A stretch of 63,268 nucleotides of DNA, taken from NCBI GenBank assembly GCA_945861385.1, contig CAMAUI010000009.1, positions 1-63,268 of the forward strand, given 5' to 3'. The notes under the pieces were generated by a model, which searched no databases, was not told the origin of the DNA, and saw only the letters and a program-made list of their open reading frames with translations. The translations under genes were made by a program, and so were the position numbers. Below, in pieces: positions 1-63,268 of the stretch (the first letter of the stretch is position 1; each line of letters begins with the position of its first letter). Origin of the DNA: Prosthecobacter debontii. Its GTDB lineage: Bacteria; Verrucomicrobiota; Verrucomicrobiia; Chthoniobacterales; Chthoniobacteraceae.

Positions 1-542
1 CTGCCAGTGCCATCCGCACTGCCGCTGACTCCGGCGCTGCCAGCCAATGTCGTCACCACTCCGCCGGGCGTCACTTTGCGGATCGTGGAGTTACCGTTAT
101 CCGCCACATAGACGTCACCGCTGCTGTCCACCGCCACGCCAGTGGGAAATTTAAACCGCGCCGCGCTGCCAGTGCCATCCGCACTGCCGGTGACTCCGGC
201 GCTGCCCGCCAAGGTGGTCACCACTCCACCGGGCGTCACTTTGCGGATCGTGTTGTTACCGCCATCCGCCACATAGACGTTCCCGCTGCTGTCCACCGCC
301 ACGCCAATGGGAACACTAAACCGCGCCGCGCTGCCAGTGCCATCCACGCTGCCGCTGGCTGGGGCGCTGCCCGCCAAGGTGGTCACCACAGCGGCGGCCT
401 GCACGCCCGCCGGGAGCGCGAAGAGCAGCAGAGTCAATGCGGTGAGTGTGATAGAAGCGGTCTTGCGAACCGCCTGAACGGCTGCAAAGCCGCGATGGAT
501 GCCGCGCAAAAGCGCAGTCTTTTTTGTTTTCATGGTTTTCAT
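1..542 (-). CDS. Secreted NHL-repeat protein, N-terminal part (runs off left edge)
   Basis: The minus strand encodes an N-terminal signal segment (hydrophobic run TLTALTLLLFALPAG, then VQAA) followed by repeated units of the type GVAVDSSGNVYVADGGNNTIRKV. These are NHL/beta-propeller blades. The blades repeat at exactly 165 bp (55 aa): the same 'ctgccagtgccatcc' block starts at 1, 166 and 331. Such proteins form extracellular or periplasmic beta-propellers; the ligand cannot be told. Two in-frame ATGs are available (542 and 533) and neither has a strong ribosome binding site. The 3' part of the gene lies outside the window. The near-identity of neighbouring blades suggests recent unit duplication. 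Confidence 0.85.
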   Translation of the reverse strand, partial: MKTMKTKKTALLRGIHRGFAAVQAVRKTASITLTALTLLLFALPAGVQAAAVVTTLAGSAPASGSVDGTGSAARFSVPIGVAVDSSGNVYVADGGNNTIRKVTPGGVVTTLAGSAGVTGSADGTGSAARFKFPTGVAVDSSGDVYVADNGNSTIRKVTPGGVVTTLAGSAGVSGSADGTG

Positions 543-647
543 TCTTTTACTGGTGTTTGGGTTTTGTTTTGGTTGTGACACGGGGGCGGGTGCATAGTTG
601 GCACCGCATTGGTAAACACAAGCGGATATTTGCACGGCTGACGTAGC

Positions 648-807
648 CAGACCCCCTCACTCCCCGACGCCCGTCCCGATTCTGACCGTTTCCGGTGCGG
701 CGGGCGCGAAAGCAATTTCCTAGCAGTCAGACCCCCTCACTCCCCGACGCCCGTCCCGATTCTGACCGTTTCCGGTGCGGCGGGCGCGAAAGCAATTTCC
801 TAGCAGT
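648..807 (+). repeat. 80-bp dispersed repeat, two copies in perfect tandem
   Basis: Copy 1 is 648-727 and copy 2 is 728-807, back to back with no spacer. Each starts CAGACCCCCTCACTCC and ends GCAATTTCCTAGCAGT. Three more copies lie at 3367, 5892 and 6869, all in the same orientation. Inside the unit are two tiny hairpins, GACG-CC-CGTC and ACCG-TTTC-CGGT. One reading frame is open through the whole unit, so it can fuse to neighbouring genes. Function is unknown. Confidence 0.95.
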
Positions 808-849
808 AAGGCGGAGGTGTTCGCTCTTTTGCGTGAACACTTCCGCCTT
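808..849. other. Inverted repeat adjoining the tandem 80-bp repeat
   Basis: The left arm AAGGCGGAGGTGTTC (808-822) and right arm GAACACTTCCGCCTT (835-849) pair over 15 positions with one G-T, around a 12-nt loop. It begins at the first base after the repeat. There is no U-tract on either side, so an intrinsic terminator is only one possibility; it could also be part of a recombination site. Confidence 0.6.
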
Positions 850-859
850 GCCCGCAGAT

Positions 860-942
860 GCCTCAACGAATACTCCGAGGATATGCGAACCACCCAGCCC
901 CCGCGCCAAACTCCGCAGTCGTGGAGTATGGGGGCGTTAGGC
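860..942 (+). other. Candidate integron attC site 1
   Basis: GCCTCAAC (860-867, R''-like) pairs with GTTAGGC (936-942, the canonical R' core GTTRRRY) with one bulged C. The next bases AACG pair with CGTT, and ATACTCC (870-876) pairs with GGAGTAT (923-929). The result is an imperfect 83-bp hairpin with the architecture of attC sites. The cassette cut would fall between 936 and 937, so the next reading frame starts 25 nt inside the cassette, as is usual. A truncated integron-type integrase lies at 8368. Confidence 0.6.
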
Positions 943-961
943 GTTTTTTACCCGTTATTCT

Positions 962-1411
962 ATGCCAAATGATTACTTCGCTGAACTCTATGTCGCAGGC
1001 GTAATCGCCAAGGCGGGCTGGAACGTCTATTTTCCACACCGCGACAAAGGCTTCGACTTCATCATTTCAAAACTCATCGATGGCAAACGATGGGTAGTGC
1101 GGCCAGTCCAAGTCAAGAGCAAGGCACCCGAAACCGCAGCCGCCCGTCCTGCCTACGGCTACAAAGGCAAACTTACTGCCGTTCATCCAGAAATGCTTCT
1201 CGCCATTCCGTATTTCACAGCCGCTGCTCGTGGCAAACCTTGTTGCATCGCATACATGCCATGCTCGCGGATTATCCTAGACACGAAAGGATTTCACTGC
1301 CAGCCTGCAAAACTTCGAGATCGATTAGTCACGCCAAGACCCACATTCATACACTATTTCGACGACAGCGGCATCGAGCGAATGGAGCAAGCCGATTGGA
1401 GCACCTCATGA
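962..1411 (+). CDS. Putative PD-(D/E)XK-fold protein, cassette gene
   Basis: This 149-aa protein has no signal peptide. Near the N-terminus it has GFDFIISK followed by RPVQVKSK, separated by about 12 residues. An acidic residue in a strand followed by Q/E-x-K resembles the core of PD-(D/E)XK nuclease-like domains, including small phage- and cassette-encoded proteins. The rest (YKGKLTAVHPEML..., SRIILDTKGF) is consistent with a small alpha/beta domain but not diagnostic. The gene lies alone between two attC-like sites, starting 25 nt after one R' core and ending 26 nt before the next R'' box, which is the layout of an integron gene cassette. Nuclease function is inferred only. Confidence 0.65.
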   Translation: MPNDYFAELYVAGVIAKAGWNVYFPHRDKGFDFIISKLIDGKRWVVRPVQVKSKAPETAAARPAYGYKGKLTAVHPEMLLAIPYFTAAARGKPCCIAYMPCSRIILDTKGFHCQPAKLRDRLVTPRPTFIHYFDDSGIERMEQADWSTS

Positions 1412-1437
1412 AAAAAACTAAAAACGCCTACCCGAAC

Positions 1438-1579
1438 GCCTCAGCGAATGACTCCGACTGACACGCTGGCTGCTCCACCGCCTTCGCCGCACGCAGTGTC
1501 TGCCCCGCTCCCATCCCTCCGCCATGCCAACCGCATTTCCACCCTGCCAACTCCCCTGCGGCTCAATACCATGTTAGGC
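1438..1579 (+). other. Candidate integron attC site 2
   Basis: GCCTCAGCGAATGACTCC at 1438-1455 is nearly the same as the left end of site 1 (GCCTCAACGAATACTCC). GTTAGGC at 1573-1579 matches the R' core, and site 1 and site 2 share GTTAGGCGTTT. The 142-bp length is at the upper end for attC sites. The inner stem is weaker than in site 1: GACAC pairs with GTGTC, but no clear L'/L'' match is seen. A second R''-like box, ACGCCTACC, lies just upstream at 1424. Call rests mainly on position and ends. Confidence 0.5.
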
Positions 1580-1652
1580 GTTTCTACGCGCACACAGTAA
1601 TCAAACCAGCACAACCAACCGAAGCAACCGAACCTCAACTCAAAACACAACA

Positions 1653-2177
1653 ATGAAAACAATCTTGCCAATCCTTGCGGCCATTCTGGCCTTCACCCAA
1701 TCGCTCCACGCCCAAGCAATCCAAACGGTTTCTTTCGCCAACATTGGCAGCGGCGCAAACCGCCAACAGGACATTCCTGTTGCAGCAGGCCAAATCTTCA
1801 AGTTGATAAATTGGTTGCCATCCTTCAATGGTCCGGCTGGGTTTCAGGTTGATGGTATCACCGTTAATGTTTCACCGGGTTCCACCCCTGCGCTCTCGGT
1901 TTTTCCAACGGATTTAGTGATAGCAGGGCCGCGAACCGTTTCGTTGATTATTCCCGCCGCCCAATCGCTCGTCTGTAGCTACGTATTGCAGAGCAACGAG
2001 TCTGTCGGGACCATCGTTCCGTCCGCATCAGTCGTAATTCCAGCCGATGCCGCTGGTCCAGTGCAGATCATTCTCGAATCGAGCACGGACCTTATCACAT
2101 GGACCGCTGCAACCCCCGGAAGCTACGGCTCATCCACCGCCAAGCGATTCTTCCGCGTTCGTGCAGTCGCTCCGTAG
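1653..2177 (+). CDS. Secreted protein with verrucomicrobial C-terminal strand signature
   Basis: This 174-aa protein begins with a clear signal peptide (MKTILPILAAILAFTQS, cleavage near HAQA). The mature part is rich in V, I, S and P, as in beta-sandwich exoproteins. The C-terminus reads ESSTDLITWTAATPGSYG then KRFFRVRAV, a short motif I recognise as common at the ends of secreted Verrucomicrobiota proteins. The gene starts 73 nt after the GTTAGGC of attC-like site 2, so it could be a second cassette, but no attC-like site is seen after it. No enzymatic motif is visible. Confidence 0.75.
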   Translation: MKTILPILAAILAFTQSLHAQAIQTVSFANIGSGANRQQDIPVAAGQIFKLINWLPSFNGPAGFQVDGITVNVSPGSTPALSVFPTDLVIAGPRTVSLIIPAAQSLVCSYVLQSNESVGTIVPSASVVIPADAAGPVQIILESSTDLITWTAATPGSYGSSTAKRFFRVRAVAP

Positions 2178-2420
2178 CACACATTGCCGAACTCATTTTT
2201 TATGAGCACGTTTCTCGTCGTCGAGTTCACACACGTCTCCGCGCCATCTCCAGAGACCATATCCGCGATTATGACGGGCGTGCGGCCTTGCCCTGTGCCA
2301 TGAGTGCCGGAATGAGGCGGTTGTATAGTTCGTGCGGTTTTCAATGCGCCGTGCCCGCGTGCGGGACAGAGCGGGACAAGGGGAAGGAGTTGCCGAGCCG
2401 TAAACCCGCGTAAACACTCG

Positions 2421-2470
2421 TAAAGTTTACTGACCGTTACTGACCGTTACGAAGCGTTACGGAGCGTTAC
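2421..2470. repeat. Five tandem 10-bp direct repeats (iteron-like)
   Basis: Five 10-mers run head to tail, the last four ending in GTTAC: taaagtttac, tgaccgttac twice, gaagcgttac and ggagcgttac. Just upstream are CGTAAA boxes about 10 bp apart (near 2399, 2409 and 2419). The 10-bp phase puts every copy on one helix face. The block abuts the 3' end of the replication-like gene at 2490. Iteron function is inferred only from this neighbourhood. The rest of the gene-free interval 2178-2489 shows nothing else recognisable. Confidence 0.7.
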
Positions 2471-2489
2471 GGACGTGCCGATGCTGTAA

Positions 2490-3366
2490 TCACATGAAGA
2501 AACGATATTTCTCGCCGTTGTTGCCCACGATGAGTGGTGCGGTGCCTGTGAGCTTGGCAATGGGCACTCCGAGTCGCCATGCAGTCCTGAATGCGTTGTG
2601 ATGCTGCTCGGCGAAGCCGCACGGCATTGGCACAATCAACGTGTTATCTCCAAACTGCTCGACGATGGAGCCGGGCTGTTCGGCCATGCCACTCGGCATC
2701 GGCACAACCACCGAATCCACAACGGGGATCGAGTGGATGCCGTCTGCGTGGTTTTCGAGAATGAGTTGTTTCATTATCTCAGCCAGCGCACAGCGCAGTC
2801 GGCGTCCTGCCAGCTTCGAGTCGAACCGTTTCATGCGTTCCACTTTCCCTGCCAGTAGCGGGAACAGACGCTGAAATTCACGGTAGCCTTCGCTGGCATG
2901 GATGGCAGCCGTGTTTGGCTGGTTTAGTGCCGAAAGGAACTTCCGCTTCCGCTTTTTGTTGCCCTCTCCGTAAATCGTCAGGAAACCGTTGATGACTTCC
3001 GTTTCAAAGCGGGCCTTCTCTGCCATCCATTCCGCCGATGTCTCCCCCGCGTAGAACATACCAAGCAGAACCGCGTGGGCTGACTTCACATCGAACTCAC
3101 CAACATGATGCCCGTCTATCAGCAATGCCTCGCGCATGATCTCGGGGAGGCGCGAGACGTTTGACTGCACATCCACGTCACGGGTCACATTAAGTTGATG
3201 CGGTTTCTTGCGGTAGTTCTTTACCGCTTTTCGTTCTCCTTCCTTTTCGAGATGCTCAAGCTGTGAGGCGAACGCTGGCCCCTCCGTAGTCACCAGTAGT
3301 GTTTTCCGAACAAGAGCCGCGTGAGGATTGGCCGCATCAAGACACTCTTGAAGAATGGCACCGCGA
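2490..3366 (-). pseudogene. 5'-truncated replication/polymerase-like mobile element protein
   Basis: About 290 codons are open on the minus strand up to the 80-bp repeat, which supplies a spurious N-terminus (a frame open through the repeat). The body has GEFDVKSAHAVLLGMFYAG and, about 145 residues later, HSIPVVDSVVVP. An Asp in D-x-K-S and a later D-S pair resemble the two metal-binding motifs of polymerase palm-like replication proteins of phages and plasmids. Family assignment is tentative. The native start is missing, cut at 3366/3367. The neighbouring 10-bp direct repeats fit a replication role. It could equally be an unassigned phage-type protein. Confidence 0.5.
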
Positions 3367-3446
3367 CAGACCCCCTCACTCCCCGACGCCCGTCCCGATT
3401 CTGACCGTTTCCGGTGCGGCGGGCGCGAAAGCAATTTCCTAGCAGT
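3367..3446 (+). repeat. 80-bp dispersed repeat, copy 3
   Basis: This copy matches the tandem copies at 648-807 in length and sequence, ending TTTCCTAGCAGT at 3446. It is preceded by CCGCGA, as is copy 4. It forms the breakpoint of the minus-strand gene ending at 3366. Confidence 0.95.
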
Positions 3447-3621
3447 AATCCGCTCATATACAGCAACTTGCGATTTGTGAATTTCGCGCCAAAGTCAAAA
3501 TAGTTAGTTTGCGACAAATTTGTTCTGGAAGTCAGCGGATAATTCTTGCAAATGAGCATAGTCAAGGTTACTCCACCTCTTAACAGAGCATCAAGAGTAC
3601 AAACTCCACACTACAGATATC

Positions 3622-4188
3622 ATGGAAAAGGTCACAACAACGACAGGTTCCCCGGCATTGAAAAATCTCAAACTCGCACTGTTGGCGGGCACCTGCCTGA
3701 GCGGTGCCACAGCCAATACGCAGGCTGTCTTGGTTATCGAATCCGCGGATTTTGCGAATGATTTGACGAGTGCCGTCTCCGCCCCGCAGCCAGTCGGAAC
3801 GGACGCTATTAACGGCAATGTTACGTTCACGTCAGATGACGACGATTTTGTTGCCTTTCAAAGTCTCACTCCGGGAGGCTCGTTTACTCTGGAATTTGGC
3901 GTTACTGGAGGCAACGTTTTTGATTGGAGCGTGTTGGACAGCACGGGTGCTTCTCTCGGCAGCCCGACGAGCCCGGTAGTCAGTAGCGGCAATACCACAT
4001 TTACTGGAATCATCCCCTTGGATGGTGTGCTCGTCGCTCAAGTCGATTATAATGAGGGCAGTCCATATACTATTGCGCTCACAGCGCCAGTTGTTCCAGA
4101 GCCTTCCACCGCGATGCTGGTAGGTGCTGGCGCGCTAGCTACGGTGGTCACACGGCGTCGCTCCCGCCGCATCTCGCTGGCGGAATAA
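3622..4188 (+). CDS. PEP-CTERM sorting domain exoprotein
   Basis: This 188-aa protein has a hydrophobic N-terminal segment (LKLALLAGTCLSGATANTQA) acting as a signal peptide. Its beta-rich middle has acidic stretches such as TSDDDDF. It ends in the tripartite PEP-CTERM signal: VPEPSTAM, a short hydrophobic helix (LVGAGALATVV) and an arginine cluster (TRRRSRR). Such proteins are processed by an exosortase and exported to the surface or extracellular matrix; no exosortase gene is in this window. The gene has about 175 bp of comparatively AT-rich upstream DNA that could hold its own promoter. No Shine-Dalgarno sequence precedes the ATG. Confidence 0.9.
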   Translation: MEKVTTTTGSPALKNLKLALLAGTCLSGATANTQAVLVIESADFANDLTSAVSAPQPVGTDAINGNVTFTSDDDDFVAFQSLTPGGSFTLEFGVTGGNVFDWSVLDSTGASLGSPTSPVVSSGNTTFTGIIPLDGVLVAQVDYNEGSPYTIALTAPVVPEPSTAMLVGAGALATVVTRRRSRRISLAE

Positions 4189-4237
4189 GCACCCAGCCCC
4201 TGCTGGGGCGTGAACTAGCGAGAGCTTGCCAGAGGCT

Positions 4238-4903
4238 ATGGACTATCAGATCATCCCGGTGCTGACGCCCGCGCAGGTGGAGGGCATTCTCAAAGTGCTT
4301 GCTACTCAGCCATTTGCCGATGGCAAGGCCACGGCAATTGGCAAGGCGCGCGATGTCAAACACAACTTGCAGGCAGAGCGCAGTGGCACCGCTCTGCGGG
4401 AACTGGAAAGTCTGGTCAGTTCGTCGCTTTTCGCCAACGGGCTGTTTCAGGCATTTGCATTTCCCCGAAAGCTGCGTCCGCCCATCTTTAGCCGTTACGA
4501 GCCCGGCATGAATTACGGCGCGCATGTGGATGGCGCCATCATGTATGATGATGCCAGTCCGCTGCGCTCGGACTTGGCGATGACGCTCTTCCTCAGCTCG
4601 CCCGAGAGCTACGATGGCGGCGAGTTGGTCATCTCACTTTCCTACGGAGAAGAAGAAATCAAACTCGCGCCCGGTGAGGCCGTGGTCTATCCGGCGAATA
4701 CTGTGCATCGCGTGGCTCCCGTCACGCGCGGCGTGCGCATGGCTGCGGTGACATGGGTACAGTGCGCCGTGCAGGACGAACGCATGCGGGCACTCTTGTT
4801 CGATCTGTATCTCGCCATGAAGAAAGTCGAGGCGCGTGAGGATGCCTCGCTGCTACTTTCAAAAACCTACCACAATCTCCTCCGCATCACAGCGGAGTTT
4901 TGA
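4238..4903 (+). CDS. PKHD-type Fe(II)/2-oxoglutarate dioxygenase (PiuC/YbiX-like)
   Basis: This 221-aa protein resembles the PiuC/YbiX family of 2-oxoglutarate-dependent prolyl-type hydroxylases. It has the HxD iron motif in NYGAHVDGAIMYD, the strand DLAMTLFLSSPESYDGGELVI typical of PKHD enzymes (given here only as a landmark), and the distal iron His with the 2OG-binding Arg in PANTVHRVAPVTRGVR. Length is normal for the family. The ATG at 4238 is chosen over an upstream in-frame TTG at 4226. The gene is followed after 9 bp by a second oxygenase gene, so the two are probably cotranscribed. In other bacteria the family is linked to iron-siderophore uptake genes, but none is seen here. Confidence 0.88.
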   Translation: MDYQIIPVLTPAQVEGILKVLATQPFADGKATAIGKARDVKHNLQAERSGTALRELESLVSSSLFANGLFQAFAFPRKLRPPIFSRYEPGMNYGAHVDGAIMYDDASPLRSDLAMTLFLSSPESYDGGELVISLSYGEEEIKLAPGEAVVYPANTVHRVAPVTRGVRMAAVTWVQCAVQDERMRALLFDLYLAMKKVEAREDASLLLSKTYHNLLRITAEF

Positions 4904-4912
4904 CCTGTCCCC

Positions 4913-5929
4913 ATGCCTGATTCCGTCCCCATGCCTGATTCATCTGGTTCGCTCATCGAAGTCATTGAGGATTTGGTGCCTGCCAATCTTTTAGCCGATG
5001 CCTGTATGGTGTGCGGCGGCAAGGGCTGGTATTTCGGCAACCGTTCCAATGTCGAGCACGACCTGCCTTTCTGGAAGATGGATTTGGACGGCGTGCCTGC
5101 TTTCGACGCCATCTGGCAATCTGCCAGACCGCTCTGCGAGGAACTCGCGGGCTGTAAACTGCGCGTGTTGCGCCAGTATGCCAATGGCCACACTTACGGC
5201 CAGGGTGGCCAACCGCATCGCGATGATGATAGGCCCGGCACGTTTACCCTGTTGTACTACCCGATGCCCGAGTGGAAGCCCGTCTGGCAGGGTGAAACGG
5301 TCTTTCACGATGCTACGGGAGAAATCGCCGTCGCCGTAACCCCCAAGCCCAATCGTGCGGTATTTTTCGACGCCCGCATCCCACACGCAGGTCGCGCACC
5401 GTCAAGGAGTTGCCCCGCGTTGCGCGTCACCGTGGCCTACAAACTGGAAGCCGTGGAGGGCGAGCCTGCGCCAGTCGTCGCCCACGAAGCGCAGATACCC
5501 GCCGCGTCTGACGTCACCAAACCGGCCTTGCCTGCCGACGGCGAGCCTGCGTCAGCACCTGCGCAACCTGCTCAATTCCATGTCGTTGAGTTGGAACGCC
5601 ACCGAGCGCAGCGCGTCTATCGCCTCAGCGTGGATGCCGCGCAGATGGATGCGCTCATTTCCGTGCGCCTGCTGGAACTGGGCCGCACCCTGCGCATGCC
5701 CGGCTATCGTCCAGGCAAAATTCCCATGGAGATCCTGCGCGACCGCTATGGCGCACGCACGCGCAGCGAGGTGCTGGCGCGACTCGGCGAGCAGGCCGCC
5801 ATGCAGATGCTTTCCATCGGGAGTCTGCCAGTTTCCATCGCATCCATCGAGGGTGCGGAATCCGCCAATGCCGCCTTTCGCCTGACCGCGACAGACCCCC
5901 TCACTCCCCGACGCCCGTCCCGATTCTGA
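4913..5929 (+). CDS. 2OG-Fe(II) oxygenase fused to trigger-factor-like ribosome-binding domain, 3' end altered
   Basis: Residues 1-180 are a 2-oxoglutarate/iron oxygenase: HRD at 102-104, distal His in DARIPHAG (H158), and a basic residue in the following RAPSR for the co-substrate. A Pro/Ala linker (about 181-225) leads to residues 230-326, which read like the N-terminal ribosome-binding domain of trigger factor: RVYRLSVDAAQMDALISVR, then the signature GYRPGKIP at 264-271 (family form GFRPGK), then RDRYGARTRSEVL. The native sequence stops at residue 326, where the 80-bp repeat begins; the last 12 residues are repeat-encoded. Two near-identical start blocks (ATGCCTGATTC at 4913 and 4931) make the exact start uncertain. 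The fusion suggests hydroxylation near the ribosomal exit tunnel, but this is inference. Confidence 0.8.
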   Translation: MPDSVPMPDSSGSLIEVIEDLVPANLLADACMVCGGKGWYFGNRSNVEHDLPFWKMDLDGVPAFDAIWQSARPLCEELAGCKLRVLRQYANGHTYGQGGQPHRDDDRPGTFTLLYYPMPEWKPVWQGETVFHDATGEIAVAVTPKPNRAVFFDARIPHAGRAPSRSCPALRVTVAYKLEAVEGEPAPVVAHEAQIPAASDVTKPALPADGEPASAPAQPAQFHVVELERHRAQRVYRLSVDAAQMDALISVRLLELGRTLRMPGYRPGKIPMEILRDRYGARTRSEVLARLGEQAAMQMLSIGSLPVSIASIEGAESANAAFRLTATDPLTPRRPSRF

Positions 5930-5971
5930 CCGTTTCCGGTGCGGCGGGCGCGAAAGCAATTTCCTAGCAGT
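5892..5971 (+). repeat. 80-bp dispersed repeat, copy 4
   Basis: A full-length copy, preceded by CCGCGA as in copy 3. It terminates the oxygenase-trigger factor gene on its left and joins it to an unrelated exoprotein tail on its right. Confidence 0.95.
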
Positions 5972-5972
5972 C

Positions 5973-6359
5973 AAGGCGGCGGGCGACCAGATTCAGGACG
6001 TCGCGGCCACCATCAATACGCGGAAGGACTTCGTTTTTTTCATCGAGAACAACGGCACCGTGGATGACACGATCACTTTCAGCAGCAGCGACAAAGATCG
6101 TGATTTGTTTCGTTGGTTTCTCGGTCCAGTGGGCGATGACAGCACGGAAATATCCGCCGATGTATTCGCCAAAACGGGGCGCAATTTCGCCATCAAGGCA
6201 GGCGAGCGCGTCACGGTGCGACTCGCATCACTCCGCCAGGATTTGAGGCTTCCTCCGAAAGCCAAGAAATCGAGCGTCACCCTCAAAGCCGTCTCGACGA
6301 CCAACAAAGCGAAGCGCGATCAGTTCAAGGTGAACGTTAACTTTCTGCCCCCTCCATAA
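5973..6359 (+). pseudogene. C-terminal fragment of a large exoprotein
   Basis: About 128 codons are open from the 80-bp repeat to a TAA at 6359, with no plausible start of their own; the first ATG in frame is at 6060. The text (DFVFFIENNGTVDDTITFSS..., then KAGERVTVRLASLRQ, ending NVNFLPPP) resembles a 'NDGTVADRF'-type beta-sandwich domain found at the ends of verrucomicrobial surface proteins. It is in frame with the repeat and, if translated, would give a chimera. It is probably the 3' remnant of a gene whose 5' part has been lost. Confidence 0.6.
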
Positions 6360-6632
6360 TCGTCGAGAGCGGATCACGGGGCGGCTGCTCCACGTCATTC
6401 AGCTTTTGCCTTTGACGGAAGTCACTCACGCCTCCGAGGCGGGCGACGGCTGTGGCGGGCGCTGCAAAATCGAAGCAGGGAAGGCCGACATTCGATCACT
6501 TTGCGACATCGCTGGCGGCGCGATGGACGGGCAGCAGAAAGGCCCTGCGGTGATGCTCCTCACTGCGACCGCGCAAACACCGAAAAGCTGAACGTCGCCC
6601 GCAGACCCGGCTCCGCGTCGCCGGCGAGCGCG

Positions 6633-6868
6633 CTATTTTTTCCCGGCCCACTCCTCCCACCAAGCGTCGGCCTGCTCGGGGCTGACTGCCCCATCGGCGA
6701 TGATGATTTGGTACCGCGAGACATAGGGTTTTCCCGGCTCGATGGCCATTTCGCCGAGTTGCTGCGGCGCATAGCAAAAGAACGGCTCCGTCGGATGCAC
6801 GCGCATGGGCTGCGGGAAGCGGAAATTTTCCGGGTGGCAGAGAATGGTGACGCCCGCGAGCGCGCCAT
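6633..6868 (-). pseudogene. C-terminal fragment, PmoA-like/DUF6807-type protein
   Basis: The minus strand carries about 78 codons reading GVTILCHPENFRFPQP, VHPTEPFFCYAP, MAIEPGKPYVSRYQIII, AWWEEWAGKK and stop. These are features I associate with the end of secreted PmoA-like (DUF6807) proteins common in Planctomycetota and Verrucomicrobiota. The upstream three quarters of the gene are missing: it begins exactly at the 80-bp repeat (copy 5). The interval 6360-6632 to its right end shows no gene. Identification is from memory of the family and is moderate. Confidence 0.55.
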
Positions 6869-6947
6869 CATACCCCCTCACTCCCGACGCCCGTCCCCGT
6901 TCTGACCGTTTCCGGTGCGGCGGGCGCGAAAGCAATTTCCTAGCAGT
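6869..6947 (+). repeat. 80-bp dispersed repeat, copy 5 (diverged)
   Basis: The right half is identical to the other copies (TCTGACCGTTTCCGGTGC to TAGCAGT at 6947). The left half differs: CATACCCCC in place of CAGACCCCC, a lost C in the ACTCCCCGACG run, and CCCCGT for CCCGAT. It separates two minus-strand gene fragments of different families. Confidence 0.9.
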
Positions 6948-7440
6948 TCGATCGGATGTTCGGGCTGCGGAATCCCCTGGTTGCAGTAGTTGGAAAATGG
7001 GCAATCAAACGGGTCATGGCATTGCGGGCCGACGGCGATTTCGGGATCCTCGGGCAGGGCCGCGATCTTCTGGGCAGCAATCCAGCCCCTGACCTCCTTG
7101 GTGCGGGCAACAGTTTCCTCGGTGAGGTCATTCTCCTTGAGCAGACCCCGGTAGTCCTCATCTCCGGGATAGACCCAGGAGCTGTCGATGTGGGCCAGCG
7201 CGACCGATTTCAGCGGCACCCCTGCGGTCTGGGCGACGAATGTCTCACTCTGAATGCTGCCTCAAAGACCGGCTGCCGGGAATTCGCCACCAACTCCGCG
7301 GTGCGCGCGTATGCAGCATCGAAGCCTTCGGTTTTGAAATCAATGAGCGCTCCCTTCCCCTTCGGATCGTACACTTCCAGCCAGAGCCGCTTCGGGCACT
7401 GGCGGAAGGCGATGAGTTTGGATTTGGAAAGTGTGGGCAT
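6948..7440 (-). pseudogene. Broken DUF2779-like protein with Cas4/RecB-type features
   Basis: The N-terminus MPTLSKSKLIAFRQCPKRLWLEV has the S-K-x-x-x-x-F-R-Q-C-P-K-R-L-W opening of DUF2779/Cas4-like nuclease proteins. It is followed by DPKGKGALIDFKTEGFDAAYARTAEL and NSRQPVFEAAF. The frame then breaks near 7240 and resumes in another frame as GVPLKSVALAHIDSSWVYPG, then CHDPFDCPFSNYC, a cysteine cluster of the kind that binds an Fe-S centre. It ends at the 80-bp repeat. Compared with intact relatives (about 500 aa), the segment between residues 23 and 24 and the nuclease core are missing, so it cannot encode an active enzyme. Confidence 0.65.
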
Positions 7441-7452
7441 ACGATGGCGGAA

Positions 7453-8006
7453 TCACACCGTGCCGTCCGGAGGGTTGGTGTCGTCACTCTGCTCTTTCTC
7501 CGGAGCTTGCTGTGCAGGGGGCGGCTGCTGACCGGATGAATTCTCCAGTGGCTCTGCTGGGTAGTAGGAGCTCGTTTTTCGCGAACGGCTCGAATATGCC
7601 CGGCTCATCTTGCGCGCACGCGGCCCCCATTCCTCGCTCGCTTCCTCAAAAACCCGGAGATTCTCGATCGCCTGGCCCGTGCTCTCGGCGCAGCCGTAAC
7701 GCTCCAGCTTGTCTTTCGTCGTCTTCAGGCGACGGCGAACGGCGTCGATGTCGCCGCGATCACGCTCGGCGATGGCTTCGGAAATCGTGCGGCCAACTTC
7801 CTGCGCTGCGACCCACTCGACGACCATTTGGCGTATTCGAGAGGTCTGCCGGCCATTGAGCCGCTGTTGTCGATGACGAGGCCGAACGCAAACGGCGTCT
7901 GTCGGGCGGACGCCTGCTTTTCCGCTTTGAACACGAGGGCGAGATGAACCACTTCCGCGCGTCCGCAGAGCACTGTTTCGTAATCGAGATGGCAATCGGT
8001 TTTCAT
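7453..8006 (-). pseudogene. Broken von Willebrand A domain protein
   Basis: The start MKTDCHLDYETVLC is followed by a hydrophobic strand and the metal-site motif VIDNSGSMAGRPL (D-x-S-x-S). Near 7830 the frame is lost. The other minus frame continues with VVEWVAAQEVGRTISEA and a lysine/arginine-rich tail to a stop at 7453. The central 250 or more residues expected for a CaCl-channel-like/vWA protein are absent, so this is an internally deleted pseudogene. It ends 12 bp before the start of the DUF2779-like fragment and both are on the minus strand, so they may once have formed an operon. Confidence 0.65.
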
Positions 8007-8367
8007 AATCCTCACATTCTATCGTCATGGGTGAGACATCCGCGATCCTACCTCAAAATTACTTGTATCTGCGACCGAGGGTCGCGGCAACCTCCTTAAT
8101 TCGCCGCACCATGGCGAGTAGTTCTGGAACCGTTCGCATGGTCGCCGCGGCCCGCGAAAAGACGATTTGTCGGAACGCATTTCCAGGCATCAGCGGTGAC
8201 GGTTTTCGTGTGCCGGTCCGCAGGGTTTTCAGAGACAGTCCAGCAAACCACTACAAAAGAGGCGGTTACAAATTGGTATAAAACGACATCACATTCTAAT
8301 TTCCAAAGCGCCTCCGGCGCACTCAGCCAGCCATCGCTGTAGTCCATCCCGCCGTTTCATCAATAAT
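8007..8367. other. Gene-free interval upstream of integrase remnant
   Basis: About 360 bp with no credible coding frame, RNA gene or repeat. In an integron this position would hold attI and the integrase promoter, but I see no convincing GTTRRRY core here. Confidence 0.6.
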
Positions 8368-8694
8368 ATGCCACTTTCACGATCTGCTAACGGGATGCCA
8401 CCAGTTTCCGGGGCGGTTCCGGGAATTTTGCCGGCTTTTGCGGAGCGGGTCACAGCCACGGCGCATCCGCCCAAGAAGCTGGAACAGCGGCGCGCGAAGG
8501 CGGTGCGGGCGCGCGGATATTCGCTGGATACGGAGCGGGCTTGTTGGATGTGGATGCGGCAGTTCATCCTGCATTTTGACAAACGTCACCCGGGGGAGAT
8601 GAGCGATGAGGATGTGCAGGGGTTTCTTTCTCATCGCCTCCGTGGCGTAGCCGACCTCATCGCAATGGCCAACGGTGCCAATTGGTGCCGGTGA
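8368..8694 (+). pseudogene. intI: Integron-type tyrosine recombinase, N-terminal remnant
   Basis: Residues 35-90 read KKLEQRRAKAVRARGYSLDT, ERACWMWMRQFILHFDKRHP and GEMSDEDVQGFLSH. This follows the core-binding domain consensus of IntI integrases (hYSxxTExxYxxWxxxFIxFHxKRHPxEM...FLxxLA). After FLSH the similarity stops and the frame ends at 8694. The catalytic domain with the R...HxxR...Y residues is missing, so the gene is a remnant. The N-terminal 30 residues look like non-native sequence. The presence of attC-like sites at 860 and 1438 supports an old integron. A XerC/D or phage integrase is less likely, given the KRHP motif. Confidence 0.7.
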
Positions 8695-8795
8695 AATCCG
8701 GTCGTTTGGGCCTTTCCCGAGTACAACGCGTTTGCATGAGCATGTCCGGCCTTGCCACATGTAAACACTCTCAAACCCTGATAAACATGGGGGAG

Positions 8796-8878
8796 TGGGC
8801 AGAACTGGATTCGAACCAGTGAAGGCGTAAGCCAGCGGATTTACAGTCCGCCCCCGTTGGCCACTTGGGTATCTGCCC
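8796..8878 (-). tRNA. tRNA-Tyr (GUA)
   Basis: On the minus strand GGGCAGA pairs with TCTGCCC. The anticodon stem GCGGA/TCCGC encloses CTGTAAA with anticodon GTA. A long class II variable arm (GGC-TTAC-GCC) is present, and the T arm is ACTGG-TTCGAAT-CCAGT. The discriminator base is A at 8796 and CCA is not encoded. It lies 100 bp from the integrase remnant; tRNA genes are common landing sites for mobile DNA. Confidence 0.97.
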
Positions 8879-8957
8879 TTTTGAAAAAGGGACGCGGCTT
8901 ATACGGGGCACGCGCTTTGGGCGCAAGCGGGTTGGATGGAAAATTTCATGCGCACGC

Positions 8958-9608
8958 CTACCACGGCCAGAGCCGCTTGTACCAAGGCTTGGAGCCTTCG
9001 CCGGGCGGAATCGCACCGGGCTTCGCGGCGGGCTTTGGCGCGGGGAGGCTTTCGCGCGGAACCATTTTCACCCTGCGGAGCTCGATGCGCTCGATCGGGT
9101 AATCATTGGTGTCGGTGGCCTTGCCCGAGATCAGTTCGAGCACCTCGAGGCCGAGGATCACGTTGCCAAAGACGGTGTATTTTCCGTCGAGCTGCGGCTG
9201 GGGCGCGAGGCAGAAGTAGAACTGGCTGCCGTTGCTGCGGCGCTGGGGATTCACCTTGTCGGGCAGCCGCGCGGAGGCGACCGCACCTTTGGCGTGCTTC
9301 AGGCGGATTTCCGGGGCCAGGGTGTACCCGGGGCCGCCGGTACCAACCTTGTCGCGTTTCTTTTTTTTGCTGAGCGGATCGCCCACCTGCACGAGCGTAC
9401 CGGGGATTGCGCGATGCACGGCGCAGCCTTTGTAGAAGCCCTTCTTCGCGAGCTTTTCAAAGTTCCCGACAGTCTCCGGCGCGGCATCGCGGCGGAGTTC
9501 GATGGCCACGTTGCGGGTGGTGTCGTCGGCGAATCGAAATTCGAGCAGGGCGACGTCCTCGGCGCCGGCGGTTGCGGCAGCGAGGGAGAGCAGGATGAGT
9601 TTTTTCAT
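8958..9608 (-). CDS. Exported cyclophilin-type peptidyl-prolyl isomerase
   Basis: This 216-aa protein has a short signal peptide (MKKLILLSLAAATAGA). The cyclophilin fold is shown by APETVGNFEKLAKKGFY, VHRAIPGTLVQVGDP, the SNGSQFYFCLAPQPQLDGKY block (only partly quoted) and VFGNVILGLEVLELI. The family's catalytic Arg is seen in the FYKGCAVHR element, and the QFYF strand is intact. It catalyses proline cis-trans isomerisation on exported proteins. The C-terminus ends in an unusual proline-rich tail, KPWYKRLWPW. The ATG overlaps the stop of the preceding gene by 4 bp (ATGA), so translation is probably coupled. Last gene of a three-gene operon. Confidence 0.92.
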   Translation of the reverse strand: MKKLILLSLAAATAGAEDVALLEFRFADDTTRNVAIELRRDAAPETVGNFEKLAKKGFYKGCAVHRAIPGTLVQVGDPLSKKKKRDKVGTGGPGYTLAPEIRLKHAKGAVASARLPDKVNPQRRSNGSQFYFCLAPQPQLDGKYTVFGNVILGLEVLELISGKATDTNDYPIERIELRRVKMVPRESLPAPKPAAKPGAIPPGEGSKPWYKRLWPW

Positions 9609-10540
9609 GAAATAAACGGCAGTGGATGAAGTGTGACGGACACCGGCGCGTCGGGAGCATCCGCGCTTGCCGCGAGGAGCCCGTCTGTCGGTGAGCCGCG
9701 CCGGAGGTAGCCGAGCGCGATCGGGCGGTCGAGGGCGAAACTGTGCGCGGTGCTGGTGAGGACGCCGAGTTCCTTGTCCGGCGCATCGGCAGTGAAAAGC
9801 CGGGAACCGGGTGCGATGGGTGCGCCACTCGTGGAAATAAAACCGCGCAACTCGCGATTCACATGCCCGACGCTCTTGATCCGCGAAATGACCTCCTGGC
9901 CGATGTAGCAGCCCTTGCGAAAATCAATGTGCGTGCGGTCGAGGCCGGCCTCGGCGGGAAGCGTGGATTCATCCAGCTCGAAACCCCAGCGCGGGACGCC
10001 GCGCTCGATGCGGATGAGCTCGAGCAATTCGTCGGATAGCACGGGGAAGCACGCCGCAAGGAGTTCCCACGACGGCGGGAGATCTTTGCGAAACGGCGGG
10101 AAGAAATCGAAACCCGCGACCCCGTAGCGTTCCGACGGCACGAGCGAACGGCGGATCTCAGCGGGGACTTCCACGGCCTTCACGCCCGCAAGATGAATGA
10201 TCGCAACCGTGTCCGTGGCGTCCTCGATTTTCACATCGTCCGCGATGATGTACCTCTCCATCCGCGGCGCGAGCGTCCCGGCGGCGGCGGGGTCCGCGTC
10301 CACGAGAATCCCATCCGGGCCGACGCTCACGAACACGGTGGCGCAAAGCTTCCCTTTCGCCGTGGTGACGCAGGCAGGGAGAACAGACGGCGTCTTTGCG
10401 GCCGCGACATTCGCGGTCACCTGGCCGTTCACGAAACGCACGCGATCGGCGCCCGTGAACAGCAGCTTCACGCGGCTCGCGAGATCGGCGATGCCGCCGC
10501 GATCCCGGAAGGCCTCGTACCCGACGCGCAGGTCACTCAT
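9605..10540 (-). CDS. ygfZ: Folate-binding YgfZ/GcvT-like protein
   Basis: This 311-aa protein has the YgfZ signature KGCYIGQEV (family form K-G-C-Y-x-G-Q-E), preceded by the ERGVPRWGFELDE element with the E/G pair shared with GcvT. YgfZ/IBA57 proteins bind tetrahydrofolate and help maintain certain [4Fe-4S] enzymes. The start MSDLRVGYEAFRDRGG at 10540 is preferred to an in-frame ATG 60 bp upstream because it matches the family N-terminus and overlaps the upstream stop by 8 bp. It ends in a 4-bp overlap with the cyclophilin gene. Function is well supported by family but not by local context. Confidence 0.88.
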   Translation of the reverse strand: MSDLRVGYEAFRDRGGIADLASRVKLLFTGADRVRFVNGQVTANVAAAKTPSVLPACVTTAKGKLCATVFVSVGPDGILVDADPAAAGTLAPRMERYIIADDVKIEDATDTVAIIHLAGVKAVEVPAEIRRSLVPSERYGVAGFDFFPPFRKDLPPSWELLAACFPVLSDELLELIRIERGVPRWGFELDESTLPAEAGLDRTHIDFRKGCYIGQEVISRIKSVGHVNRELRGFISTSGAPIAPGSRLFTADAPDKELGVLTSTAHSFALDRPIALGYLRRGSPTDGLLAASADAPDAPVSVTLHPLPFIS

Positions 10541-11411
10541 GTGCGGCTGACCCCGTCCCGTTCTGGAACGCCTTCGCCAGCGCCGCGTAGTCGAGATCAC
10601 CCCAGCCGCGCATCACCGCGCTGTAAAGCGCTCCGGCCACCGTGCCCGTCGCGGGCAGATCCAGGCCGAGCTTGTTTCCGAGCTGGATGGCGAGCTGCAC
10701 GTCCTTGAACATGTGCTTCACCGAAAAGTGCGGCTCGTAATCCCCGCCCGTCATTTTCGACAGCTTGAGATCCGTCACCCCGCTGCGCGCCGCATTGCTG
10801 GCGAGCGCCCCGGCGAACACCCCGGCAGGGATGCCCGACTCCCGCACCAGCGCAAGCGCCTCGGCGAGCACCTGCGTGGTCGCGGCGCTGATGAGGTTCG
10901 TCGCCACCTTCACCACTGCGGCGTGGCCGACGCTGCCGATGTAAACCACCGCCTTCGCGCTGGCCTCCAGCACCGGGCGCACTTCCTCGAGGACGCTCTC
11001 CGAGCCGCCGATGTAGTAAACCAACTGCCGGGCTTCCGCCGCGCCCTTGCTGCCGGTGAAAGGCGCATCGAGAAACTGCGCGCCCGCCTGCCCCACGCGC
11101 CGCGCCGCCTCCAGAGTGCCTTCGAGGCCGATGGTGCCGTGGCACATCACGACATGCTCCGGCGTGAGCTTCGGGCTCATCGCATCAATCATCTCAAGGG
11201 TCGCCGCGGCATCCGCCACGAAGAGCTGCACCACGCCGCACATCTCCGCGATCTCCGCCGACGAGCCGAGAAAGTTCGGCGCGGATTTCGGCGTGAGGTT
11301 CCAGACAAACGCCTGAAACCCGCCCCCCCGCAGCGCCATCGCCACGCGCGAGCCGATGATCCCAAGTCCGATGACACCGACACATTTGCGATTTTTCCCG
11401 GCGAGTGACAT
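10533..11411 (-). CDS. NAD(P)-dependent beta-hydroxyacid dehydrogenase family protein
   Basis: The N-terminal Rossmann motif GVIGLGIIGS is followed by the family features DAPFTGSKGAAEARQLVYYIGG (partly quoted; substrate loop D-A-P-F-T-G-S) and VVKVATNLISAA, which contains the catalytic Lys-x-x-x-N. This is the 3-hydroxyisobutyrate dehydrogenase/GLYR1 group, which acts on short 2- or 3-hydroxyacids or, in some members, imines. The substrate is not predictable. The start at MSLAGKNR (11411) is preferred; a second ATG lies in frame at 11426. First gene of the minus-strand operon with ygfZ and cyclophilin, divergent from the sulfatase with about 65-80 bp between. Confidence 0.88.
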   Translation of the reverse strand: MSLAGKNRKCVGVIGLGIIGSRVAMALRGGGFQAFVWNLTPKSAPNFLGSSAEIAEMCGVVQLFVADAAATLEMIDAMSPKLTPEHVVMCHGTIGLEGTLEAARRVGQAGAQFLDAPFTGSKGAAEARQLVYYIGGSESVLEEVRPVLEASAKAVVYIGSVGHAAVVKVATNLISAATTQVLAEALALVRESGIPAGVFAGALASNAARSGVTDLKLSKMTGGDYEPHFSVKHMFKDVQLAIQLGNKLGLDLPATGTVAGALYSAVMRGWGDLDYAALAKAFQNGTGSAAHE

Positions 11412-11491
11412 GGCCCCAAGGATCATCAGAGTGAGCGCCGCCCGGCAACTGCGGATGTCACGGCACTTTCGTTCTTGGACAATGCAGTTCC

Positions 11492-12934
11492 ATGAACTCT
11501 CATTCCGCCATGCTCACTCGCATCCTCCTCATCCTGCTCGCTCTCACTCCCCTCGCCCGCCCGGAAATCGCCGGGAAACGTCCGAATGTGATTTTCATCC
11601 TCACCGATGATCAGGGCTATGGCGATGTTTCCGCGCACGGGAACCCGATCCTCAAGACCCCAAACATGGACCGCCTCCACGCCGAGGGTGTGCGGTTCAC
11701 GGATTTCCACGTCTCGCCCACATGCGCGCCCACGCGTTCCGCACTGCTCACGGGGAGGCATGAATTCCGCAATGGCATCACCCACACGATCCTCGAGCGG
11801 GAGCGGCTCACGATCGACGCGGTGACGCTTCCGCAGGTGCTCAAGGGTGCGGGTTACACGACGGGGATTTTTGGAAAGTGGCACCTCGGCGACGAGCCGG
11901 ATCGCTGGCCGGACAAGCGCGGCTTCGATGAAATGTTCATCCACGGCGCGGGCGGGATCGGGCAGACCTATGCAGGCTCGTGCGGGGATGCGCCGGGGAA
12001 TTCGTATTTCAACCCGGCGATTTTGCACAATGGCGCATTCGTAAAAACGAAGGGCTACTGCACGGACGTGTTTTTCGAGCAGGCGACGAAATGGATCGAG
12101 GGCGTGAAGGGGAGGAAACCGTTCTACTGCCATCTCGCGACGAATGCCCCGCATGGCCCGCTGCACGTGCGACCGGAGGACGAGGCGCTCTACGCGGGCA
12201 AGGTGCCAAAGGACACGGCGAAGTTTTTCGGAATGGTCGCGAACATTGACGACAACATCGGACGCCTGCTCGCGAAGCTCGTGGAATGGGGGATCGAGAA
12301 GGACACGCTGGTGATTTTTATGAACGACAATGGCGGCACCGGCGGCCTGAATGTCTTCAACGCAGGCATGCGCGGTTCAAAAGGCTCGCCGTGGATCGGG
12401 GGGACGCGGGCGTGTTCCTTCTGGCGCTGGCCGGGGACGCTCACGCCCGGAGACAGACCCCAGCTCACGGCGCACATTGATTTTTTCCGCACGCTCGCGG
12501 ATCTCGCGGGTGCAAAGCTCACTGCAAAGGCGGAGGCACAAGCGGAGGGCCGCAGTCTTGTTCCCCTGCTCGAAAGGGCGGATGCACCATGGCCGGAGCG
12601 CACGCTTTTCACCCATGTCGGCCGCTGGGCCAAAGGCGCGGATCCGGCGACTGGCAAATACGCGCACTGCTCGGTGCGCACGCCCGGCTGGCATCTCGTG
12701 AGCACGCCGGGAAATGCGGGCGCGGCGTGGCGCCTTTTCGACATGAAGGCGGACTACGGCGAGAAGACGGATGTTGCGCGGGAGCATGCGGACGTGGTGG
12801 CGAAGCTGGGTGGGGAATTTGAGAAATGGTGGGACAGTGTGCAGCCGCAACTCGTGAACGAAAAGGCCACGGGGCCTGCGGTGAACCCGTTCAAGGAACT
12901 TTACTGGAAGCAATTCGGCGGTGGGCCAAAATAG
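11492..12934 (+). CDS. Secreted arylsulfatase-family enzyme (formylglycine type)
   Basis: This 480-aa protein starts with a signal peptide (LTRILLILLALTPLARP). The metal site is formed by ILTDDQGYGD (D39, D40). The sulfatase signature is PTCAPTRSALLTGR, with Cys78-x-P-x-R as the site converted to formylglycine. GKWHLGD and FMNDNGGTGG supply further active-site residues. It hydrolyses sulfate esters, probably on polysaccharides; specificity is not readable. Sulfatases are greatly expanded in Verrucomicrobiota. Maturation needs an anaerobic or FGE-type maturase, which is not in the window. An alternative start exists at 11510. Confidence 0.93.
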   Translation: MNSHSAMLTRILLILLALTPLARPEIAGKRPNVIFILTDDQGYGDVSAHGNPILKTPNMDRLHAEGVRFTDFHVSPTCAPTRSALLTGRHEFRNGITHTILERERLTIDAVTLPQVLKGAGYTTGIFGKWHLGDEPDRWPDKRGFDEMFIHGAGGIGQTYAGSCGDAPGNSYFNPAILHNGAFVKTKGYCTDVFFEQATKWIEGVKGRKPFYCHLATNAPHGPLHVRPEDEALYAGKVPKDTAKFFGMVANIDDNIGRLLAKLVEWGIEKDTLVIFMNDNGGTGGLNVFNAGMRGSKGSPWIGGTRACSFWRWPGTLTPGDRPQLTAHIDFFRTLADLAGAKLTAKAEAQAEGRSLVPLLERADAPWPERTLFTHVGRWAKGADPATGKYAHCSVRTPGWHLVSTPGNAGAAWRLFDMKADYGEKTDVAREHADVVAKLGGEFEKWWDSVQPQLVNEKATGPAVNPFKELYWKQFGGGPK

Positions 12935-13016
12935 GTGGCCGTGAAGCCCCAATGCCCTCGCGACGGATGAATGCCGCTGAATACACGCTTGATCGCAACA
13001 CCGGCCAGCGCCGCGA

Positions 13017-13799
13017 CTAAAACACGAAGGGAACGCCGAGCTTGCTGAATTGCGCCTTCTGCCCGCCAAGCCACTTGCCGCCAAGCCGGTCAAAACCACC
13101 GCTCCCCCGGAACTCCGTGAGGAAGGCATTCACTTTCCCGCGCAGTTCGTCGTCGCCTTTCCGCAGCGCGATCGCCCAACTCTCCTCGCGGAAAGGCTTC
13201 AGCAGCGCGCGGGTGGCGTCCGGCCGGGCGAGCCAGTTTCGCAGCACGGACATCTGATCGTAGATGAACGCATCGGCCTTGCCTTGCGAGACCTCGAGTG
13301 CCGCGACGCTTTCCTCCCCGAGCACGAGCAAGTCCGCCTGCTTCAAGTGGTCCGCCGCCCACAAATGCCCCGTCGTCGCCTTGAGAACCGCCACTTTCCT
13401 GCCAGGGCGGTCGAGGTTCGCGGCGGATTGGATGTCCGTCTTTGCCCCCACCAGGAGGCACAGCCCGGTGCGGAGGTATGGCTCGGAAAAATCAATGCTC
13501 TGTCGGCGGTCGTCGGTCGCGCTCATGGACGAGATGACCACGTCAATCCTGCCGGTTTTCAATGCGGGCATCAGGCCGTCGAACGGCATGTTTTCAAACG
13601 TCACAGGCCGGCCGAGGCTCGTGCCGAGCGCGTGTGCGAGATCCACGCTCACACCGGCGGGTTCACCGAGTTCGTCACGCATTTCAAAAGGCGGGTAATT
13701 CATGCTCATGCCGACACGCAACGCCTGGCCCTGGGCGGGCGGGGTTTTGTCGCATGCGGAAAAAATGAAAGTGGCGAGAAGGAGCAGGACGCAGCGCAT
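13017..13799 (-). CDS. Amino-acid-type ABC transporter substrate-binding lipoprotein
   Basis: This 260-aa protein of the family-3 solute-binding type has the lipobox FSAC with Cys16 after a hydrophobic signal. The typical opening ALRVGMSMNYPPFEM is followed by GVSVDLAHALG, VISSMSATDDRR, DFSEPYLRTG and WAIALRKGD. It would bind polar amino acids or related small ligands in the periplasm. The ATG at 13799 is chosen because it starts directly before the signal sequence; the frame is open for 88 codons upstream without features. No permease or ATPase gene is adjacent, so it may work with a transporter encoded elsewhere or have a sensory role. Confidence 0.9.
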   Translation of the reverse strand: MRCVLLLLATFIFSACDKTPPAQGQALRVGMSMNYPPFEMRDELGEPAGVSVDLAHALGTSLGRPVTFENMPFDGLMPALKTGRIDVVISSMSATDDRRQSIDFSEPYLRTGLCLLVGAKTDIQSAANLDRPGRKVAVLKATTGHLWAADHLKQADLLVLGEESVAALEVSQGKADAFIYDQMSVLRNWLARPDATRALLKPFREESWAIALRKGDDELRGKVNAFLTEFRGSGGFDRLGGKWLGGQKAQFSKLGVPFVF

Positions 13800-13910
13800 T
13801 GTCCATTGCTGCACGATTTGCCGGATGGGAAGAAGGCGGAAGTTCGCGTGCAATTCGCGGGGGTTGGGTTGAATATCCCCATGCACTGCCCGTCCACATT
13901 CCGCATCACC

Positions 13911-15815
13911 ATGAAACGCATCGCTCTCTTCCTCTTCACCATGATCGCCTTTGCCGCCGCGCCCGCGCGCGCCGAAGTCGAGATCAGCTTCGACTTTTTC
14001 CACGACTCGCTCGCGCCATACGGGGAGTGGAGCGAAGTGGATGGCTACGGCCATGTGTGGCATCCGAGCGGCGTGGACGATGACTGGACGCCGTATTCAG
14101 ACGGATATTGGACTTACACGGATGCGGGCTGGACGTGGGTAAGCTACGAGGACTTCGGCGGCATCTGCTACCACTACGGACGCTGGACGATGGTGGATGG
14201 CTACGGCTGGTGCTGGGTGCCGGATTACGAGTGGGGCCCCGCGTGGGTCTCCTGGCGCAGGAGTGACGATCACGTGGGATGGGCACCGCTCCCGCCGGAG
14301 GCCCGCTGGGAGCGCCGCACCGGCTTCGGCCTGGCGGTGGATGTGGACTTCGACATCGGGCCCGCGCATTTCCGGTTCTGCAGGTGGCGGGATTTTGGAG
14401 CGCCGGTGATCCGCAGCGTGTGCGAGCCGCGCACGCGGAACCTCGTGATCATCCACCAGACGGTGAACATCACCAACATCAGCTACCGCGACGATTACGA
14501 CTGCGTGTTCAACGGCGGCTTCGACTACGATTACGTCGCGCCTCGCGTGGCGCGGCCGGTGCCGGCGCTCAAGCTGGTGCGGAACAAGACAACGAACATT
14601 TTCATCAACGGAAACAAGGGCAACATCTTCATCAATTCCCCGCGCGGAAATGCGCTCGTGGTCGCGGCACCCGCGGTCGCCAGGACGAACCACAACGTGC
14701 TCACGAAGAAGCTCGAAGGGGGGCGGAAATTCGACAAACAGAAAGTCAATCGCGGCTGGGCCGGGTTGGACAAGGATGCCGAACGCGAGCGCCTGCTCGT
14801 AAAAATGCGCGAGGAAACCCGGGGCAAGGATTTAAAAACCCCGGTTGCCCGCACGCCCAAGCCGGAGTCACTCGCGGTGCTGCCGAAGAAAGTGGACTTT
14901 GAAGCAAAATCCCCGGCTCTCGTGGTCGCGCCGAGAAAACGGGACGACGGAAAGAAGCCGGGGGCCGCCGAGAAAAACACGCCCGCCCCGATCGTGGACA
15001 CTGACACGCGTGAAAACCCGAAACCGTCCATCCGACCGGAACCCGCCGGAAAAGAAAAACAAGCCGCCCCGGTCGCCGTTCGCGAGCCGGAGGATGCCGG
15101 AAAGCCGGGCAAGCCGGTCGTGAACAAACAGGAAGCCGACGATCCCGCGCAACCATCGAAGAAACCGCAGCCGTTCAAACGTGAGAACGGCACACCTGGC
15201 CAGGACACCGCCGGAAAAGGCGGCAAAAAACAGGAGGGCGAAGCCGCGCGGGAGGCGGCCCGGGAGCAGGCCGCTGAGAGGCAGCGTGCGGCCGAGGCGA
15301 AACAACAGGCCGAAGCCGCCCGGAAAAACCTCGAGAAACAGCAACGCGCGGCGGATCTCGCGGAAAAGGAACAGGCACAGGCGGCTGCTAGGGAAGCGGC
15401 ACGCGATGCAAATGCGCGCCGCGAAGCCGATGGTCGCAACCGGGAAGCCGCTGAGCGGAACGCCGCCCAGAACCGCGAACGCGCGGCGGAAATACAGCGT
15501 CAAAGGGCCGCCGATGCGGCGGAAAAAATGCGCTCGTCTGACTCGCAACGCAACCAGGCGGAGCAGGAAAATCGCCGACAAGCGGAACAGGCCGCCCAGG
15601 AACGCGCAGCCGCACAGGCCCAGGCCCGCGCGGTGGAGAGCCAGCGTCAGCAAGCGGCTGAGGCTGCCGCCCGGCAGCGTGCCGCACAGGCCGAAGCCGC
15701 GCCGCGGCGCCAGCCCCCTGTGCAGCAGCCCCCGGCAGCGGTGAATCCATCAACCGGCGACGGGACAGGCCGCGGCAAAGGCAAAGGCAAGGACAAGGAC
15801 AAGAAGGACGATTAG
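13911..15815 (+). CDS. Secreted DUF6600-like protein with long charged Ala/Gln/Arg/Glu tail
   Basis: This 634-aa protein has a signal peptide (MKRIALFLFTMIAFAAAPARA). Residues 25-160 are extremely aromatic and repetitive (APYGEWSEVDGYGHVWHP, DGYWTYTDAGWTWVSYEDFG, WTMVDGYGWCWVPDYEWG), as in DUF6600. Residues 230-270 have N-rich stretches (NITNISYRDDYD, NIFINGNKGNIFIN). From about 330 onward the chain is proline/lysine-rich, then a low-complexity A/Q/R/E coiled coil (about 430-610), ending in GRGKGKGKDKDKKDD. The composition suggests an envelope or surface protein with an extended stalk. An alternative in-frame ATG is at 13881. The shortness of the unit repeats makes slippage likely. Confidence 0.85.
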   Translation: MKRIALFLFTMIAFAAAPARAEVEISFDFFHDSLAPYGEWSEVDGYGHVWHPSGVDDDWTPYSDGYWTYTDAGWTWVSYEDFGGICYHYGRWTMVDGYGWCWVPDYEWGPAWVSWRRSDDHVGWAPLPPEARWERRTGFGLAVDVDFDIGPAHFRFCRWRDFGAPVIRSVCEPRTRNLVIIHQTVNITNISYRDDYDCVFNGGFDYDYVAPRVARPVPALKLVRNKTTNIFINGNKGNIFINSPRGNALVVAAPAVARTNHNVLTKKLEGGRKFDKQKVNRGWAGLDKDAERERLLVKMREETRGKDLKTPVARTPKPESLAVLPKKVDFEAKSPALVVAPRKRDDGKKPGAAEKNTPAPIVDTDTRENPKPSIRPEPAGKEKQAAPVAVREPEDAGKPGKPVVNKQEADDPAQPSKKPQPFKRENGTPGQDTAGKGGKKQEGEAAREAAREQAAERQRAAEAKQQAEAARKNLEKQQRAADLAEKEQAQAAAREAARDANARREADGRNREAAERNAAQNRERAAEIQRQRAADAAEKMRSSDSQRNQAEQENRRQAEQAAQERAAAQAQARAVESQRQQAAEAAARQRAAQAEAAPRRQPPVQQPPAAVNPSTGDGTGRGKGKGKDKDKKDD

Positions 15816-15863
15816 GCCGCATTTTTCACACGTCGGAGTCGTGTGGAGACAGCCCGGCGCGCA

Positions 15864-15938
15864 TGTAGCTGCGCTCGTAAGAGCGCGGGAGCGATTCGCC
15901 AGGCCGCACCGAACCACGCTCTCACGAGCGCAGCTACG
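15864..15938. terminator. Inverted repeat between convergent genes, probable bidirectional terminator or REP-like element
   Basis: TGTAGCTGCGCTCGTAAGAG (15864-15883) and its near-complement at 15917-15938 (CTCTCACGAGCGCAGCTACG) form arms of about 21 bp with a 31-bp centre. It sits between two convergent stops (15815 and 16005). The 'TAGCTGCGCTCGT' core has the look of a dispersed palindromic repeat; only this copy is in the window. Confidence 0.7.
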
Positions 15939-16004
15939 AAGCCCGGCACGGCATCACCGTGATCCGCAGCATTTGTCCGGCCGCGGCACGGCCTGCGCGC
16001 GCTT

Positions 16005-19000
16005 CTATTCCGCAGGATGACCCGCCACCGCGCGGCGTCCTCGGCGCGCTGCTGCGAATCTGCCGATCGCAAACAACCCCGCTGCGATCCCGGAAAAAAT
16101 CCAGACGTTCGTCCACACGAGCCCGCTTTTGGGATCGGCGAAATGCAGCACGAGTTCCGCATGCGACTTCAATTTCAGGAAACGATAGACGCGCCCCTCC
16201 GTCGGAAAATCCACCGCGAGCGAGATGCGCCCGTCGGCTTCCAGCCCGGTCAGCACGGGATTGGGAGGCGGGCTCGCAAGGTTCGAAAAGGGATCTACCC
16301 CGGGAGCAGGCGCATTTTTACTTCCTTCGCCAGCCCCCTTGCCAGAACCGGCCGCGGTCCCGGTCGCCAGAGCCGGGGCAGTCGGCGAACTTCGCTGACC
16401 TTCCTGGTTTCCTCGCCCGCGAAAATACGGAAGCTCCGCCGGCGACGCAGCCCGCTGCTCCGTTGCCACACTGATTTCACCAATCTCCTCATCCCTCGCA
16501 TTATCCTTTCCCGAGAACACCGGATTTCCGCGTGCCGTGTTCAGCTCGCGGGTCTGCGACTGCGCGAGCTCCTCGGATTTTGCCACCGGCTTTTTCGCAT
16601 CCGCAGAAAGCGCGTCTTTTTCCCGCAGTTTGCCAAAACCCGATCCCTTTCCTCCGAATTCCATCTGTAGTGGAGGCTGCTTCGTCATCTCTCCCGGCTT
16701 TGCGGGTTTTGCGTCTGCCGGCGGAACCGGCTGATTCGCCACCTTCGCCTGCTGGATCACGATGCTATCATTCACGACAAGGTTCGACTTGCTCGCATCA
16801 TCGTAACGCCCCGCCTCCTGTTTTGCCGCCTGCTGCTTCTGCTCGGCGACCTTGCTTTTCCACCGGCCATCATACTTCAACCCCTTATCTTTCCGCTGCT
16901 CCTCTCCGGATCGCGCTTGAGGCAACGGCGCTGGCACATTCAATTGCCCCTGCCCCTGCAACGCTTGTACATCGCGAGACATCCCCTGCTCGCTGAGGAT
17001 GCGCCCATTGTCGGTAATCGCTTTTTCGAGTTCCTTTGCGTTGTACGTATTCCCGACATTCCCCTCGTCCCATAACGACTGGACATCCTTTCGCGTTTTC
17101 ACGGAGGCGGCCTTCGACAGCACATTCAGCGAGTCCCAGTTCGATCCGAGAACACCGTCATTTTTTCCAATGCTTTTGTTCAGGACATCGCATGTCGCCA
17201 TGAAATTGCGTTGCGCATTCGCCAGCGCCTCCCCCTTCAGCGTGCCTGATTGGATCAGCTTGTTCAGCGCCTTGAGCTCCTCGACCTGCGTGCGGCCCTT
17301 CTCGACATCGTGCAGCACATCGAGCACCGCGCGCATGTTGCCGTTGCTGTCCGTCAGCTCGCGATCCTCCGGCAGCCACACGTTCCAAAGCGTGCGCTCG
17401 ACGGTGACCCCGACCGCCTCAGCGTCGTCAAATTTCCGCGTCCCGCGGGATTCCATCCGCACCCCGACATGGCGCCACACGACCTCCACATCGTAGCTCA
17501 CGTCACCGGGCCGCGTCTTGATGAGGGGGACGAGGATCACCTGCACACCATTCACCACACCCGCATCCGCGCGCACCCCCTGGCCGGCGACGCGCGCGCT
17601 CACCAGTTCCGCGCCGGCCGGCAGCCTCACCGGGAGGAATTGGAGCGACCTGTTCTGCAAACGCCACACTGCACGGTGCCACTCGCTGCCATCGCGCCGC
17701 AGCGCAGTCGTCATCTCCGCCCATGCGCAGAATGCCGGGCGCGCCTCCATTTTTTCGAGGCGGTCCATGCCGATCACGATCTTCCATTCCGGCCGCACAC
17801 GGAAAATTCCCGCGCTCTTCGTCACCGTCGGCTGCATCGTCAGCTCCTCGATGCGTACCGGCTCGGCACCTTCCGTCGTGAGCTTCAACTCGTAATCGCT
17901 CGCATTGTCCGCGACCACATGCCCGCTCACGAACTGCGCTCCTCCAAACTCCGGCGCGGGCAGCGCCAGCTCCGGCCCCATCGGCACATCGAAATCCACC
18001 GCGAGATCCACCGCATCATGCACGTCGTCCTGAAACTCGACCTCGTACACCCGCCGTCCCTTCTCCACACGCGCGCGGGTCTCGCGCACCTGCGGCCCCC
18101 TCACACGCCCCTCGGGCAGCGCCTCCGGCAGCGAGAATGCCACGCGGTCCATGCTCCCCTGCCGCATCGAAAGCTGCACCCCGAGTGACAGCGACGCCCA
18201 CGTCTCATGCGCCTGCGCGTGCAGCACCCAGTCCGCGGCCCATTTCGGCGGCAGCGGGGCGAGCGCCACCTGCCCGGCGAACGCCTGGTTCTTGAAAACA
18301 AACCCGCGCTTCCGCTCGAGCGGGGCGAGGATTTGAAAATCCGTCGCGGCCTTCGCTGCATCCACCTCCCTCGCGGAATCCGCCGCGCCAGTCAGCTTCA
18401 GTGCAGCCTCGACGCCCTTGTGGCCGGCGACCACGGCCTCGCCCGTCACTTTTGAAAATCCCTCGATCACCAGCGGCTGGACATCGAGTTGCTTCGGCGC
18501 GGCAGCATAAAGGCGCACCAGATACACCACGAGCGGAGTCTTCTCCGGCGTCGCACCCTTGAAACGCACCCGCAGCTTTGCGCCATCGCGCCACCAGTCG
18601 AGCAGCCGCTCGCTGTCCACCGCCTGCACCTCGAATCCCTCCGGCAGCGACAACGTGACATCGAGCAACGGCTCCTTCCGCGCGAAGAGTTGCATCGAGG
18701 CAATCAACTCGATCTTCCGGTGATTCACCTGGTACACATAGTCCGTGCGCGCCTCGCGCTTCGCCGCGTCCAGCGCGATGCGATACGCCAGCGGTCCGGC
18801 GCCCGACCACGAGCCCACTGGCGTCCACTCACCGGCAACCTTGAGGTTCCGCTCCGTCTGCCGCAGCGAGGCAGCCGCCTGCGCCACGACGCCCGCGCCC
18901 GTGCCGGCGTACAGTTCCTGCACCACCTCGATCCGCTTCGCATCCGCGCCAAACGACAATGCCGCGCGTTCTCCCGGCAGCTCCTCCAACTGGGGACGCT

Positions 19001-19970
19001 CGGTGACGACCGCCATTTCATACCGCTCCTTCGCGGGCTCCGAGAGCACCACATCGAGCACCTGCCCGCCGTCCTCCTTGCGCAAACTCCACGATTTCAT
19101 CCCGGGAGCCTCGATGCCTGCGAGCACCGCATCCGCCGGCCGGATGTGGACGGAAAATTTGTCCTGCTGAGCGCCGGGAAATGAAAAGGCCACGCGCCCG
19201 TTCGCCCGCTCGTAGGCGGTCGAGACCGAGATCGCTGTCGTGATCTGCGCAAGCGCAGGCTTCACCACGCGCTCAGGGCCGCCACCCTCCACAAGTGTCA
19301 CGCGGATCGTGTCCGTCGCGCCGATCGCCGCCGTCACCGATTTTTTCCCATCCACGATCCGCTCGATCACGCCCGCGTCCGGCTGCACCTGCACCCGCCA
19401 GCGCGGTTCCGCCAGCGCGACCGTGAGGCGCGTGGCCGCCGTGCGCGGCACATTCCATCCAAAGGCGCGCTGTCCCCGCGGAAGCGGAATCTCCAGCCGC
19501 GCGGTGATCGTGTGCGCGCCCGGTTTCTCGACGAGCACCACTCCATCCGCAAGCGACACAGGCGCACCATCCAGCTCGAGCGAACCGACCCGCACATCGA
19601 ATGGCAGCGGCACCTTCACCCACGCGCTGTTGAATGTCGTCAGCATGATCGTCACCGAGATGGCCACCCGGCCTTCCTCCATCGTCGCGTCGTAGCGCGC
19701 CGAACTGAGCGCGAAATCGCGGGGCGCCGCAAACGGCTTCTCCGCCCCGTGCGCGACCTTCGCCGCCTCCCAAAGCTCGAGGAACCGCTCGTACGGCACA
19801 TAAAGATTATCCGGCTTCTGCTCGCGCACCGGCTTCCCCGGATCGTAGGGAACGATCACCGTGTCGCGCACCTTCGCGCGCTGCGGTGCCTTCTCCGCCG
19901 CGAACGTGGACAACCATCCGCCGGGTGCGATGACCGTGATGAGCAGCAGACCGAAAATACGCGCACTCAC
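16005..19970 (-). CDS. Giant envelope protein C of a three-paralogue operon
   Basis: This 1321-aa protein has a signal sequence (RIFGLLLITVIAPGGWLSTFAAE) and a C-terminal membrane helix (WTNVWIFSGIAAGLFAIGRF) with an arginine tail, so the bulk is extracytoplasmic and anchored at the C-terminus. It shares with its two upstream neighbours an N-terminal box, NLYVPYERFLELWEAAK, and a late box, LWNVWLPEDRELTD. Its middle is beta-rich; residues about 970-1180 add a lysine/glutamine-rich low-complexity section absent from the others. Start is GTG at 19970, overlapping the upstream stop as GTGA and preceded by GGGAGG; an ATG 246 bp upstream has no such support. No catalytic motif is recognised. See the next two entries. 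Confidence 0.85.
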   Translation of the reverse strand: MSARIFGLLLITVIAPGGWLSTFAAEKAPQRAKVRDTVIVPYDPGKPVREQKPDNLYVPYERFLELWEAAKVAHGAEKPFAAPRDFALSSARYDATMEEGRVAISVTIMLTTFNSAWVKVPLPFDVRVGSLELDGAPVSLADGVVLVEKPGAHTITARLEIPLPRGQRAFGWNVPRTAATRLTVALAEPRWRVQVQPDAGVIERIVDGKKSVTAAIGATDTIRVTLVEGGGPERVVKPALAQITTAISVSTAYERANGRVAFSFPGAQQDKFSVHIRPADAVLAGIEAPGMKSWSLRKEDGGQVLDVVLSEPAKERYEMAVVTERPQLEELPGERAALSFGADAKRIEVVQELYAGTGAGVVAQAAASLRQTERNLKVAGEWTPVGSWSGAGPLAYRIALDAAKREARTDYVYQVNHRKIELIASMQLFARKEPLLDVTLSLPEGFEVQAVDSERLLDWWRDGAKLRVRFKGATPEKTPLVVYLVRLYAAAPKQLDVQPLVIEGFSKVTGEAVVAGHKGVEAALKLTGAADSAREVDAAKAATDFQILAPLERKRGFVFKNQAFAGQVALAPLPPKWAADWVLHAQAHETWASLSLGVQLSMRQGSMDRVAFSLPEALPEGRVRGPQVRETRARVEKGRRVYEVEFQDDVHDAVDLAVDFDVPMGPELALPAPEFGGAQFVSGHVVADNASDYELKLTTEGAEPVRIEELTMQPTVTKSAGIFRVRPEWKIVIGMDRLEKMEARPAFCAWAEMTTALRRDGSEWHRAVWRLQNRSLQFLPVRLPAGAELVSARVAGQGVRADAGVVNGVQVILVPLIKTRPGDVSYDVEVVWRHVGVRMESRGTRKFDDAEAVGVTVERTLWNVWLPEDRELTDSNGNMRAVLDVLHDVEKGRTQVEELKALNKLIQSGTLKGEALANAQRNFMATCDVLNKSIGKNDGVLGSNWDSLNVLSKAASVKTRKDVQSLWDEGNVGNTYNAKELEKAITDNGRILSEQGMSRDVQALQGQGQLNVPAPLPQARSGEEQRKDKGLKYDGRWKSKVAEQKQQAAKQEAGRYDDASKSNLVVNDSIVIQQAKVANQPVPPADAKPAKPGEMTKQPPLQMEFGGKGSGFGKLREKDALSADAKKPVAKSEELAQSQTRELNTARGNPVFSGKDNARDEEIGEISVATEQRAASPAELPYFRGRGNQEGQRSSPTAPALATGTAAGSGKGAGEGSKNAPAPGVDPFSNLASPPPNPVLTGLEADGRISLAVDFPTEGRVYRFLKLKSHAELVLHFADPKSGLVWTNVWIFSGIAAGLFAIGRFAAARRGRRAVAGHPAE

Positions 19971-22900
19971 GCCAGCACCTCCCTTCGCCCGCGGAACACG
20001 CACCATGCGCCGATCCTGTTCAGCAGAAGCGCCGCGAGCCAACCGCCCAGCGCCGCGTTGCACACCGCGGTCCACGCCGGCAGCCCGCACAGCGGCACCG
20101 CCGAGAGCAAGAGCACCGCCCACACACTTGCCCGCCATGGCAGCCGCGCGACAAAATAAAACGTCACCCCACCACCCACGAACCAGAACCACAATCGCCG
20201 CGCCCTGCTCCACCAACTGTCGTACCGCACCGACACATTCTCCGGCGCATAAAGCCCGCCGAAGACCAGCGGCTGGCCGGCCTTTGGAAGATCAATCAGC
20301 ACGGGCAGCAACCCACCCACCCGCCGCCGTGCGTCCGCATTTGCAACCAATTTTTCCTTCGGTTGATCTGGATTCGGCGGCATCTCCAACTGTGGAGATT
20401 GCACAGCCTGTCGAACATCATCAGCAGGCACGGCCATCCTCGGTTTGGGGTTCGACATCCCGTCCGAATCGGCCCTGGACATTGCTGCGCTCGCAGGATG
20501 CTTTATCGAGCCCATCGAATACCAGCGGGTGCCGAGCGTCCCCACGATGCCTGCGCCGAACTTCGCGATGAGCACACTCTCACGCTCTGGCTCGGGCTTG
20601 CCGAGGTTGCTGTCGAAATCCGTGTAACTGAATCCCTCCGGCAGCCACAGCCGCCACTCGCTGCGGAGGATCGGGATTTCCTTCGCGAGCCGGGGCGCGG
20701 CGAGCGCGAACTTTCCCGTGGTTCCGAGAGCTTCCGCCGGAGTCTCGTACAGCAGCGTCACGGCAATGACGACATTCGCCCCGGCCTTGGCCGGCAATTG
20801 CACGCGCACCACGCCGGGACGGTCCGCGACCGGCTTCACGGGCGCACCATCCACGACGAGCGAAAGCAGCGCCGCTTTTTCCGGGAGCGCGACATCGAGA
20901 TGCTGCGCGCCCGCGGTCCGCAGTTTCAACGCCGCCTCATGCCGGTGCAGCCCGCCCGTGCTCACGACCGTATCCAGATCGAACTGGTCAACCACCGTCT
21001 TCAAGACCGCGGCGGCAGCGTGGCGCACACCGCGCAGCGTCAGCGAATACTCCGAGCCCAGCCAGCCGAACACACCGATCACGCGGTGCGATGGCGCATA
21101 TCCGCCCAGGCGCGGCGCGTGGAGCGAATCCACCTCGTTCAGCCCCTTGGTTTCAAAGTGAATCTCCGTCTCCGTGTTCGCCTCCACCGCCCACAGTCCG
21201 CTCGAGCGCGTCACATCCAGCGGCGCGATCACAGGCACCTTTGCCACGAAGGAATACCCCTGCCCGCCATCCGCGTCCGCCTTCTTCGCCACGGGAACCT
21301 GCGCGCTGATCGCCAGCTCGTAAGCGCCCGTGAGATCCTTCTGGAAAGTGATCGTCCACACGTCGCCAGCGAGCGTCCGCTCAGCGATCTGCGGCCCGTC
21401 GAATTGGAAATTCTGCGCGAGTTCCGCCGGCACGCGCAGCTTCACCGACCGCGTGCCTCCGTGCAGGAATTCGTAGTTCATCGCGGCATGCACATCGAGC
21501 ACGCCCTCCAGCGGCAGAGCGTATCCGGTGAGCGAGGCGAGCACTTGCGCGGGGCGCTTGAAAACACGCACCGCAAGTTCCATCACATCCCTCCGGAACC
21601 ACGCGTATGCCCCGCGCACCGGCGTCACCCGTCCATCGCGCCGCTCCAGTGTCTCGCCCGGCTGCGCCTCGATCCGGAATGCGCCCGCGGCATCGAGCGC
21701 AACGTAGCCCGTGACTTTCGACACCCCACCGATCTTCACATCGCCAAGCACGAAAGGCAGGCCCTCCTCGGGCAGCTTCGTCCAGCCCGCCGGCTCCACG
21801 CGGCTCCGCACCCGGAACACCCGCGCCGCCTGCGACTCATCGCTCCAGCTTATCGTCACCTTGTTCCCGTCCGCGCGCCACTCGGGCTCACTCTCCACGC
21901 TGGCTGCCGCGACGGCCATGACCTGCGTCAGCTCCTCGCCATCCGGCAGCGTCATCACCGCGGAAAAGCTGCGCCCGCGGTCATCGCGGAGCGTGATCGT
22001 CCGCTCGATGAAAACGGCATCCGTGCGAAACCGAACGAGCGTGTCCACATCCGCCTCGGTGCGCGGCTTTGCCCGCTCGATCATCACCCGCGGCGGCGGC
22101 GGGAGGCTGTCGAAGCGGAAGGCATTGAAAAATCCGCGCCGCCCCGTGTCGCTGACATTTGGCACACGCCGCAGCTTCGTGCCGGCAACCACATCCCGCA
22201 CCACGACACTCTCATCCGCGCTGATTCCAAACTCGCCTTCCAGCCGCGGGATTCCCGCAAGCCCCGGCACCGGCAGCACGGGCGCTCCCGCGTCGGCACC
22301 GGCGAGCGAGGCGATTTCAAACTCGATCCGGACATCCACGCTCCTCCGCGCACCCGGCTGGAGTGTCACTTTCACCCGCCCATCCGACGCCTCCCACGCC
22401 GCGATCTCGGGTGCGTCCACGACGAGAATCCTCGCCGCCGGGGGCACCGTGAATTCGAAGGACACCGGCAGATCACCGAGCTGGCTCGCGAGCGAAAACA
22501 CGGAGCGCGCATTCGCCTTCTCGGAATCCAATTCGTAAAGCACCTCCACTTTCGCGCTCATCGGGACAGCGCCCGCATCCACCGCGCCGGCAGCATTCCA
22601 CGTCGCCGCGATGGTGTTCGCCTGCGGCGTCAGCACGGCGCGCAGGAGCGTCGCGTCGCCCGCGGGCTCGATCTTCAACGGCAGGCCCGCGGACTCGACG
22701 GCAACTTTCGCCGGAAGCCGCACATGGAACTCGCCGGAGGCGGCTGGAGGCACGATCAGCGCGAGGCTGCTCCGGCCACCGGCAGTCTGCACCGGCGCGG
22801 TCAGCGTGAACGCCAGCTTGTGTTCCCCGCGGCCGCTCACGATCAGCATTGCAGGCTGCTCGTCTTTCCCTCCCGCCGCGGCAAAGGCCGCACCGCCATC

Positions 22901-23299
22901 CAGTGTGGCATCCGCCAGCGCCGCGCCGCGAAAATCCAGCGGCAGCGCGGCGAAACCGTCGTTGAGCACGTTCACGATGATCTCCGCGGAGATGACAAGC
23001 GTCCGCCCCTCCACTGCCCCGCGATAGTTCGCAGCCGACAGCACCGCAGTGCGTGGCGCAAGCGGGCGCGCGGGTTTCGCGGCGCCCGCATCGCGCAGCA
23101 GTGCCTCGTATTGTTCCCGCGAAAGCAGCACGGCCTTCTGCGTGCCCAGGACTTTTGCAAGCTGGGCCGTCGGCACCCACAGCTCCCTGCGATCCGGCTG
23201 CCGCGGCGCGACCTCCCCGGCGCGCGCAGCCAGCACGACCGCCGCCATGCAGACGAGGCGCACGGCGCGGGCTGACAAAATTGCGGCGATTGCTTTCAT
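19967..23299 (-). CDS. Giant envelope protein B of a three-paralogue operon
   Basis: This 1110-aa protein has a signal peptide (MKAIAAILSARAVRLVCMAAVVLAARA, partly quoted). Its N-terminal box KAVLLSREQYEALLRDA aligns with the YVPYERFLELW box of protein C. The block ILRSEWRLWLPEGFSYTDFD matches protein C's LWNVWLPE and protein A's TKWTVFLPQ. Two or three hydrophobic helices close the chain (LWFWFVGGGVTFYFVARL, VWAVLLLSAVPLCGLPAW, NAALGGWLAALLL). The rest is beta-rich with many VxV strands, like large adhesin or macroglobulin-type exoproteins, but I do not recognise a named family. It lies 6 bp after protein A and overlaps protein C by GTGA. Confidence 0.85.
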   Translation of the reverse strand: MKAIAAILSARAVRLVCMAAVVLAARAGEVAPRQPDRRELWVPTAQLAKVLGTQKAVLLSREQYEALLRDAGAAKPARPLAPRTAVLSAANYRGAVEGRTLVISAEIIVNVLNDGFAALPLDFRGAALADATLDGGAAFAAAGGKDEQPAMLIVSGRGEHKLAFTLTAPVQTAGGRSSLALIVPPAASGEFHVRLPAKVAVESAGLPLKIEPAGDATLLRAVLTPQANTIAATWNAAGAVDAGAVPMSAKVEVLYELDSEKANARSVFSLASQLGDLPVSFEFTVPPAARILVVDAPEIAAWEASDGRVKVTLQPGARRSVDVRIEFEIASLAGADAGAPVLPVPGLAGIPRLEGEFGISADESVVVRDVVAGTKLRRVPNVSDTGRRGFFNAFRFDSLPPPPRVMIERAKPRTEADVDTLVRFRTDAVFIERTITLRDDRGRSFSAVMTLPDGEELTQVMAVAAASVESEPEWRADGNKVTISWSDESQAARVFRVRSRVEPAGWTKLPEEGLPFVLGDVKIGGVSKVTGYVALDAAGAFRIEAQPGETLERRDGRVTPVRGAYAWFRRDVMELAVRVFKRPAQVLASLTGYALPLEGVLDVHAAMNYEFLHGGTRSVKLRVPAELAQNFQFDGPQIAERTLAGDVWTITFQKDLTGAYELAISAQVPVAKKADADGGQGYSFVAKVPVIAPLDVTRSSGLWAVEANTETEIHFETKGLNEVDSLHAPRLGGYAPSHRVIGVFGWLGSEYSLTLRGVRHAAAAVLKTVVDQFDLDTVVSTGGLHRHEAALKLRTAGAQHLDVALPEKAALLSLVVDGAPVKPVADRPGVVRVQLPAKAGANVVIAVTLLYETPAEALGTTGKFALAAPRLAKEIPILRSEWRLWLPEGFSYTDFDSNLGKPEPERESVLIAKFGAGIVGTLGTRWYSMGSIKHPASAAMSRADSDGMSNPKPRMAVPADDVRQAVQSPQLEMPPNPDQPKEKLVANADARRRVGGLLPVLIDLPKAGQPLVFGGLYAPENVSVRYDSWWSRARRLWFWFVGGGVTFYFVARLPWRASVWAVLLLSAVPLCGLPAWTAVCNAALGGWLAALLLNRIGAWCVFRGRREVLA

Positions 23300-23305
23300 C
23301 GGCGG

Positions 23306-26300
23306 TCAGGCCCCGGCCGGAGGTTGATTGTCCGTTCCCGCTGGCTTCGGCGCGGATGCCGCGGGCGCGGGGCCATACACCATCGCCGCAATCCGCCGCT
23401 CCCGCCGCTCGCGCCATTCCCGGCAGTCGCGCCAGCACCCGAGCGCCGCCCAGACGAATCCCGCGGCCATCACACCGCCGAAAGCCGCCTGCCACACACC
23501 GGCCGTCCGCGGATGCACCGCCCCGCTGACGATCAGTGCGCCAATTCCCACGGCGATAAAATAAGCCCATCGCTCACGCGGGGATTTTCTGAGGCACACA
23601 ACGCCGATCCCAAATGTGATGAGCGCCGCGAAGGCCTGCAAAAGAAACGAATACGTCTTCCCGCGGTACCCAACCGTAATGGCCGCGGGCGCCTCCATCC
23701 GGCGCAATTCGAACTTCTGCCCCTCGGTGCGGAGCTGGGTGTTGAAGCCCGGCTTCGTCGGCTCCGGGACCACCCCGGGCTCCGACCGCGCGATGCGCCC
23801 GATGCCCGTTTCGCCGGGGCCGAGCCTTGCGACGATACGCCAGAGAATCCGCGGCCATCGCTCGCTTCCCACGCGGCTGATGCTCTCGCGCATCGCCCCT
23901 CCGAAGCCCACGTACCGATGATCCTGCGGCAGGAACACCGTCCACTTCGTCTGCAGCACCTTCACGTCCGCGACTCCCGGCGGCTGCACGTCGAACTCAC
24001 CGCGCCAGCCCAGCTTCTCCCCCGGCTTCGGGCTCGGCAGCTCGTACACAAAGCGGATCGCAAACTCCCCGGTGTTCCCTCCCTTCACCGGCAGGCGGAT
24101 GAGCACCTCGTTCTTGGCGGGCCGCCGGCTCGGCTGCTGCGGCTCGCCGTCCACGAACGCATCGCTCAGCAGACGCGCCGCCTTTCCGCCGCGCGTCGGG
24201 AGCTGCACGCTGAAGAACTGCTGCGAGTTGTTTTTCACCCAGTACACCACCTCGGTCGTCTCCGCCTGATCCTCGGCGATCACACTCGTGAGCACCGCGT
24301 AAGTCACCACCGCCTGCGGCACATCGAGGAATGAATTCTTCGAGACGCCAAGGCTCAGTGCGACGGGATGCTGGCTGTATTTGTATGCGAGAAAAATGCC
24401 GTCCCTCTGCAACGCGGGGCGCAATTCCTTCGGGTCAATCGTCTCCAGCCCCTTCGCATCGGTGCTCGTGAGTTCGAGGTTGCCGACCTTCACCACCGCG
24501 ATCTGCCCCGTCTCGCGGAAAACCCCGGTCGCCTTGATCTCGTGCAGCGTCACCGGCACCACTTCGCCGGGCTTCTGCTCACCCCGCGCCGCGTCGTGGG
24601 TCAGGACGAGGTGGTATTTGCCGAGCACCTTGTCCTGCGTCACCACGCGCCATTCGGTCGCGCCGTCCGGCTGTCCATCCGCGCCCTTCGCCCCGGCCTT
24701 GATCCGTTCGCGGATCTGCGCGCCCTCGATCTTCAAGTCGTCGGCAATCGCCTTCGGCACCTCGATCGTGAACTCGCTCACGCCCGCGAACTCGACCGTG
24801 TAATGCACATGCCATTCGTGGCGGGTGAGCGTCTCCCGCACATCCACGAGCCCGAGCACCTCCGCGGAAACGCGCGGCTTCCGCAGCTCGAATGCGATCG
24901 TCGCCGGCGCCACGACTTTGTTCCCCTGCGTGCGATAGCGAAAGCCGAGCGTCAGCGGCGCGCGCGCATCCGCAACGGTCACGCCGTCGAGGTTACCGAT
25001 GTCCTCCTCGATGAAATCCGCCTTGTCGGTTGTGTTCGCCTTGAGACTCACATGGACGCCGATGCCCGCCTTCGCATCATGCCGCTCCACGCCGAGCGGC
25101 CGGATCACCGGCACCGTCAGGGCATCGTCCGCCTTGGCGCGTGGCATCTCGCCGGCGATGCGGAAACCAAAAGTCCCCGTCTGCCGCTGCTTGAAGGACG
25201 CCGTCAGCACCGTCTTCCCATCCACCACCGCGCGGCTCGCCTCCGCGGCCTTCCCCACGATTTCCGCGTCGGCAAACCCCGGCGGCAATTCGATCTGCAC
25301 GGAAAACACACCCGCTTTTTTCACCGTGTAAGTCACCGCCGCATCGAGCTTGAGCACATCCGTGCCGACGATGAGCGAAGTGCGTGTCGCCACCTCGATC
25401 TGCGGCTTCGCCTCGGTGATCGCGAGCGCGCCGGCGTAAGGCAGCCGCAGATAGCGGTAGCTCGCGACGAGGCCGGCGGGCGGCGCCCCGTCCTTGCCCG
25501 CCGCGACAGCTTGCTGCGTGAGCCCGGCCAGGCCGGAGGGCTCCACGATCAATTCGCCATCGGAGGAAACATTCACACTGCCGCTCTGCCGCTCGACGCC
25601 TGCCACCTTGATTTCCGGCAGCTTCACAGTCTGCGGCAGTATCCCGACCGGCGCTTCGAGGCGCAGGCGGAGAACGTACGCATCCTTCGCAGGCGTGTGC
25701 AGCTTCACCGAGATGGTCTGCAAGTCCGCGGGCGTGGCACCCGGCAGCGTCACCCATTCCTTGATGTTCTGCCCCTCGACGGCGAGCACCTGGAATCCCC
25801 CGGGAACCGCGAAGCCCAGTTCACCCACCCCTGCGCGAAGGATGCGGAAATTCACCGCCGCATCCACGCGCACCGCGCCGTGACCGACGCGAAGGTCCGC
25901 CGCCACATCCGCAAAAAGCAACGCGGGCAGGGCGGTCTCGCCGCCTTTCTTCGTCCACGAAACCGTCACTTCCTGCGAAGCGCCGAAGTACACCGCGAGC
26001 TTCGTCCCATTTCCCTGCTCCACCGCGCTGAACGCGGCAGCCGGCTTCACCTCAAACTCCAGGCCCTTCTCCGGCACCGTCAGCTCGAATTGCGACACCG
26101 CCGTCCTCGGCAGCTTGAGCGCGAGAGTCGCCCGTCCCTTGTCCCGCACCACACGGCCATGCACCGTGGCATCCAGCGTGTAGGCGCCCTTGTTTTGGAA
26201 AATGACCTCGTGTCCTCCATCCACCGCGTTCAGCAGCGCAGTGGTCTTCACATCCGCGAGCGCCAGTTCGCCGCCAAGCTTCAGCGAGGACCATCCATCC

Positions 26301-26644
26301 TTCAGCGCCTCGAAGCTCAGCTTCGCGCGAAACTCCGCCACATCGCCGCTCACCGACCCCGCATAATTCGCCCCCGCAAGAATGCCGTCCACGGGAGGCT
26401 CGGTCTTCTTGAGTTTTTCCGGCACGTTGAGCTTGTTCCACATCTCCAGGAATTCGCGGTACGGCAGGAAGACGCCCTGCTCCTGCCCTTCAAAAACCTC
26501 CTCGAGCTTCTCAAAAGGCACGTAAATCGTGGACTCCTTGGTGATCACCTTCGGCGTCGTGGCCGCGGGCGGCGCGGGTTCCTGCGAAAGACCGGACGCG
26601 CAGAACATCGAGCACAGTGGAATGAGCAGACAGGAGGTCTTCAT
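23306..26644 (-). CDS. Giant envelope protein A, first gene of a three-paralogue operon
   Basis: This 1112-aa protein has a signal peptide (MKTSCLLIPLCSMFCASG) whose Cys could serve as a lipobox (SMFC), though this is weak. Its N-terminal box is GVFLPYREFLEMWNKL, preceded by a second similar element, TIYVPFEKLEEVFE. The late box is TKWTVFLPQDHRYVGFGG. Three C-terminal hydrophobic helices follow (LLQAFAALITFGIGVVCL, YFIAVGIGALIVSGAV, AAFGGVMAAGFVWAAL) before an arginine-rich tail. It is the promoter-proximal gene; a gap of about 190 bp separates it from a divergent gene. Paralogy with the next two genes is seen in ordered motifs rather than in long identity, which points to old duplication. 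Confidence 0.85.
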   Translation of the reverse strand: MKTSCLLIPLCSMFCASGLSQEPAPPAATTPKVITKESTIYVPFEKLEEVFEGQEQGVFLPYREFLEMWNKLNVPEKLKKTEPPVDGILAGANYAGSVSGDVAEFRAKLSFEALKDGWSSLKLGGELALADVKTTALLNAVDGGHEVIFQNKGAYTLDATVHGRVVRDKGRATLALKLPRTAVSQFELTVPEKGLEFEVKPAAAFSAVEQGNGTKLAVYFGASQEVTVSWTKKGGETALPALLFADVAADLRVGHGAVRVDAAVNFRILRAGVGELGFAVPGGFQVLAVEGQNIKEWVTLPGATPADLQTISVKLHTPAKDAYVLRLRLEAPVGILPQTVKLPEIKVAGVERQSGSVNVSSDGELIVEPSGLAGLTQQAVAAGKDGAPPAGLVASYRYLRLPYAGALAITEAKPQIEVATRTSLIVGTDVLKLDAAVTYTVKKAGVFSVQIELPPGFADAEIVGKAAEASRAVVDGKTVLTASFKQRQTGTFGFRIAGEMPRAKADDALTVPVIRPLGVERHDAKAGIGVHVSLKANTTDKADFIEEDIGNLDGVTVADARAPLTLGFRYRTQGNKVVAPATIAFELRKPRVSAEVLGLVDVRETLTRHEWHVHYTVEFAGVSEFTIEVPKAIADDLKIEGAQIRERIKAGAKGADGQPDGATEWRVVTQDKVLGKYHLVLTHDAARGEQKPGEVVPVTLHEIKATGVFRETGQIAVVKVGNLELTSTDAKGLETIDPKELRPALQRDGIFLAYKYSQHPVALSLGVSKNSFLDVPQAVVTYAVLTSVIAEDQAETTEVVYWVKNNSQQFFSVQLPTRGGKAARLLSDAFVDGEPQQPSRRPAKNEVLIRLPVKGGNTGEFAIRFVYELPSPKPGEKLGWRGEFDVQPPGVADVKVLQTKWTVFLPQDHRYVGFGGAMRESISRVGSERWPRILWRIVARLGPGETGIGRIARSEPGVVPEPTKPGFNTQLRTEGQKFELRRMEAPAAITVGYRGKTYSFLLQAFAALITFGIGVVCLRKSPRERWAYFIAVGIGALIVSGAVHPRTAGVWQAAFGGVMAAGFVWAALGCWRDCREWRERRERRIAAMVYGPAPAASAPKPAGTDNQPPAGA

Positions 26645-26837
26645 GATGGATGAGTTTGCTGGAGATGAATCAGCGGGTTGTCAGGATTTGGGACGACAGT
26701 TGTAAAAGATTTGTCGCCGGCGGCGCGCCGGCATCAGACATTGAACCCGCCGGAGTCGTTCATTGCCTGCCCGTGTCCCAACTCGCGCGCATCCACCAGC
26801 GATATTTGATTTGATAACCGAAATGTCAGAGCGCTAC

Positions 26838-28028
26838 ATGCCGCTTATGAAAGTGATTCGATGCGTCTCGCGGGGAGTCTTGCAAGCCCTGGCCCTGCTC
26901 GTCTCCACGATTAATGCACAAGCCGAATCAACCCATCTCGAGGTTGCTTCTTTCCCGCAGATCAACAGGCCAACATGGGTGATCAGGACCACCGCTCACC
27001 GGAAGGATGAAAAAAGCAAATGGCAGCCGGCCACCATCCATGTCTATCAAAGGGACAATCAAGCCTCCGGCACGAGTTTGAACCCGACTGCGCTCGTTGC
27101 TGAGGGCAACCAAAAGAAATACTTCCTGGGCCTTCAAGCCGCCTGGCAAATCAGGCGCGAAAACATCGCCAAGGCCACCGGGGTTTTGAGCCAGTTCAAA
27201 GACCTGGCTGAAACAGCGCGGAAAACCAACGTGAAGGAACTCCGCAAGGAACTCGGTTTCCTCCCCCACCCGCCGGTTAGGAAATCCGGGGACACGTCCG
27301 ACAACACGATCCCAGAAATCACCGGCGACACGCTGTATTTCGATGTCCGCAACGAACAGGGACTCACGAAACACTCGATCCTTATCGCAAGGCCGGGGGG
27401 CGACGAAAGCGGAGAGAGACTGAACCCGACGGATGTCGCGACCTTGCTCGAGTTGCTCGCGAAACTGCCCGCGAGCGAGACTCAATTTGCGCCGCTCCCT
27501 GCAGCCCCGGTAAAGAAAGAAATACCCGCCCCGGTCGCGCCGAAATTCATGCCGGCATCAGCGACCGTCGGCGGCTGGACGGCTTACGGTGAGGGAAAAA
27601 GCCCGTGGACGGTGCAGGAGCGCAGTTGCGAAGATGGCCAGGCCGCGCAATTGAGGTCGAGCTTACCGCTCGGGGAGCAACTCACCGGCTCGCTCCGCTC
27701 CCCGTTGTTCATCGCACCGGAGAAATTGCGCTTTTATGTCTGCGGTCACGATGAAAAAAGGAATTTTGTCCGCCTCGTGGATCCCAGCGGCAAAGTCCTC
27801 CGTCAGGCTGTGGCACCAGGCAGTGATACGGCGAAGCGCATCGAATGGGATCTCACGGGGATAAGCGGGCACAGCGTACGCATCGAGGCGACCGACGGTG
27901 CCAATGGATCGGGCTACGCGTGGATTGCCTTTGGCCGCTTCAAACCGGAGCTGCCACAGCTGGTGCTCACAAAACCCACCACGGACAGACTCGCCCCGCC
28001 CAAGAAGCGGCCCAAGTCCGACAGGTAG
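26838..28028 (+). CDS. Secreted protein of unknown function, divergent from the giant-protein operon
   Basis: About 396 aa, starting with a signal peptide (VLQALALLVSTINAQA). The middle has a charged helical part (QIRRENIAKATGVLSQFKDLAE) and a loop rich in proline (PLPAAPVKKEIPAPVAP). The C-terminal 150 residues look like a carbohydrate-binding or NPCBM-type beta-sandwich: SPLFIAPEKLRFYVCGHD, LVDPSGKVLRQ, RIEATDGANGSGYAWIAFG. The final text resembles domains in which a fixed-volume ligand is bound on a jelly roll, but no family is certain. Possible starts are 26823, 26838 and 26847; none has a strong ribosome binding site. Confidence 0.7.
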   Translation: MPLMKVIRCVSRGVLQALALLVSTINAQAESTHLEVASFPQINRPTWVIRTTAHRKDEKSKWQPATIHVYQRDNQASGTSLNPTALVAEGNQKKYFLGLQAAWQIRRENIAKATGVLSQFKDLAETARKTNVKELRKELGFLPHPPVRKSGDTSDNTIPEITGDTLYFDVRNEQGLTKHSILIARPGGDESGERLNPTDVATLLELLAKLPASETQFAPLPAAPVKKEIPAPVAPKFMPASATVGGWTAYGEGKSPWTVQERSCEDGQAAQLRSSLPLGEQLTGSLRSPLFIAPEKLRFYVCGHDEKRNFVRLVDPSGKVLRQAVAPGSDTAKRIEWDLTGISGHSVRIEATDGANGSGYAWIAFGRFKPELPQLVLTKPTTDRLAPPKKRPKSDR

Positions 28029-28111
28029 CCCCTCGCGAAGGCATTGGCGGGAAAAAATCTCGCCGTTCCCCGTCACAACTCGCATCCGCCGCGGCCCCGC
28101 TCCAGACCCGG

Positions 28112-28348
28112 TCACCCGGCGAATTCCAGAATCTCCGCGCCCGCAACCGCGCGGCATGCGTGGACCGCGGGTTTCATCCCGGTGCGGGCCGCGTAACCGT
28201 CATTGTAATCCGTGTGCTCCCCGATGAGGTTCACCCGGCCCGGCGCGCGCACCGTGAATGCGGGCGGAGCGCCGAAACGATCCGAAAAAGCAGAACGGGC
28301 GATGTGCGCAACATCGGTGGTCATCTGGAAAGCGGCGGGAAATTTCAT
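28112..28348 (-). pseudogene. galK: Galactokinase with very large internal deletion (galK copy 1)
   Basis: The N-terminal part has the GHMP galactokinase signature [19 protein letters not shown]. This is joined directly, in frame, to [20 protein letters not shown] and a stop. That tail looks like the C-terminal end of a verrucomicrobial galactokinase, so about 300 codons between them are missing and the product would have no ATP or catalytic site. The first 140 bp are nearly identical to the start of the second copy at 29782. The start used is MKFPAAF; a second ATG (MTTDVAH) lies 24 bp later. Confidence 0.75.
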
Positions 28349-28439
28349 CGTGCGCCATCCGCCGGGAACTTGGCCACATGGATTCAATGCCGCACGCCAG
28401 GGGCGCATCTCAGTTTTTGGCAGGTTGCTCTCTTACTTC

Positions 28440-28577
28440 CTACTCTTGCTCGTGCTCGTGCTCAGCCGGTACCAATCTCAACTGCTCCACATAATCGCCG
28501 TAGGACAGGCCGTCATCGCGGAGAATGTTGCAGTAGTTCCAGAGCTTTTGGACGAGCTGGGGTGCGGGGTTGCTCAT
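28440..28577 (-). pseudogene. hsdM: N-terminal fragment of type I methylase HsdM
   Basis: The 45 codons MSNPAPQLVQKLWNYCNILR, DDGLSYGDYVEQL are the start of a HsdM subunit (family form FVQKLWNYCNVLRDDGVSYGDYVEQL). After EQL the next 12 residues are unrelated and a stop follows; the methyltransferase core (DPTCGSGG, NPPF) is absent. The ATG overlaps the stop of the Doc toxin gene (ATGA), so the original order was antitoxin, toxin, hsdM in one operon. Confidence 0.8.
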
Positions 28578-28978
28578 TTTTGGGCACGCAAAAGTTTTCG
28601 CAGCCGTTTCGTTGTCTGCTCGCGATCAAGTCGGCTGGCCGCCACCTCCAGCGTCAACGCTTCCCACGCCTCCACGTCCAGGTTTTCGTCCCGCAACAAA
28701 TTATTTTCGCTCAAAAAGACCAGACACGTCGCCAGTGCCGTCCGCTTGTTGCCGTCCACGAACGGATGATTGCGGCACAGATAAAACAGATACGCCGCCG
28801 CGATTTCCACCGGATCGGTGAACAACGGCTCGCCCATCATCGTGGCCTGCGGCGCGGCCACCGCCGATTCCAGCAATGCCTCCTCCCGCAGCCCCTCGCC
28901 GCCGCCGTGCGCGGCCAGCACTTCGACATGAATCGCCTTCACGGCTTCCACCGTGGGATGCGAGAGCGACCGCTTCAC
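28574..28978 (-). CDS. doc: Doc/Fic-family death-on-curing toxin
   Basis: This 134-aa protein is a complete Doc-type toxin. The Fic-fold motif HPFVDGNKRTALATCLVFL (family form HxFxDGNKR) is intact, including the catalytic His and the Asn-Lys-Arg, and is preceded by AAYLFYLCRNHPF. Doc proteins phosphorylate EF-Tu and stop translation; other Fic proteins AMPylate. It follows the antitoxin with a 4-bp ATGA overlap. The partner is not a Phd but an AbrB-type protein. Type I restriction gene fragments lie on both sides of the pair, a common setting for such modules. Confidence 0.92.
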   Translation of the reverse strand: MKRSLSHPTVEAVKAIHVEVLAAHGGGEGLREEALLESAVAAPQATMMGEPLFTDPVEIAAAYLFYLCRNHPFVDGNKRTALATCLVFLSENNLLRDENLDVEAWEALTLEVAASRLDREQTTKRLRKLLRAQK

Positions 28979-29202
28979 GACAGCCGCCGGAACAAATCCG
29001 CATTCTTCTTGATCAAACGCTTCGCGGTCACGGCCGCTTTCTCGGCGTTGATGACGGGGCGCACCGGCGTCAAAACAATCGAGCCGCCCTCGTGCAGGCT
29101 GATGCTCACCTGGTCGCCCACCTTGATGCGCGCCAGATCCATCAGGGCCGAGTCAAACATCAGCCCTTGTGAGTTGCCAATCCTAGTGATCGTCTTTGTC
29201 AT
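28975..29202 (-). CDS. AbrB/MazE-type antitoxin
   Basis: This 75-aa protein starts MTKTITRIGNSQGLMFDSAL and continues LARIKVGDQVSISLHEGGSIVLTP (partly quoted), the swapped-hairpin AbrB/SpoVT DNA-binding fold. The C-terminal half (AEKAAVTAKRLIKKNADLFRRL) would cover the toxin. It is transcribed first in the toxin-antitoxin pair. The ATG has no Shine-Dalgarno upstream, which fits leaderless expression from the promoter at 29209-29237. The protein probably represses its own promoter through the palindrome over the -10 box. Confidence 0.9.
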   Translation of the reverse strand: MTKTITRIGNSQGLMFDSALMDLARIKVGDQVSISLHEGGSIVLTPVRPVINAEKAAVTAKRLIKKNADLFRRLS

Positions 29203-29203
29203 G

Positions 29204-29237
29204 GTGTTAAACTATGTTTTACACCCGGTTCTGTCAA
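29204..29237 (-). promoter_or_regulatory. Toxin-antitoxin promoter with overlapping operator palindrome
   Basis: On the minus strand TTGACA (29237-29232) is a perfect -35 box. After a 17-bp spacer, TAGTTT (29214-29209) is the -10 box. The expected transcription start falls at about the A of the antitoxin ATG. An imperfect palindrome, GTGTTAAAC-TAT-GTTTTACAC (29204-29224; read on the plus strand), covers the -10 box. This is the layout of autoregulated toxin-antitoxin operons. Confidence 0.75.
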
Positions 29238-29782
29238 GCCAGTTGGCCGGTGAAGGCTTTTTGGACGATGGACTGGCGGAGGCGGGTGGCCCGCTGGCAG
29301 AGCCGCGCCATCCTCGCGCCATCGCAGAGCGCGGCAAACGCGCGCGCCACCGCCAGCTCGAACGACGCCGATGAGGAAAGCCCCGCGCCCGCCGGCACAT
29401 CGCCCGCCACCACGCCCTCCCAGCCGCGCAACGCGAAGCCAGCCCCAGCCATGGCCCCCGCCACACCGTGCGCGTAGTCCGGCCAGCCCCCGAACTTTCC
29501 AGGCGCAAGCTCCCGCAACGAAAACTCACCGCTGCTCGCCATCACAAGCGAATGCAACACCACCCGATCGTCCCCCCGCGGCCCCAGCGCGATGGCCGTC
29601 CACCGGTCAATCGCCATCGGCATCACGAACCCGTCATTGTGATCCGTGTGCTCCCCGATGAGGTTCACCCGGCCCGGCGCGCGCACCGTGAATGCGGCCG
29701 GGGCGGCGAAACGATCCGAAAAAGCGGAACGGGCGATGTGTGCAACATCGGTGGTCATCTGGAAAGCGGCGGGAAATTTCAT
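29234..29782 (-). pseudogene. Galactokinase N-terminal half fused to HsdS C-terminus (galK copy 2)
   Basis: Residues 1-165 are a normal galactokinase start: [20 protein letters not shown], then GDVPAGAGLSSSASFELAVA, the GHMP phosphate-binding loop, then FAALCDGARMARLCQRA. At this point the text changes to TRLRQSIVQKAFTGQLA and a stop, which is the C-terminal helix of a type I restriction specificity subunit (HsdS). The HsdS stop lies 32 bp before the antitoxin gene, as expected for an hsdS-antitoxin-doc-hsdM order. The chimera keeps no complete enzyme. The MKFPAAF start is used. Confidence 0.8.
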
Positions 29783-29838
29783 CGTGCGCCATCCGCCGGG
29801 AACTTGGCACATGGATTTTCAATGCCGCACGCCAGCAA
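29633..29838 (-). repeat. Duplicated galK 5' region (second copy at about 28205-28400)
   Basis: About 200 bp from the galactokinase signature through the start codon and the upstream leader, to CAATGCCGCACGCCAG on the plus strand, recur almost unchanged at 28205-28400. The two differ by scattered single bases and small indels, so they are separate copies rather than one read twice. Confidence 0.85.
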
Positions 29839-29964
29839 ACGCCCTCTCTCAAATTTTCACGCTGCTCCTGGCGCGCGTCGAAGCCCTCCGATGCTGTTCC
29901 GCAACGTGGAGCCAAATTTCGCGCGTGCTTCTCCGCCGACAATCGATTGAAATTGAATTCGGCC

Positions 29965-30531
29965 ATGGCCCGCACGAAATCCAACGGCAACAAAGACCCC
30001 ACCGCCAACCTCGGCTTCGAGGCCGCCGCGCTGCGCGGCAGCGCATCTTTCAACAGCAAAGGCACTCTGCGGAGCCTGAAAGGCAACCGGTGGCTCGCCG
30101 CCGCCGTGGCCGGCGAAAAGCTCCCGGATGGCGCCGCGCCGGACAGCTTCAACCTGCTGCCCACCCTCCTCGGCCAGCCGAAGCAGATGAAGCGCGACAC
30201 CCTCGTCGTGATGAGCGGCAATGGCGACCTCGCCATCCGCCAGGGCCAGTGGAAATACCGGGCGAACCTTGCGCTTGCGGACGGTTGGCAATCCGGCCCC
30301 AAAAAGCCGAATCAACCCGCCCAGCCCGCCCTGTTCGATCTTTCCACCGACCAGGGCGAAACGAAGAACCTCGCCCAGCAGACTGCCCTGCGCGATAGCG
30401 CATTACTACAAAGCGGAGCCTCATCGCAGGTCGTGAGCGAAGCGAAGGACAAACCGGCCATGGCCAGGCGCATGGCTGAGCTATTGGAAAAAGCCCAGTC
30501 CGCGAAGTCCACCCGCCCATCCTCGCCGTAG
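29965..30531 (+). pseudogene. HsdM start fused to sulfatase C-terminal fragment
   Basis: The first 20 codons, MARTKSNGNKDPTANLGFEA, are the opening of a second type of HsdM. The frame then enters LPDGAAPDSFNLLPTLLGQP, MKRDTLVVMSGNGDLAIRQG, QWKYRANLAL and PALFDLSTDQGETKNLAQQ, which are C-terminal elements of a secreted sulfatase. The tail EAKDKPAMARRMAELLEKAQ and a stop end it. Neither part is complete: the sulfatase has no DDQGYGD or CxPxR, and the methylase has no catalytic domain. Confidence 0.75.
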
Positions 30532-30548
30532 GGCGACAACTTCTGATC

Positions 30549-31219
30549 ATGGCCCGCACCAAATCCAACGGCACGAACCCCAGCACCGCCACCATCGGCT
30601 TCGAGGCGGGGACAGAAAGTAGTCCCGAGCTTCAGCTCGCGCGCGCCACCCGTCACGGCCTGCCTCCCCATCCACGTGTCGGCATCCCCTGCACAGCCCG
30701 CATCTACGACCCCACCTGCGGCTCCGGCGGCATGTTCGTGCAGTCGGAAAAGTTTGTCGAATCCCACGGCGGCAAGCTCGGCGACATCAGCATCTACAGC
30801 CAGGACAAATGGGCGCGGCGGCAGCGCCCAATTGGTCTCGCGATGCGAGCCCGTGAGGCTGCGGCGGCAGCAGCCGAAACAAAGCAACGCCACCACACGC
30901 CGCCTCGCCGTGATGAACCTCGCCTTGCGCGGCATCGAGGCCGACTTCGGTCTCGAGCACGCCGACACCTTCCGCCGCGACCTCCATCCCGACCTCCGTG
31001 CCGACTCCGTCCTCGCCAATTTCCGATCCGACGACTCAAACTGGTTCGCCTTCTCGTGTCCAAGCTAAGGGTTCGGAAACGCCTTCGCGTGCGGCGGAAA
31101 CTCCGCTTCGTGGCGAGGGGCGGCAACCTTGCGGCTTCTCGATGTTTCCCTCCGCGGCCCACGCCCGGGAGTCGCCAGAAAACCGCGTTCCGAAAGCCCG
31201 CAGGGGTCAGGCCCGGGAA
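30549..31219 (+). pseudogene. hsdM: Scrambled HsdM methylase fragments
   Basis: It starts MARTKSNGTNPSTATIGFEA, the same opening as at 29965. An unrelated stretch follows, then the SAM-binding motif ARIYDPTCGSGGMFVQSEKF and ESHGGKLGDISIYSQ in the same frame. After a break of about 100 bp the methylase resumes in another frame (ATTRRLAVMNLALRGIEADF, HADTFRRDLHPDLRADSVLAN) to about 31035, just before the NPPF motif is lost. The segments between MARTK and DPTCG (about 150 codons in intact HsdM) are gone. The last part, 31070-31219, is unassigned. Confidence 0.75.
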
Positions 31220-31505
31220 GCTCAGCGCCAAACGGTTTGGCGTGGAGGCAGAGGTGATCTCGCCGGCCCATCACATCGGCCCGCACACGCCGCCGACCCT
31301 GATCCTTCACGGCACAGCGGACACCACGGTCCCCTATGCTTCCGTCGTCGCATTCGAGAGTGAGATGAAGAAGGCCGGTCGGCCGTGCAAACTGGTCGGC
31401 TACGAAGGTGCGGAACACACCTTCTTCCGTCGCGCCGAGTATTACGACAAGACCCTCGCGGAAGCCGACGCCTTCCTCGTGGATCTCGGCTGGATCAAGA
31501 AGTGA
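31220..31505 (+). pseudogene. C-terminal fragment of an alpha/beta-hydrolase esterase
   Basis: The frame continues from the HsdM-like start and ends with FGVEAEVISPAHHI, PPTLILHGTADTTVPYASVV, FESEMKKAGRPCKLVGYEGA, EHTFFRR and FLVDLGWIKK. HGTADTTVP holds the acidic residue and GAEHTFF the His of the triad of dienelactone hydrolase- or acetylxylan esterase-like enzymes. The nucleophile elbow (GxSxG) is absent, so the gene has lost its 5' part. Confidence 0.7.
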
Positions 31506-31520
31506 AATAGCCTTTCAGAT

Positions 31521-31607
31521 GGGACGGGGAGACGCGGAGACGTGGAGACGTGGAGACGTGGAGACAAGGGGACGCGGAGACGCGGAGACGCGGGGGCGCG
31601 GGGGCGC
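31521..31607. repeat. Nine-base minisatellite (GGAGACGYG type)
   Basis: About nine imperfect copies of a 9-bp unit, GGAGACGCG/GGAGACGTG, run to GGGGGCGCG at the end. It starts 16 bp after the esterase fragment's stop. The following stretch to 31847 has a short open frame (AIAVMLEKHGIACDLMHGAD) of no recognised family. Confidence 0.85.
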
Positions 31608-31847
31608 AAGCCATCGCCGTGATGCTGGAGAAACACGGCATCGCCTGCGACCTGATGCACGGGGCGGATGGGGAGAGCGTCGTGGACGACCCGAAGAAGG
31701 CCTTTCTCGCGCTGCCCCACAGGCTGGAAGCACTGTGCCACATCCGCCTCCATGCCGGATTCCGGATACGCGTTCGATCAGACCGGCGGGCGCCGGGGGC
31801 CAAATACCGCGTGCGTGGCGTGGCTCGTTGCGCTTGTCTCCGCGGCC

Positions 31848-34547
31848 ATGAAAATTGCAGCCCTGCTGGCCACCATCGCCGTCACCACGCCATTGCCCGC
31901 CGATGAGCCGGTGAAAGCCGACGGCTTCACCCATGTTCGCTCGCTCGGCGGGATCGCGGAATACCGGCTGGAGTCGAACGGGCTCCGTGTGCTGCTGATG
32001 CCGAAGAAGGCGGCGCCGGTGGTCACTTTCATGGTGACCTACCATGTGGGCTCGCGCAACGAGGTGACGGGGACCACGGGGGCGACCCACCTTCTCGAAC
32101 ATCTCATGTTCAAGGGGACGGAACGCTTCGACCGGAGCAAGGGGACGGGCTTTGACCAGGTGCTCGAGCGCGTCGGCGCGGAGACGAATGCAACGACGTG
32201 GCACGATCGCACGAATTATTTCGCCACGGTTCCGGCCAACGCGCTGCCGCTGCTCGTCGGGATCGAGGCTGACCGGATGCGGAACCTGTCGCTCCGCGAG
32301 GAGGACCGGTGCCCGGAGATGACGGTGGTGCGGAACGAATTCGAGCGCGGGGAAAATGATCCGCGGAGCGCGCTGGACAAGGAACTGTGGGCGGCGGCGT
32401 TCATCGCGCACCCGTATCACCACGACACGATCGGCTGGCTGAGCGACATCGAGAAGGTGCCGATCGCGAAGCTCCGGGAATTCTACGACACGTATTACTG
32501 GCCGGACAATGCGACCGCGACGGTCATCGGTGATTTCGATCCCGCCGACGCGCTCGGGATCATCCGCAAGGAATACGGCGCGATCCCGAAATCGCCGAGG
32601 CCCTTCCCGGAAATGTACACGGAGGAGCCGGAGCAAACGGCCCAGCGCCGGGTGGTGGTGAAGCGCGCGGGCGAACTCGGGGTCGTGGCCCTCTCCCACA
32701 AGATCCCGCCGGCCACGCACGAGGACTGGCCCGCCGTGCAGGTTCTCAGCGCCATCCTCACGCACGGGAAGACGAGCCGCTGCTACCGCGCTCTCACGGA
32801 CAAAAATTTCACGACGGAGGTGAGCGCGTTCTGCGGGTTCAATCGCGATCCATCGCTGCACACGACTTACGCGGAACTCGCGGGAGACGCAGCGCACGGG
32901 GATGTCGAGCAGCGCCTCGTCGCGGAGATCGGGCGGGTGCAAAAAAGCGGGGTGGCGCAGGGCGAAGTGCAAACCGCCGTGGCCGGCCTGCTCGCAAAGC
33001 ATGCATTCGACCGGGACGGCACCTTCGCCTCGGCGGAGCAACTGAATGAATGCATCGCGGTCGGGGACTGGACGCTTTTCGCAATGCTCGAGGAGAAGTT
33101 CAAGGCGGTCACGCCCGCGGATGTGCAGCGGGTCGCGGCAGCGTACTTCGTCGAGCGCCGCAGCGTCGCGGGCTGGTTCGTGCCGGCCTCCGGCCAGGGC
33201 GATGGGGCGCCGAAGTCCGCGCCAAAGTCCGAGAAGTTTGCCCCGAAGGAGGTGAAAGCCCCCCGCCCTCTCGACACGGAACCGGGTGCGCCGGTCGCCA
33301 CGGATTTCGCGAAGCGCGCCATCCGCGAGACGGTGGCCGGGGTGGACACGATCGTCTGCCCGACCGATGCAAAAAACGTGGTGACCATCCACGGCAGCCT
33401 CGCGGCGGGCGAGGGTGCGTCGCCCAATCGCGCCCTCGCGCACCTTGCCGCCGGGATGATCGAGCGCGGCACGAAAAAGCGCGGCCGGTTCGAGATCGCG
33501 GATCTTTTGGAAAAAGCGGGCGCGACGCTCACTTTCAAGGTGAACAGCGAAACGCTGGAGTTCCAGGCGCGCTGTCTCACGCCCGACATGAAGCTGGTCG
33601 TCTCGCTGATCGCCGAGCAACTGAGGTTGCCGGCCTTTTCCGGGACGGAGTTCGAGAAGCTGAAGGTGCAGCTCATCAGCGAAGCGCGGCAGATGCTCGA
33701 AGACCCGTCCAACCAGGCGCAGACGGCGTTCTGGCAGGCGGCATTTCCCGCGGGGCATCCGAATCGCAAGGCGCCGGTGCCGGAACTGATCACGGCGATC
33801 GAGAAGGCGAAACTTGCGGACGTGCGCGATTTTCACGCGAAGCAATATGGAGCGGCATCGCTCCACATCGCCGCCGCCGGGGATGTCGCCCCGTCCGCGT
33901 TCAAGGCCGCGATCGAGGGGGCATTCTCCGGTTGGGGCAAGGGCGGTGTGCCCGCCGCCGCAACACCGCCGGTGAAGCCGGAAGCGCGGGAGAAAGCCGT
34001 GAACATGGCTGACAAGACGAGCGTGAGCGTGGTGATCGGCCAGCCCACATTGCTTCGCGCAGACCACCCGGACTGGCTGGCGCTCAATGTCGGCACCGCC
34101 GTGCTCGGAAAGGGATTTACGAGCCGGCTCGTCGGCAATGTGCGCGACCGCGAAGGGCTGACCTACGGCATCGGCGCGGGGCTGAAGGACGATTCGTTCC
34201 GCGATGGCGCGTGGCTGGTCCAGGCGACATTCGCCCCGGCGCTGCTCGAAAAGGGAATGGCCAGCGTGCGCCGCGAGTTCACGGCGTGGTGCAAGGACGG
34301 CATCAGCGCCGACGAGCTGGCATTCCGGAAAACATTCCTCATCGGCTCATTCTCGGTCGGCCTGGAAACAACGGACGGCCTCGCCACGCAGCTCCTCCGC
34401 TGCGCCGAGCGCGGCTTCGACGTGAAGTGGCTCGACGAATATCCGCGCGACATCGGGGCGCTGACCGTCGAGCAGGTGAACGGAGCCATCCGCAAGCACC
34501 TCGACGCCGGCCGCATGATCGTGGTCAAGGCCGGGACGCTGCCCTGA
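31848..34547 (+). CDS. Two-domain M16 family zinc metallopeptidase
   Basis: This 899-aa protein has a short hydrophobic N-terminus (MKIAALLATIAVTTPLPA) acting as a signal peptide. The inverted zinc motif HxxEH is seen as HLLEH (H81, E84, H85), and the downstream Glu is in VVRNEFERGEN about 80 residues on (E164). Residues about 30-450 form the active M16 half and about 480-890 the inactive half (FAKRAIRE..., RDREGLTYGIGAGLKDDSF), a pair usual in processing-peptidase-like or pitrilysin-like exported proteases. The ATG at 31848 is chosen because the upstream frame lacks features and the signal starts here. No neighbour shares the operon. Confidence 0.92.
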   Translation: MKIAALLATIAVTTPLPADEPVKADGFTHVRSLGGIAEYRLESNGLRVLLMPKKAAPVVTFMVTYHVGSRNEVTGTTGATHLLEHLMFKGTERFDRSKGTGFDQVLERVGAETNATTWHDRTNYFATVPANALPLLVGIEADRMRNLSLREEDRCPEMTVVRNEFERGENDPRSALDKELWAAAFIAHPYHHDTIGWLSDIEKVPIAKLREFYDTYYWPDNATATVIGDFDPADALGIIRKEYGAIPKSPRPFPEMYTEEPEQTAQRRVVVKRAGELGVVALSHKIPPATHEDWPAVQVLSAILTHGKTSRCYRALTDKNFTTEVSAFCGFNRDPSLHTTYAELAGDAAHGDVEQRLVAEIGRVQKSGVAQGEVQTAVAGLLAKHAFDRDGTFASAEQLNECIAVGDWTLFAMLEEKFKAVTPADVQRVAAAYFVERRSVAGWFVPASGQGDGAPKSAPKSEKFAPKEVKAPRPLDTEPGAPVATDFAKRAIRETVAGVDTIVCPTDAKNVVTIHGSLAAGEGASPNRALAHLAAGMIERGTKKRGRFEIADLLEKAGATLTFKVNSETLEFQARCLTPDMKLVVSLIAEQLRLPAFSGTEFEKLKVQLISEARQMLEDPSNQAQTAFWQAAFPAGHPNRKAPVPELITAIEKAKLADVRDFHAKQYGAASLHIAAAGDVAPSAFKAAIEGAFSGWGKGGVPAAATPPVKPEAREKAVNMADKTSVSVVIGQPTLLRADHPDWLALNVGTAVLGKGFTSRLVGNVRDREGLTYGIGAGLKDDSFRDGAWLVQATFAPALLEKGMASVRREFTAWCKDGISADELAFRKTFLIGSFSVGLETTDGLATQLLRCAERGFDVKWLDEYPRDIGALTVEQVNGAIRKHLDAGRMIVVKAGTLP

Positions 34548-34595
34548 TGCGGCGGAAAGTTTGACTCATCACGCTCCGCGTGGCCCCATCATTTC

Positions 34596-35276
34596 ATGAG
34601 CGAAGAAATCGCAACGCCAGTCGAGACCCAGCCCCCAGGGCTGTGGACGCGCGCCTGCCAGGGGGAGATGGATTGTCTCGCTACGTTTGTCCCGCAGTTC
34701 TGGCTCCCGGTCTATGCGTGGCTTCGCTCGGTCGGTGACTCCGCGGAAGCAGCGCCACGGCATTGCGGGGATTTCCTTTCCCACATCGCCGCATCGCGCC
34801 CGCCAGCGGGTGACGATATTTCCGCCGCCCGTCTCCGCGAGCATGTGCTCGGAAAACTGCGCGAGTTTCTTGCGTCCGGTTTTCCGGCATCCCCCTCACC
34901 CGTGGCGGTGGATGGGGAAAAGGGTGAGCAGCTCATTGCGAACGCGGACGGGAAAACAGAGGACGATATCTTCCACCAGCGATGGGCTCTCCGCCTGCTG
35001 GAGATGGCGATAATCGCATTGCGATCGGAGTACGAAGCACAGCAGAAGGCCGCGCTTTTTACCGCGATGAAGCCCTTCCTCTCATTCAGCCCGGATGAGA
35101 AGGGATATTCGAGCGTGGCGAAGGATCTGGGCATGTCGGGCAGCGCGTTTCACATGCAGGTCTTCGCCTTCCGCAAACGCTACCGCGCGCTTCTCCGCGG
35201 CCTCATCGCGGACACCGTGCGCCATCCGGACGATGTGGATAGTGAATTGACTGCGCTGCTGGTGGCCGCAAGCTGA
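34596..35276 (+). CDS. Sigma-70-like factor paired with a Ser/Thr kinase
   Basis: This 226-aa protein has a C-terminal helix-turn-helix region typical of ECF-type sigma factors: EKGYSSVAKDLGMSGSAFHM, QVFAFRKRYRALLRGLIADT and a tail VDSELTALLVA. The N-terminal half (LWTRACQGEMDCLATFVPQF) is the divergent sigma-2-like segment, followed by LREHVLGKLREFL. Sigma-like proteins of this shape commonly sit directly before a transmembrane Ser/Thr kinase in Verrucomicrobiota. The kinase starts 4 bp later. Sigma activity is inferred. Confidence 0.78.
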   Translation: MSEEIATPVETQPPGLWTRACQGEMDCLATFVPQFWLPVYAWLRSVGDSAEAAPRHCGDFLSHIAASRPPAGDDISAARLREHVLGKLREFLASGFPASPSPVAVDGEKGEQLIANADGKTEDDIFHQRWALRLLEMAIIALRSEYEAQQKAALFTAMKPFLSFSPDEKGYSSVAKDLGMSGSAFHMQVFAFRKRYRALLRGLIADTVRHPDDVDSELTALLVAAS

Positions 35277-35280
35277 CACC

Positions 35281-37032
35281 ATGCCGGAAGCCAACGACAC
35301 CCAGCCCCCGAAGCCAGCCGCGCCGGAAAACTCCATCCTCGGCGGGTTGAAGCCCGACGAGCTTTTCGCACGCGGCATGCAATCTGTGAAAATGACCGGG
35401 GCGGGCGGGCTTGCGGAATGGACCCCGCCGACCCTCGAGGAGGCTGCACGGCTTTTTCCGAACTACGACGTGATCGAGATCATCGGCCGCGGCGGCATGG
35501 GCGCTGTTTACAAGGCGCGGCAGCTTGCGCTGGACCGGATCGTGGCGATCAAGCTGCTCCCGCTCGAGATCAGCGCGGACCGGGATTTTGCGGAGCGTTT
35601 CAAGCGCGAGGCGCGGACGATGGCGAAGATGAACCACCCGAACATCGTGGCGGTTTTCGACTTCGGCACGACGGCGGAGGGGCATCTGTTTTTCGTGATG
35701 GAGTTCGTGGAGGGCACCACGCTGCATCATCTCATCAAGAGCACCGGCCTCAAGCCGCCGCAGACGTTTGAGATCATCGTGGGCGTGTGCGAGGCGCTCA
35801 ATTACGCGCACACCGAGGGCGTCGTGCATCGCGACGTGAAGCCCGCGAACGTCCTCGTGGATGTGCGCGGGCGCGTGAAGGTGACGGACTTCGGCCTCGC
35901 GCGCTTCAACTCGCCGAGCGCCGCGGAACAGGCCGGCTACACGATGACGGGCACCGTGCTCGGCACGCCGGATTACATGGCGCCGGAGCAGAAGCGCGGA
36001 ATGCACGTGGATCACCGCGCGGACATCTACAGCCTCGGTGTGATGCTTTATGAAATGCTTTGCGGTCATGTCCCGCAGGGCGTTTTCGACCTGCCGTCGC
36101 GATTGATTTCCGTGGACGAACGCGTGGACCAGGTGGTCTCCCGCGCGATGCAGCAGGAGCCCAACCGCCGCTACCAGAACACCGCCGAGATGAAGCACGA
36201 GGTGCAGACGATCCGGCTCGCGAAGGATCCGAACGCGAAGGCGCCCCGCCCGCGCGACGATCGCACGGCGCGTCCCGGAGGAAAACGTGCGCCGCTCGCC
36301 ATTGGCATCGCCGCCGCGGCGGCGGTTGCGATTGCTGCGGTGGTCTTTTCCAAGCCCGGGAAGCCGCCCATCGAGCCAAAGCCGGCACCCGCGGAGGCTG
36401 CCGTGAACATAGTAAAACCGCCGGATGTTCCGGTCATCGCGAAAACCCCGGAACCCGAGGTGAAATCACCCGAGCCAAAACCGCCGGTTGCGCCACCCGT
36501 CACTCCGCCGGTCGCGCCGCCCGAAAAACCGCCGGTCGCCACAACACCGCCGCCCGTGGCTCCACCCATTCCGCCCCGCCCGCCCGTGGAAGTCCCGCCG
36601 CTCCCAAACCCCGAACTGGCAAACACCGTGGCCCAGCTCGGGCCGAACACGCAGCCGCCAAACCCCATCCCGTCACGCGAAATACCGGACACAGGGAGCG
36701 GGCCGGTTCTTCAGGAATGGGAGCGCCTGGCCGACCGCGGCGACGCACTGGTCAAAAAGCGCGATCCGGAGGGAGCGATCGAGGCGTTCGATCAAGCCCT
36801 CGATGCGGCGAAAAATTCCGCAACCCCCGTCCCCCGCATCGAGCTCGCACGCCTCTGCTACAAGGTGGGGTCGTTGGAAGCCGGGCTCGGCGAAACCGCC
36901 ACTGCCCGCGGAAGCCTCGAATACGGGAAGCAATTGCTCCTCGAGGAGCGAAAGGGCGGAAAAATGGATGCGGTCGCGTCCGAACTGCTCGGCAAACTCG
37001 AAGCCGCGCTGCGCAAATTGCCGCGCCAGTAG
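35281..37032 (+). CDS. Membrane Ser/Thr protein kinase (Hanks type)
   Basis: This 583-aa protein has a kinase domain at about 60-315 with all key residues: GRGGMGAVYKA loop, Lys91 (AIKLL), HRDVKPAN (His183-Asn190), DFGLA (Asp203) and APE. A membrane helix follows at about 338-357 (LAIGIAAAAAVAIAAVVF). The outer part is a Pro-rich linker (KPPVAPPVTPPVAPPEKPP type, up to about 450) and a TPR-like helical C-terminus (about 480-580, EWERLADRGDALVKKRDPEG). Signals from outside may be transmitted to the neighbouring sigma-like protein. It converges with the cytochrome gene, 5 bp between stops. Confidence 0.92.
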   Translation: MPEANDTQPPKPAAPENSILGGLKPDELFARGMQSVKMTGAGGLAEWTPPTLEEAARLFPNYDVIEIIGRGGMGAVYKARQLALDRIVAIKLLPLEISADRDFAERFKREARTMAKMNHPNIVAVFDFGTTAEGHLFFVMEFVEGTTLHHLIKSTGLKPPQTFEIIVGVCEALNYAHTEGVVHRDVKPANVLVDVRGRVKVTDFGLARFNSPSAAEQAGYTMTGTVLGTPDYMAPEQKRGMHVDHRADIYSLGVMLYEMLCGHVPQGVFDLPSRLISVDERVDQVVSRAMQQEPNRRYQNTAEMKHEVQTIRLAKDPNAKAPRPRDDRTARPGGKRAPLAIGIAAAAAVAIAAVVFSKPGKPPIEPKPAPAEAAVNIVKPPDVPVIAKTPEPEVKSPEPKPPVAPPVTPPVAPPEKPPVATTPPPVAPPIPPRPPVEVPPLPNPELANTVAQLGPNTQPPNPIPSREIPDTGSGPVLQEWERLADRGDALVKKRDPEGAIEAFDQALDAAKNSATPVPRIELARLCYKVGSLEAGLGETATARGSLEYGKQLLLEERKGGKMDAVASELLGKLEAALRKLPRQ

Positions 37033-37037
37033 CGCCG

Positions 37038-40000
37038 CTATTTCCGCGTCGCGAGGTATTCGATCACATCGCGCAAATCCGCGCGGCTGAGCTGCTGTCG
37101 GATCGCCTCCGGCATGGCGGACGGGGCGCTGGTGCGCGTCTTCACATCCGCGGCGCTCACCGCCACGATTAGCGGCTTCCCCGCCGCGTCCACGGTTTCC
37201 ACGGAGATTTTTCCGTCCTTCTCGGAGAGCAAACGCCCCGCGACCGTCATTCCGTTTTTTAGAATCAACACGACAATCTGGAAGCCCGACGCGATGTCTT
37301 TGTTCGGAAAAATGATGCTTTCCAGCAGGTAGGCGCGGTCCTTTTGTGCGCCGATCTTTGTCAGGTCCGGGCCGACGGGGCTTTCGCCAATCTCACAGCG
37401 GTGGCACTTGAAACACTGGGCCGCCTGGTTTTCGCGGAAGACCTTTCGCCCCCGCTCCGCGTCGCCGCCAAAGAGCGAGATTTTGTAATTCTCCAGCGGA
37501 TCTTTTGTCGCGATCAGGCTCCGGTACGCGCTCACCTTTTCCGCCAGCCCGCCTCGTTTCTTCGCGGCTTCGTACACTTCGAGCCTGACTTCCGGCATGA
37601 GCTTTCCCGCGATGAGGTCGTCCATCAGTCCGCCGAGCAGTTTTTCCGCAACGGGTGTCGCACTTTCCGCGATGGCAAGGATCGCGCCCTGTTTCTCGAT
37701 GGCTGTCGCCGTTGAATTCAGCACGCTGCCGATCATCGCGAGCCCGGCCTCGGCGTCCGCGCCCACGAGCGCCTTCAGCCCGGCTGCGCGGAGCTTGGAG
37801 TCGTTGCTTGTCAGCGCCTCCCGCGCCGCCTCGCCAAGCCGCTCATCCTTCATCGCCACGAGTGCGGAGAGCGCCTGGATTCGCGCGCCTTTCCCCACCT
37901 GCTCGTGCATCGCGATCTCAAAAAGCGACGCGCCCGCGCCGGGAATCCTGAGTTTCTCAATGGTGGCCGCCGCCATCTCCTGGACGCTGCCGGGAGAATC
38001 CTTGAGCAGCACCGGCACGAATGGCTTCAGCGCGGCGGCCGCGGCATCCGCTGGGCGCGGCGGCAGAGGACGCCACTGATATGTGAGCCGGTCCTTCGGG
38101 TTGGGGTTCGCCCATGCACCGAGCGCCGCGAGCGCCTCGACGCGACCGCTTTCGCCTGACTGTGGATCGGCGGCAAAGCGGGCGAGGGCGGCGGCATTTT
38201 CCGGGGCTCCGAGGCGATAGTGGGCATTCACAACCCGGAGGAGGATGTTGCGATCCTTGATCTTTTTGTTCACGAGCAATTCGCCGAGGGAACGGAACGC
38301 CTTCGGAATCGGCACGTCGTAGATGGCCCTCGCGGCCTCGAGGATGACCGCCTGGTCGGAGTCGTTCAGGAACGCGGCCACCTGCGGGCTTTTCTGCCTG
38401 CGCAATGCGAGCAGCGCGCCGACACGAACCGCCGGGTTTGGATCGCTGGCACGCGCGGCAAGCGGCTCGGGATCGGCGCAACCGGCGAGGCCCATCACGC
38501 CACCGTGGCGGAGGATGGGATCCTTGTCCGCGTTCTCCGCGAGCATTGCAAAAAGCGGCTCCACCGCGCCCTTGTGCGCGGCTTTCCCAAGGGCGATGGC
38601 GGCGTGAAAGCGGGTGCGCGGATGGGAATCGCCAAGCAACTTCACGAGCTTGTCGTTCGCGCCTGCAAACCGGTTGTCCCCGAGCACCCGGGCGGCCTGC
38701 GCGCGCACCTCCCCGTCGCCGTCCGCAAGAAGCGCGGCGATGTCCGCCAGCACCGCGGGCTGCTTCCCCGCGATCTGCCCGAGGCCCCACACCCCGTGGA
38801 TGCGGGCGAGCGTCCCCGCGCCACTTTTTGCGGCGCCGGTGAGAACCGCAGCCGCGCCTTTTGCGGCGAGCTGGAACTGCGCCGCCTGGCGGATCCGCTG
38901 GTCCTCGTGGCCGAGAAGTTTTGCCAGCTCCCCGTCCGTGCGCGCTGCCATTCCCTCGGCGAGCAGTTTTTTCACCTCCGCCTGTTTCGCCACGTCGGCG
39001 TCCGGCGAGGTGAATTTGAAAATCCTCCCTTTGTCCGCGCCGCTCCAGCCCTCCACCCAATCGAGGACATACAGCGCGCCATCCGGCCCGAACTCGACAT
39101 CCGTCGTCAGGATTCCCTTCACGAAATCCTGCCTCGCTTTGAGCCGATGCCATGCCCCGCCTGGCTCCAGGGCGATTTCGTGAACGACGCTGGATGCCGC
39201 CCCGCCGCGAAAGTCGCTGAGGAAGAACCTGCCCGCATATTTTTTCCCGAGGCCGGTGCCGGGGTTGTAGGTGAGCCCGCTCGGCCCGCTGCTCAGGTTC
39301 GCGATCGGGGGGATGAGATATTTTGCCTTCGGCGCCTCGCGCTCGTCCCAAAGCAGCTCGCGATTCCAGGGCCCCCGGTCATCGAGATACTGGAACGACA
39401 TGCGCCATCCGCAATCCCCGCCCTCGACGAGCTGCACGAAGCGCGCGCGGTCGCCGGAGTCCGAGTTGTTGTCGCCGGTGAAAAGATTTCCGAATTCATC
39501 GAACGCCAGTTCCTGCGGGTTGCGCAGGCCGGTGGCGAAAACCTCGAATGCCGTCCCGTCCGGATTGCAGCGCATCACACAACCGGTGTCGCTCACGTCC
39601 CAGTCGCGGCCTTCCTTGCTCTTCACGTTGAGGGAGCGGTCGCCGATCGTGAAGTAGAGCTTCCCATCGGGCCCGAACCGCAGCCCGTGCATGTCATGGC
39701 CACGGAAGGCAAACTTCACGCCGAAGCCCGAAAGCATCCTGTCTTTCACATCCGCCTTCCCATCGCCGTTGGCATCCTGGAAGCGCCAGAGGCTCGGGAT
39801 GCACGTCCACCAGACTTCGTTGCCCCGGGCGATGATTCCCGCGCCGGTGCCCGTGAGCGCATCGCGAAAACCATCCGCAAACACCGTGGTCTTGTCCGCG
39901 CGACCGTCGCCATTCGCATCCTCGATCATCACGATCCGCTCCTGCTCGGTCTCAAACGCCTCGGTGAATTTCTTCGGGTCGGGGTAAAATTTCCGCATCA

Positions 40001-40373
40001 TCGCAAGCCGGTCGTCGGTCGTGCGCGCGGCGATGTCGTCGTCGAGCCAGATCATGTGCCCGCGATTGTCCACGACGCCTCCGGTGGCCGGCTTTCCATT
40101 CACGCGCCGGCCTTCCTGGCGGTAGGACTCCGCAACAAACCAGCGCCCGCGCTCGTCCGGCGCGAAAGCGACCCCATTCGCAAGCAGCGGCTCATTCGCG
40201 AAAAGCTCGGCTTTCAAGGCGCTGTCCATCCTGAACGACTTCATCGCATCCGCCGCGGCCTTTGCGCTCCCATCATCAGGCGGAGCCGCTGCCGCGACCA
40301 TCAGTACGCAAAACATCCCTACACCCGCGACGGCGGGCGGCAGATGATTACGACAGTTGTATTGACGAGGCAT
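37038..40373 (-). CDS. PVC-type heme-binding dehydrogenase with HEAT repeats
   Basis: This 1111-aa secreted protein has a signal segment (VAGVGMFCVLMVAAAAPP). Residues about 45-480 form a six-bladed propeller of the glucose/sorbosone dehydrogenase type (ERIVMIEDANGDGRADKTTV, FGPDGALYVLDWVEGWSG). About 500-920 hold HEAT repeats (DSHPRTRFHAAIALGKAAHK). The C-terminus is a cytochrome c module with CFKCH at 987-991 followed by GPDLTKIG and a methionine-rich end, the layout of the 'PVC-type' membrane-bound dehydrogenases of Planctomycetes and Verrucomicrobia. These probably oxidise sugars and pass electrons to the respiratory chain. The heme-binding His is present. Confidence 0.92.
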   Translation of the reverse strand: MPRQYNCRNHLPPAVAGVGMFCVLMVAAAAPPDDGSAKAAADAMKSFRMDSALKAELFANEPLLANGVAFAPDERGRWFVAESYRQEGRRVNGKPATGGVVDNRGHMIWLDDDIAARTTDDRLAMMRKFYPDPKKFTEAFETEQERIVMIEDANGDGRADKTTVFADGFRDALTGTGAGIIARGNEVWWTCIPSLWRFQDANGDGKADVKDRMLSGFGVKFAFRGHDMHGLRFGPDGKLYFTIGDRSLNVKSKEGRDWDVSDTGCVMRCNPDGTAFEVFATGLRNPQELAFDEFGNLFTGDNNSDSGDRARFVQLVEGGDCGWRMSFQYLDDRGPWNRELLWDEREAPKAKYLIPPIANLSSGPSGLTYNPGTGLGKKYAGRFFLSDFRGGAASSVVHEIALEPGGAWHRLKARQDFVKGILTTDVEFGPDGALYVLDWVEGWSGADKGRIFKFTSPDADVAKQAEVKKLLAEGMAARTDGELAKLLGHEDQRIRQAAQFQLAAKGAAAVLTGAAKSGAGTLARIHGVWGLGQIAGKQPAVLADIAALLADGDGEVRAQAARVLGDNRFAGANDKLVKLLGDSHPRTRFHAAIALGKAAHKGAVEPLFAMLAENADKDPILRHGGVMGLAGCADPEPLAARASDPNPAVRVGALLALRRQKSPQVAAFLNDSDQAVILEAARAIYDVPIPKAFRSLGELLVNKKIKDRNILLRVVNAHYRLGAPENAAALARFAADPQSGESGRVEALAALGAWANPNPKDRLTYQWRPLPPRPADAAAAALKPFVPVLLKDSPGSVQEMAAATIEKLRIPGAGASLFEIAMHEQVGKGARIQALSALVAMKDERLGEAAREALTSNDSKLRAAGLKALVGADAEAGLAMIGSVLNSTATAIEKQGAILAIAESATPVAEKLLGGLMDDLIAGKLMPEVRLEVYEAAKKRGGLAEKVSAYRSLIATKDPLENYKISLFGGDAERGRKVFRENQAAQCFKCHRCEIGESPVGPDLTKIGAQKDRAYLLESIIFPNKDIASGFQIVVLILKNGMTVAGRLLSEKDGKISVETVDAAGKPLIVAVSAADVKTRTSAPSAMPEAIRQQLSRADLRDVIEYLATRK

Positions 40374-40581
40374 TCAGAGCAAACCGAGCGTCGGAGGCAT
40401 CCGGCCTTAGAAAAAAAGGCGGCGACTGGCCGGAAACGGACGGAATTCGCAGCTAAGAAACCAGCGCCGGACGCGCCGCGGGGCGCTATGCTCCGAATTC
40501 CGACCCCGAAACAGGAATCACACCGCCGAAATGGACGCTGGACTTTCCTGAAGTTGCGCGGCCCTATTTGCCCACCGCAAA

Positions 40582-43500
40582 ATGCCTCGAATTCTCCACG
40601 CAATCGCCGTGATCGTTGTAGCTGCATCGGTGCTTGTTTCGTCCGCGCTGGGACAGGGGGCTCCGCAGCCAACTACCGCCGCGGAAACGCGGGCGATGAA
40701 GCTCGCGACGCTGTACAACACCGGCATGATGTTTTTCGAGGGCGGGCTGGCGACCGGCGACAAGGAGAAATTCAAAACCGCCATCGAGAAGCTGGAGGAG
40801 TTCCTCGGGATGCTCACGGCGGATGAAAAAAGGAGACCCACGGTCTCCATCTGTTTCCTCGCGATTGCGGAGTGCTGGTACCGGCTTGGGGGGGAGGAAA
40901 ACGTCACCAAAGCAATCAGCTACTGGACGCAATTCCTCCAGATTTGGCCCGAGGATCCCCGTGTGCTCGAGGTGAAGATGGCCATCGCGCAGGCCTACAT
41001 GGGGATGAAAAAGTGGGAGACGGCGATCGGATGGTGGATGCAGATCGAGACAGCGGTGGGCAAAAAGAACAACCCGATCCGCGAACACGCACTGAGCGGC
41101 CAGGCGTTTTGCTATCAAAAACTGAAAAAGCCCGAGGATGAGGTGAAGGTGCTCGAGCGGCTGGTTTACGACCCCGAATTCAACACCCCGGTCTCCGCCG
41201 AGGGCGCCGTGCGGCTCATGTCCCTCTACGCCATTCAGCACGACCCCGCGAACAAGGAATCCATGAAGTTTGCGGACAAGGCCATCGAACTCCTGCTGAA
41301 GCTCCAGAAGAAAACATACCTCGTCGAAAACTTCATCGCCCTCAACGGCATCGCGATCAGGCTGGGCGACGAACTCCTCGAAGTGAACGCCTTCACGAAG
41401 GCGCTCGAGGCTTACTGGGCGGTGCGCCCGCGCGATGTCGTCATCCGGATGCAAAAGGAGCGCATCGCCTCGATGGAACTCCGCATGGAGCAGGGAATCA
41501 AAGCCGCTGGAAAAGAGCCAAAAGCCCTCGCGGCCGCCCAACGCCTGAACGAGGACTACATCAAGCCCAAGATTGAGGAAGCGAAGGCCCTCCTGGCAAA
41601 ATTCGAGGCGCTGCCGGACTTCATGCCGGCCCTCTACTTCCGCATGGCGCGCTGTTTCGCGGACATGAACAAGAAGTGGGAGGCGATCGTGGTCTTCAAT
41701 CAGATCCTCACCGACTACCCGACCGCGTCCGTCCGTGAGATCGTCATCTTCAGCCGTCTGGCGCTTTACTGCGACCTGGGGATCGCCGACCGGACCTACA
41801 CGCTCTGCAACGAGTACTTGAAGGAATACCCCGCCGGGCCGCACGCGGGCGAGGTCGGTTACCTGAGAGGCATCACCGCCATGCGGAAAAAAGACTGGAT
41901 GACCGCGGAGCAACATTTCGAGGCGGCCCTCAAGATTCTCGCATCACTGCCCGACGAGCAGAAGAGGCTCTACTGGACGGAATCGCGCTACCAGCTCGCG
42001 AATTCGCGCTTCCTGCAAAACAAATTCGAGCAGGCGATGGCGGACTTCAGCTCGTTCGTGTTGGAATTCGGAAAGCTGGCCGGCGGGAGGGGCGCGTTCA
42101 TCGAGGATGCCGAGTATCAGCTCGCGCTCTGCCATCTGTTCACGGGCCATTACATGAAGGACCCCGACAAGGGCGGTGATGAGGATGGCGCAATCGAACG
42201 ACTGGAGGCTTATCTGAAAAAATGGAGCGGCCAGTCGAGCTACGGCTCCGATGCGAAATACCGCCTCGCGGTGTGCCACTTCGCCGCCTACGAGAACGAA
42301 CAGGCCGTGAAAGACTGCGAGGAATGGCTCGCAAGCTACGGCAAGGTGAAAGGCGAGATTTTACACCCGGAAGTTTACTCCCTGCTCGGCGATGCGAAGG
42401 CGGCGCTCAAGCAGCACCACGCCGCCGCCGAGGCCTACGTGGAAGGCTACAAACGCGCGATGACCGACGAGGTGCTCAACTACGCGCTCTTCGAAGCGGG
42501 AAAGATGTATCAAAAGGCGGGCGACTGGGAGGCCATCGAGCAGCTCTACACCGACTTCGTGAAGAAGAAACCCGCCCACCCCTCCGCCGTTACGTGCGTT
42601 TACTGGATGGGCAAGGCCAAGGCGAAACTCGGCCGCATGGAAGAGGCCAAAAAAATCACCACCGAGGCGCTCCAAAAACACATCGGCGACCCCAAGCGTG
42701 AAGGCGTGGAGATGATGCTGGGCCAGCTCGCCGAATGGTCCCGCCGACGCCCGCCGACCACCGAGCTTGCAACCCCCGATGCGCCCCTCCCGACATGGGA
42801 CCCGCAGGCCGAGCTGGATCGCATTTTGAAGCCGCTCGCCGAAAAAGCCAACCCCACGGCCCAAGCCCGGCTGATGTACGCCAACGCCGAGATGCAGCGC
42901 ATCCTCCGCGCGCCCGACAAACGCGCCGCGATCATCGCCGGGATCGGCGAAAAAATGAAACCCGAGGACCTGAGCCCCCACCTTCTCATGGAATGCGGCG
43001 ACAGCTTCATGGCCCGGGGCGACGTGGATCGCGCACAGACGCTCTACCGGATGCTCAAGGAAAATTTCCGCAAATCCGAACGCGTGGACGCAGGCTGGGT
43101 CGGACTGGCCGACGTGAACTTCGCACGCAAGGACTACAAAACGGCGATGGAACTCTACACCTACGCGATTGACCGCCTCGGGGCGCCTTGGAAATTGAAG
43201 GAAGCCCTCATGGGTCAGGCGCGGTGCCACCTCGAATTTGGCGATGCGGAAAAGGGCAAGCTCCCCGCATCGTCAATGGCACATTTCAACAAGGCCCGGA
43301 AAACTTTCGAGGAAATCGCCAGCGTGCGGGATTGGCGCGGCGAAACCACGGCGATGGCCCTCTACTACATCGCCGAAAGTTATTTCCGCATGGGCAAATT
43401 CAAAGAGGCCACGACCGCCTTCGAGCGCGTCACCGTCTCGCAGGGAAAATACCCCACATGGGTCGCCCGGAGTTACCTGCGGGCCTCCGATGGCTACTAC

Positions 43501-43644
43501 CGCCAGGGCAAGGACGATCTCGCCAAGGAGCGCCTCCGCGATCTCATCGAGCCCAAGGACGAAAGAAGCGCCGAGCGCCTCAAGAACCTCCCCGAAGTGG
43601 AGGAGGCCCGGAAGAAACTCAACAATCTCGGAGGTTCCGTATGA
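40582..43644 (+). CDS. Large secreted TPR-repeat protein
   Basis: This 1020-aa protein has a signal peptide (ILHAIAVIVVAASVLVSSALGQ). The rest is nearly all helical pairs of TPR type, for example AEQHFEAALKILASLPDEQK, YQKAGDWEAIEQLYTDF and MARCFADMNKKWEAIVVFN. Such proteins usually organise complexes, often with ExbB/D- or secretin-like partners, but none is encoded here. It is the first gene of a three-gene operon: its stop overlaps the next ATG (ATGA) and that gene overlaps the third. The neighbours suggest an envelope assembly with a von Willebrand A subunit. No enzyme motif seen. Confidence 0.88.
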   Translation: MPRILHAIAVIVVAASVLVSSALGQGAPQPTTAAETRAMKLATLYNTGMMFFEGGLATGDKEKFKTAIEKLEEFLGMLTADEKRRPTVSICFLAIAECWYRLGGEENVTKAISYWTQFLQIWPEDPRVLEVKMAIAQAYMGMKKWETAIGWWMQIETAVGKKNNPIREHALSGQAFCYQKLKKPEDEVKVLERLVYDPEFNTPVSAEGAVRLMSLYAIQHDPANKESMKFADKAIELLLKLQKKTYLVENFIALNGIAIRLGDELLEVNAFTKALEAYWAVRPRDVVIRMQKERIASMELRMEQGIKAAGKEPKALAAAQRLNEDYIKPKIEEAKALLAKFEALPDFMPALYFRMARCFADMNKKWEAIVVFNQILTDYPTASVREIVIFSRLALYCDLGIADRTYTLCNEYLKEYPAGPHAGEVGYLRGITAMRKKDWMTAEQHFEAALKILASLPDEQKRLYWTESRYQLANSRFLQNKFEQAMADFSSFVLEFGKLAGGRGAFIEDAEYQLALCHLFTGHYMKDPDKGGDEDGAIERLEAYLKKWSGQSSYGSDAKYRLAVCHFAAYENEQAVKDCEEWLASYGKVKGEILHPEVYSLLGDAKAALKQHHAAAEAYVEGYKRAMTDEVLNYALFEAGKMYQKAGDWEAIEQLYTDFVKKKPAHPSAVTCVYWMGKAKAKLGRMEEAKKITTEALQKHIGDPKREGVEMMLGQLAEWSRRRPPTTELATPDAPLPTWDPQAELDRILKPLAEKANPTAQARLMYANAEMQRILRAPDKRAAIIAGIGEKMKPEDLSPHLLMECGDSFMARGDVDRAQTLYRMLKENFRKSERVDAGWVGLADVNFARKDYKTAMELYTYAIDRLGAPWKLKEALMGQARCHLEFGDAEKGKLPASSMAHFNKARKTFEEIASVRDWRGETTAMALYYIAESYFRMGKFKEATTAFERVTVSQGKYPTWVARSYLRASDGYYRQGKDDLAKERLRDLIEPKDERSAERLKNLPEVEEARKKLNNLGGSV

Positions 43645-44573
43645 TCACCCGCATCCTCATCCTCCTCTCCCTCGCCGGTTCCGCATTCGCGCAGAACATC
43701 CACCTCAAAGACGGCCGCATCATCATCGCAAAGGCGCTTCGCCGGGAAAAGGAGCAGATCATCGCCACAATCGAGATCCCCCCGGCAAAGCCTGGCGAAA
43801 AGCCCACCACGGGCGAGTTTGGCTTCCCTCTCACCGACATCTTCAAGCTCGACTTCGAGCGTCCGGAAGTCCTCGAAAGCGTCCCGAACCTCATCGCCGA
43901 GGGCAAGGCGCAACTGGCCCTCGAAAAGCTCGATCCCGTCGTCAAATACTACAGCAGCTTCCGCGAGGCCCCGGGAAGCTGGTGGACGGACACGATCCCG
44001 CTCCAAATCCAGGCACTGCTCGCCCTGCGCAAGGACGACGAGGCCGGCAGCGTCGCCGAGCAGTTCGCCCGCCTCGCGGTGGATCCCTCCATCAAACGCT
44101 ACACGAAGGCATTCACCGCCGCCTCCCTCACGCGCAAAAAGCAGCACGAGGCCGCTCTCGCACTTTACGACGACGCCGCAAAAGCCACGGACCGCCGCGA
44201 GGTCCTCAGCCTCATCGCCGTGAACCGGGGCGACAGCCTGCTCGCACTCGGCGACGTGCTCAAGGAGAAGGGTGATCTGGATAAATCCGCCGTGCGCTAC
44301 GAGGAGGCACTGCTCAGCTACCTCCGCGTCCCTGCGCTCTATCCCTCCCAGCGCATGTTCCTTCCCCAGTCCGCGCTTGGCGCGGCGAGCGCCTACCTCG
44401 GGTTGGACGACTTCGCCCGCGCGCGCGCAGCGATCAAGGAACTGAAGGAAAACTTCCCTGAAACGCCCGAGGCAAAAGCCGCCGACGCGCTGGGCGAAAA
44501 AGTGGACAAGCGCGAAAAGCATCTCGCTGACCCGACCGAGGAAAATGAACCCGCAAAACCACCAGCCGCCTGA
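43641..44573 (+). CDS. Secreted TPR-like protein with SH3-like head
   Basis: This 310-aa protein has a signal peptide (MITRILILLSLAGSAFA) directly followed by a short beta segment NIHLKDGRIIIAKALRREK, which resembles the YgdI/SH3-like or 'LKDGRVI' strand opening seen in PVC exoproteins. Residues 95-280 are helical TPR-like pairs (LALRKDDEAGSVAEQFARLA, KQHEAALALYDDAAKATDRR). It is translationally coupled to the gene before it (4-bp overlap) and overlaps the next by 29 bp. Confidence 0.82.
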   Translation: MITRILILLSLAGSAFAQNIHLKDGRIIIAKALRREKEQIIATIEIPPAKPGEKPTTGEFGFPLTDIFKLDFERPEVLESVPNLIAEGKAQLALEKLDPVVKYYSSFREAPGSWWTDTIPLQIQALLALRKDDEAGSVAEQFARLAVDPSIKRYTKAFTAASLTRKKQHEAALALYDDAAKATDRREVLSLIAVNRGDSLLALGDVLKEKGDLDKSAVRYEEALLSYLRVPALYPSQRMFLPQSALGAASAYLGLDDFARARAAIKELKENFPETPEAKAADALGEKVDKREKHLADPTEENEPAKPPAA

Positions 44574-45726
44574 AGCCATGCCTGCCACCGCCACACCGAA
44601 AGTCGTCAAACAGAAAAAAATCCGCCAGCCGGGTGATCCGACACTCTGGGATCACATCGTGCGCCGCAAATGGCTCTTCGGCTCGATCCTCTTCCACATC
44701 ATCCTCGCCATCGGCACCACGTTCTGGGTTATCCAGAATGACACCGCCAACCGGAAGAAATTCATGAAACCCGCCGGCGGAGCCGAAGCCGCGAAACAAG
44801 GCACCGAGCACAAGGTTTCGCTCGGGAGAAAACAGAGCACCATGAGCGCGCCCGAGCAGGCCAAGCGCGTCACCACCAACAGCTCCTTCGCAAAAATCGC
44901 CCTCCCCGAAATGCCGGAACTGCCCACCGCGACCACGGACGTCTTCGCCAACCGCGCCATCGGTGTGGGCGGCGCAGGCAACGCCTTCGGTGCCACCGGC
45001 ACCCCCGGCGGCGGTGGCACCGGCGAAGGCAGCGGGATCAATTTCTTCGGCCTCCGCACGCGCGCGAAAAGCATCGTGATCCTCATGGATGTCTCCGACA
45101 GCATGGTGCAACCCATCCCGGGTGCGCCTGCAAAGCCCGGCCAGCCCGCGCAACCGATGATCGTCAAGAACGCGCAGACCTACTCGTCGCTCGAACGCGA
45201 AGTCGGGCGCGTGATCCGGAGCCTCCCCAACGACATGTCCTTCTCCGTCGTGTGCTTCGCCGGCCAGGTGGATCCGTATTCCAAGACCCTCATGAGAGTG
45301 ACCGGCGCGGAGAAGGAAAACGCCATCCGCTTCATCCTGCAGCGCAATCCGTCTCTCAACCTCGTCGCCGAACGCAAGGCCATGGAACGCAAGGACGCTG
45401 GTTTCACCAGCAACACCACGGCGAAAAGTGTGACCAACTTCAATCACGGCGGCACCATGACGTCCGCCGCGCTCGACGTCGCATTCCAGATGAATCCCGA
45501 CGCCATCTGCATCGTCAGTGACGGCGTCCCGACCGACGGCGGCTACAACGCAAAAAACCTCCTCGAATCCGTCAAAGCCAAGCAACTCCAACTCCCCCGC
45601 CCCATCGTCATCAACGTGATCGCCTATCTCGCGAACAACGGCCAGGAATTCATGAAAACCATCGCTGAGCAGAACCAGGGCAGCTTCAAGGAGATCAAAC
45701 CCGGGATGCAGAGCTTCGGCTTTTGA
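44545..45726 (+). CDS. Membrane-anchored von Willebrand A domain protein
   Basis: This 393-aa protein has a single N-terminal membrane helix (LFGSILFHIILAIGTTFWVI) with a positive cytoplasmic side, a Gly-rich linker (GTGEGSG and nearby) and a C-terminal vWA domain. The metal-ion-dependent adhesion site begins with DVSDSM (D-x-S-x-S) and continues with FNHGGTMTSAALD and VSDGVP. The ATG at 44545 has GAGGAAA in a good position; a later ATG at 44578 also fits. The context with two TPR exoproteins suggests a cell-surface complex in which vWA and TPR parts bind each other. Confidence 0.88.
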   Translation: MNPQNHQPPEAMPATATPKVVKQKKIRQPGDPTLWDHIVRRKWLFGSILFHIILAIGTTFWVIQNDTANRKKFMKPAGGAEAAKQGTEHKVSLGRKQSTMSAPEQAKRVTTNSSFAKIALPEMPELPTATTDVFANRAIGVGGAGNAFGATGTPGGGGTGEGSGINFFGLRTRAKSIVILMDVSDSMVQPIPGAPAKPGQPAQPMIVKNAQTYSSLEREVGRVIRSLPNDMSFSVVCFAGQVDPYSKTLMRVTGAEKENAIRFILQRNPSLNLVAERKAMERKDAGFTSNTTAKSVTNFNHGGTMTSAALDVAFQMNPDAICIVSDGVPTDGGYNAKNLLESVKAKQLQLPRPIVINVIAYLANNGQEFMKTIAEQNQGSFKEIKPGMQSFGF

Positions 45727-45760
45727 CGGCGCGAATCACCGCATTCCCAGCCCGCCGGCC

Positions 45761-46345
45761 TCAACTCTCGCCGGGCTTGGACCAGGTCTTCTCCGAAGGC
45801 AGCATCCGCACATGCTTCTCAAAGCATTCCGGACAGATGCCGTGGCTGAAACTGCTGCCGGTGTAGTGGGCGATGTAGCTCTCCACGGCCTGCCAGTAGT
45901 TCGAGTCATCCCGGATGCGTTTGCAGTACATGCAAATGGGGAGCAATTCCTTGAGCTGCCGGATTTGCTGCGTGAACTCGATGATGCGCTCCGCCACCCG
46001 GAGCCTCATGAGCACGCTCTCGCGATCAATCGGCTTCGTGAGGAAATCGTCCACGCCCGCCCCCATCGCCTTTTTCAAGTTTTCGCGGCCCGTATGAATC
46101 GCGGTGAGGAGGATGAAATAGGTGTAGTCGGTCTTCGCCCGCTTGCGCACTTGCGCGCAAAGCTCGAGTCCATCCATGCCGGGCATCATCCAGTCACTCA
46201 CGACAATCCGCACGGGATCCTTGTCGAAAAGCTCCCAAGCGGCGGCGCCAGTCGTGGCAACCACGACGGTGTGGCCCGCGTTCTCGAGTGTGAACTGGAG
46301 AATCTTTGCGGATACAGGGTCATCCTCTGCGATCAGAATTTTCAT
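45761..46345 (-). CDS. Response regulator with C-terminal cysteine-rich output domain
   Basis: This 194-aa protein has a receiver domain with EDD (D8-9), phospho-acceptor D51 in [13 protein letters not shown] in LLTA and K in LTKPID. A short coiled region ([20 protein letters not shown]) leads to a C-terminal domain with paired cysteines: [18 protein letters not shown] and [10 protein letters not shown]. This module is found behind PAS or receiver domains in several phyla; a metal site is likely but its role is unknown. Its start overlaps the upstream hybrid kinase by 4 bp, so the kinase is the likely phosphodonor. Confidence 0.9.
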
Positions 46346-49300
46346 GCTTTTTCCAATAGGAGTTCGCGTTCGAGCGCTGTGCGAACACTTTCAAACTCAC
46401 GCTCCACTGTCGCCACCAAATTGCGCGCGGCGGAAAAATCCGGGTGTTCCTCAGCCATCTCGAGTTTCTCGCACGCCTCGCGCAGACGGCTGGCTCCGAA
46501 ATTCGAGCAACTGCCCTTGAGCAGATGCGCAGCCCGTGCGAGCCGTGCGCCATTCCGATCCTCATACGCAGCGCGCACCTCGGCCAGCACCGCCGGGCTG
46601 CTTTGCAGGAAAATCTCGATCAAGCTCACAAGAATGTTTTCCTCCCCGCTGCCTTCCATTTCCCGGAATGCGGAGAGCGCGGAATCGTCAAGGGCCGCGC
46701 GCCACGGCTCCGCTGCATCCTCAGCGCCCATGTCGCGCATCCCGATAAACCGGTCGAGCGACTCCGCGAGACTGTCCATCCTCACCGGCTTTGAGATGTA
46801 ATCATCCATCCCGGCGGCGAGGCATCGCTCACGGGCTCCATCCATCGTGTCCGCCGTCATCGCGATGATCCACGGGCGGGATTCGCCGTTGCTGCGGATC
46901 TCCCGCGTCGCCTGCAATCCATCCACCTCCGGCATCTGGCAGTCCATGAGCACCACATCGAATTTTCCGCTCACGGCCTGCTTTGACGCTTGATGGCCAT
47001 CGGCGACGGCTTCCACCGAATGCCCGAGGCGATCGAGTTGATAAGCAATCACTTTGCGGTTCACCGGACTGTCGTCTGCGACGAGCACCCGGAGTTTTCT
47101 TCCATTCGTTGCCTGCTGCACCACCGGCTCTCGCATCTCAAGCTGCGCACGCAGCTCAGGCTGGATCGGATCACCAAGCACACGCTCAAGGCAGTTCCGG
47201 AGCGGCCCGGTTTTCAGCGGTTTGGTGATTTGCACCTTGATGCCGCAATCCCGCATCTCCTGGCTTTCCTCAGCATGCGTGATCGGCGAAATGAGGACGA
47301 CTCGCGAATGACTGAACGCACGATCGTTCTGGATCATCCGCGCGAATGAGAGCCCCTCGCCATCGGGAAGTTCCAGATCCAGGAACACAACATCGAACGG
47401 TTTCCTCGCTGCGACAGCCTCCTGCATCTGCTTGATGGCTTCCGCTGCGGTCGGTGCGTAGGAGTCACTGAGTCCCCAGCATGAGAGCAGATGATGCATT
47501 GTGCGCCGGGTGTTGGCGTGATTGTCCACAATGAGCACCCTCCGCCCCTCGCTGACCGCGGGCGCTTGCACCTCCGCCTGCACCGCCTGCTTTTTGAACT
47601 TCGCGGTGAACCAGAAAATCGAGCCCTTGCCTTGTTCGCTCTGGACTCCGATCTGCCCACCCATCTGTCCAACGAGACGTCTGCTGATCGCAAGTCCGAG
47701 GCCGGTTCCACCGTACTTCCGTGTGGTTCCGCCATCCGCCTGCACGAAGGCCTGGAAAAGCCGCGCCTGCTGTTCGGGAGTGATGCCGATGCCCGTGTCC
47801 GAGACGCTGAGGCGCAGCATTACATCCTGCCCCAGGTCTTCCTCGAGTTCCACGCACACGAACACAGCGCCGCGGTCTGTGAACTTCACCGCGTTGCCGA
47901 CGAGATTTGAGAACACCTGTCGCAGCCGCCCGGGATCTCCGCACAGCGCCACCGGCACGTCCTGGCACACGAGCGAGCCGACTTCCACGCCCTTGGGGAC
48001 GGCGCGCGCGGCAAACAGATCCACCACGCTCTCCGCCACGTCACGGATGTTAAAGTTGATCTCCTCGAAAGTGAGCATCCCCGCCTCGATTTTGGAGAAA
48101 TCAAGGATGTCATTGATGATCTTCATGAGCGCCTCCGAGCTCTCGACGATCGTGTGGGCAAAATCCCGCTGCCGCTGCGAGAGCTCCGTGTCGAGCAGGA
48201 GACCGGCCATGCCGATGATCCCGTTCATCGGTGTCCGAATCTCATGGCTCATGTTCGCGAGAAAGTCGCTCTTGATCCTTGCCGACTCGATCGCCACATC
48301 ACGCGCCTCGGCCATCGCAATTTCGGCCTCCCGCCGGGCCGTCATGTCCTCCACCGCACCCTCGTAATAAATGATCTTGCCGCTCTCGTCCCGCACAGCA
48401 CGTGCGTGCTCGGAAATCCAGATGGTGCCGCCGTCTTTCTGGTAAACCTGCGATTCGAATTCCGAGACCGCGCCTGCGCCCTCAATCTGCCTGACGAACT
48501 CCGCCCGGCGCTCCGGATCCACGTAGATTTGCCGCCCGATGTCGTTCACATCGGCCATCAGTTCCTCGGCGGTATCGTACCCGTGGATGTGCGCGAGCGC
48601 CGGGTTCGCATTGAGATAGCGGCCTTCCGGCGTCGTCTGGAAGATGCCCTCGATCGCATTCTCGAAAATCTTCCGGTATTTTTCCTCGGCTGAACGGAGT
48701 TCCGCCTCGGTCTTCTTGAGAACACTGATGTCCTGCATCGTTGACCGCAGGCCTGTGATCGTGCCGGAAGCGTCGCGAATGACGCGGTCGCGGACCAGCG
48801 ACGGGATCGTCACTCCGTCCTTGCGTCGGAACGTACACTGGTAGGCCTCGTCTTCGCGGATCCCGCCTGCAATCTTGTGCGGGGTGGATTCACGAGCGCC
48901 GGGCTCGATGACAAAAGCCGAGACCGGTTTGCCAACCATCTCCGAGGCGGTATAGCCAAGGATCGCCAGTTCGGTCTTGTTGACCCTGGTGATTTTTCCC
49001 TCCGTGTCGAGTTCGTGGTAGGCCACCGGCGCATCGTCGAAGAGATCGCGGAACGATGCCTCCCGTTGCTTCAGCGCGCGTTCAGCCTTTCGCTGCTCGC
49101 GAATATCCACGCCGACGCCGCCGAGGAACTTCTTTCCGCTCGGGCTCACGATCGGAAATTTCACGATCAGCCACTCGTGCGTCCTCCCATCGCCGGTCGT
49201 CACGACCTCGATCCGCTGCATCGCGCGATTCGCCTCGATCACCCAGCGGTCGTATTCCACCACCTCGCGCGCAGCTTCGAGTGGCAGCCAGTCAAAGTCG

Positions 49301-50418
49301 CTCTTGCCAATCATCTCATCGAGATTCAATCCGAACGTCTGGGACATCACCCGGTTCACAAAGAGCATCCGGCCCTCGTTGTCCTTGATGAAGCACAGCG
49401 TCGGGCTGTGATCCATGAACGCCTGGAATCGCTCCTCGCTCTCCCGCAGGGCACTCTCAGCGTGCTTCCGCTCAGTCAGGTCGGCCCACACACCAAGGAG
49501 CACCTCGCGCCCCTCGATATGCACGGGCGTCAGCGTGATCTCCACCGGGAACTCCGTCCCATCGAGACGCCGTCCGAGCCATTCAAATCGGAAGTAACCC
49601 ACGCCCCTGGCCAGCTTCCAAAGTTCCTCCCGCTTCTCGTGTGAGAGCGACCCATCCGGCTGCCGCTCGGGCGCAAGCAGATCCACCGGGGTCGAGAGCA
49701 TCTCCAGCTTCGTGGAGCAGCGAAGCATCTCCATCGCGGAATGGTTGCAGTCGAGAATGCGATCGCCATCGAAAATAATGTGCGCGTTCGAGGAATGTTC
49801 GAACAGCACCCGGAATTTTTCCTCGGCGGAACGCGCCATGGTCACATCACGCGCAACCGCGAGTATGCGCTCCGTCCGTCCCGCCAGGTCCGGGATCGGC
49901 GTCAACATCACGTCGAACCATCGCTCCTCCCCGTTCTTGAGAAGCACACTGCCCTTGAACCGCCCGACATGTCCTTTCGCCGTTACCTTCACCGCATTTT
50001 CCGATGCGCTCCGCGGCCCGCCCGCCCAGATGCTCACCCAGGGCAGTTCCTCCACGGGCTGCAGACCCACATCCTCGATGAGCCCCCACATCGCCGAGTT
50101 CACAATCCTCAGCCGCCCCTGCGCATCCAGCATGGCCACGCAGTCCGCACTGTTCTCGATCATCCGCGAGTTCAGGTTTTCCGCATCGCGCAGCGCCTCC
50201 GTGGCACGCCTCCGTTCGCGCATGTCGCGGGCCACGATCACCCACAATGCCCCCAGCACTCCGAAGTAAGCGAGACTCCCGAGGATCGCCACCGTGGCGA
50301 GCACCCTGCCGTTTGCCGCACTGCGCAATTCCCACAGCGTCACACTCGTCACCAGGACGAAAATGACCACCGCCGTGCAAAAGCCGACGACGATCTTTTT
50401 CTCAATGGTGAGCTGCAT
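46342..50418 (-). CDS. Five-PAS hybrid sensor histidine kinase with two receivers and Hpt
   Basis: This 1358-aa protein begins with two membrane helices (about 10-30 and 40-63). Five PAS domains follow, near 88, 206, 336, 458 and 586 (for example [11 protein letters not shown]-like and [16 protein letters not shown] blocks). The kinase core has [13 protein letters not shown] with the phospho-His near 720 and the ATP-binding N/G boxes ([26 protein letters not shown]). Two receiver domains are centred on [11 protein letters not shown] (about 1014) and [11 protein letters not shown] (about 1158). The C-terminus is an Hpt with HLLKGSC near 1298. A full intramolecular phosphorelay is therefore possible. 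It is coupled to the response regulator by a 4-bp overlap. Confidence 0.93.
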
Positions 50419-50524
50419 GGCTGGGCTTAATAATCAGTTTAGGTTAGCAAAAGATGGGCCTGCCACGGCCATCCAGCACCATCCCGCCCCTAAAGTCACT
50501 CCCACAGTCCCAAAACCGGGCTGC

Positions 50525-51676
50525 TCAGCCGTGGAAAAATTCCTTCACCCTCTCCAACACGCCCTTGGACTGCTCGGGCAATTCGTCGCCCATGAGTTCG
50601 GCAAATTCCTCGAGCTTTTTCCTCTGCTCGGGCGTCAGCTTCTGCGGCACCGCAACGATGATCCGGGCCATCAGATCCCCCCGGGCACTGCTGTTATAGA
50701 CAGGCATGCCCTTGCCGCGGAGCTTGAAGACGGTGCCGCTCTGCGTGCCAGCAGGGAGCTTGAGGCTGGCGGGGCCTTCGATGGTCGGGACCCGCACGTC
50801 GCCACCGAGCGCAGCGGTGGCGAAATTGACGGCGACTTCACAAAAGAGATTCTCCGCCTCCCGCTCAAAGACCTCGTGCTCCTTGATATGAATGACGACG
50901 TAGAGATCGCCGCGCGGACCGCTTCGGATGCCGGCCTCTCCGTTCCCAGGGATGCGCATTTTCGAACCATCGTCCACGCCCGCCGGAATTTTGAATTTGA
51001 TGCGGACGTTTTGCTCCACGCGGCTTTCGCCCCGGCACTTCGGGCATGGGCGCTCGACTGACTGGCCGCTGCCACGGCAGCGCGGGCAGGTTTGCGCGAC
51101 TTGGAAGAAGCCGCGACTGCTGACGACCTGGCCGCGTCCATTGCAGGTCTGGCAGGACACGACACGCGAGCCAGCCTCCGCGCCGGTCCCTTTGCAGCCG
51201 GCACACGCTTCGAGCTTGGTGATGTCTATCTCCTTTTCCACGCCCTCTGCGGCCTCCTCGAGAGTGATCTGCATGTCATAGCGCAGGTCGCTGCCGCGCT
51301 GCCGGCTCTCGCGTTCACCCCGGCCGCCGCTGCCGAAGAACTGCTCGAAAATCCCGCCCATCCCCCCGCCGTTACCCGCACCGAAGACCTCCCGGAAAAT
51401 ATCGAACGGATCGTGGAACCCGCCGCCGCCGCGCGCGGCCCCGCCCTGCGCGAAAGCCGCATGGCCGAAGCGGTCGTAGGCGGCGCGCTTCTCCGCATCG
51501 CTGAGGACATCGTACGCCTCGCCGAGTTCCTTGAATTTTTCCTCCGCCTCCTTGTCGCCCGGATTCTTGTCCGGGTGAAACTTCACAGCGAGTTTGCGGT
51601 AGGACTTCTTGAGTTCCTCGACCGTCGCTTCGCGCGCGACGCAGAGGATTTCGTAATAATCGCGTTTTGCAGCCAT
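50525..51676 (-). CDS. dnaJ: Chaperone DnaJ
   Basis: This 383-aa protein has the J domain at 1-70 with the HPD motif (KFHPDKNPG), a Gly/Phe-rich region with [13 protein letters not shown], and the zinc domain of four repeats: [24 protein letters not shown] and CPKCRGES. The last one has lost the final Gly-x-Gly pattern, an oddity of the fourth motif only. It acts with DnaK, which is not in this window. It follows grpE by 5 bp. Confidence 0.95.
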
Positions 51677-51681
51677 GTGGG

Positions 51682-52194
51682 CTAGGCGCTGCCTTTGCTC
51701 ACGACGACCATCGTCGGGCGGAGCAGGCGGTCGCGGAGTTTGTAGCCCTTGCGAAGCTGGCGGATGATTTTTCCCTCGGGAAGATCCGCGCTCGGCTCCT
51801 GGGAGACGGCCTCGTGAAGATGCGGGTCGAAATCCGAGCCGGGACCCGCGATCTCCTCGACGCCTGCATCGGCCATGAATTCGCGGATCTGACGCTCGAT
51901 CATTTCCATGCCGATGACGATCGGCGATTTCGGATCCGCCTTGCGGACCTCGATCATCCCGAGCTCGAAGTTATCCAGCACGGGCAGCAGGTCTTCGATG
52001 ACCCCGGCCTTCGCGCGCTTCATGTCCTCCTCCCGTTCCCGCGCGACGCGCTTGCGGTAGTTCTCGAGTTCCGCCTGGTTGCGGGCGGCGAGATCCTTCC
52101 ATCGCTCGATCTCCCTCTGCGCATCGGCAAGCGGATCACTCGCGGCGGGCGCCTCGGCTGCGGCTGGTTCGTTGTCCACGTTCGTCTGGCTCAT
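51682..52194 (-). CDS. grpE: GrpE nucleotide exchange factor
   Basis: This 170-aa protein has the long N-terminal helix ([40 protein letters not shown]) and the GrpE signature region [15 protein letters not shown], ending in the beta domain ([12 protein letters not shown]-like, [27 protein letters not shown]). It releases ADP from DnaK. The ATG overlaps the stop of the phosphatase gene by 4 bp, so the chaperone pair is cotranscribed with the partner-switch phosphatase. Confidence 0.95.
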
Positions 52195-53606
52195 TTCTTT
52201 TTTATCGCGATCAAAGTGATGTCATCGTGCTGCGGATGGTCGCCGATGAATGCGCTCACCTCATCCGCCACTCTGCGGACAACTGCGGCTGCTCCTTCCG
52301 GCGCGCTCGCCTGGATGGCGCGCTTCATCGCTTCCAAACCGAATTCCTCCCCCGCCGAATTCAGCGCCTCGGTGACGCCATCGGTGTAAAACACCAGGCA
52401 ATCGCCCGCGCTGAGCGACAGGGAAAAATCGGTCGCGACCTTATTGAACGCACCGCCGCTGTCAATTCCCACGGCCATCCCCGGCGGGCGGATCGTCTCC
52501 AGCGCCCCGCTCGACGCACGGAAGACCAGCGGCGCATCATGCCCGGAGCGCGTGAGCAGAATCGTGCTCCCGCCGCGATCCAGAATCGCGTACGCCATGG
52601 AGATGAACATGTCCTCCTTGATGTCCGGGTAGAGTTGCGCGTTGAGCTTTTTCATCACCTCCGCTGGCGACACGCAGCCCGGCGCGAGAAGCCGCAGCAC
52701 GCTCCGGCACATGGCCATGAGCAGGGCGGCGGGCACACCCTTGCCCGACACATCGGCAATCGCCACGCCGCAGCGGTTTTCATCCAGCGGGATGTAATCG
52801 TAGTAGTCCCCGCTCAGGTATCGCGCGGGGACATTGTTGCCCGCGACCTCGAACCCCTCGATCGTCGGCGGCGCCTCGGGCAGCAGGATGCGCTGCACCT
52901 CGGTCGCGATATGGAGATCTTTCACGAGCTGCTTTTTCTCGGCTGCCTCGTGGTGGAGGATCGCGTCCCAGAGCGAAAACGCCGACAACTCCACGAGCGC
53001 GTTGATCGTCTGATAATGCTGCGGGCCGAACCGCTCCGCATCGCCGTGGCGGGAGATCGCGAGCACCCCGAGGTGCTGCCCCGCGTACACGAGCGGCGCA
53101 AGAAATGCCGAACTCGCCCCGTGCGCGACGGCAGGCGCAAAGAGCGGGTCCGACGCATCCATGAACGCGATGTCGTTGCGTGAGAAAGCCCCTCCCACCA
53201 ATCCCTCCCCGGTCTTCACAGCGTGGAGCAGGAGTTGGTTTTGCAGCGAGGTCTTTGCCGCGCCGGGCAACGGAGGCAGATCCACGAATGGAGGACATTT
53301 TTCAGAAATCACCACCGGCTGGAGTTTCGTACCCGTCTTGTCGCTCAGGTAGAGCGCGCCGCCCTGCGCCTCCATCACCCGCATCGCACCGTCCACGATG
53401 CTGCCGTGCAGGTCGCCCGGGCGCGTCTCATGCATCAGGGCCTCGCCAAGATTGTGCAGGAGATCGAAAACGTGGCGCTCCTCAGTCTGGATCCGGACCT
53501 TCTGGCGCTGGATCTCCCGGATCACCCCCTGCTGCCGCCGGAAGACCCACACGCTCCAGCACGCAAGCGAGATGAAGGCCGTGTAAAGCGCAATTTCAAT
53601 CAGCAT
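52191..53606 (-). CDS. GAF plus SpoIIE/RsbU-type PP2C phosphatase
   Basis: This 471-aa protein has a membrane helix near the N-terminus (MLIEIALYTAFISLACWSVW), a coiled linker, a GAF domain at about 50-195 (LGEALMHETRPGDL, GGALYLSDKTG), and a SpoIIE-like phosphatase domain at about 235-470. The latter has GDYYDYIPLDENRCGVAIAD, VSGKGVPAALLMAM and FYTDGVTEALN with metal-binding Asp residues. Proteins of this type dephosphorylate a STAS-domain anti-anti-sigma factor. Such a STAS gene lies 94 bp upstream. No anti-sigma serine kinase is in the window. Confidence 0.9.
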   Translation of the reverse strand: MLIEIALYTAFISLACWSVWVFRRQQGVIREIQRQKVRIQTEERHVFDLLHNLGEALMHETRPGDLHGSIVDGAMRVMEAQGGALYLSDKTGTKLQPVVISEKCPPFVDLPPLPGAAKTSLQNQLLLHAVKTGEGLVGGAFSRNDIAFMDASDPLFAPAVAHGASSAFLAPLVYAGQHLGVLAISRHGDAERFGPQHYQTINALVELSAFSLWDAILHHEAAEKKQLVKDLHIATEVQRILLPEAPPTIEGFEVAGNNVPARYLSGDYYDYIPLDENRCGVAIADVSGKGVPAALLMAMCRSVLRLLAPGCVSPAEVMKKLNAQLYPDIKEDMFISMAYAILDRGGSTILLTRSGHDAPLVFRASSGALETIRPPGMAVGIDSGGAFNKVATDFSLSLSAGDCLVFYTDGVTEALNSAGEEFGLEAMKRAIQASAPEGAAAVVRRVADEVSAFIGDHPQHDDITLIAIKKK

Positions 53607-53700
53607 GTGTGACGAGGTGCGGCATCAGGAAACGGATGCAGATTGAACGCTGGCCGGCGTGGTGGGCGGCATCGCGAGGACCTTGGAAAAAACCGGGCGC

Positions 53701-54216
53701 TCACTTCGACGTCCCGCCCCCATCCCGGTGCGCGCTGTCATTGAGATGCTCGATGACCGCCTTGAAATGCGCCGCATTCTCCGGATTTGCACGCACCGCA
53801 TCCTCGTGCGCCTCGCGCATGACCTCACGCGTCGTCGCCTTGTCCGTCGCATGGTGAATGGCATTCCCATTTATCCGCACTTCAGGGCAGGGAAGCGGGT
53901 CGGTGGAAAAGAACGAATCAATCCCGAGGCCCGAGAGAAGCTCGACATTCTTCTCATTGCGATTGGCCACCCACAAGCGCCCTCCTCCAGCCTCCCGGAG
54001 CCTGAGCGCGATCCCGGCAAGCGTGCCCATGAATGTGCTGTCCATCGAGGGGCAATGCACAAGATCCACCACGAAGTCGCGACGCCCGCCATCAATCATC
54101 CTCCGCGAGAAATCCTTCAGCCCTGCGCTGTTTTGGAAAGTGCCCTTCCCTTCCACGCGGATCCAGACGGTCGGTCCGCTTTCCGTGTCTGCAAATATCG
54201 TCGGCTGAACGCTCAT
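53701..54216 (-). CDS. STAS-domain anti-anti-sigma factor with C-terminal extension
   Basis: This 171-aa protein has a STAS domain (residues 1-115) with the phosphorylation site in HCPSMDSTFMGTLAGIA; the serine and threonine S60/T61 are the usual sites. A charged C-terminal helix (about 125-171, TREVMREAHEDAVRANPE) is extra. STAS proteins bind anti-sigma kinases when unphosphorylated. The next gene is a SpoIIE-type phosphatase, so the pair is probably one partner-switching unit. It is on the same strand as the phosphatase, with a 94-bp gap. Confidence 0.88.
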   Translation of the reverse strand: MSVQPTIFADTESGPTVWIRVEGKGTFQNSAGLKDFSRRMIDGGRRDFVVDLVHCPSMDSTFMGTLAGIALRLREAGGGRLWVANRNEKNVELLSGLGIDSFFSTDPLPCPEVRINGNAIHHATDKATTREVMREAHEDAVRANPENAAHFKAVIEHLNDSAHRDGGGTSK

Positions 54217-54271
54217 GTCTGGCTCCTGCGCCTCAATTACCCCCGGACGCGGCTTCCGTCAAATTTCCGCA

Positions 54272-54802
54272 TCAATTCCACAGGAACGACTGCCGGATCC
54301 CCACGATTTTGCCGTTTTCGATCAGCAGCAACCGCCACGAGGTCACCTTTCCCTCCTCGGTGTATTCATCGCCGATCACCGTAAATTTCGTCTCAACCGT
54401 GCCTTTCACGTTGGTGTACGAGAACTCCTTTGCCTGCACGTGTGAGCCGATGTTCTGCTGGCGGTACTCGAGCCGCACCGTGATGCTGGCCGGCCGCTTC
54501 GCGCGCCACCACACGTCAAAATAGTGCCCGTACCGCTCCGCCCGGTCGTAGTTGTTCACCGCCCCGAAAATCCTCCGCGCACGCTCAAACGCGATCATCG
54601 CATCCTGCGTCGGGCGCACCGCATTCGGGTCGCGCGGGTCGTGGTAAAACAGCGACACCTTTCGGAAATCGAAATCGTTATCGAGGGCGAGAGGCAGCAC
54701 CGTGGCCTTGGCGATGGGGATCGAGCGCGGCGGCTCCCGTTGGGTGGAGCTGCACGCCATCAGGGCAAAGCCGGAAAAAAACACAGCAGCGAGACGGATC
54801 AT
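54272..54802 (-). CDS. Lipoprotein of unknown function
   Basis: This 176-aa protein has a signal peptide and lipobox (FSGFALMACSS, Cys17). The mature part has a motif-like stretch, RKVSLFYHDPRDPNAVRPTQ, then FDVWWRAKRPASITVRLEYR, with many paired aromatic and charged residues. It does not match a family I recognise; it may be a small envelope protein. It lies 55 bp upstream of the STAS gene on the same strand, possibly cotranscribed, and divergent from the TraB-like gene. Confidence 0.7.
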   Translation of the reverse strand: MIRLAAVFFSGFALMACSSTQREPPRSIPIAKATVLPLALDNDFDFRKVSLFYHDPRDPNAVRPTQDAMIAFERARRIFGAVNNYDRAERYGHYFDVWWRAKRPASITVRLEYRQQNIGSHVQAKEFSYTNVKGTVETKFTVIGDEYTEEGKVTSWRLLLIENGKIVGIRQSFLWN

Positions 54803-54889
54803 TTGCGCCGAGTTAAAGCGAACACCCCGGCGCGTTGCAACGCCACAGATTCCCTGTCACCTTGCGCGCGACATGCTAAGACACGGCCC

Positions 54890-55888
54890 ATGATTTTCCA
54901 CCTGCTCCGAATTTTCGCCGCCTCGGCACTGCTCGCATCCATCGGCATTGCGCAAGCCGGGGAGGACTCCGCGCCAACCGGGGGGCACGACTACGTCCGC
55001 TTCACCGGCGACGACAAGCGTGGGAAGCTCGAGACCGTCGTCGTCACCATGAAAAATGAGGCCGGCGTGCAGGTGGAGTTGATCGGCGCCATTCACATCG
55101 CCGACAAGGCGTACTACGCCGCGCTCACCGTGCTTTTCAAAACCTACGAGGCGCTCCTCTTCGAACTCGTGGATGGACAGGCACTCAAGGAGGGCCTGGA
55201 GCCGAAAGTCAGGAAGACCAGCAAACCCGCACAGGAAAAGCCCGCTGACAACAGCCCCGCGACCGTGCCGGAGCCAAAGCCGCAGCAGTCCGAGGATCTC
55301 GCCTCGGAGCCGAAGCCGCGAAAATCCGAGGACCTCGCCTTCACCATCCTCCGCGGAATGATGACCGGTCTCGGCAGCTATCTCCGCCTCGAGTATCAAA
55401 CCGACGGCATTGACTACCAAACGAAGAACTTCGTCCACGCCGACGTGAGCCTCGCGGAATTTCAACGGCTCCAGGCCGAGCACGGCGAATCGTTCCTCAC
55501 GCTCTTTCAAAAAGCCATCGAGGCGCAGCTCCGCGGAGAAGGCCCGCAGGCAAAGGATCCGAAGCCCGCACAGATGCTCCTCGCGCTCCTCGGTGATTCC
55601 AGCGGCATAAAAATCGCCATGGCGCAAATGCTCGGCTCCGTCGAGGACCACGGCGAAGCCCTCGGTTTCGGCGCGGACTCCGTCATCGTCGGGGAACGCG
55701 ACCGCGTGGCCCTCGAGGTTTTCGACAAGGAAGTCGCCGCAGGCAGGAAAAACCTCGGCATCTTCTATGGGGCGGCGCATCTCCCAGACATGGAAACGCG
55801 GCTCGAAAAGCGCGGCTACAAGCGGACCGGCGAACGCTGGATCACCGCCTGGGACATCAAGCCGCGCGTGGACGAACTGGCGAAATAA
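54890..55888 (+). CDS. TraB/GumN-family exported protein
   Basis: This 332-aa protein has a signal peptide (MIFHLLRIFAASALLASIG, to QAGE). Two GxxH motifs of the TraB/GumN fold are seen: VELIGAIHIADKAYY (H69) and FYGAAHLPDMETRLEK near the end, with an Arg-containing GERDRVALEVF between them. The family has an EreA/ChaN-like or Tiki-protease-like metal site. The central segment is broken by a Pro/Lys-rich repeat (PKPQQSEDLASEPKPRKSED), an imperfect internal duplication. The ATG at 54890 begins the signal peptide directly, so upstream in-frame codons are not used. Confidence 0.82.
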   Translation: MIFHLLRIFAASALLASIGIAQAGEDSAPTGGHDYVRFTGDDKRGKLETVVVTMKNEAGVQVELIGAIHIADKAYYAALTVLFKTYEALLFELVDGQALKEGLEPKVRKTSKPAQEKPADNSPATVPEPKPQQSEDLASEPKPRKSEDLAFTILRGMMTGLGSYLRLEYQTDGIDYQTKNFVHADVSLAEFQRLQAEHGESFLTLFQKAIEAQLRGEGPQAKDPKPAQMLLALLGDSSGIKIAMAQMLGSVEDHGEALGFGADSVIVGERDRVALEVFDKEVAAGRKNLGIFYGAAHLPDMETRLEKRGYKRTGERWITAWDIKPRVDELAK

Positions 55889-55999
55889 ACGCCCGGAAGG
55901 CTGCCCCGGCGGGATGGGGCACTTACAGTCAAATGAATATCCCCCTCGCATGGTATTTATCATGCCAGCTCAAACACCACTCCGCCTGCCTACAGTCTC

Positions 56000-57616
56000 A
56001 TGCGCAAAACCTCTTTTTCAATCCTCCTGCTGCTCGTTGCACTCTCCTCATCGGCGCCCGGCCAGGCGGAAACAGCCCCACCCGCCCGCCCGCCTGTCAA
56101 AGTTTTTGGCCGCGTCTTTGCGGATACCAACACCAACGGAAAGCCCGATCCCGGCGAGCCGGGGCTCCCTGGCGTTCAAGTGACCGACGGCCTCGGTATT
56201 GTCGTGAGCGATGCCGAAGGAAAATACGAACTGACAGTGGGCGATGATCCCGTGCTGCCGCTGCGCGCGACCCAGACGGTCTCGCTCTCCTGGCCCAGCA
56301 ATTACTGGCCGACGACCGCATGGTGGAGACGGCTCAACGAATTCCCGACCGGCGGTCAGATAGACTTTGGCCTGCGACCGGATGAGCAGAAGCTCCCGAT
56401 CACCATCCTGCACGCCACCGACCCGCACAATTCCATGATGGGGGAATTTCAACGGATCTGGCGGGATGAGGTCGCCGCGATGGGCCGCGGTGTGAACCTT
56501 GCGTTCATCACCGGCGACCTGGGTTACGCGGGCGTGGAAAGCGGGGATGCCGATTTGTCGCGGGTTCGTGATTACTCGGCGAAATTTCCGGTCCCGATGT
56601 TTCACGCGGTCGGCAATCACGACATCGTCGCCGGCCACAGCGCGGACTGGGGCTCCACGGAGATTCACGGCTTCGGGGCCTACATCAAAAATCTGGGTCC
56701 GATCCGCTGGTCGTTCAACTATGCCGGCATTCATTTTGTCGGGCTCGAATGGGCGGGCAGGAAGGGAGTGGAACTCGCCAACAGCATCATCGAGGAAACA
56801 TCCATCAAGTGGCTCGAGGATGATCTGGCGCGGGTGAAAAAGCCGGCGCGCATCTACCTCTTCATGCACAACGGCCACGACGTGAATAACCGGCTCTTCC
56901 CCCTCCTCGTGCGCAACAAGGTCGAGCTTTTCCTGGCCGGTCATTCGCACCGCAATGTGGACGACGTGATTGATGGGGTGCCCTACGTGATGACGATGAA
57001 CTTCGCCGGCGCTTACAAAATGGCGAACATCACGGATGACGGGTATCAGTTCGTCCATCGCTGCATCGGCTGCAAGAATCCGGGGCGAAGGCACCGCCCG
57101 TTCAGCCCTTCCTACCCGAACACCGGCGGCTGTCGTGTTGCGATCCCAGACCTGGAACTTCGGCGGGAGGCGCATGCGACACTGGCCGATCGTGACGTGG
57201 ACAACGCGGAAGTCCCGGTCGCGGGGGCGAAGTCCCAGCGGCTGGAGGTGGATATCCGCGTCGAGCCCGGTTCGGCAAAATCCTGGGGCCTGCGGATCGG
57301 CCCGGATGACAAAGGCCGGAGCGTCGAGCTGATCGCGACCGCGAACACGCTGCGCTGCGGCAACGTGGCCACTGACCCGGCGCGCGAGCCCAACGAAAAA
57401 AACGACCGCCTGCACCTGGCGCTCGACGAGGAGGGGCTCACCGTATGGGCCAACGAGCACGCGCGCTTCGACGTTCGCTATATCGCCAGCTCCCCGGTTT
57501 CCGTGACTCTGCTGGCGCGCGAAGGCTCCGCGAAATTCACGCAGGTGGACGTCTGGGAATTGAAACCCGGCGAGTCGTTTCGAAAGTACAAGGAGAAACC
57601 GAAAAACCGCGACTGA
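56000..57616 (+). CDS. Secreted metallophosphoesterase with SdrD-B-like N-domain
   Basis: This 538-aa protein has a signal peptide (SILLLLVALSSSAPGQA), then a beta domain with VFADTNTNGKPDPGEPGLPG, a calcium-binding SdrD-B-type loop. The calcineurin-like phosphoesterase core is intact: HATDPHNS (DxH), FITGDLGYAG (GD), VGNHDIVAG (GNHD), FMHNGHDVNN and LAGHSHRN (GHxH). The C-terminal 170 residues form a third domain. It cleaves phosphoesters with a two-metal centre. The next gene, 19 bp on, is a related but degenerate protein. Confidence 0.9.
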   Translation: MRKTSFSILLLLVALSSSAPGQAETAPPARPPVKVFGRVFADTNTNGKPDPGEPGLPGVQVTDGLGIVVSDAEGKYELTVGDDPVLPLRATQTVSLSWPSNYWPTTAWWRRLNEFPTGGQIDFGLRPDEQKLPITILHATDPHNSMMGEFQRIWRDEVAAMGRGVNLAFITGDLGYAGVESGDADLSRVRDYSAKFPVPMFHAVGNHDIVAGHSADWGSTEIHGFGAYIKNLGPIRWSFNYAGIHFVGLEWAGRKGVELANSIIEETSIKWLEDDLARVKKPARIYLFMHNGHDVNNRLFPLLVRNKVELFLAGHSHRNVDDVIDGVPYVMTMNFAGAYKMANITDDGYQFVHRCIGCKNPGRRHRPFSPSYPNTGGCRVAIPDLELRREAHATLADRDVDNAEVPVAGAKSQRLEVDIRVEPGSAKSWGLRIGPDDKGRSVELIATANTLRCGNVATDPAREPNEKNDRLHLALDEEGLTVWANEHARFDVRYIASSPVSVTLLAREGSAKFTQVDVWELKPGESFRKYKEKPKNRD

Positions 57617-57635
57617 GGGCCGCCGGTGCGTAGCC

Positions 57636-59378
57636 ATGCAAATTCACCGCCAACGCAAAATAACCATGCCACTTTCATTCCGGCGCTTCCTCCAGCTCCT
57701 CGTCTCTGTCCTCCCGCTGTCGGCGGCGATGGCTCCATCCATCTGGGCTGCAGGATTTGATGATGCCCCCTCCCCCGGCGTGAAAACCCGGCCAATTGAC
57801 GTCAAGTGGGAGTACAGCACGGACGGCGGCAAAACATTCGGCGAAAAGCCACCCGAAGGCGCGCCGCCCAACATGAAGGTCGGCATTGCCCCGCGGGCCT
57901 TTCGCGGAACTTTTGAGATCGCCGACCCCAAGGCGGTTGCCGGCCTTTGGATACGCATCCTGGCAAAACAGACCTCTGAATCCAAACCGGCCATCTGCAC
58001 CGGCGACCTCATCGCGGCAAGCGGCGGCTATTGGAAAGACCTCGGCCATTGCCCCACGCTGCTCAACGCCCGCGCGCTGCTGAACGGGAAGCAGGTGCCG
58101 GTGATGAACGGCCCGATGCTCTACTTCTGGCTCCCGCTGGAAGGCCCGCTGGCACAGGGAAAAAACACCATCGAACTGAGCGGCGACTGCTACACGTACT
58201 GGGGATCCCCCGCAGCCGAGGCGCTCACCGCGAGCCTCATCGCCGCCGAACCCCAGCCAGCCAGCATCTACGGCGGCCCTGTGCTCGGGGATTTCGGGGA
58301 TGGCTATTTCACCGTCTCGTTCCGCACTCAATTGCCGGCTGACGTCGTGATCGAGGCGACCCCGACAACCCCGCCAGGCAAGGGCATCACGGTCGCATCA
58401 TCGCACAAAATCTGGCACCGCCTCAAAGTACAGCTCCCGCCCGGCACCAAGGCGGCATCTTACACCCTCAAGTCCACCGTGGGCACACACGAGACCACTC
58501 GCGGCCCGTTCACGATGGTGTTTCCCGAAAAGGAGTTTCGGTTCGTCGCAGTCGGGAATCTCCTCTCGCACCGCATCCAGGCCGAGCGATTGAAAATGAT
58601 CGCGGATCGGGTGATCGCCATGAAGGCAGCCCTGGTCGTGGATGCCGGCAACATGTCCGAGCACGCTTCGTGGGACCACGACTGGGAGCGCCGCTATTTC
58701 GAGCCTGCCGGAAAAATGACCGCCACCATCCCGACCCTGTTCACTCCTGCCCACCGGGATTTCGCCGGCATCATCCAGGAAATCCACTACACACCCGCCC
58801 AGGACACCTTCTCGCACAACTGGTCCAAGGTCGTCGGCCCTGTCCGCTTCATCGGCCTCGACGGCACGCAAACATGGAAACCGGATGGCGAGAACACCAA
58901 ATGGCTGGAGCAGGAACTCAAGGGGGCGCGGGAGAAATTCCTCTTCGTCCTCAACGCGTTCCCCGCTTTTTCCAGCGGTGGCCACAGCAAAAAGCCGTAC
59001 CCCGCGCTCGTTCAGTCGCGCGAGGTGATCATGCCTCTGCTGGCGAAATACCACGCGTCCGCGCTCATCAGCGGCAACGATACCGACTACGAACGCTGCG
59101 AGCCGACTCCCGACGCCGGCTGCACCCAGATCGTCATCGGCTGCTCGGGCAAAGAAGTTTCCCGCTTCAGCGGCCCCGCCATCGGGCGCAATCCTTTCGC
59201 CAGGGACAAGGGCCGCGAGTGGGCTGGCGCCGAGCAGACCCGCGCAATCCTCGTCTTCGACGTAAAAGACAGCGCCGTGGAGATGCGCTGCCTGGAAATG
59301 CCGGATGACCCCGCCAGGATGGATGAAAAAGATCTCCGGCTCCTGGACACGAAAATCTTCCAGCCGCGGAAAAACTGA
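57636..59378 (+). CDS. Metallophosphoesterase-like protein with lost catalytic residues
   Basis: This 580-aa protein has a signal peptide (LQLLVSVLPLSAAMAPSIWA). Residues 80-230 resemble a sialic-acid esterase/purple acid phosphatase-type N-domain. From about 300 the layout is that of a phosphoesterase, but the metal ligands are altered: ALVVDAGNMSEH where active enzymes have a GD element, FTPAHRDF where they have GNHD, LNAFPAFSSGGH for the HH-P loop, and SALISGNDTDYERC for GHDHSYER. It is probably a pseudoenzyme with a binding role. It follows the intact phosphoesterase gene. The start is 57636 or 57666. Confidence 0.82.
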   Translation: MQIHRQRKITMPLSFRRFLQLLVSVLPLSAAMAPSIWAAGFDDAPSPGVKTRPIDVKWEYSTDGGKTFGEKPPEGAPPNMKVGIAPRAFRGTFEIADPKAVAGLWIRILAKQTSESKPAICTGDLIAASGGYWKDLGHCPTLLNARALLNGKQVPVMNGPMLYFWLPLEGPLAQGKNTIELSGDCYTYWGSPAAEALTASLIAAEPQPASIYGGPVLGDFGDGYFTVSFRTQLPADVVIEATPTTPPGKGITVASSHKIWHRLKVQLPPGTKAASYTLKSTVGTHETTRGPFTMVFPEKEFRFVAVGNLLSHRIQAERLKMIADRVIAMKAALVVDAGNMSEHASWDHDWERRYFEPAGKMTATIPTLFTPAHRDFAGIIQEIHYTPAQDTFSHNWSKVVGPVRFIGLDGTQTWKPDGENTKWLEQELKGAREKFLFVLNAFPAFSSGGHSKKPYPALVQSREVIMPLLAKYHASALISGNDTDYERCEPTPDAGCTQIVIGCSGKEVSRFSGPAIGRNPFARDKGREWAGAEQTRAILVFDVKDSAVEMRCLEMPDDPARMDEKDLRLLDTKIFQPRKN

Positions 59379-59458
59379 TCCCATCCTCCCCGCAGGACTG
59401 CGCGGTCGGGCGAGGAAACGGAAAACGCAAGGGACTTCCGATTTTGAGTGGGTTGAGA

Positions 59459-60568
59459 TTATGCCTTCCGAGGAAGATGAGGATCTGGGTGCGGTAGTGG
59501 TTGGGAGGGTGGAAAAAAGGGGACACAAGAAGGACGTTGCGCCGTGAGTTGGCCGCATCCCGCGGCCACATCAATTCCCCGCCGCTGCCGCACGGTGCTC
59601 GGCACTCCGGCGCGACGAAGCGTGCGTTGAAATTCCGCCGCCGCCCCCGCACCGCTCTCCGTCCCGTCATAACCCGCCGTCGGGTTCAGCGGGATCAAGT
59701 TCACGTGCGACCGGATCCCGCGCAGCAAAGCGCCGAGCCTTTCTGCGTGGGCCGGGGAATCATTGCGCCCGGCGATCAGCGTCCATTCAAAAAAAATCTT
59801 CCGCTCCGTCTGCCGGGAATACTCGTGGCATGCCGAGATCAGCGTGCGCAGCGACCAGCGCGCGCTCACCGGCACCAGCGCGGCGCGTTCTTCTTCCGTC
59901 GAGCCGTGGAGGCTCACCGCGAGGTTCCACGGCTGCTTTTCCTCCACGAGCCGCAGAATTCCCGGCACCACGCCCACGGTGCTGATCGTGATCCTGCCCG
60001 GCGCCAGGCCCAGCCCGCGCGAATCGGCGATGATCTCCAGCGCGGCCATGACCGCGTCGTAATTATGCAGCGGCTCGCCCATGCCCATCAGCACAAGGTT
60101 CCGCAGCCCCCCCCCGAGGGCGCGCTGCGCGTGGAGAACTTGGGCCACGATTTCGCCCGCGCGCAGGTGCCGCACAAATCCCATCTGCCCCGTCGCGCAA
60201 AAAACGCATCCCATCGCGCACCCCGCCTGTGTGCTCACGCACGCCGTGTGCCGCCCGTCGTAGCCCATGAGCACGGTCTCGATGGTCTGGCCGTCGCCCA
60301 GCCGGAGCAGGAATTTTTGCGTCTGCCCATCCGCGCTCGCCCGCATGTCGTGCTCCATCGGCACATCCAGCACCGGGGGGTGTTCGCCGAGCCAGCGTCG
60401 AAGGGGAGGAGGAAAGGCGGCATTCTTCGCGAGAGCCGGGCCGATGGTCTCCCACTCGCGGTATAGCGCGCGCCAGAGCGGCAGGGCATGCACGCGAGGC
60501 AGCCCTGCGCTGGCGAGTTCATCCTCCAGCGCGCGGAAAGTCAGATCGTGCAAAGAAGGCCGCGCCAT
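59459..60568 (-). CDS. rlmN: 23S rRNA/tRNA adenine-C2 methyltransferase RlmN
   Basis: This 369-aa radical-SAM enzyme has the [4Fe-4S] motif GCAMGCVFC (C117, C121, C124). The preceding Cys110 (HTACVSTQAG) and the C-terminal Cys in RRGIDVAAGCGQL match the two catalytic cysteines of RlmN. LMGMGEPLHNYD is the SAM-loop GGE-type element. RlmN methylates A2503 of 23S rRNA and A37 of some tRNAs. The C-terminus has about 25 extra residues with proline (PFFPPSQPLPHPDPHLP) after the normal end. It is divergent from the coiled-coil gene at 60800. Confidence 0.94.
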   Translation of the reverse strand: MARPSLHDLTFRALEDELASAGLPRVHALPLWRALYREWETIGPALAKNAAFPPPLRRWLGEHPPVLDVPMEHDMRASADGQTQKFLLRLGDGQTIETVLMGYDGRHTACVSTQAGCAMGCVFCATGQMGFVRHLRAGEIVAQVLHAQRALGGGLRNLVLMGMGEPLHNYDAVMAALEIIADSRGLGLAPGRITISTVGVVPGILRLVEEKQPWNLAVSLHGSTEEERAALVPVSARWSLRTLISACHEYSRQTERKIFFEWTLIAGRNDSPAHAERLGALLRGIRSHVNLIPLNPTAGYDGTESGAGAAAEFQRTLRRAGVPSTVRQRRGIDVAAGCGQLTAQRPSCVPFFPPSQPLPHPDPHLPRKA

Positions 60569-60799
60569 GCGTGGGCGAGGTACTGGTGGCAGCGTCGCCG
60601 GTCAAGGAGCCGCGCATCACGCGGAGCGGTGATGACTACTTTGCCGCAGCGTGCCCGGTCAGGGCGCCGCCGACCGCGTTTGCGGGCCGGGCGGCAGAAT
60701 TCCCATCGGCGGGTGCGGATTTGGCTGATTAGCGTGCGATTGACTCCCGCGCGCCGGCTTCTTATTTGGCGGGCGAGTCAAACCACCGTTATCAAAGCC

Positions 60800-63157
60800 A
60801 TGGCCGACATAAAATTCCGCTGTCCGGATTGCGCGCAGAAGATCGTCGTGGATTCGTCCGCGGCGGGGCTCGCGGTGGACTGCCCATATTGCCAGAGCAA
60901 GCTGGAGATCCCGCGCGAGAGTGGCGCGAACGCGCGGCTGATCTCGGCCCCCAAAGCGCGGCTGGCGGTCCAGGCGGGGGCGGTCACGCCGCCCGTGGGC
61001 TGGGAGCAGAAGCAGGCGGAGCTGGAGGCGGCGGTCGTGGAATCGAAGGCATTGCGGGAAGCGGCGGACAAGGCGCGAGGCGAGGCGGAGGCCGTCAAGA
61101 GCGAGAGGGACCGGTTTCGTGCGGATTCGGAGCGGCTGAGGCAGGCGAATGACGAGGCGGCGGGTGAATTGGAGCAGCTCCGCGAGCGGCTGAGCGCGGC
61201 TATTTCGGAGCGGGACAGGCTGCAAACGCGGGTGCAGACAAGCGCGGAGGTGGAAAAGGAACTGGCGATGCTGAAGGCGGAGGCGGACGGGCTGAGGGCG
61301 GAGTGCGATTCGCTGGAGGAGAAGCTTGTGGCGGTGGCGCCGCTCGGCGGGAGGCTGGATGCGGTGACGGCGCAGAACGGGGAGCTTTTGAAAAAGAACG
61401 AGGAGATTTCCTCGGATGCGGAGAGGCTGCGCGCGGAGGCGGACGCGGCGCGAGTGCGGCTGGCGGAGCTTGAGAAGGAGCGGGACGAGCTGCGGACCAA
61501 GGCGGGTGGTGCCGGAAGCGCGGAGGCGCAGGTGGAGGCGGCATATCTGGAGGTGCAGATGGTTCGCGGGCAGTTTGCGGAGATGAAAGGGCTTCTCGAT
61601 GCGGCGTTGCTGGAACGGGGTGAATTGCGGGAGCGCGTGCAGACGAGCGTGAAGGTGGAGAATGAGATGGGGCGGCTGAAAGCGGACTTTGCGGGACTGA
61701 AGGCGGAGCGCGATGCGTTGGCGGCGAAGCTGGAGGTGGCCGCCGCGCTTGGCGGCCAGATGGATGCCGCGACGGCGCGGAACGATGAGCTTTTGAAAAA
61801 GAATGAGGAGCTTTCCGCCGTGGTGGCGCGGCTGCGCGCGGAGGCGGACTCCGCGGCGGGGAGGATCGAGGAGGAGGCCGGGCGCGCGGGATCATTCGCG
61901 GCGAGGCTTGCAGCGGTGGAGAAGGAGCGCGACGGCCTGCGCACCAGGGTGCAGAAAAGTGCGGAGGCGGAGCATGAGACGGGGCGGCTGAAGGCGGATG
62001 TCGCGGGACTGAAGGTGGAGCGTGACACGATGGCGGGGAAGCTTGCGGCGGCCCTGGCGCTTGGCGAGGAGCTGGATGTGGAGCGGGCGCGGAACGCGGA
62101 GCTTTTGAAAAAGAACGAGGAGATTTCCGCGGAGGCGGAGGCGCTGCGCACGAAGGCTGGCTCCGCCGCAGGGAGGCTCGCGGAGACCGAGCGGCGTGCG
62201 GGAACCCTGGCCGAGCGGCTCGCGGAGGTGGAGAAGGAGCGGGACGAACTGCGGGCGCAGGCGGCGAGCGTGGCCGGGCAGCTCGATGAATCCTGCGTGG
62301 AAATGGAGCGGGTCCGCGGCGAGCTTGCGGAGCGGACGCGGCTGCTGGAGGTGGCGGCGCTGGAGCGCGACCAGGCGCATTCGCTCGCCGCGGAGCGGGA
62401 GAAGGCACTCGAGAAAATGGCGGCGGTGATGGAGACGGCAAAGGCGGAGCTGGGCCGTTCGCGTGAGGATGCCCTCGCCGCGGTTGCGGAGCGCGAGCGC
62501 CTCGCCGCGGGCGCGGAGGAAAGCCGCGAAGAAGCCCGCGAACTCCAGCAGCGGCTGGATGCGCTGCTGGATGATCTCCACGCGAGGGAACGCGAGGTCG
62601 CAGAACTGCGGCAGCAACTCGGAACAGCCGGAAGCCAGCGGGCGGCCGCGGAGGAGGAGGCGCGGAAATTTCAAATCGAGAACACGAAACTCCACGAGCG
62701 CCGCGAGGCGATGGAAGGCACGGCAAAGGCTGCGGCGCTGGAGATCGAAAGTGCAGCGGCGAGGCAGGGGGAACTCCAGCGCAGGCTCGACGAGGCACTC
62801 CGCTCCGCCGTGGTCGCCAGGGAGAAGGCGGAGCATGCCGACAGGGAGCGCGCGCGGCTTTCCGAGAAGGTGGCGGAGGCGACTTCGGAGCTTGGCGCTG
62901 CGCGGGAGCAGATGCGCCAGATCCGGGTGGAGAAAGATCAGGCAAAGTCGAAGGTGAACGAATTGCAGGCGCAACTGGAGCAGCACTTCGACCAGATCAG
63001 CTCTGCGGAGGCTGAGCGGGATGCGATGCGCGGCGAATTCGATGCGATGAAGACGGGTCTCGAACGCGCCAAGCAGCATGTGAGCGTGCTCCAGGCCCGG
63101 CGCGATGTGATGCGCGAGGAACTCATACCATATCCAATAATAAAGCAGACATTATAG
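60800..63157 (+). CDS. Zinc-ribbon coiled-coil protein, 3' end apparently cut
   Basis: This 785-aa protein has an N-terminal zinc ribbon at 1-40 (FRCPDCAQKIVVDSSA, CPYCQSKLEIP), as in other PVC proteins of the 'zinc ribbon plus helix' type. After about 90 residues the rest is an unbroken coiled coil of E, A, R, L and K. The stretch ELLKKNEEISAEAERL-like recurs three times (nucleotides 61382, 61787 and 62099, spacings 405 and 312 bp), showing internal duplication. The last residues, LIPYPIIKQTL, are unlike the rest and the DNA turns AT-rich, so an insertion has probably replaced the native C-terminus. The start at 60800 gives the zinc ribbon directly. Confidence 0.82.
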   Translation: MADIKFRCPDCAQKIVVDSSAAGLAVDCPYCQSKLEIPRESGANARLISAPKARLAVQAGAVTPPVGWEQKQAELEAAVVESKALREAADKARGEAEAVKSERDRFRADSERLRQANDEAAGELEQLRERLSAAISERDRLQTRVQTSAEVEKELAMLKAEADGLRAECDSLEEKLVAVAPLGGRLDAVTAQNGELLKKNEEISSDAERLRAEADAARVRLAELEKERDELRTKAGGAGSAEAQVEAAYLEVQMVRGQFAEMKGLLDAALLERGELRERVQTSVKVENEMGRLKADFAGLKAERDALAAKLEVAAALGGQMDAATARNDELLKKNEELSAVVARLRAEADSAAGRIEEEAGRAGSFAARLAAVEKERDGLRTRVQKSAEAEHETGRLKADVAGLKVERDTMAGKLAAALALGEELDVERARNAELLKKNEEISAEAEALRTKAGSAAGRLAETERRAGTLAERLAEVEKERDELRAQAASVAGQLDESCVEMERVRGELAERTRLLEVAALERDQAHSLAAEREKALEKMAAVMETAKAELGRSREDALAAVAERERLAAGAEESREEARELQQRLDALLDDLHAREREVAELRQQLGTAGSQRAAAEEEARKFQIENTKLHERREAMEGTAKAAALEIESAAARQGELQRRLDEALRSAVVAREKAEHADRERARLSEKVAEATSELGAAREQMRQIRVEKDQAKSKVNELQAQLEQHFDQISSAEAERDAMRGEFDAMKTGLERAKQHVSVLQARRDVMREELIPYPIIKQTL

Positions 63158-63180
63158 GGAATCGGTGGTAGGAAAGAGGG

Positions 63181-63268
63181 ATGGGAAAAATGACATTGCA
63201 ACTGGGCAAGCCCGAAGTGGCGGCCGTGATCGATGAACGCTATGCGAAGGAGCCGGACGGGTGGCGCA
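63181..63268 (+). CDS. Start of an open frame, possibly an IS630-type transposase (partial)
   Basis: From the ATG at 63181 the frame reads MGKMTLQLGKPEVAAVIDER, then YAKEPDGWR, to the end of the window. The text is like the N-terminus of IS630-family transposases, in which a helical section is followed by R-R-L-L-A-L-K-L. It sits 23 bp after the coiled-coil gene's stop in an AT-rich stretch (63125-63180) that looks like the end of an insertion. Only 29 codons are visible, so the identity is tentative. Confidence 0.35.
   Translation, partial: MGKMTLQLGKPEVAAVIDERYAKEPDGWR

Follow-up and report, generated by a model that had tools for sequence, protein, structure and literature searches.

The window, by which we mean the whole 63,268-nt stretch of DNA analyzed, contains three plus-strand genes of interest near its 5′ end. 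These encode a PEP-CTERM protein (P0008, 3622–4188), a PKHD-type 2OG-Fe(II) oxygenase (P0002, 4238–4903), and a 338-aa, 3′-truncated fusion of an oxygenase to part of trigger factor (TF) (P0001, 4913–5929). P0008, the likely substrate in the interpretation developed below, was assigned by PF07589 (24.6 bits against a cut-off of 20.7) and TIGR02595 (22.3 against 16), and its genome also encodes an exosortase (contig C79, E 3.8e-43), as befits a PEP-CTERM protein. The ORF of P0002 is listed from a TTG codon (4226–4903), but, judging by homologues, translation more likely begins at the ATG at 4238. Its score of 234.7 bits with NF003974 (cut-off 143) places P0002 among the PKHD-type hydroxylases and bears out an earlier note on this DNA, which described a PiuC-like oxygenase 9 bp upstream of the fusion. 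P0002 also matched 2OG-FeII_Oxy_3 (E 1.6e-13), with putative ligands at HVD 100–102 and H161.

The same note had proposed that 4913–5929 encodes an oxygenase joined to a TF N-domain, and profile searches upheld both halves. In P0001, 2OG-FeII_Oxy_3 matched residues 93–165 (E 3.3e-8; 34.8 bits, Pfam cut-off 27), and Trigger_N (PF05697), the model against which the note had suggested searching the C-terminal part, matched residues 231–327 (E 9.1e-12; 45.9 bits, cut-off 22.2), encoded at 5603–5893 (+). A genome-wide Trigger_N search recovered this domain at 5603–5899 (E 5.3e-12), and a phmmer comparison with PDB sequences returned TF N-domains (best E 2.4e-6, a partial domain alignment). The residues singled out in the note lie where it placed them, all on the plus strand: the first two iron ligands in HRD (residues 102–104; 5216–5224), the third iron ligand H158 (5384–5386), and the ribosome-docking signature GYRPGKIP (residues 264–271; 5702–5725). 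HxD and the histidine with its following LR, which mark the 2OG-Fe(II) oxygenase superfamily, were kept in all seven fused members. PF13640 and PF13661 were the only oxygenase families in Pfam to match P0001, which does not belong to the JmjC/ROX group. Among NCBIfam models, that for FlmC-type oxygenases matched at E 3e-18 and tig matched at E 2e-11, each scoring under its whole-protein cut-off. Structure predictions were too poor to use: the mean pLDDT was 38.6 for P0001 alone and 52.5 for P0003, an intact homologue modeled from an alignment of two rows.

The frame of P0001 ends inside a copy of a dispersed repeat of ~80 bp (5891–5971, +), in agreement with the note's statement that the repeat replaces the 3′ end of the gene. 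Residues 327–338 are consequently repeat-encoded, and the protein lacks the end of the TF N-domain and the entire C-domain, both present in intact homologues. What follows the repeat is the tail of an unrelated reading frame (5972–6359, +) rather than a TF C-domain: Pfam gave no match under E 0.07 in 5967–6359, and tblastn found no match to the TF C-domain or to the cupin-like and sulfotransferase-like proteins described below in the part of the window after the repeat. A query joining these three parts, taken from a homologue in an Acidobacteriaceae record (L017), returned nothing at E ≤ 1 from the window's genome, in a search that had no positive control.

Five copies of the repeat lie in the window (648–727, 728–807, 3366–3446, 5891–5971, and 6869–6947), all in the same orientation and four of them identical over 80 bases. 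The genome holds at least 40 matches (40 of 68 candidates were scored), and Rfam gave no match to the repeat or to anything in window positions 1–8000. The minus strand of the repeat provides the first codons of several ORFs; the ORF at 2490–3434 (−, 314 aa), which has no Pfam match under E 0.1, takes its first ~25 residues from the copy at 3366. The copy at 6869 sits between unrelated gene pieces at 6636–6869 (−) and 6947–7440 (−). One adjoining piece is a C-terminal DUF6807 fragment (PF14100 positions 202–269 of 270, E 1e-11), and the other, which has no Pfam match, we take by eye to be a DUF2779-like nuclease fragment. Repeat copies may be rearrangement points or assembly joins. Elsewhere in the window, 31513–31606 is an array of 8-bp units (GAGACGTG-like), with overlapping copies spaced 8 bases apart.

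With its TF C-domain gone, P0001 can be read as a remnant or as a protein in reduced form, and the window copy, truncated as it is, may be dead. We judge the chances to be evenly balanced that it is the decaying remnant of a transferred cassette, functionless today, from which the repeat or a rearrangement there removed the rest; in a variant of this explanation, the draft assembly was joined at the repeat. Termination of the frame in the repeat speaks for such decay, yet the PEP-CTERM, PKHD, and fusion frames are all open and the iron ligands are in place. The missing parts were found neither in the window nor, by the search without positive control, in the genome, a second repeat copy likewise splits unrelated gene pieces, and the genome is a draft of 174 contigs (93.7% complete). 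On the other hand, a lone TF ribosome-binding domain can work, as that of chloroplast Tig2 is reported to do (PMC11731035). A dead copy in the window can be reconciled with the function proposed below, as the latter concerns the intact cassette.

Within the window's phylum, where the note had suggested looking for intact homologues, the fusion was confined to the window's own genome (1 of 387), a distribution that by itself would suit a chance read-through or an annotation accident. A scan of species genomes found a single relative, the Acidobacteriaceae protein already mentioned, which shows 46% identity in its best segment and covers residues 3–327. This protein is untruncated at 487 aa and comprises the oxygenase, Trigger_N (E 1e-14), and Trigger_C (E 1.5e-8), with no PPIase match. 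Searches by genome gave matches in 4 of 399 genomes of the class to which the genome of this relative belongs and in 10 of 257 genomes of the order of G511. Among the ten order matches, six are fused (G436, which is the genome of L017, G511, G706, G922, G870, and G891), three have the TF part alone (G679, G944, and G932), and one has the oxygenase part alone (G930). The six intact fused homologues, from the Acidobacteriaceae record and five genomes of its class or order, are 43–50% identical to P0001 in the overlap (tblastn), share its domain order, and all exceed the Pfam cut-offs for Oxy_3, Trigger_N, and Trigger_C. Their existence refutes both the chance read-through and the annotation accident, which we rate as extremely improbable; it also disposes of the possibility, raised in the note as fatal to its proposal, that the two parts are always separate genes in intact homologues. 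A stop codon suspected inside the G891 frame (L057) lies ahead of its start, and the coding frame itself is open. The oxygenase-only relative in G930 (L060, 3258–5639), which was read but not counted among the TF loci, adjoins two ORFs that resemble 2OG oxygenases by eye. The TF loci compared hence number ten, the window's and those of nine other genomes: seven fused (the window included), two beside a PKHD gene without the fused oxygenase, and one alone.

Broader searches mostly recovered one half of the protein. Within the window's own order the query matched 121 of 213 genomes; the matches listed, the own genome's excepted, start no earlier than model position 152, fall mostly within the TF region, and look like canonical TFs. 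Among near relatives 16 of 57 genomes matched, the own genome over the full length and the other 15 only over query positions 215–332. A scan of viral contigs gave no relative. Among the matches listed from 6 plasmid records and 123 phage records, all were relatives of the oxygenase domain only; three of the neighborhoods were inspected. An oxygenase tree placed the window's enzyme among the cassette enzymes, without resolution inside that group, the nearest being that of G922 at 65% identity. A tree that compared 10 TFs from cassettes with 16 canonical TFs, and from which L002, L007, L008, and L011–L016 were left out, placed the cassette TFs on one side of a branch with support 100/100, apart from the canonical TFs of the same genomes. 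The trees and the patchy distribution together suggest horizontal transfer into the window's lineage.

As a rule, the cassette proteins exist alongside canonical trigger factor. The window's genome encodes a canonical TF (C15:14804-15235, E 5.8e-34), the window protein being the only other Trigger_N match, and canonical tig was found in nine of the ten genomes in all (it was not seen in G706). Trigger factor (tig, TIGR00115; PF05697 + PF00254 + PF05698) and the cassette proteins have the N-domain in common, and intact homologues have the C-domain as well, whereas the cassette proteins lack the PPIase domain and are fused to an oxygenase. Accordingly, N- and C-domains exceeded the Pfam cut-offs in 9/9 untruncated cassette proteins and FKBP matched 0/9, whereas N, FKBP, and C were all present in the three canonical TFs tested. 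P0001 has neither the FKBP-type PPIase domain nor the C-terminal chaperone domain. Against the tig whole-protein cut-off of 180.2 bits, cassette proteins score far lower, at 43.4 (P0001), 81.1, and 102.1. Because the PPIase domain is missing and the whole-protein score falls short, P0001 is not a trigger factor by membership, but it probably relies on a TF-like capture of substrate.

The docking signature G[FYV]RxG is retained in nine of the ten cassette TFs, as GFRPGKIP in five, GYRPGKIP in the window, and GFRPGQIP, GFRGGSIP, and GVRPGQAP in one each; the G511 protein carries EYPAGQIP instead. The idea that the signature is generally degenerate in cassette TFs, which arose when three of five looked degraded, was dropped on this count. 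For comparison, the canonical pattern occurs in 15 of 16 TF loci in the window's order (none in L008) and in 9/9 of an acidobacterial set. Most cassette members could thus dock at the exit tunnel, while that of G511 is unlikely to.

The gene order around the TF-like gene is conserved. A PKHD gene directly adjoins it, with one or two PEP-CTERM genes close by, in nine of ten loci (the window, L028, L029, L031, and L055–L059). The PEP-CTERM gene lies immediately upstream of the PKHD gene in eight of these nine; in G436 the contig starts inside the PKHD gene, and the PEP-CTERM gene follows a sulfotransferase-like gene. In G944 and G932 the fused oxygenase is absent while PEP-CTERM, PKHD, and TF genes are kept. 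The orphan TF of G679 has neither a PKHD nor a PEP-CTERM gene in the stretch examined, and its genome, alone among the ten, gave no exosortase match, a count made with no background rate for the order. Cupin-like and sulfotransferase-like genes come next in four of ten loci (G436, G511, G706, and G870), some of the contigs being short; in the window's genome they were not found, again in the search without positive control. In G870 (L056, 7163–11126) the two form one 638-aa protein, which supports a joint role for the proteins that are separate in the three other loci. The cupin-like alignment contains no invariant histidine; its profile matched YxbC over its first ~40 positions (E 2.8e-6) and, weakly, vicilin-type cupins and MINA/NO66 (E 0.1–0.2). 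Sulfotransfer_3 exceeded its Pfam cut-off in one of the four sulfotransferase-like proteins, and the best solved relatives of their profile are protein-tyrosine sulfotransferases (E 0.0025). A second sulfotransferase-like gene adjoins a PEP-CTERM gene in G870 (Sulfotransfer_2, E 1e-6) and G706 (weak match).

All 11 PEP-CTERM proteins of the cassettes have the motif L-[LM]-x-[AGST]-[ST]-C-L-[ST] near the N-terminus, in a stretch that by eye resembles a signal peptide; in P0008 it reads LLAGTCLS (3679–3702, +). Since the motif was defined on these same 11 proteins, this count is descriptive, and its absence elsewhere is the test. None of four other PEP-CTERM proteins in the stretches examined, a small control set, has it, and a slightly wider pattern searched in six frames gave no further match in 262,479 bases and none in another 20 stretches that total 311,754 bases. 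Nine of the 11 proteins exceed the PF07589 cut-off; that of G436 passes TIGR02595 only, and one of the two from G870, with PET for PEP, passes neither.

On the strength of these domains, neighbors, and motif, we consider it somewhat probable that the cassette serves to hydroxylate dedicated PEP-CTERM surface-protein precursors prior to their export, that its TF-derived module captures the substrate as a chaperone, and that the window contains a truncated copy. The precursor would be synthesized with its N-terminal, signal-peptide-like LLxxTCLT motif, and the TF-derived module would catch it in the cytoplasm, perhaps at the ribosome exit, and hold it unfolded. Hydroxylation by the PKHD enzyme and the fused 2OG oxygenase would then follow in this compartment, the one in which Fe(II)/2OG enzymes work. 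In fuller cassettes the cupin-like protein, which lacks conserved histidines, and the sulfotransferase-like protein may join in, perhaps adding sulfate, after which the precursor would be exported and processed by exosortase at its PEP-CTERM end. We assign substrate handling to the TF-derived module because it stays with the hydroxylase and the secreted precursor whether or not an oxygenase is fused to it. A narrower version, in which TF has become a recognition and delivery subunit that docks at the exit tunnel and selects LLxxTCLT precursors for cotranslational hydroxylation (and sulfation by the partner) before export and exosortase processing, seems to us unlikely as a whole. Were it true, bacteria would have, in their cytoplasm, a counterpart of the collagen-type hydroxylation that accompanies secretion. 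More generally, if hydroxylation before export is the right reading, a group of PKHD oxygenases would gain a suggested role, the N-terminal motif may mark modified surface proteins, and uncultured bacteria would offer a directly testable route from the ribosome to a modified cell surface.

Two other functions were weighed. In the first, the protein would be an oxygenase of the translation machinery, held at the exit tunnel by its TF N-domain and hydroxylating ribosomal proteins, EF-Tu, or nascent chains generally. Such an enzyme has precedents in YcfD acting on L16 and PPHD acting on EF-Tu (PMC4543633) and would make use of the signature kept in nine of ten cassette TFs. That signature is replaced in G511, the oxygenase matches 2OG-FeII_Oxy_3 and no JmjC family, presence is patchy (1 of 387 and 10 of 257 genomes), and the conserved neighbors are motif-bearing PEP-CTERM genes rather than translation genes; we regard this function as quite improbable. 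The PEP-CTERM neighbors with their common motif make unexported or nascent surface proteins the likelier substrate, and EF-Tu or ribosomal proteins the less likely targets. The earlier note had named both kinds of target; its option of nascent chains fits, whereas its option of EF-Tu or the ribosome is disfavored. A rather unlikely alternative separates the two activities: the TF-like part would help the PEP-CTERM protein to be exported or to fold, as a chaperone that is general or ribosome-free, and the oxygenases would act on a small molecule, a glycan, or a metal-linked surface substrate. PKHD/PiuC enzymes are linked to iron uptake in other bacteria. TF-only versions adjoin PKHD and PEP-CTERM genes in G944 and G932, and that the PEP-CTERM protein is the oxygenase substrate is something we infer, both of which leave room for separate roles; they sit poorly with the fusion of oxygenase to TF in seven members, all seven with their iron ligands.

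The proposed hydroxylation of PEP-CTERM precursors by a TF-linked enzyme has partial likenesses among known systems. Our literature search, which covered titles and the starts of abstracts and left subscription journals mostly outside its coverage, returned no TF fused to a modifying enzyme and no PEP-CTERM hydroxylation or sulfation cassette. Chloroplast Tig2 illustrates how a TF ribosome-binding domain alone can take on a new role and, like the window protein, lacks the other TF domains, but it has no fused enzyme (PMC11731035). YcfD, NO66/MINA, and PPHD are 2OG enzymes that act in translation, and YcfD and PPHD are bacterial precedents for protein hydroxylation there (PMC4543633); the fused oxygenase differs from them in not being JmjC and in having surface proteins as its gene context. 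Of the named NCBIfam models, that of the FlmC family of 2OG-Fe(II) oxygenases (NF052475) fits the oxygenase part of P0001 best, but P0001 reaches 66.5 bits against a cut-off of 240 and so falls outside the family; that model is 181 long and has no TF part. The PKHD-type or PiuC-like hydroxylases (NF003974) include P0002, which differs in its pairing with a TF-like protein and PEP-CTERM genes.

In the tail region of the cyanophage Synechococcus phage Sf-CH11 (L044, 1–4516), a related oxygenase has as annotated neighbors, in this order, a short tail fiber, a 2OG oxygenase, a tail assembly chaperone, and a second 2OG oxygenase, after which comes the related gene itself, a homologue of the window's oxygenase domain. 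The annotation of this homologue as DNA endonuclease V is probably a misannotation. As in the cassette, hydroxylase, chaperone, and surface protein occur together, but as separate genes and with no TF domain; by analogy, we find the arrangement a suggestive parallel. In RiPP systems, one or more small precursor genes with a common N-terminal motif stand beside genes for modifying enzymes. The cassette resembles these in linking a putative precursor gene to predicted modifying enzymes and in its common N-terminal motif, whose part in recognition is putative. It differs in that the putative precursor is a PEP-CTERM surface protein of ~175–200 aa with the motif in a signal-peptide-like region, and in that the putative recognition part is derived from trigger factor.
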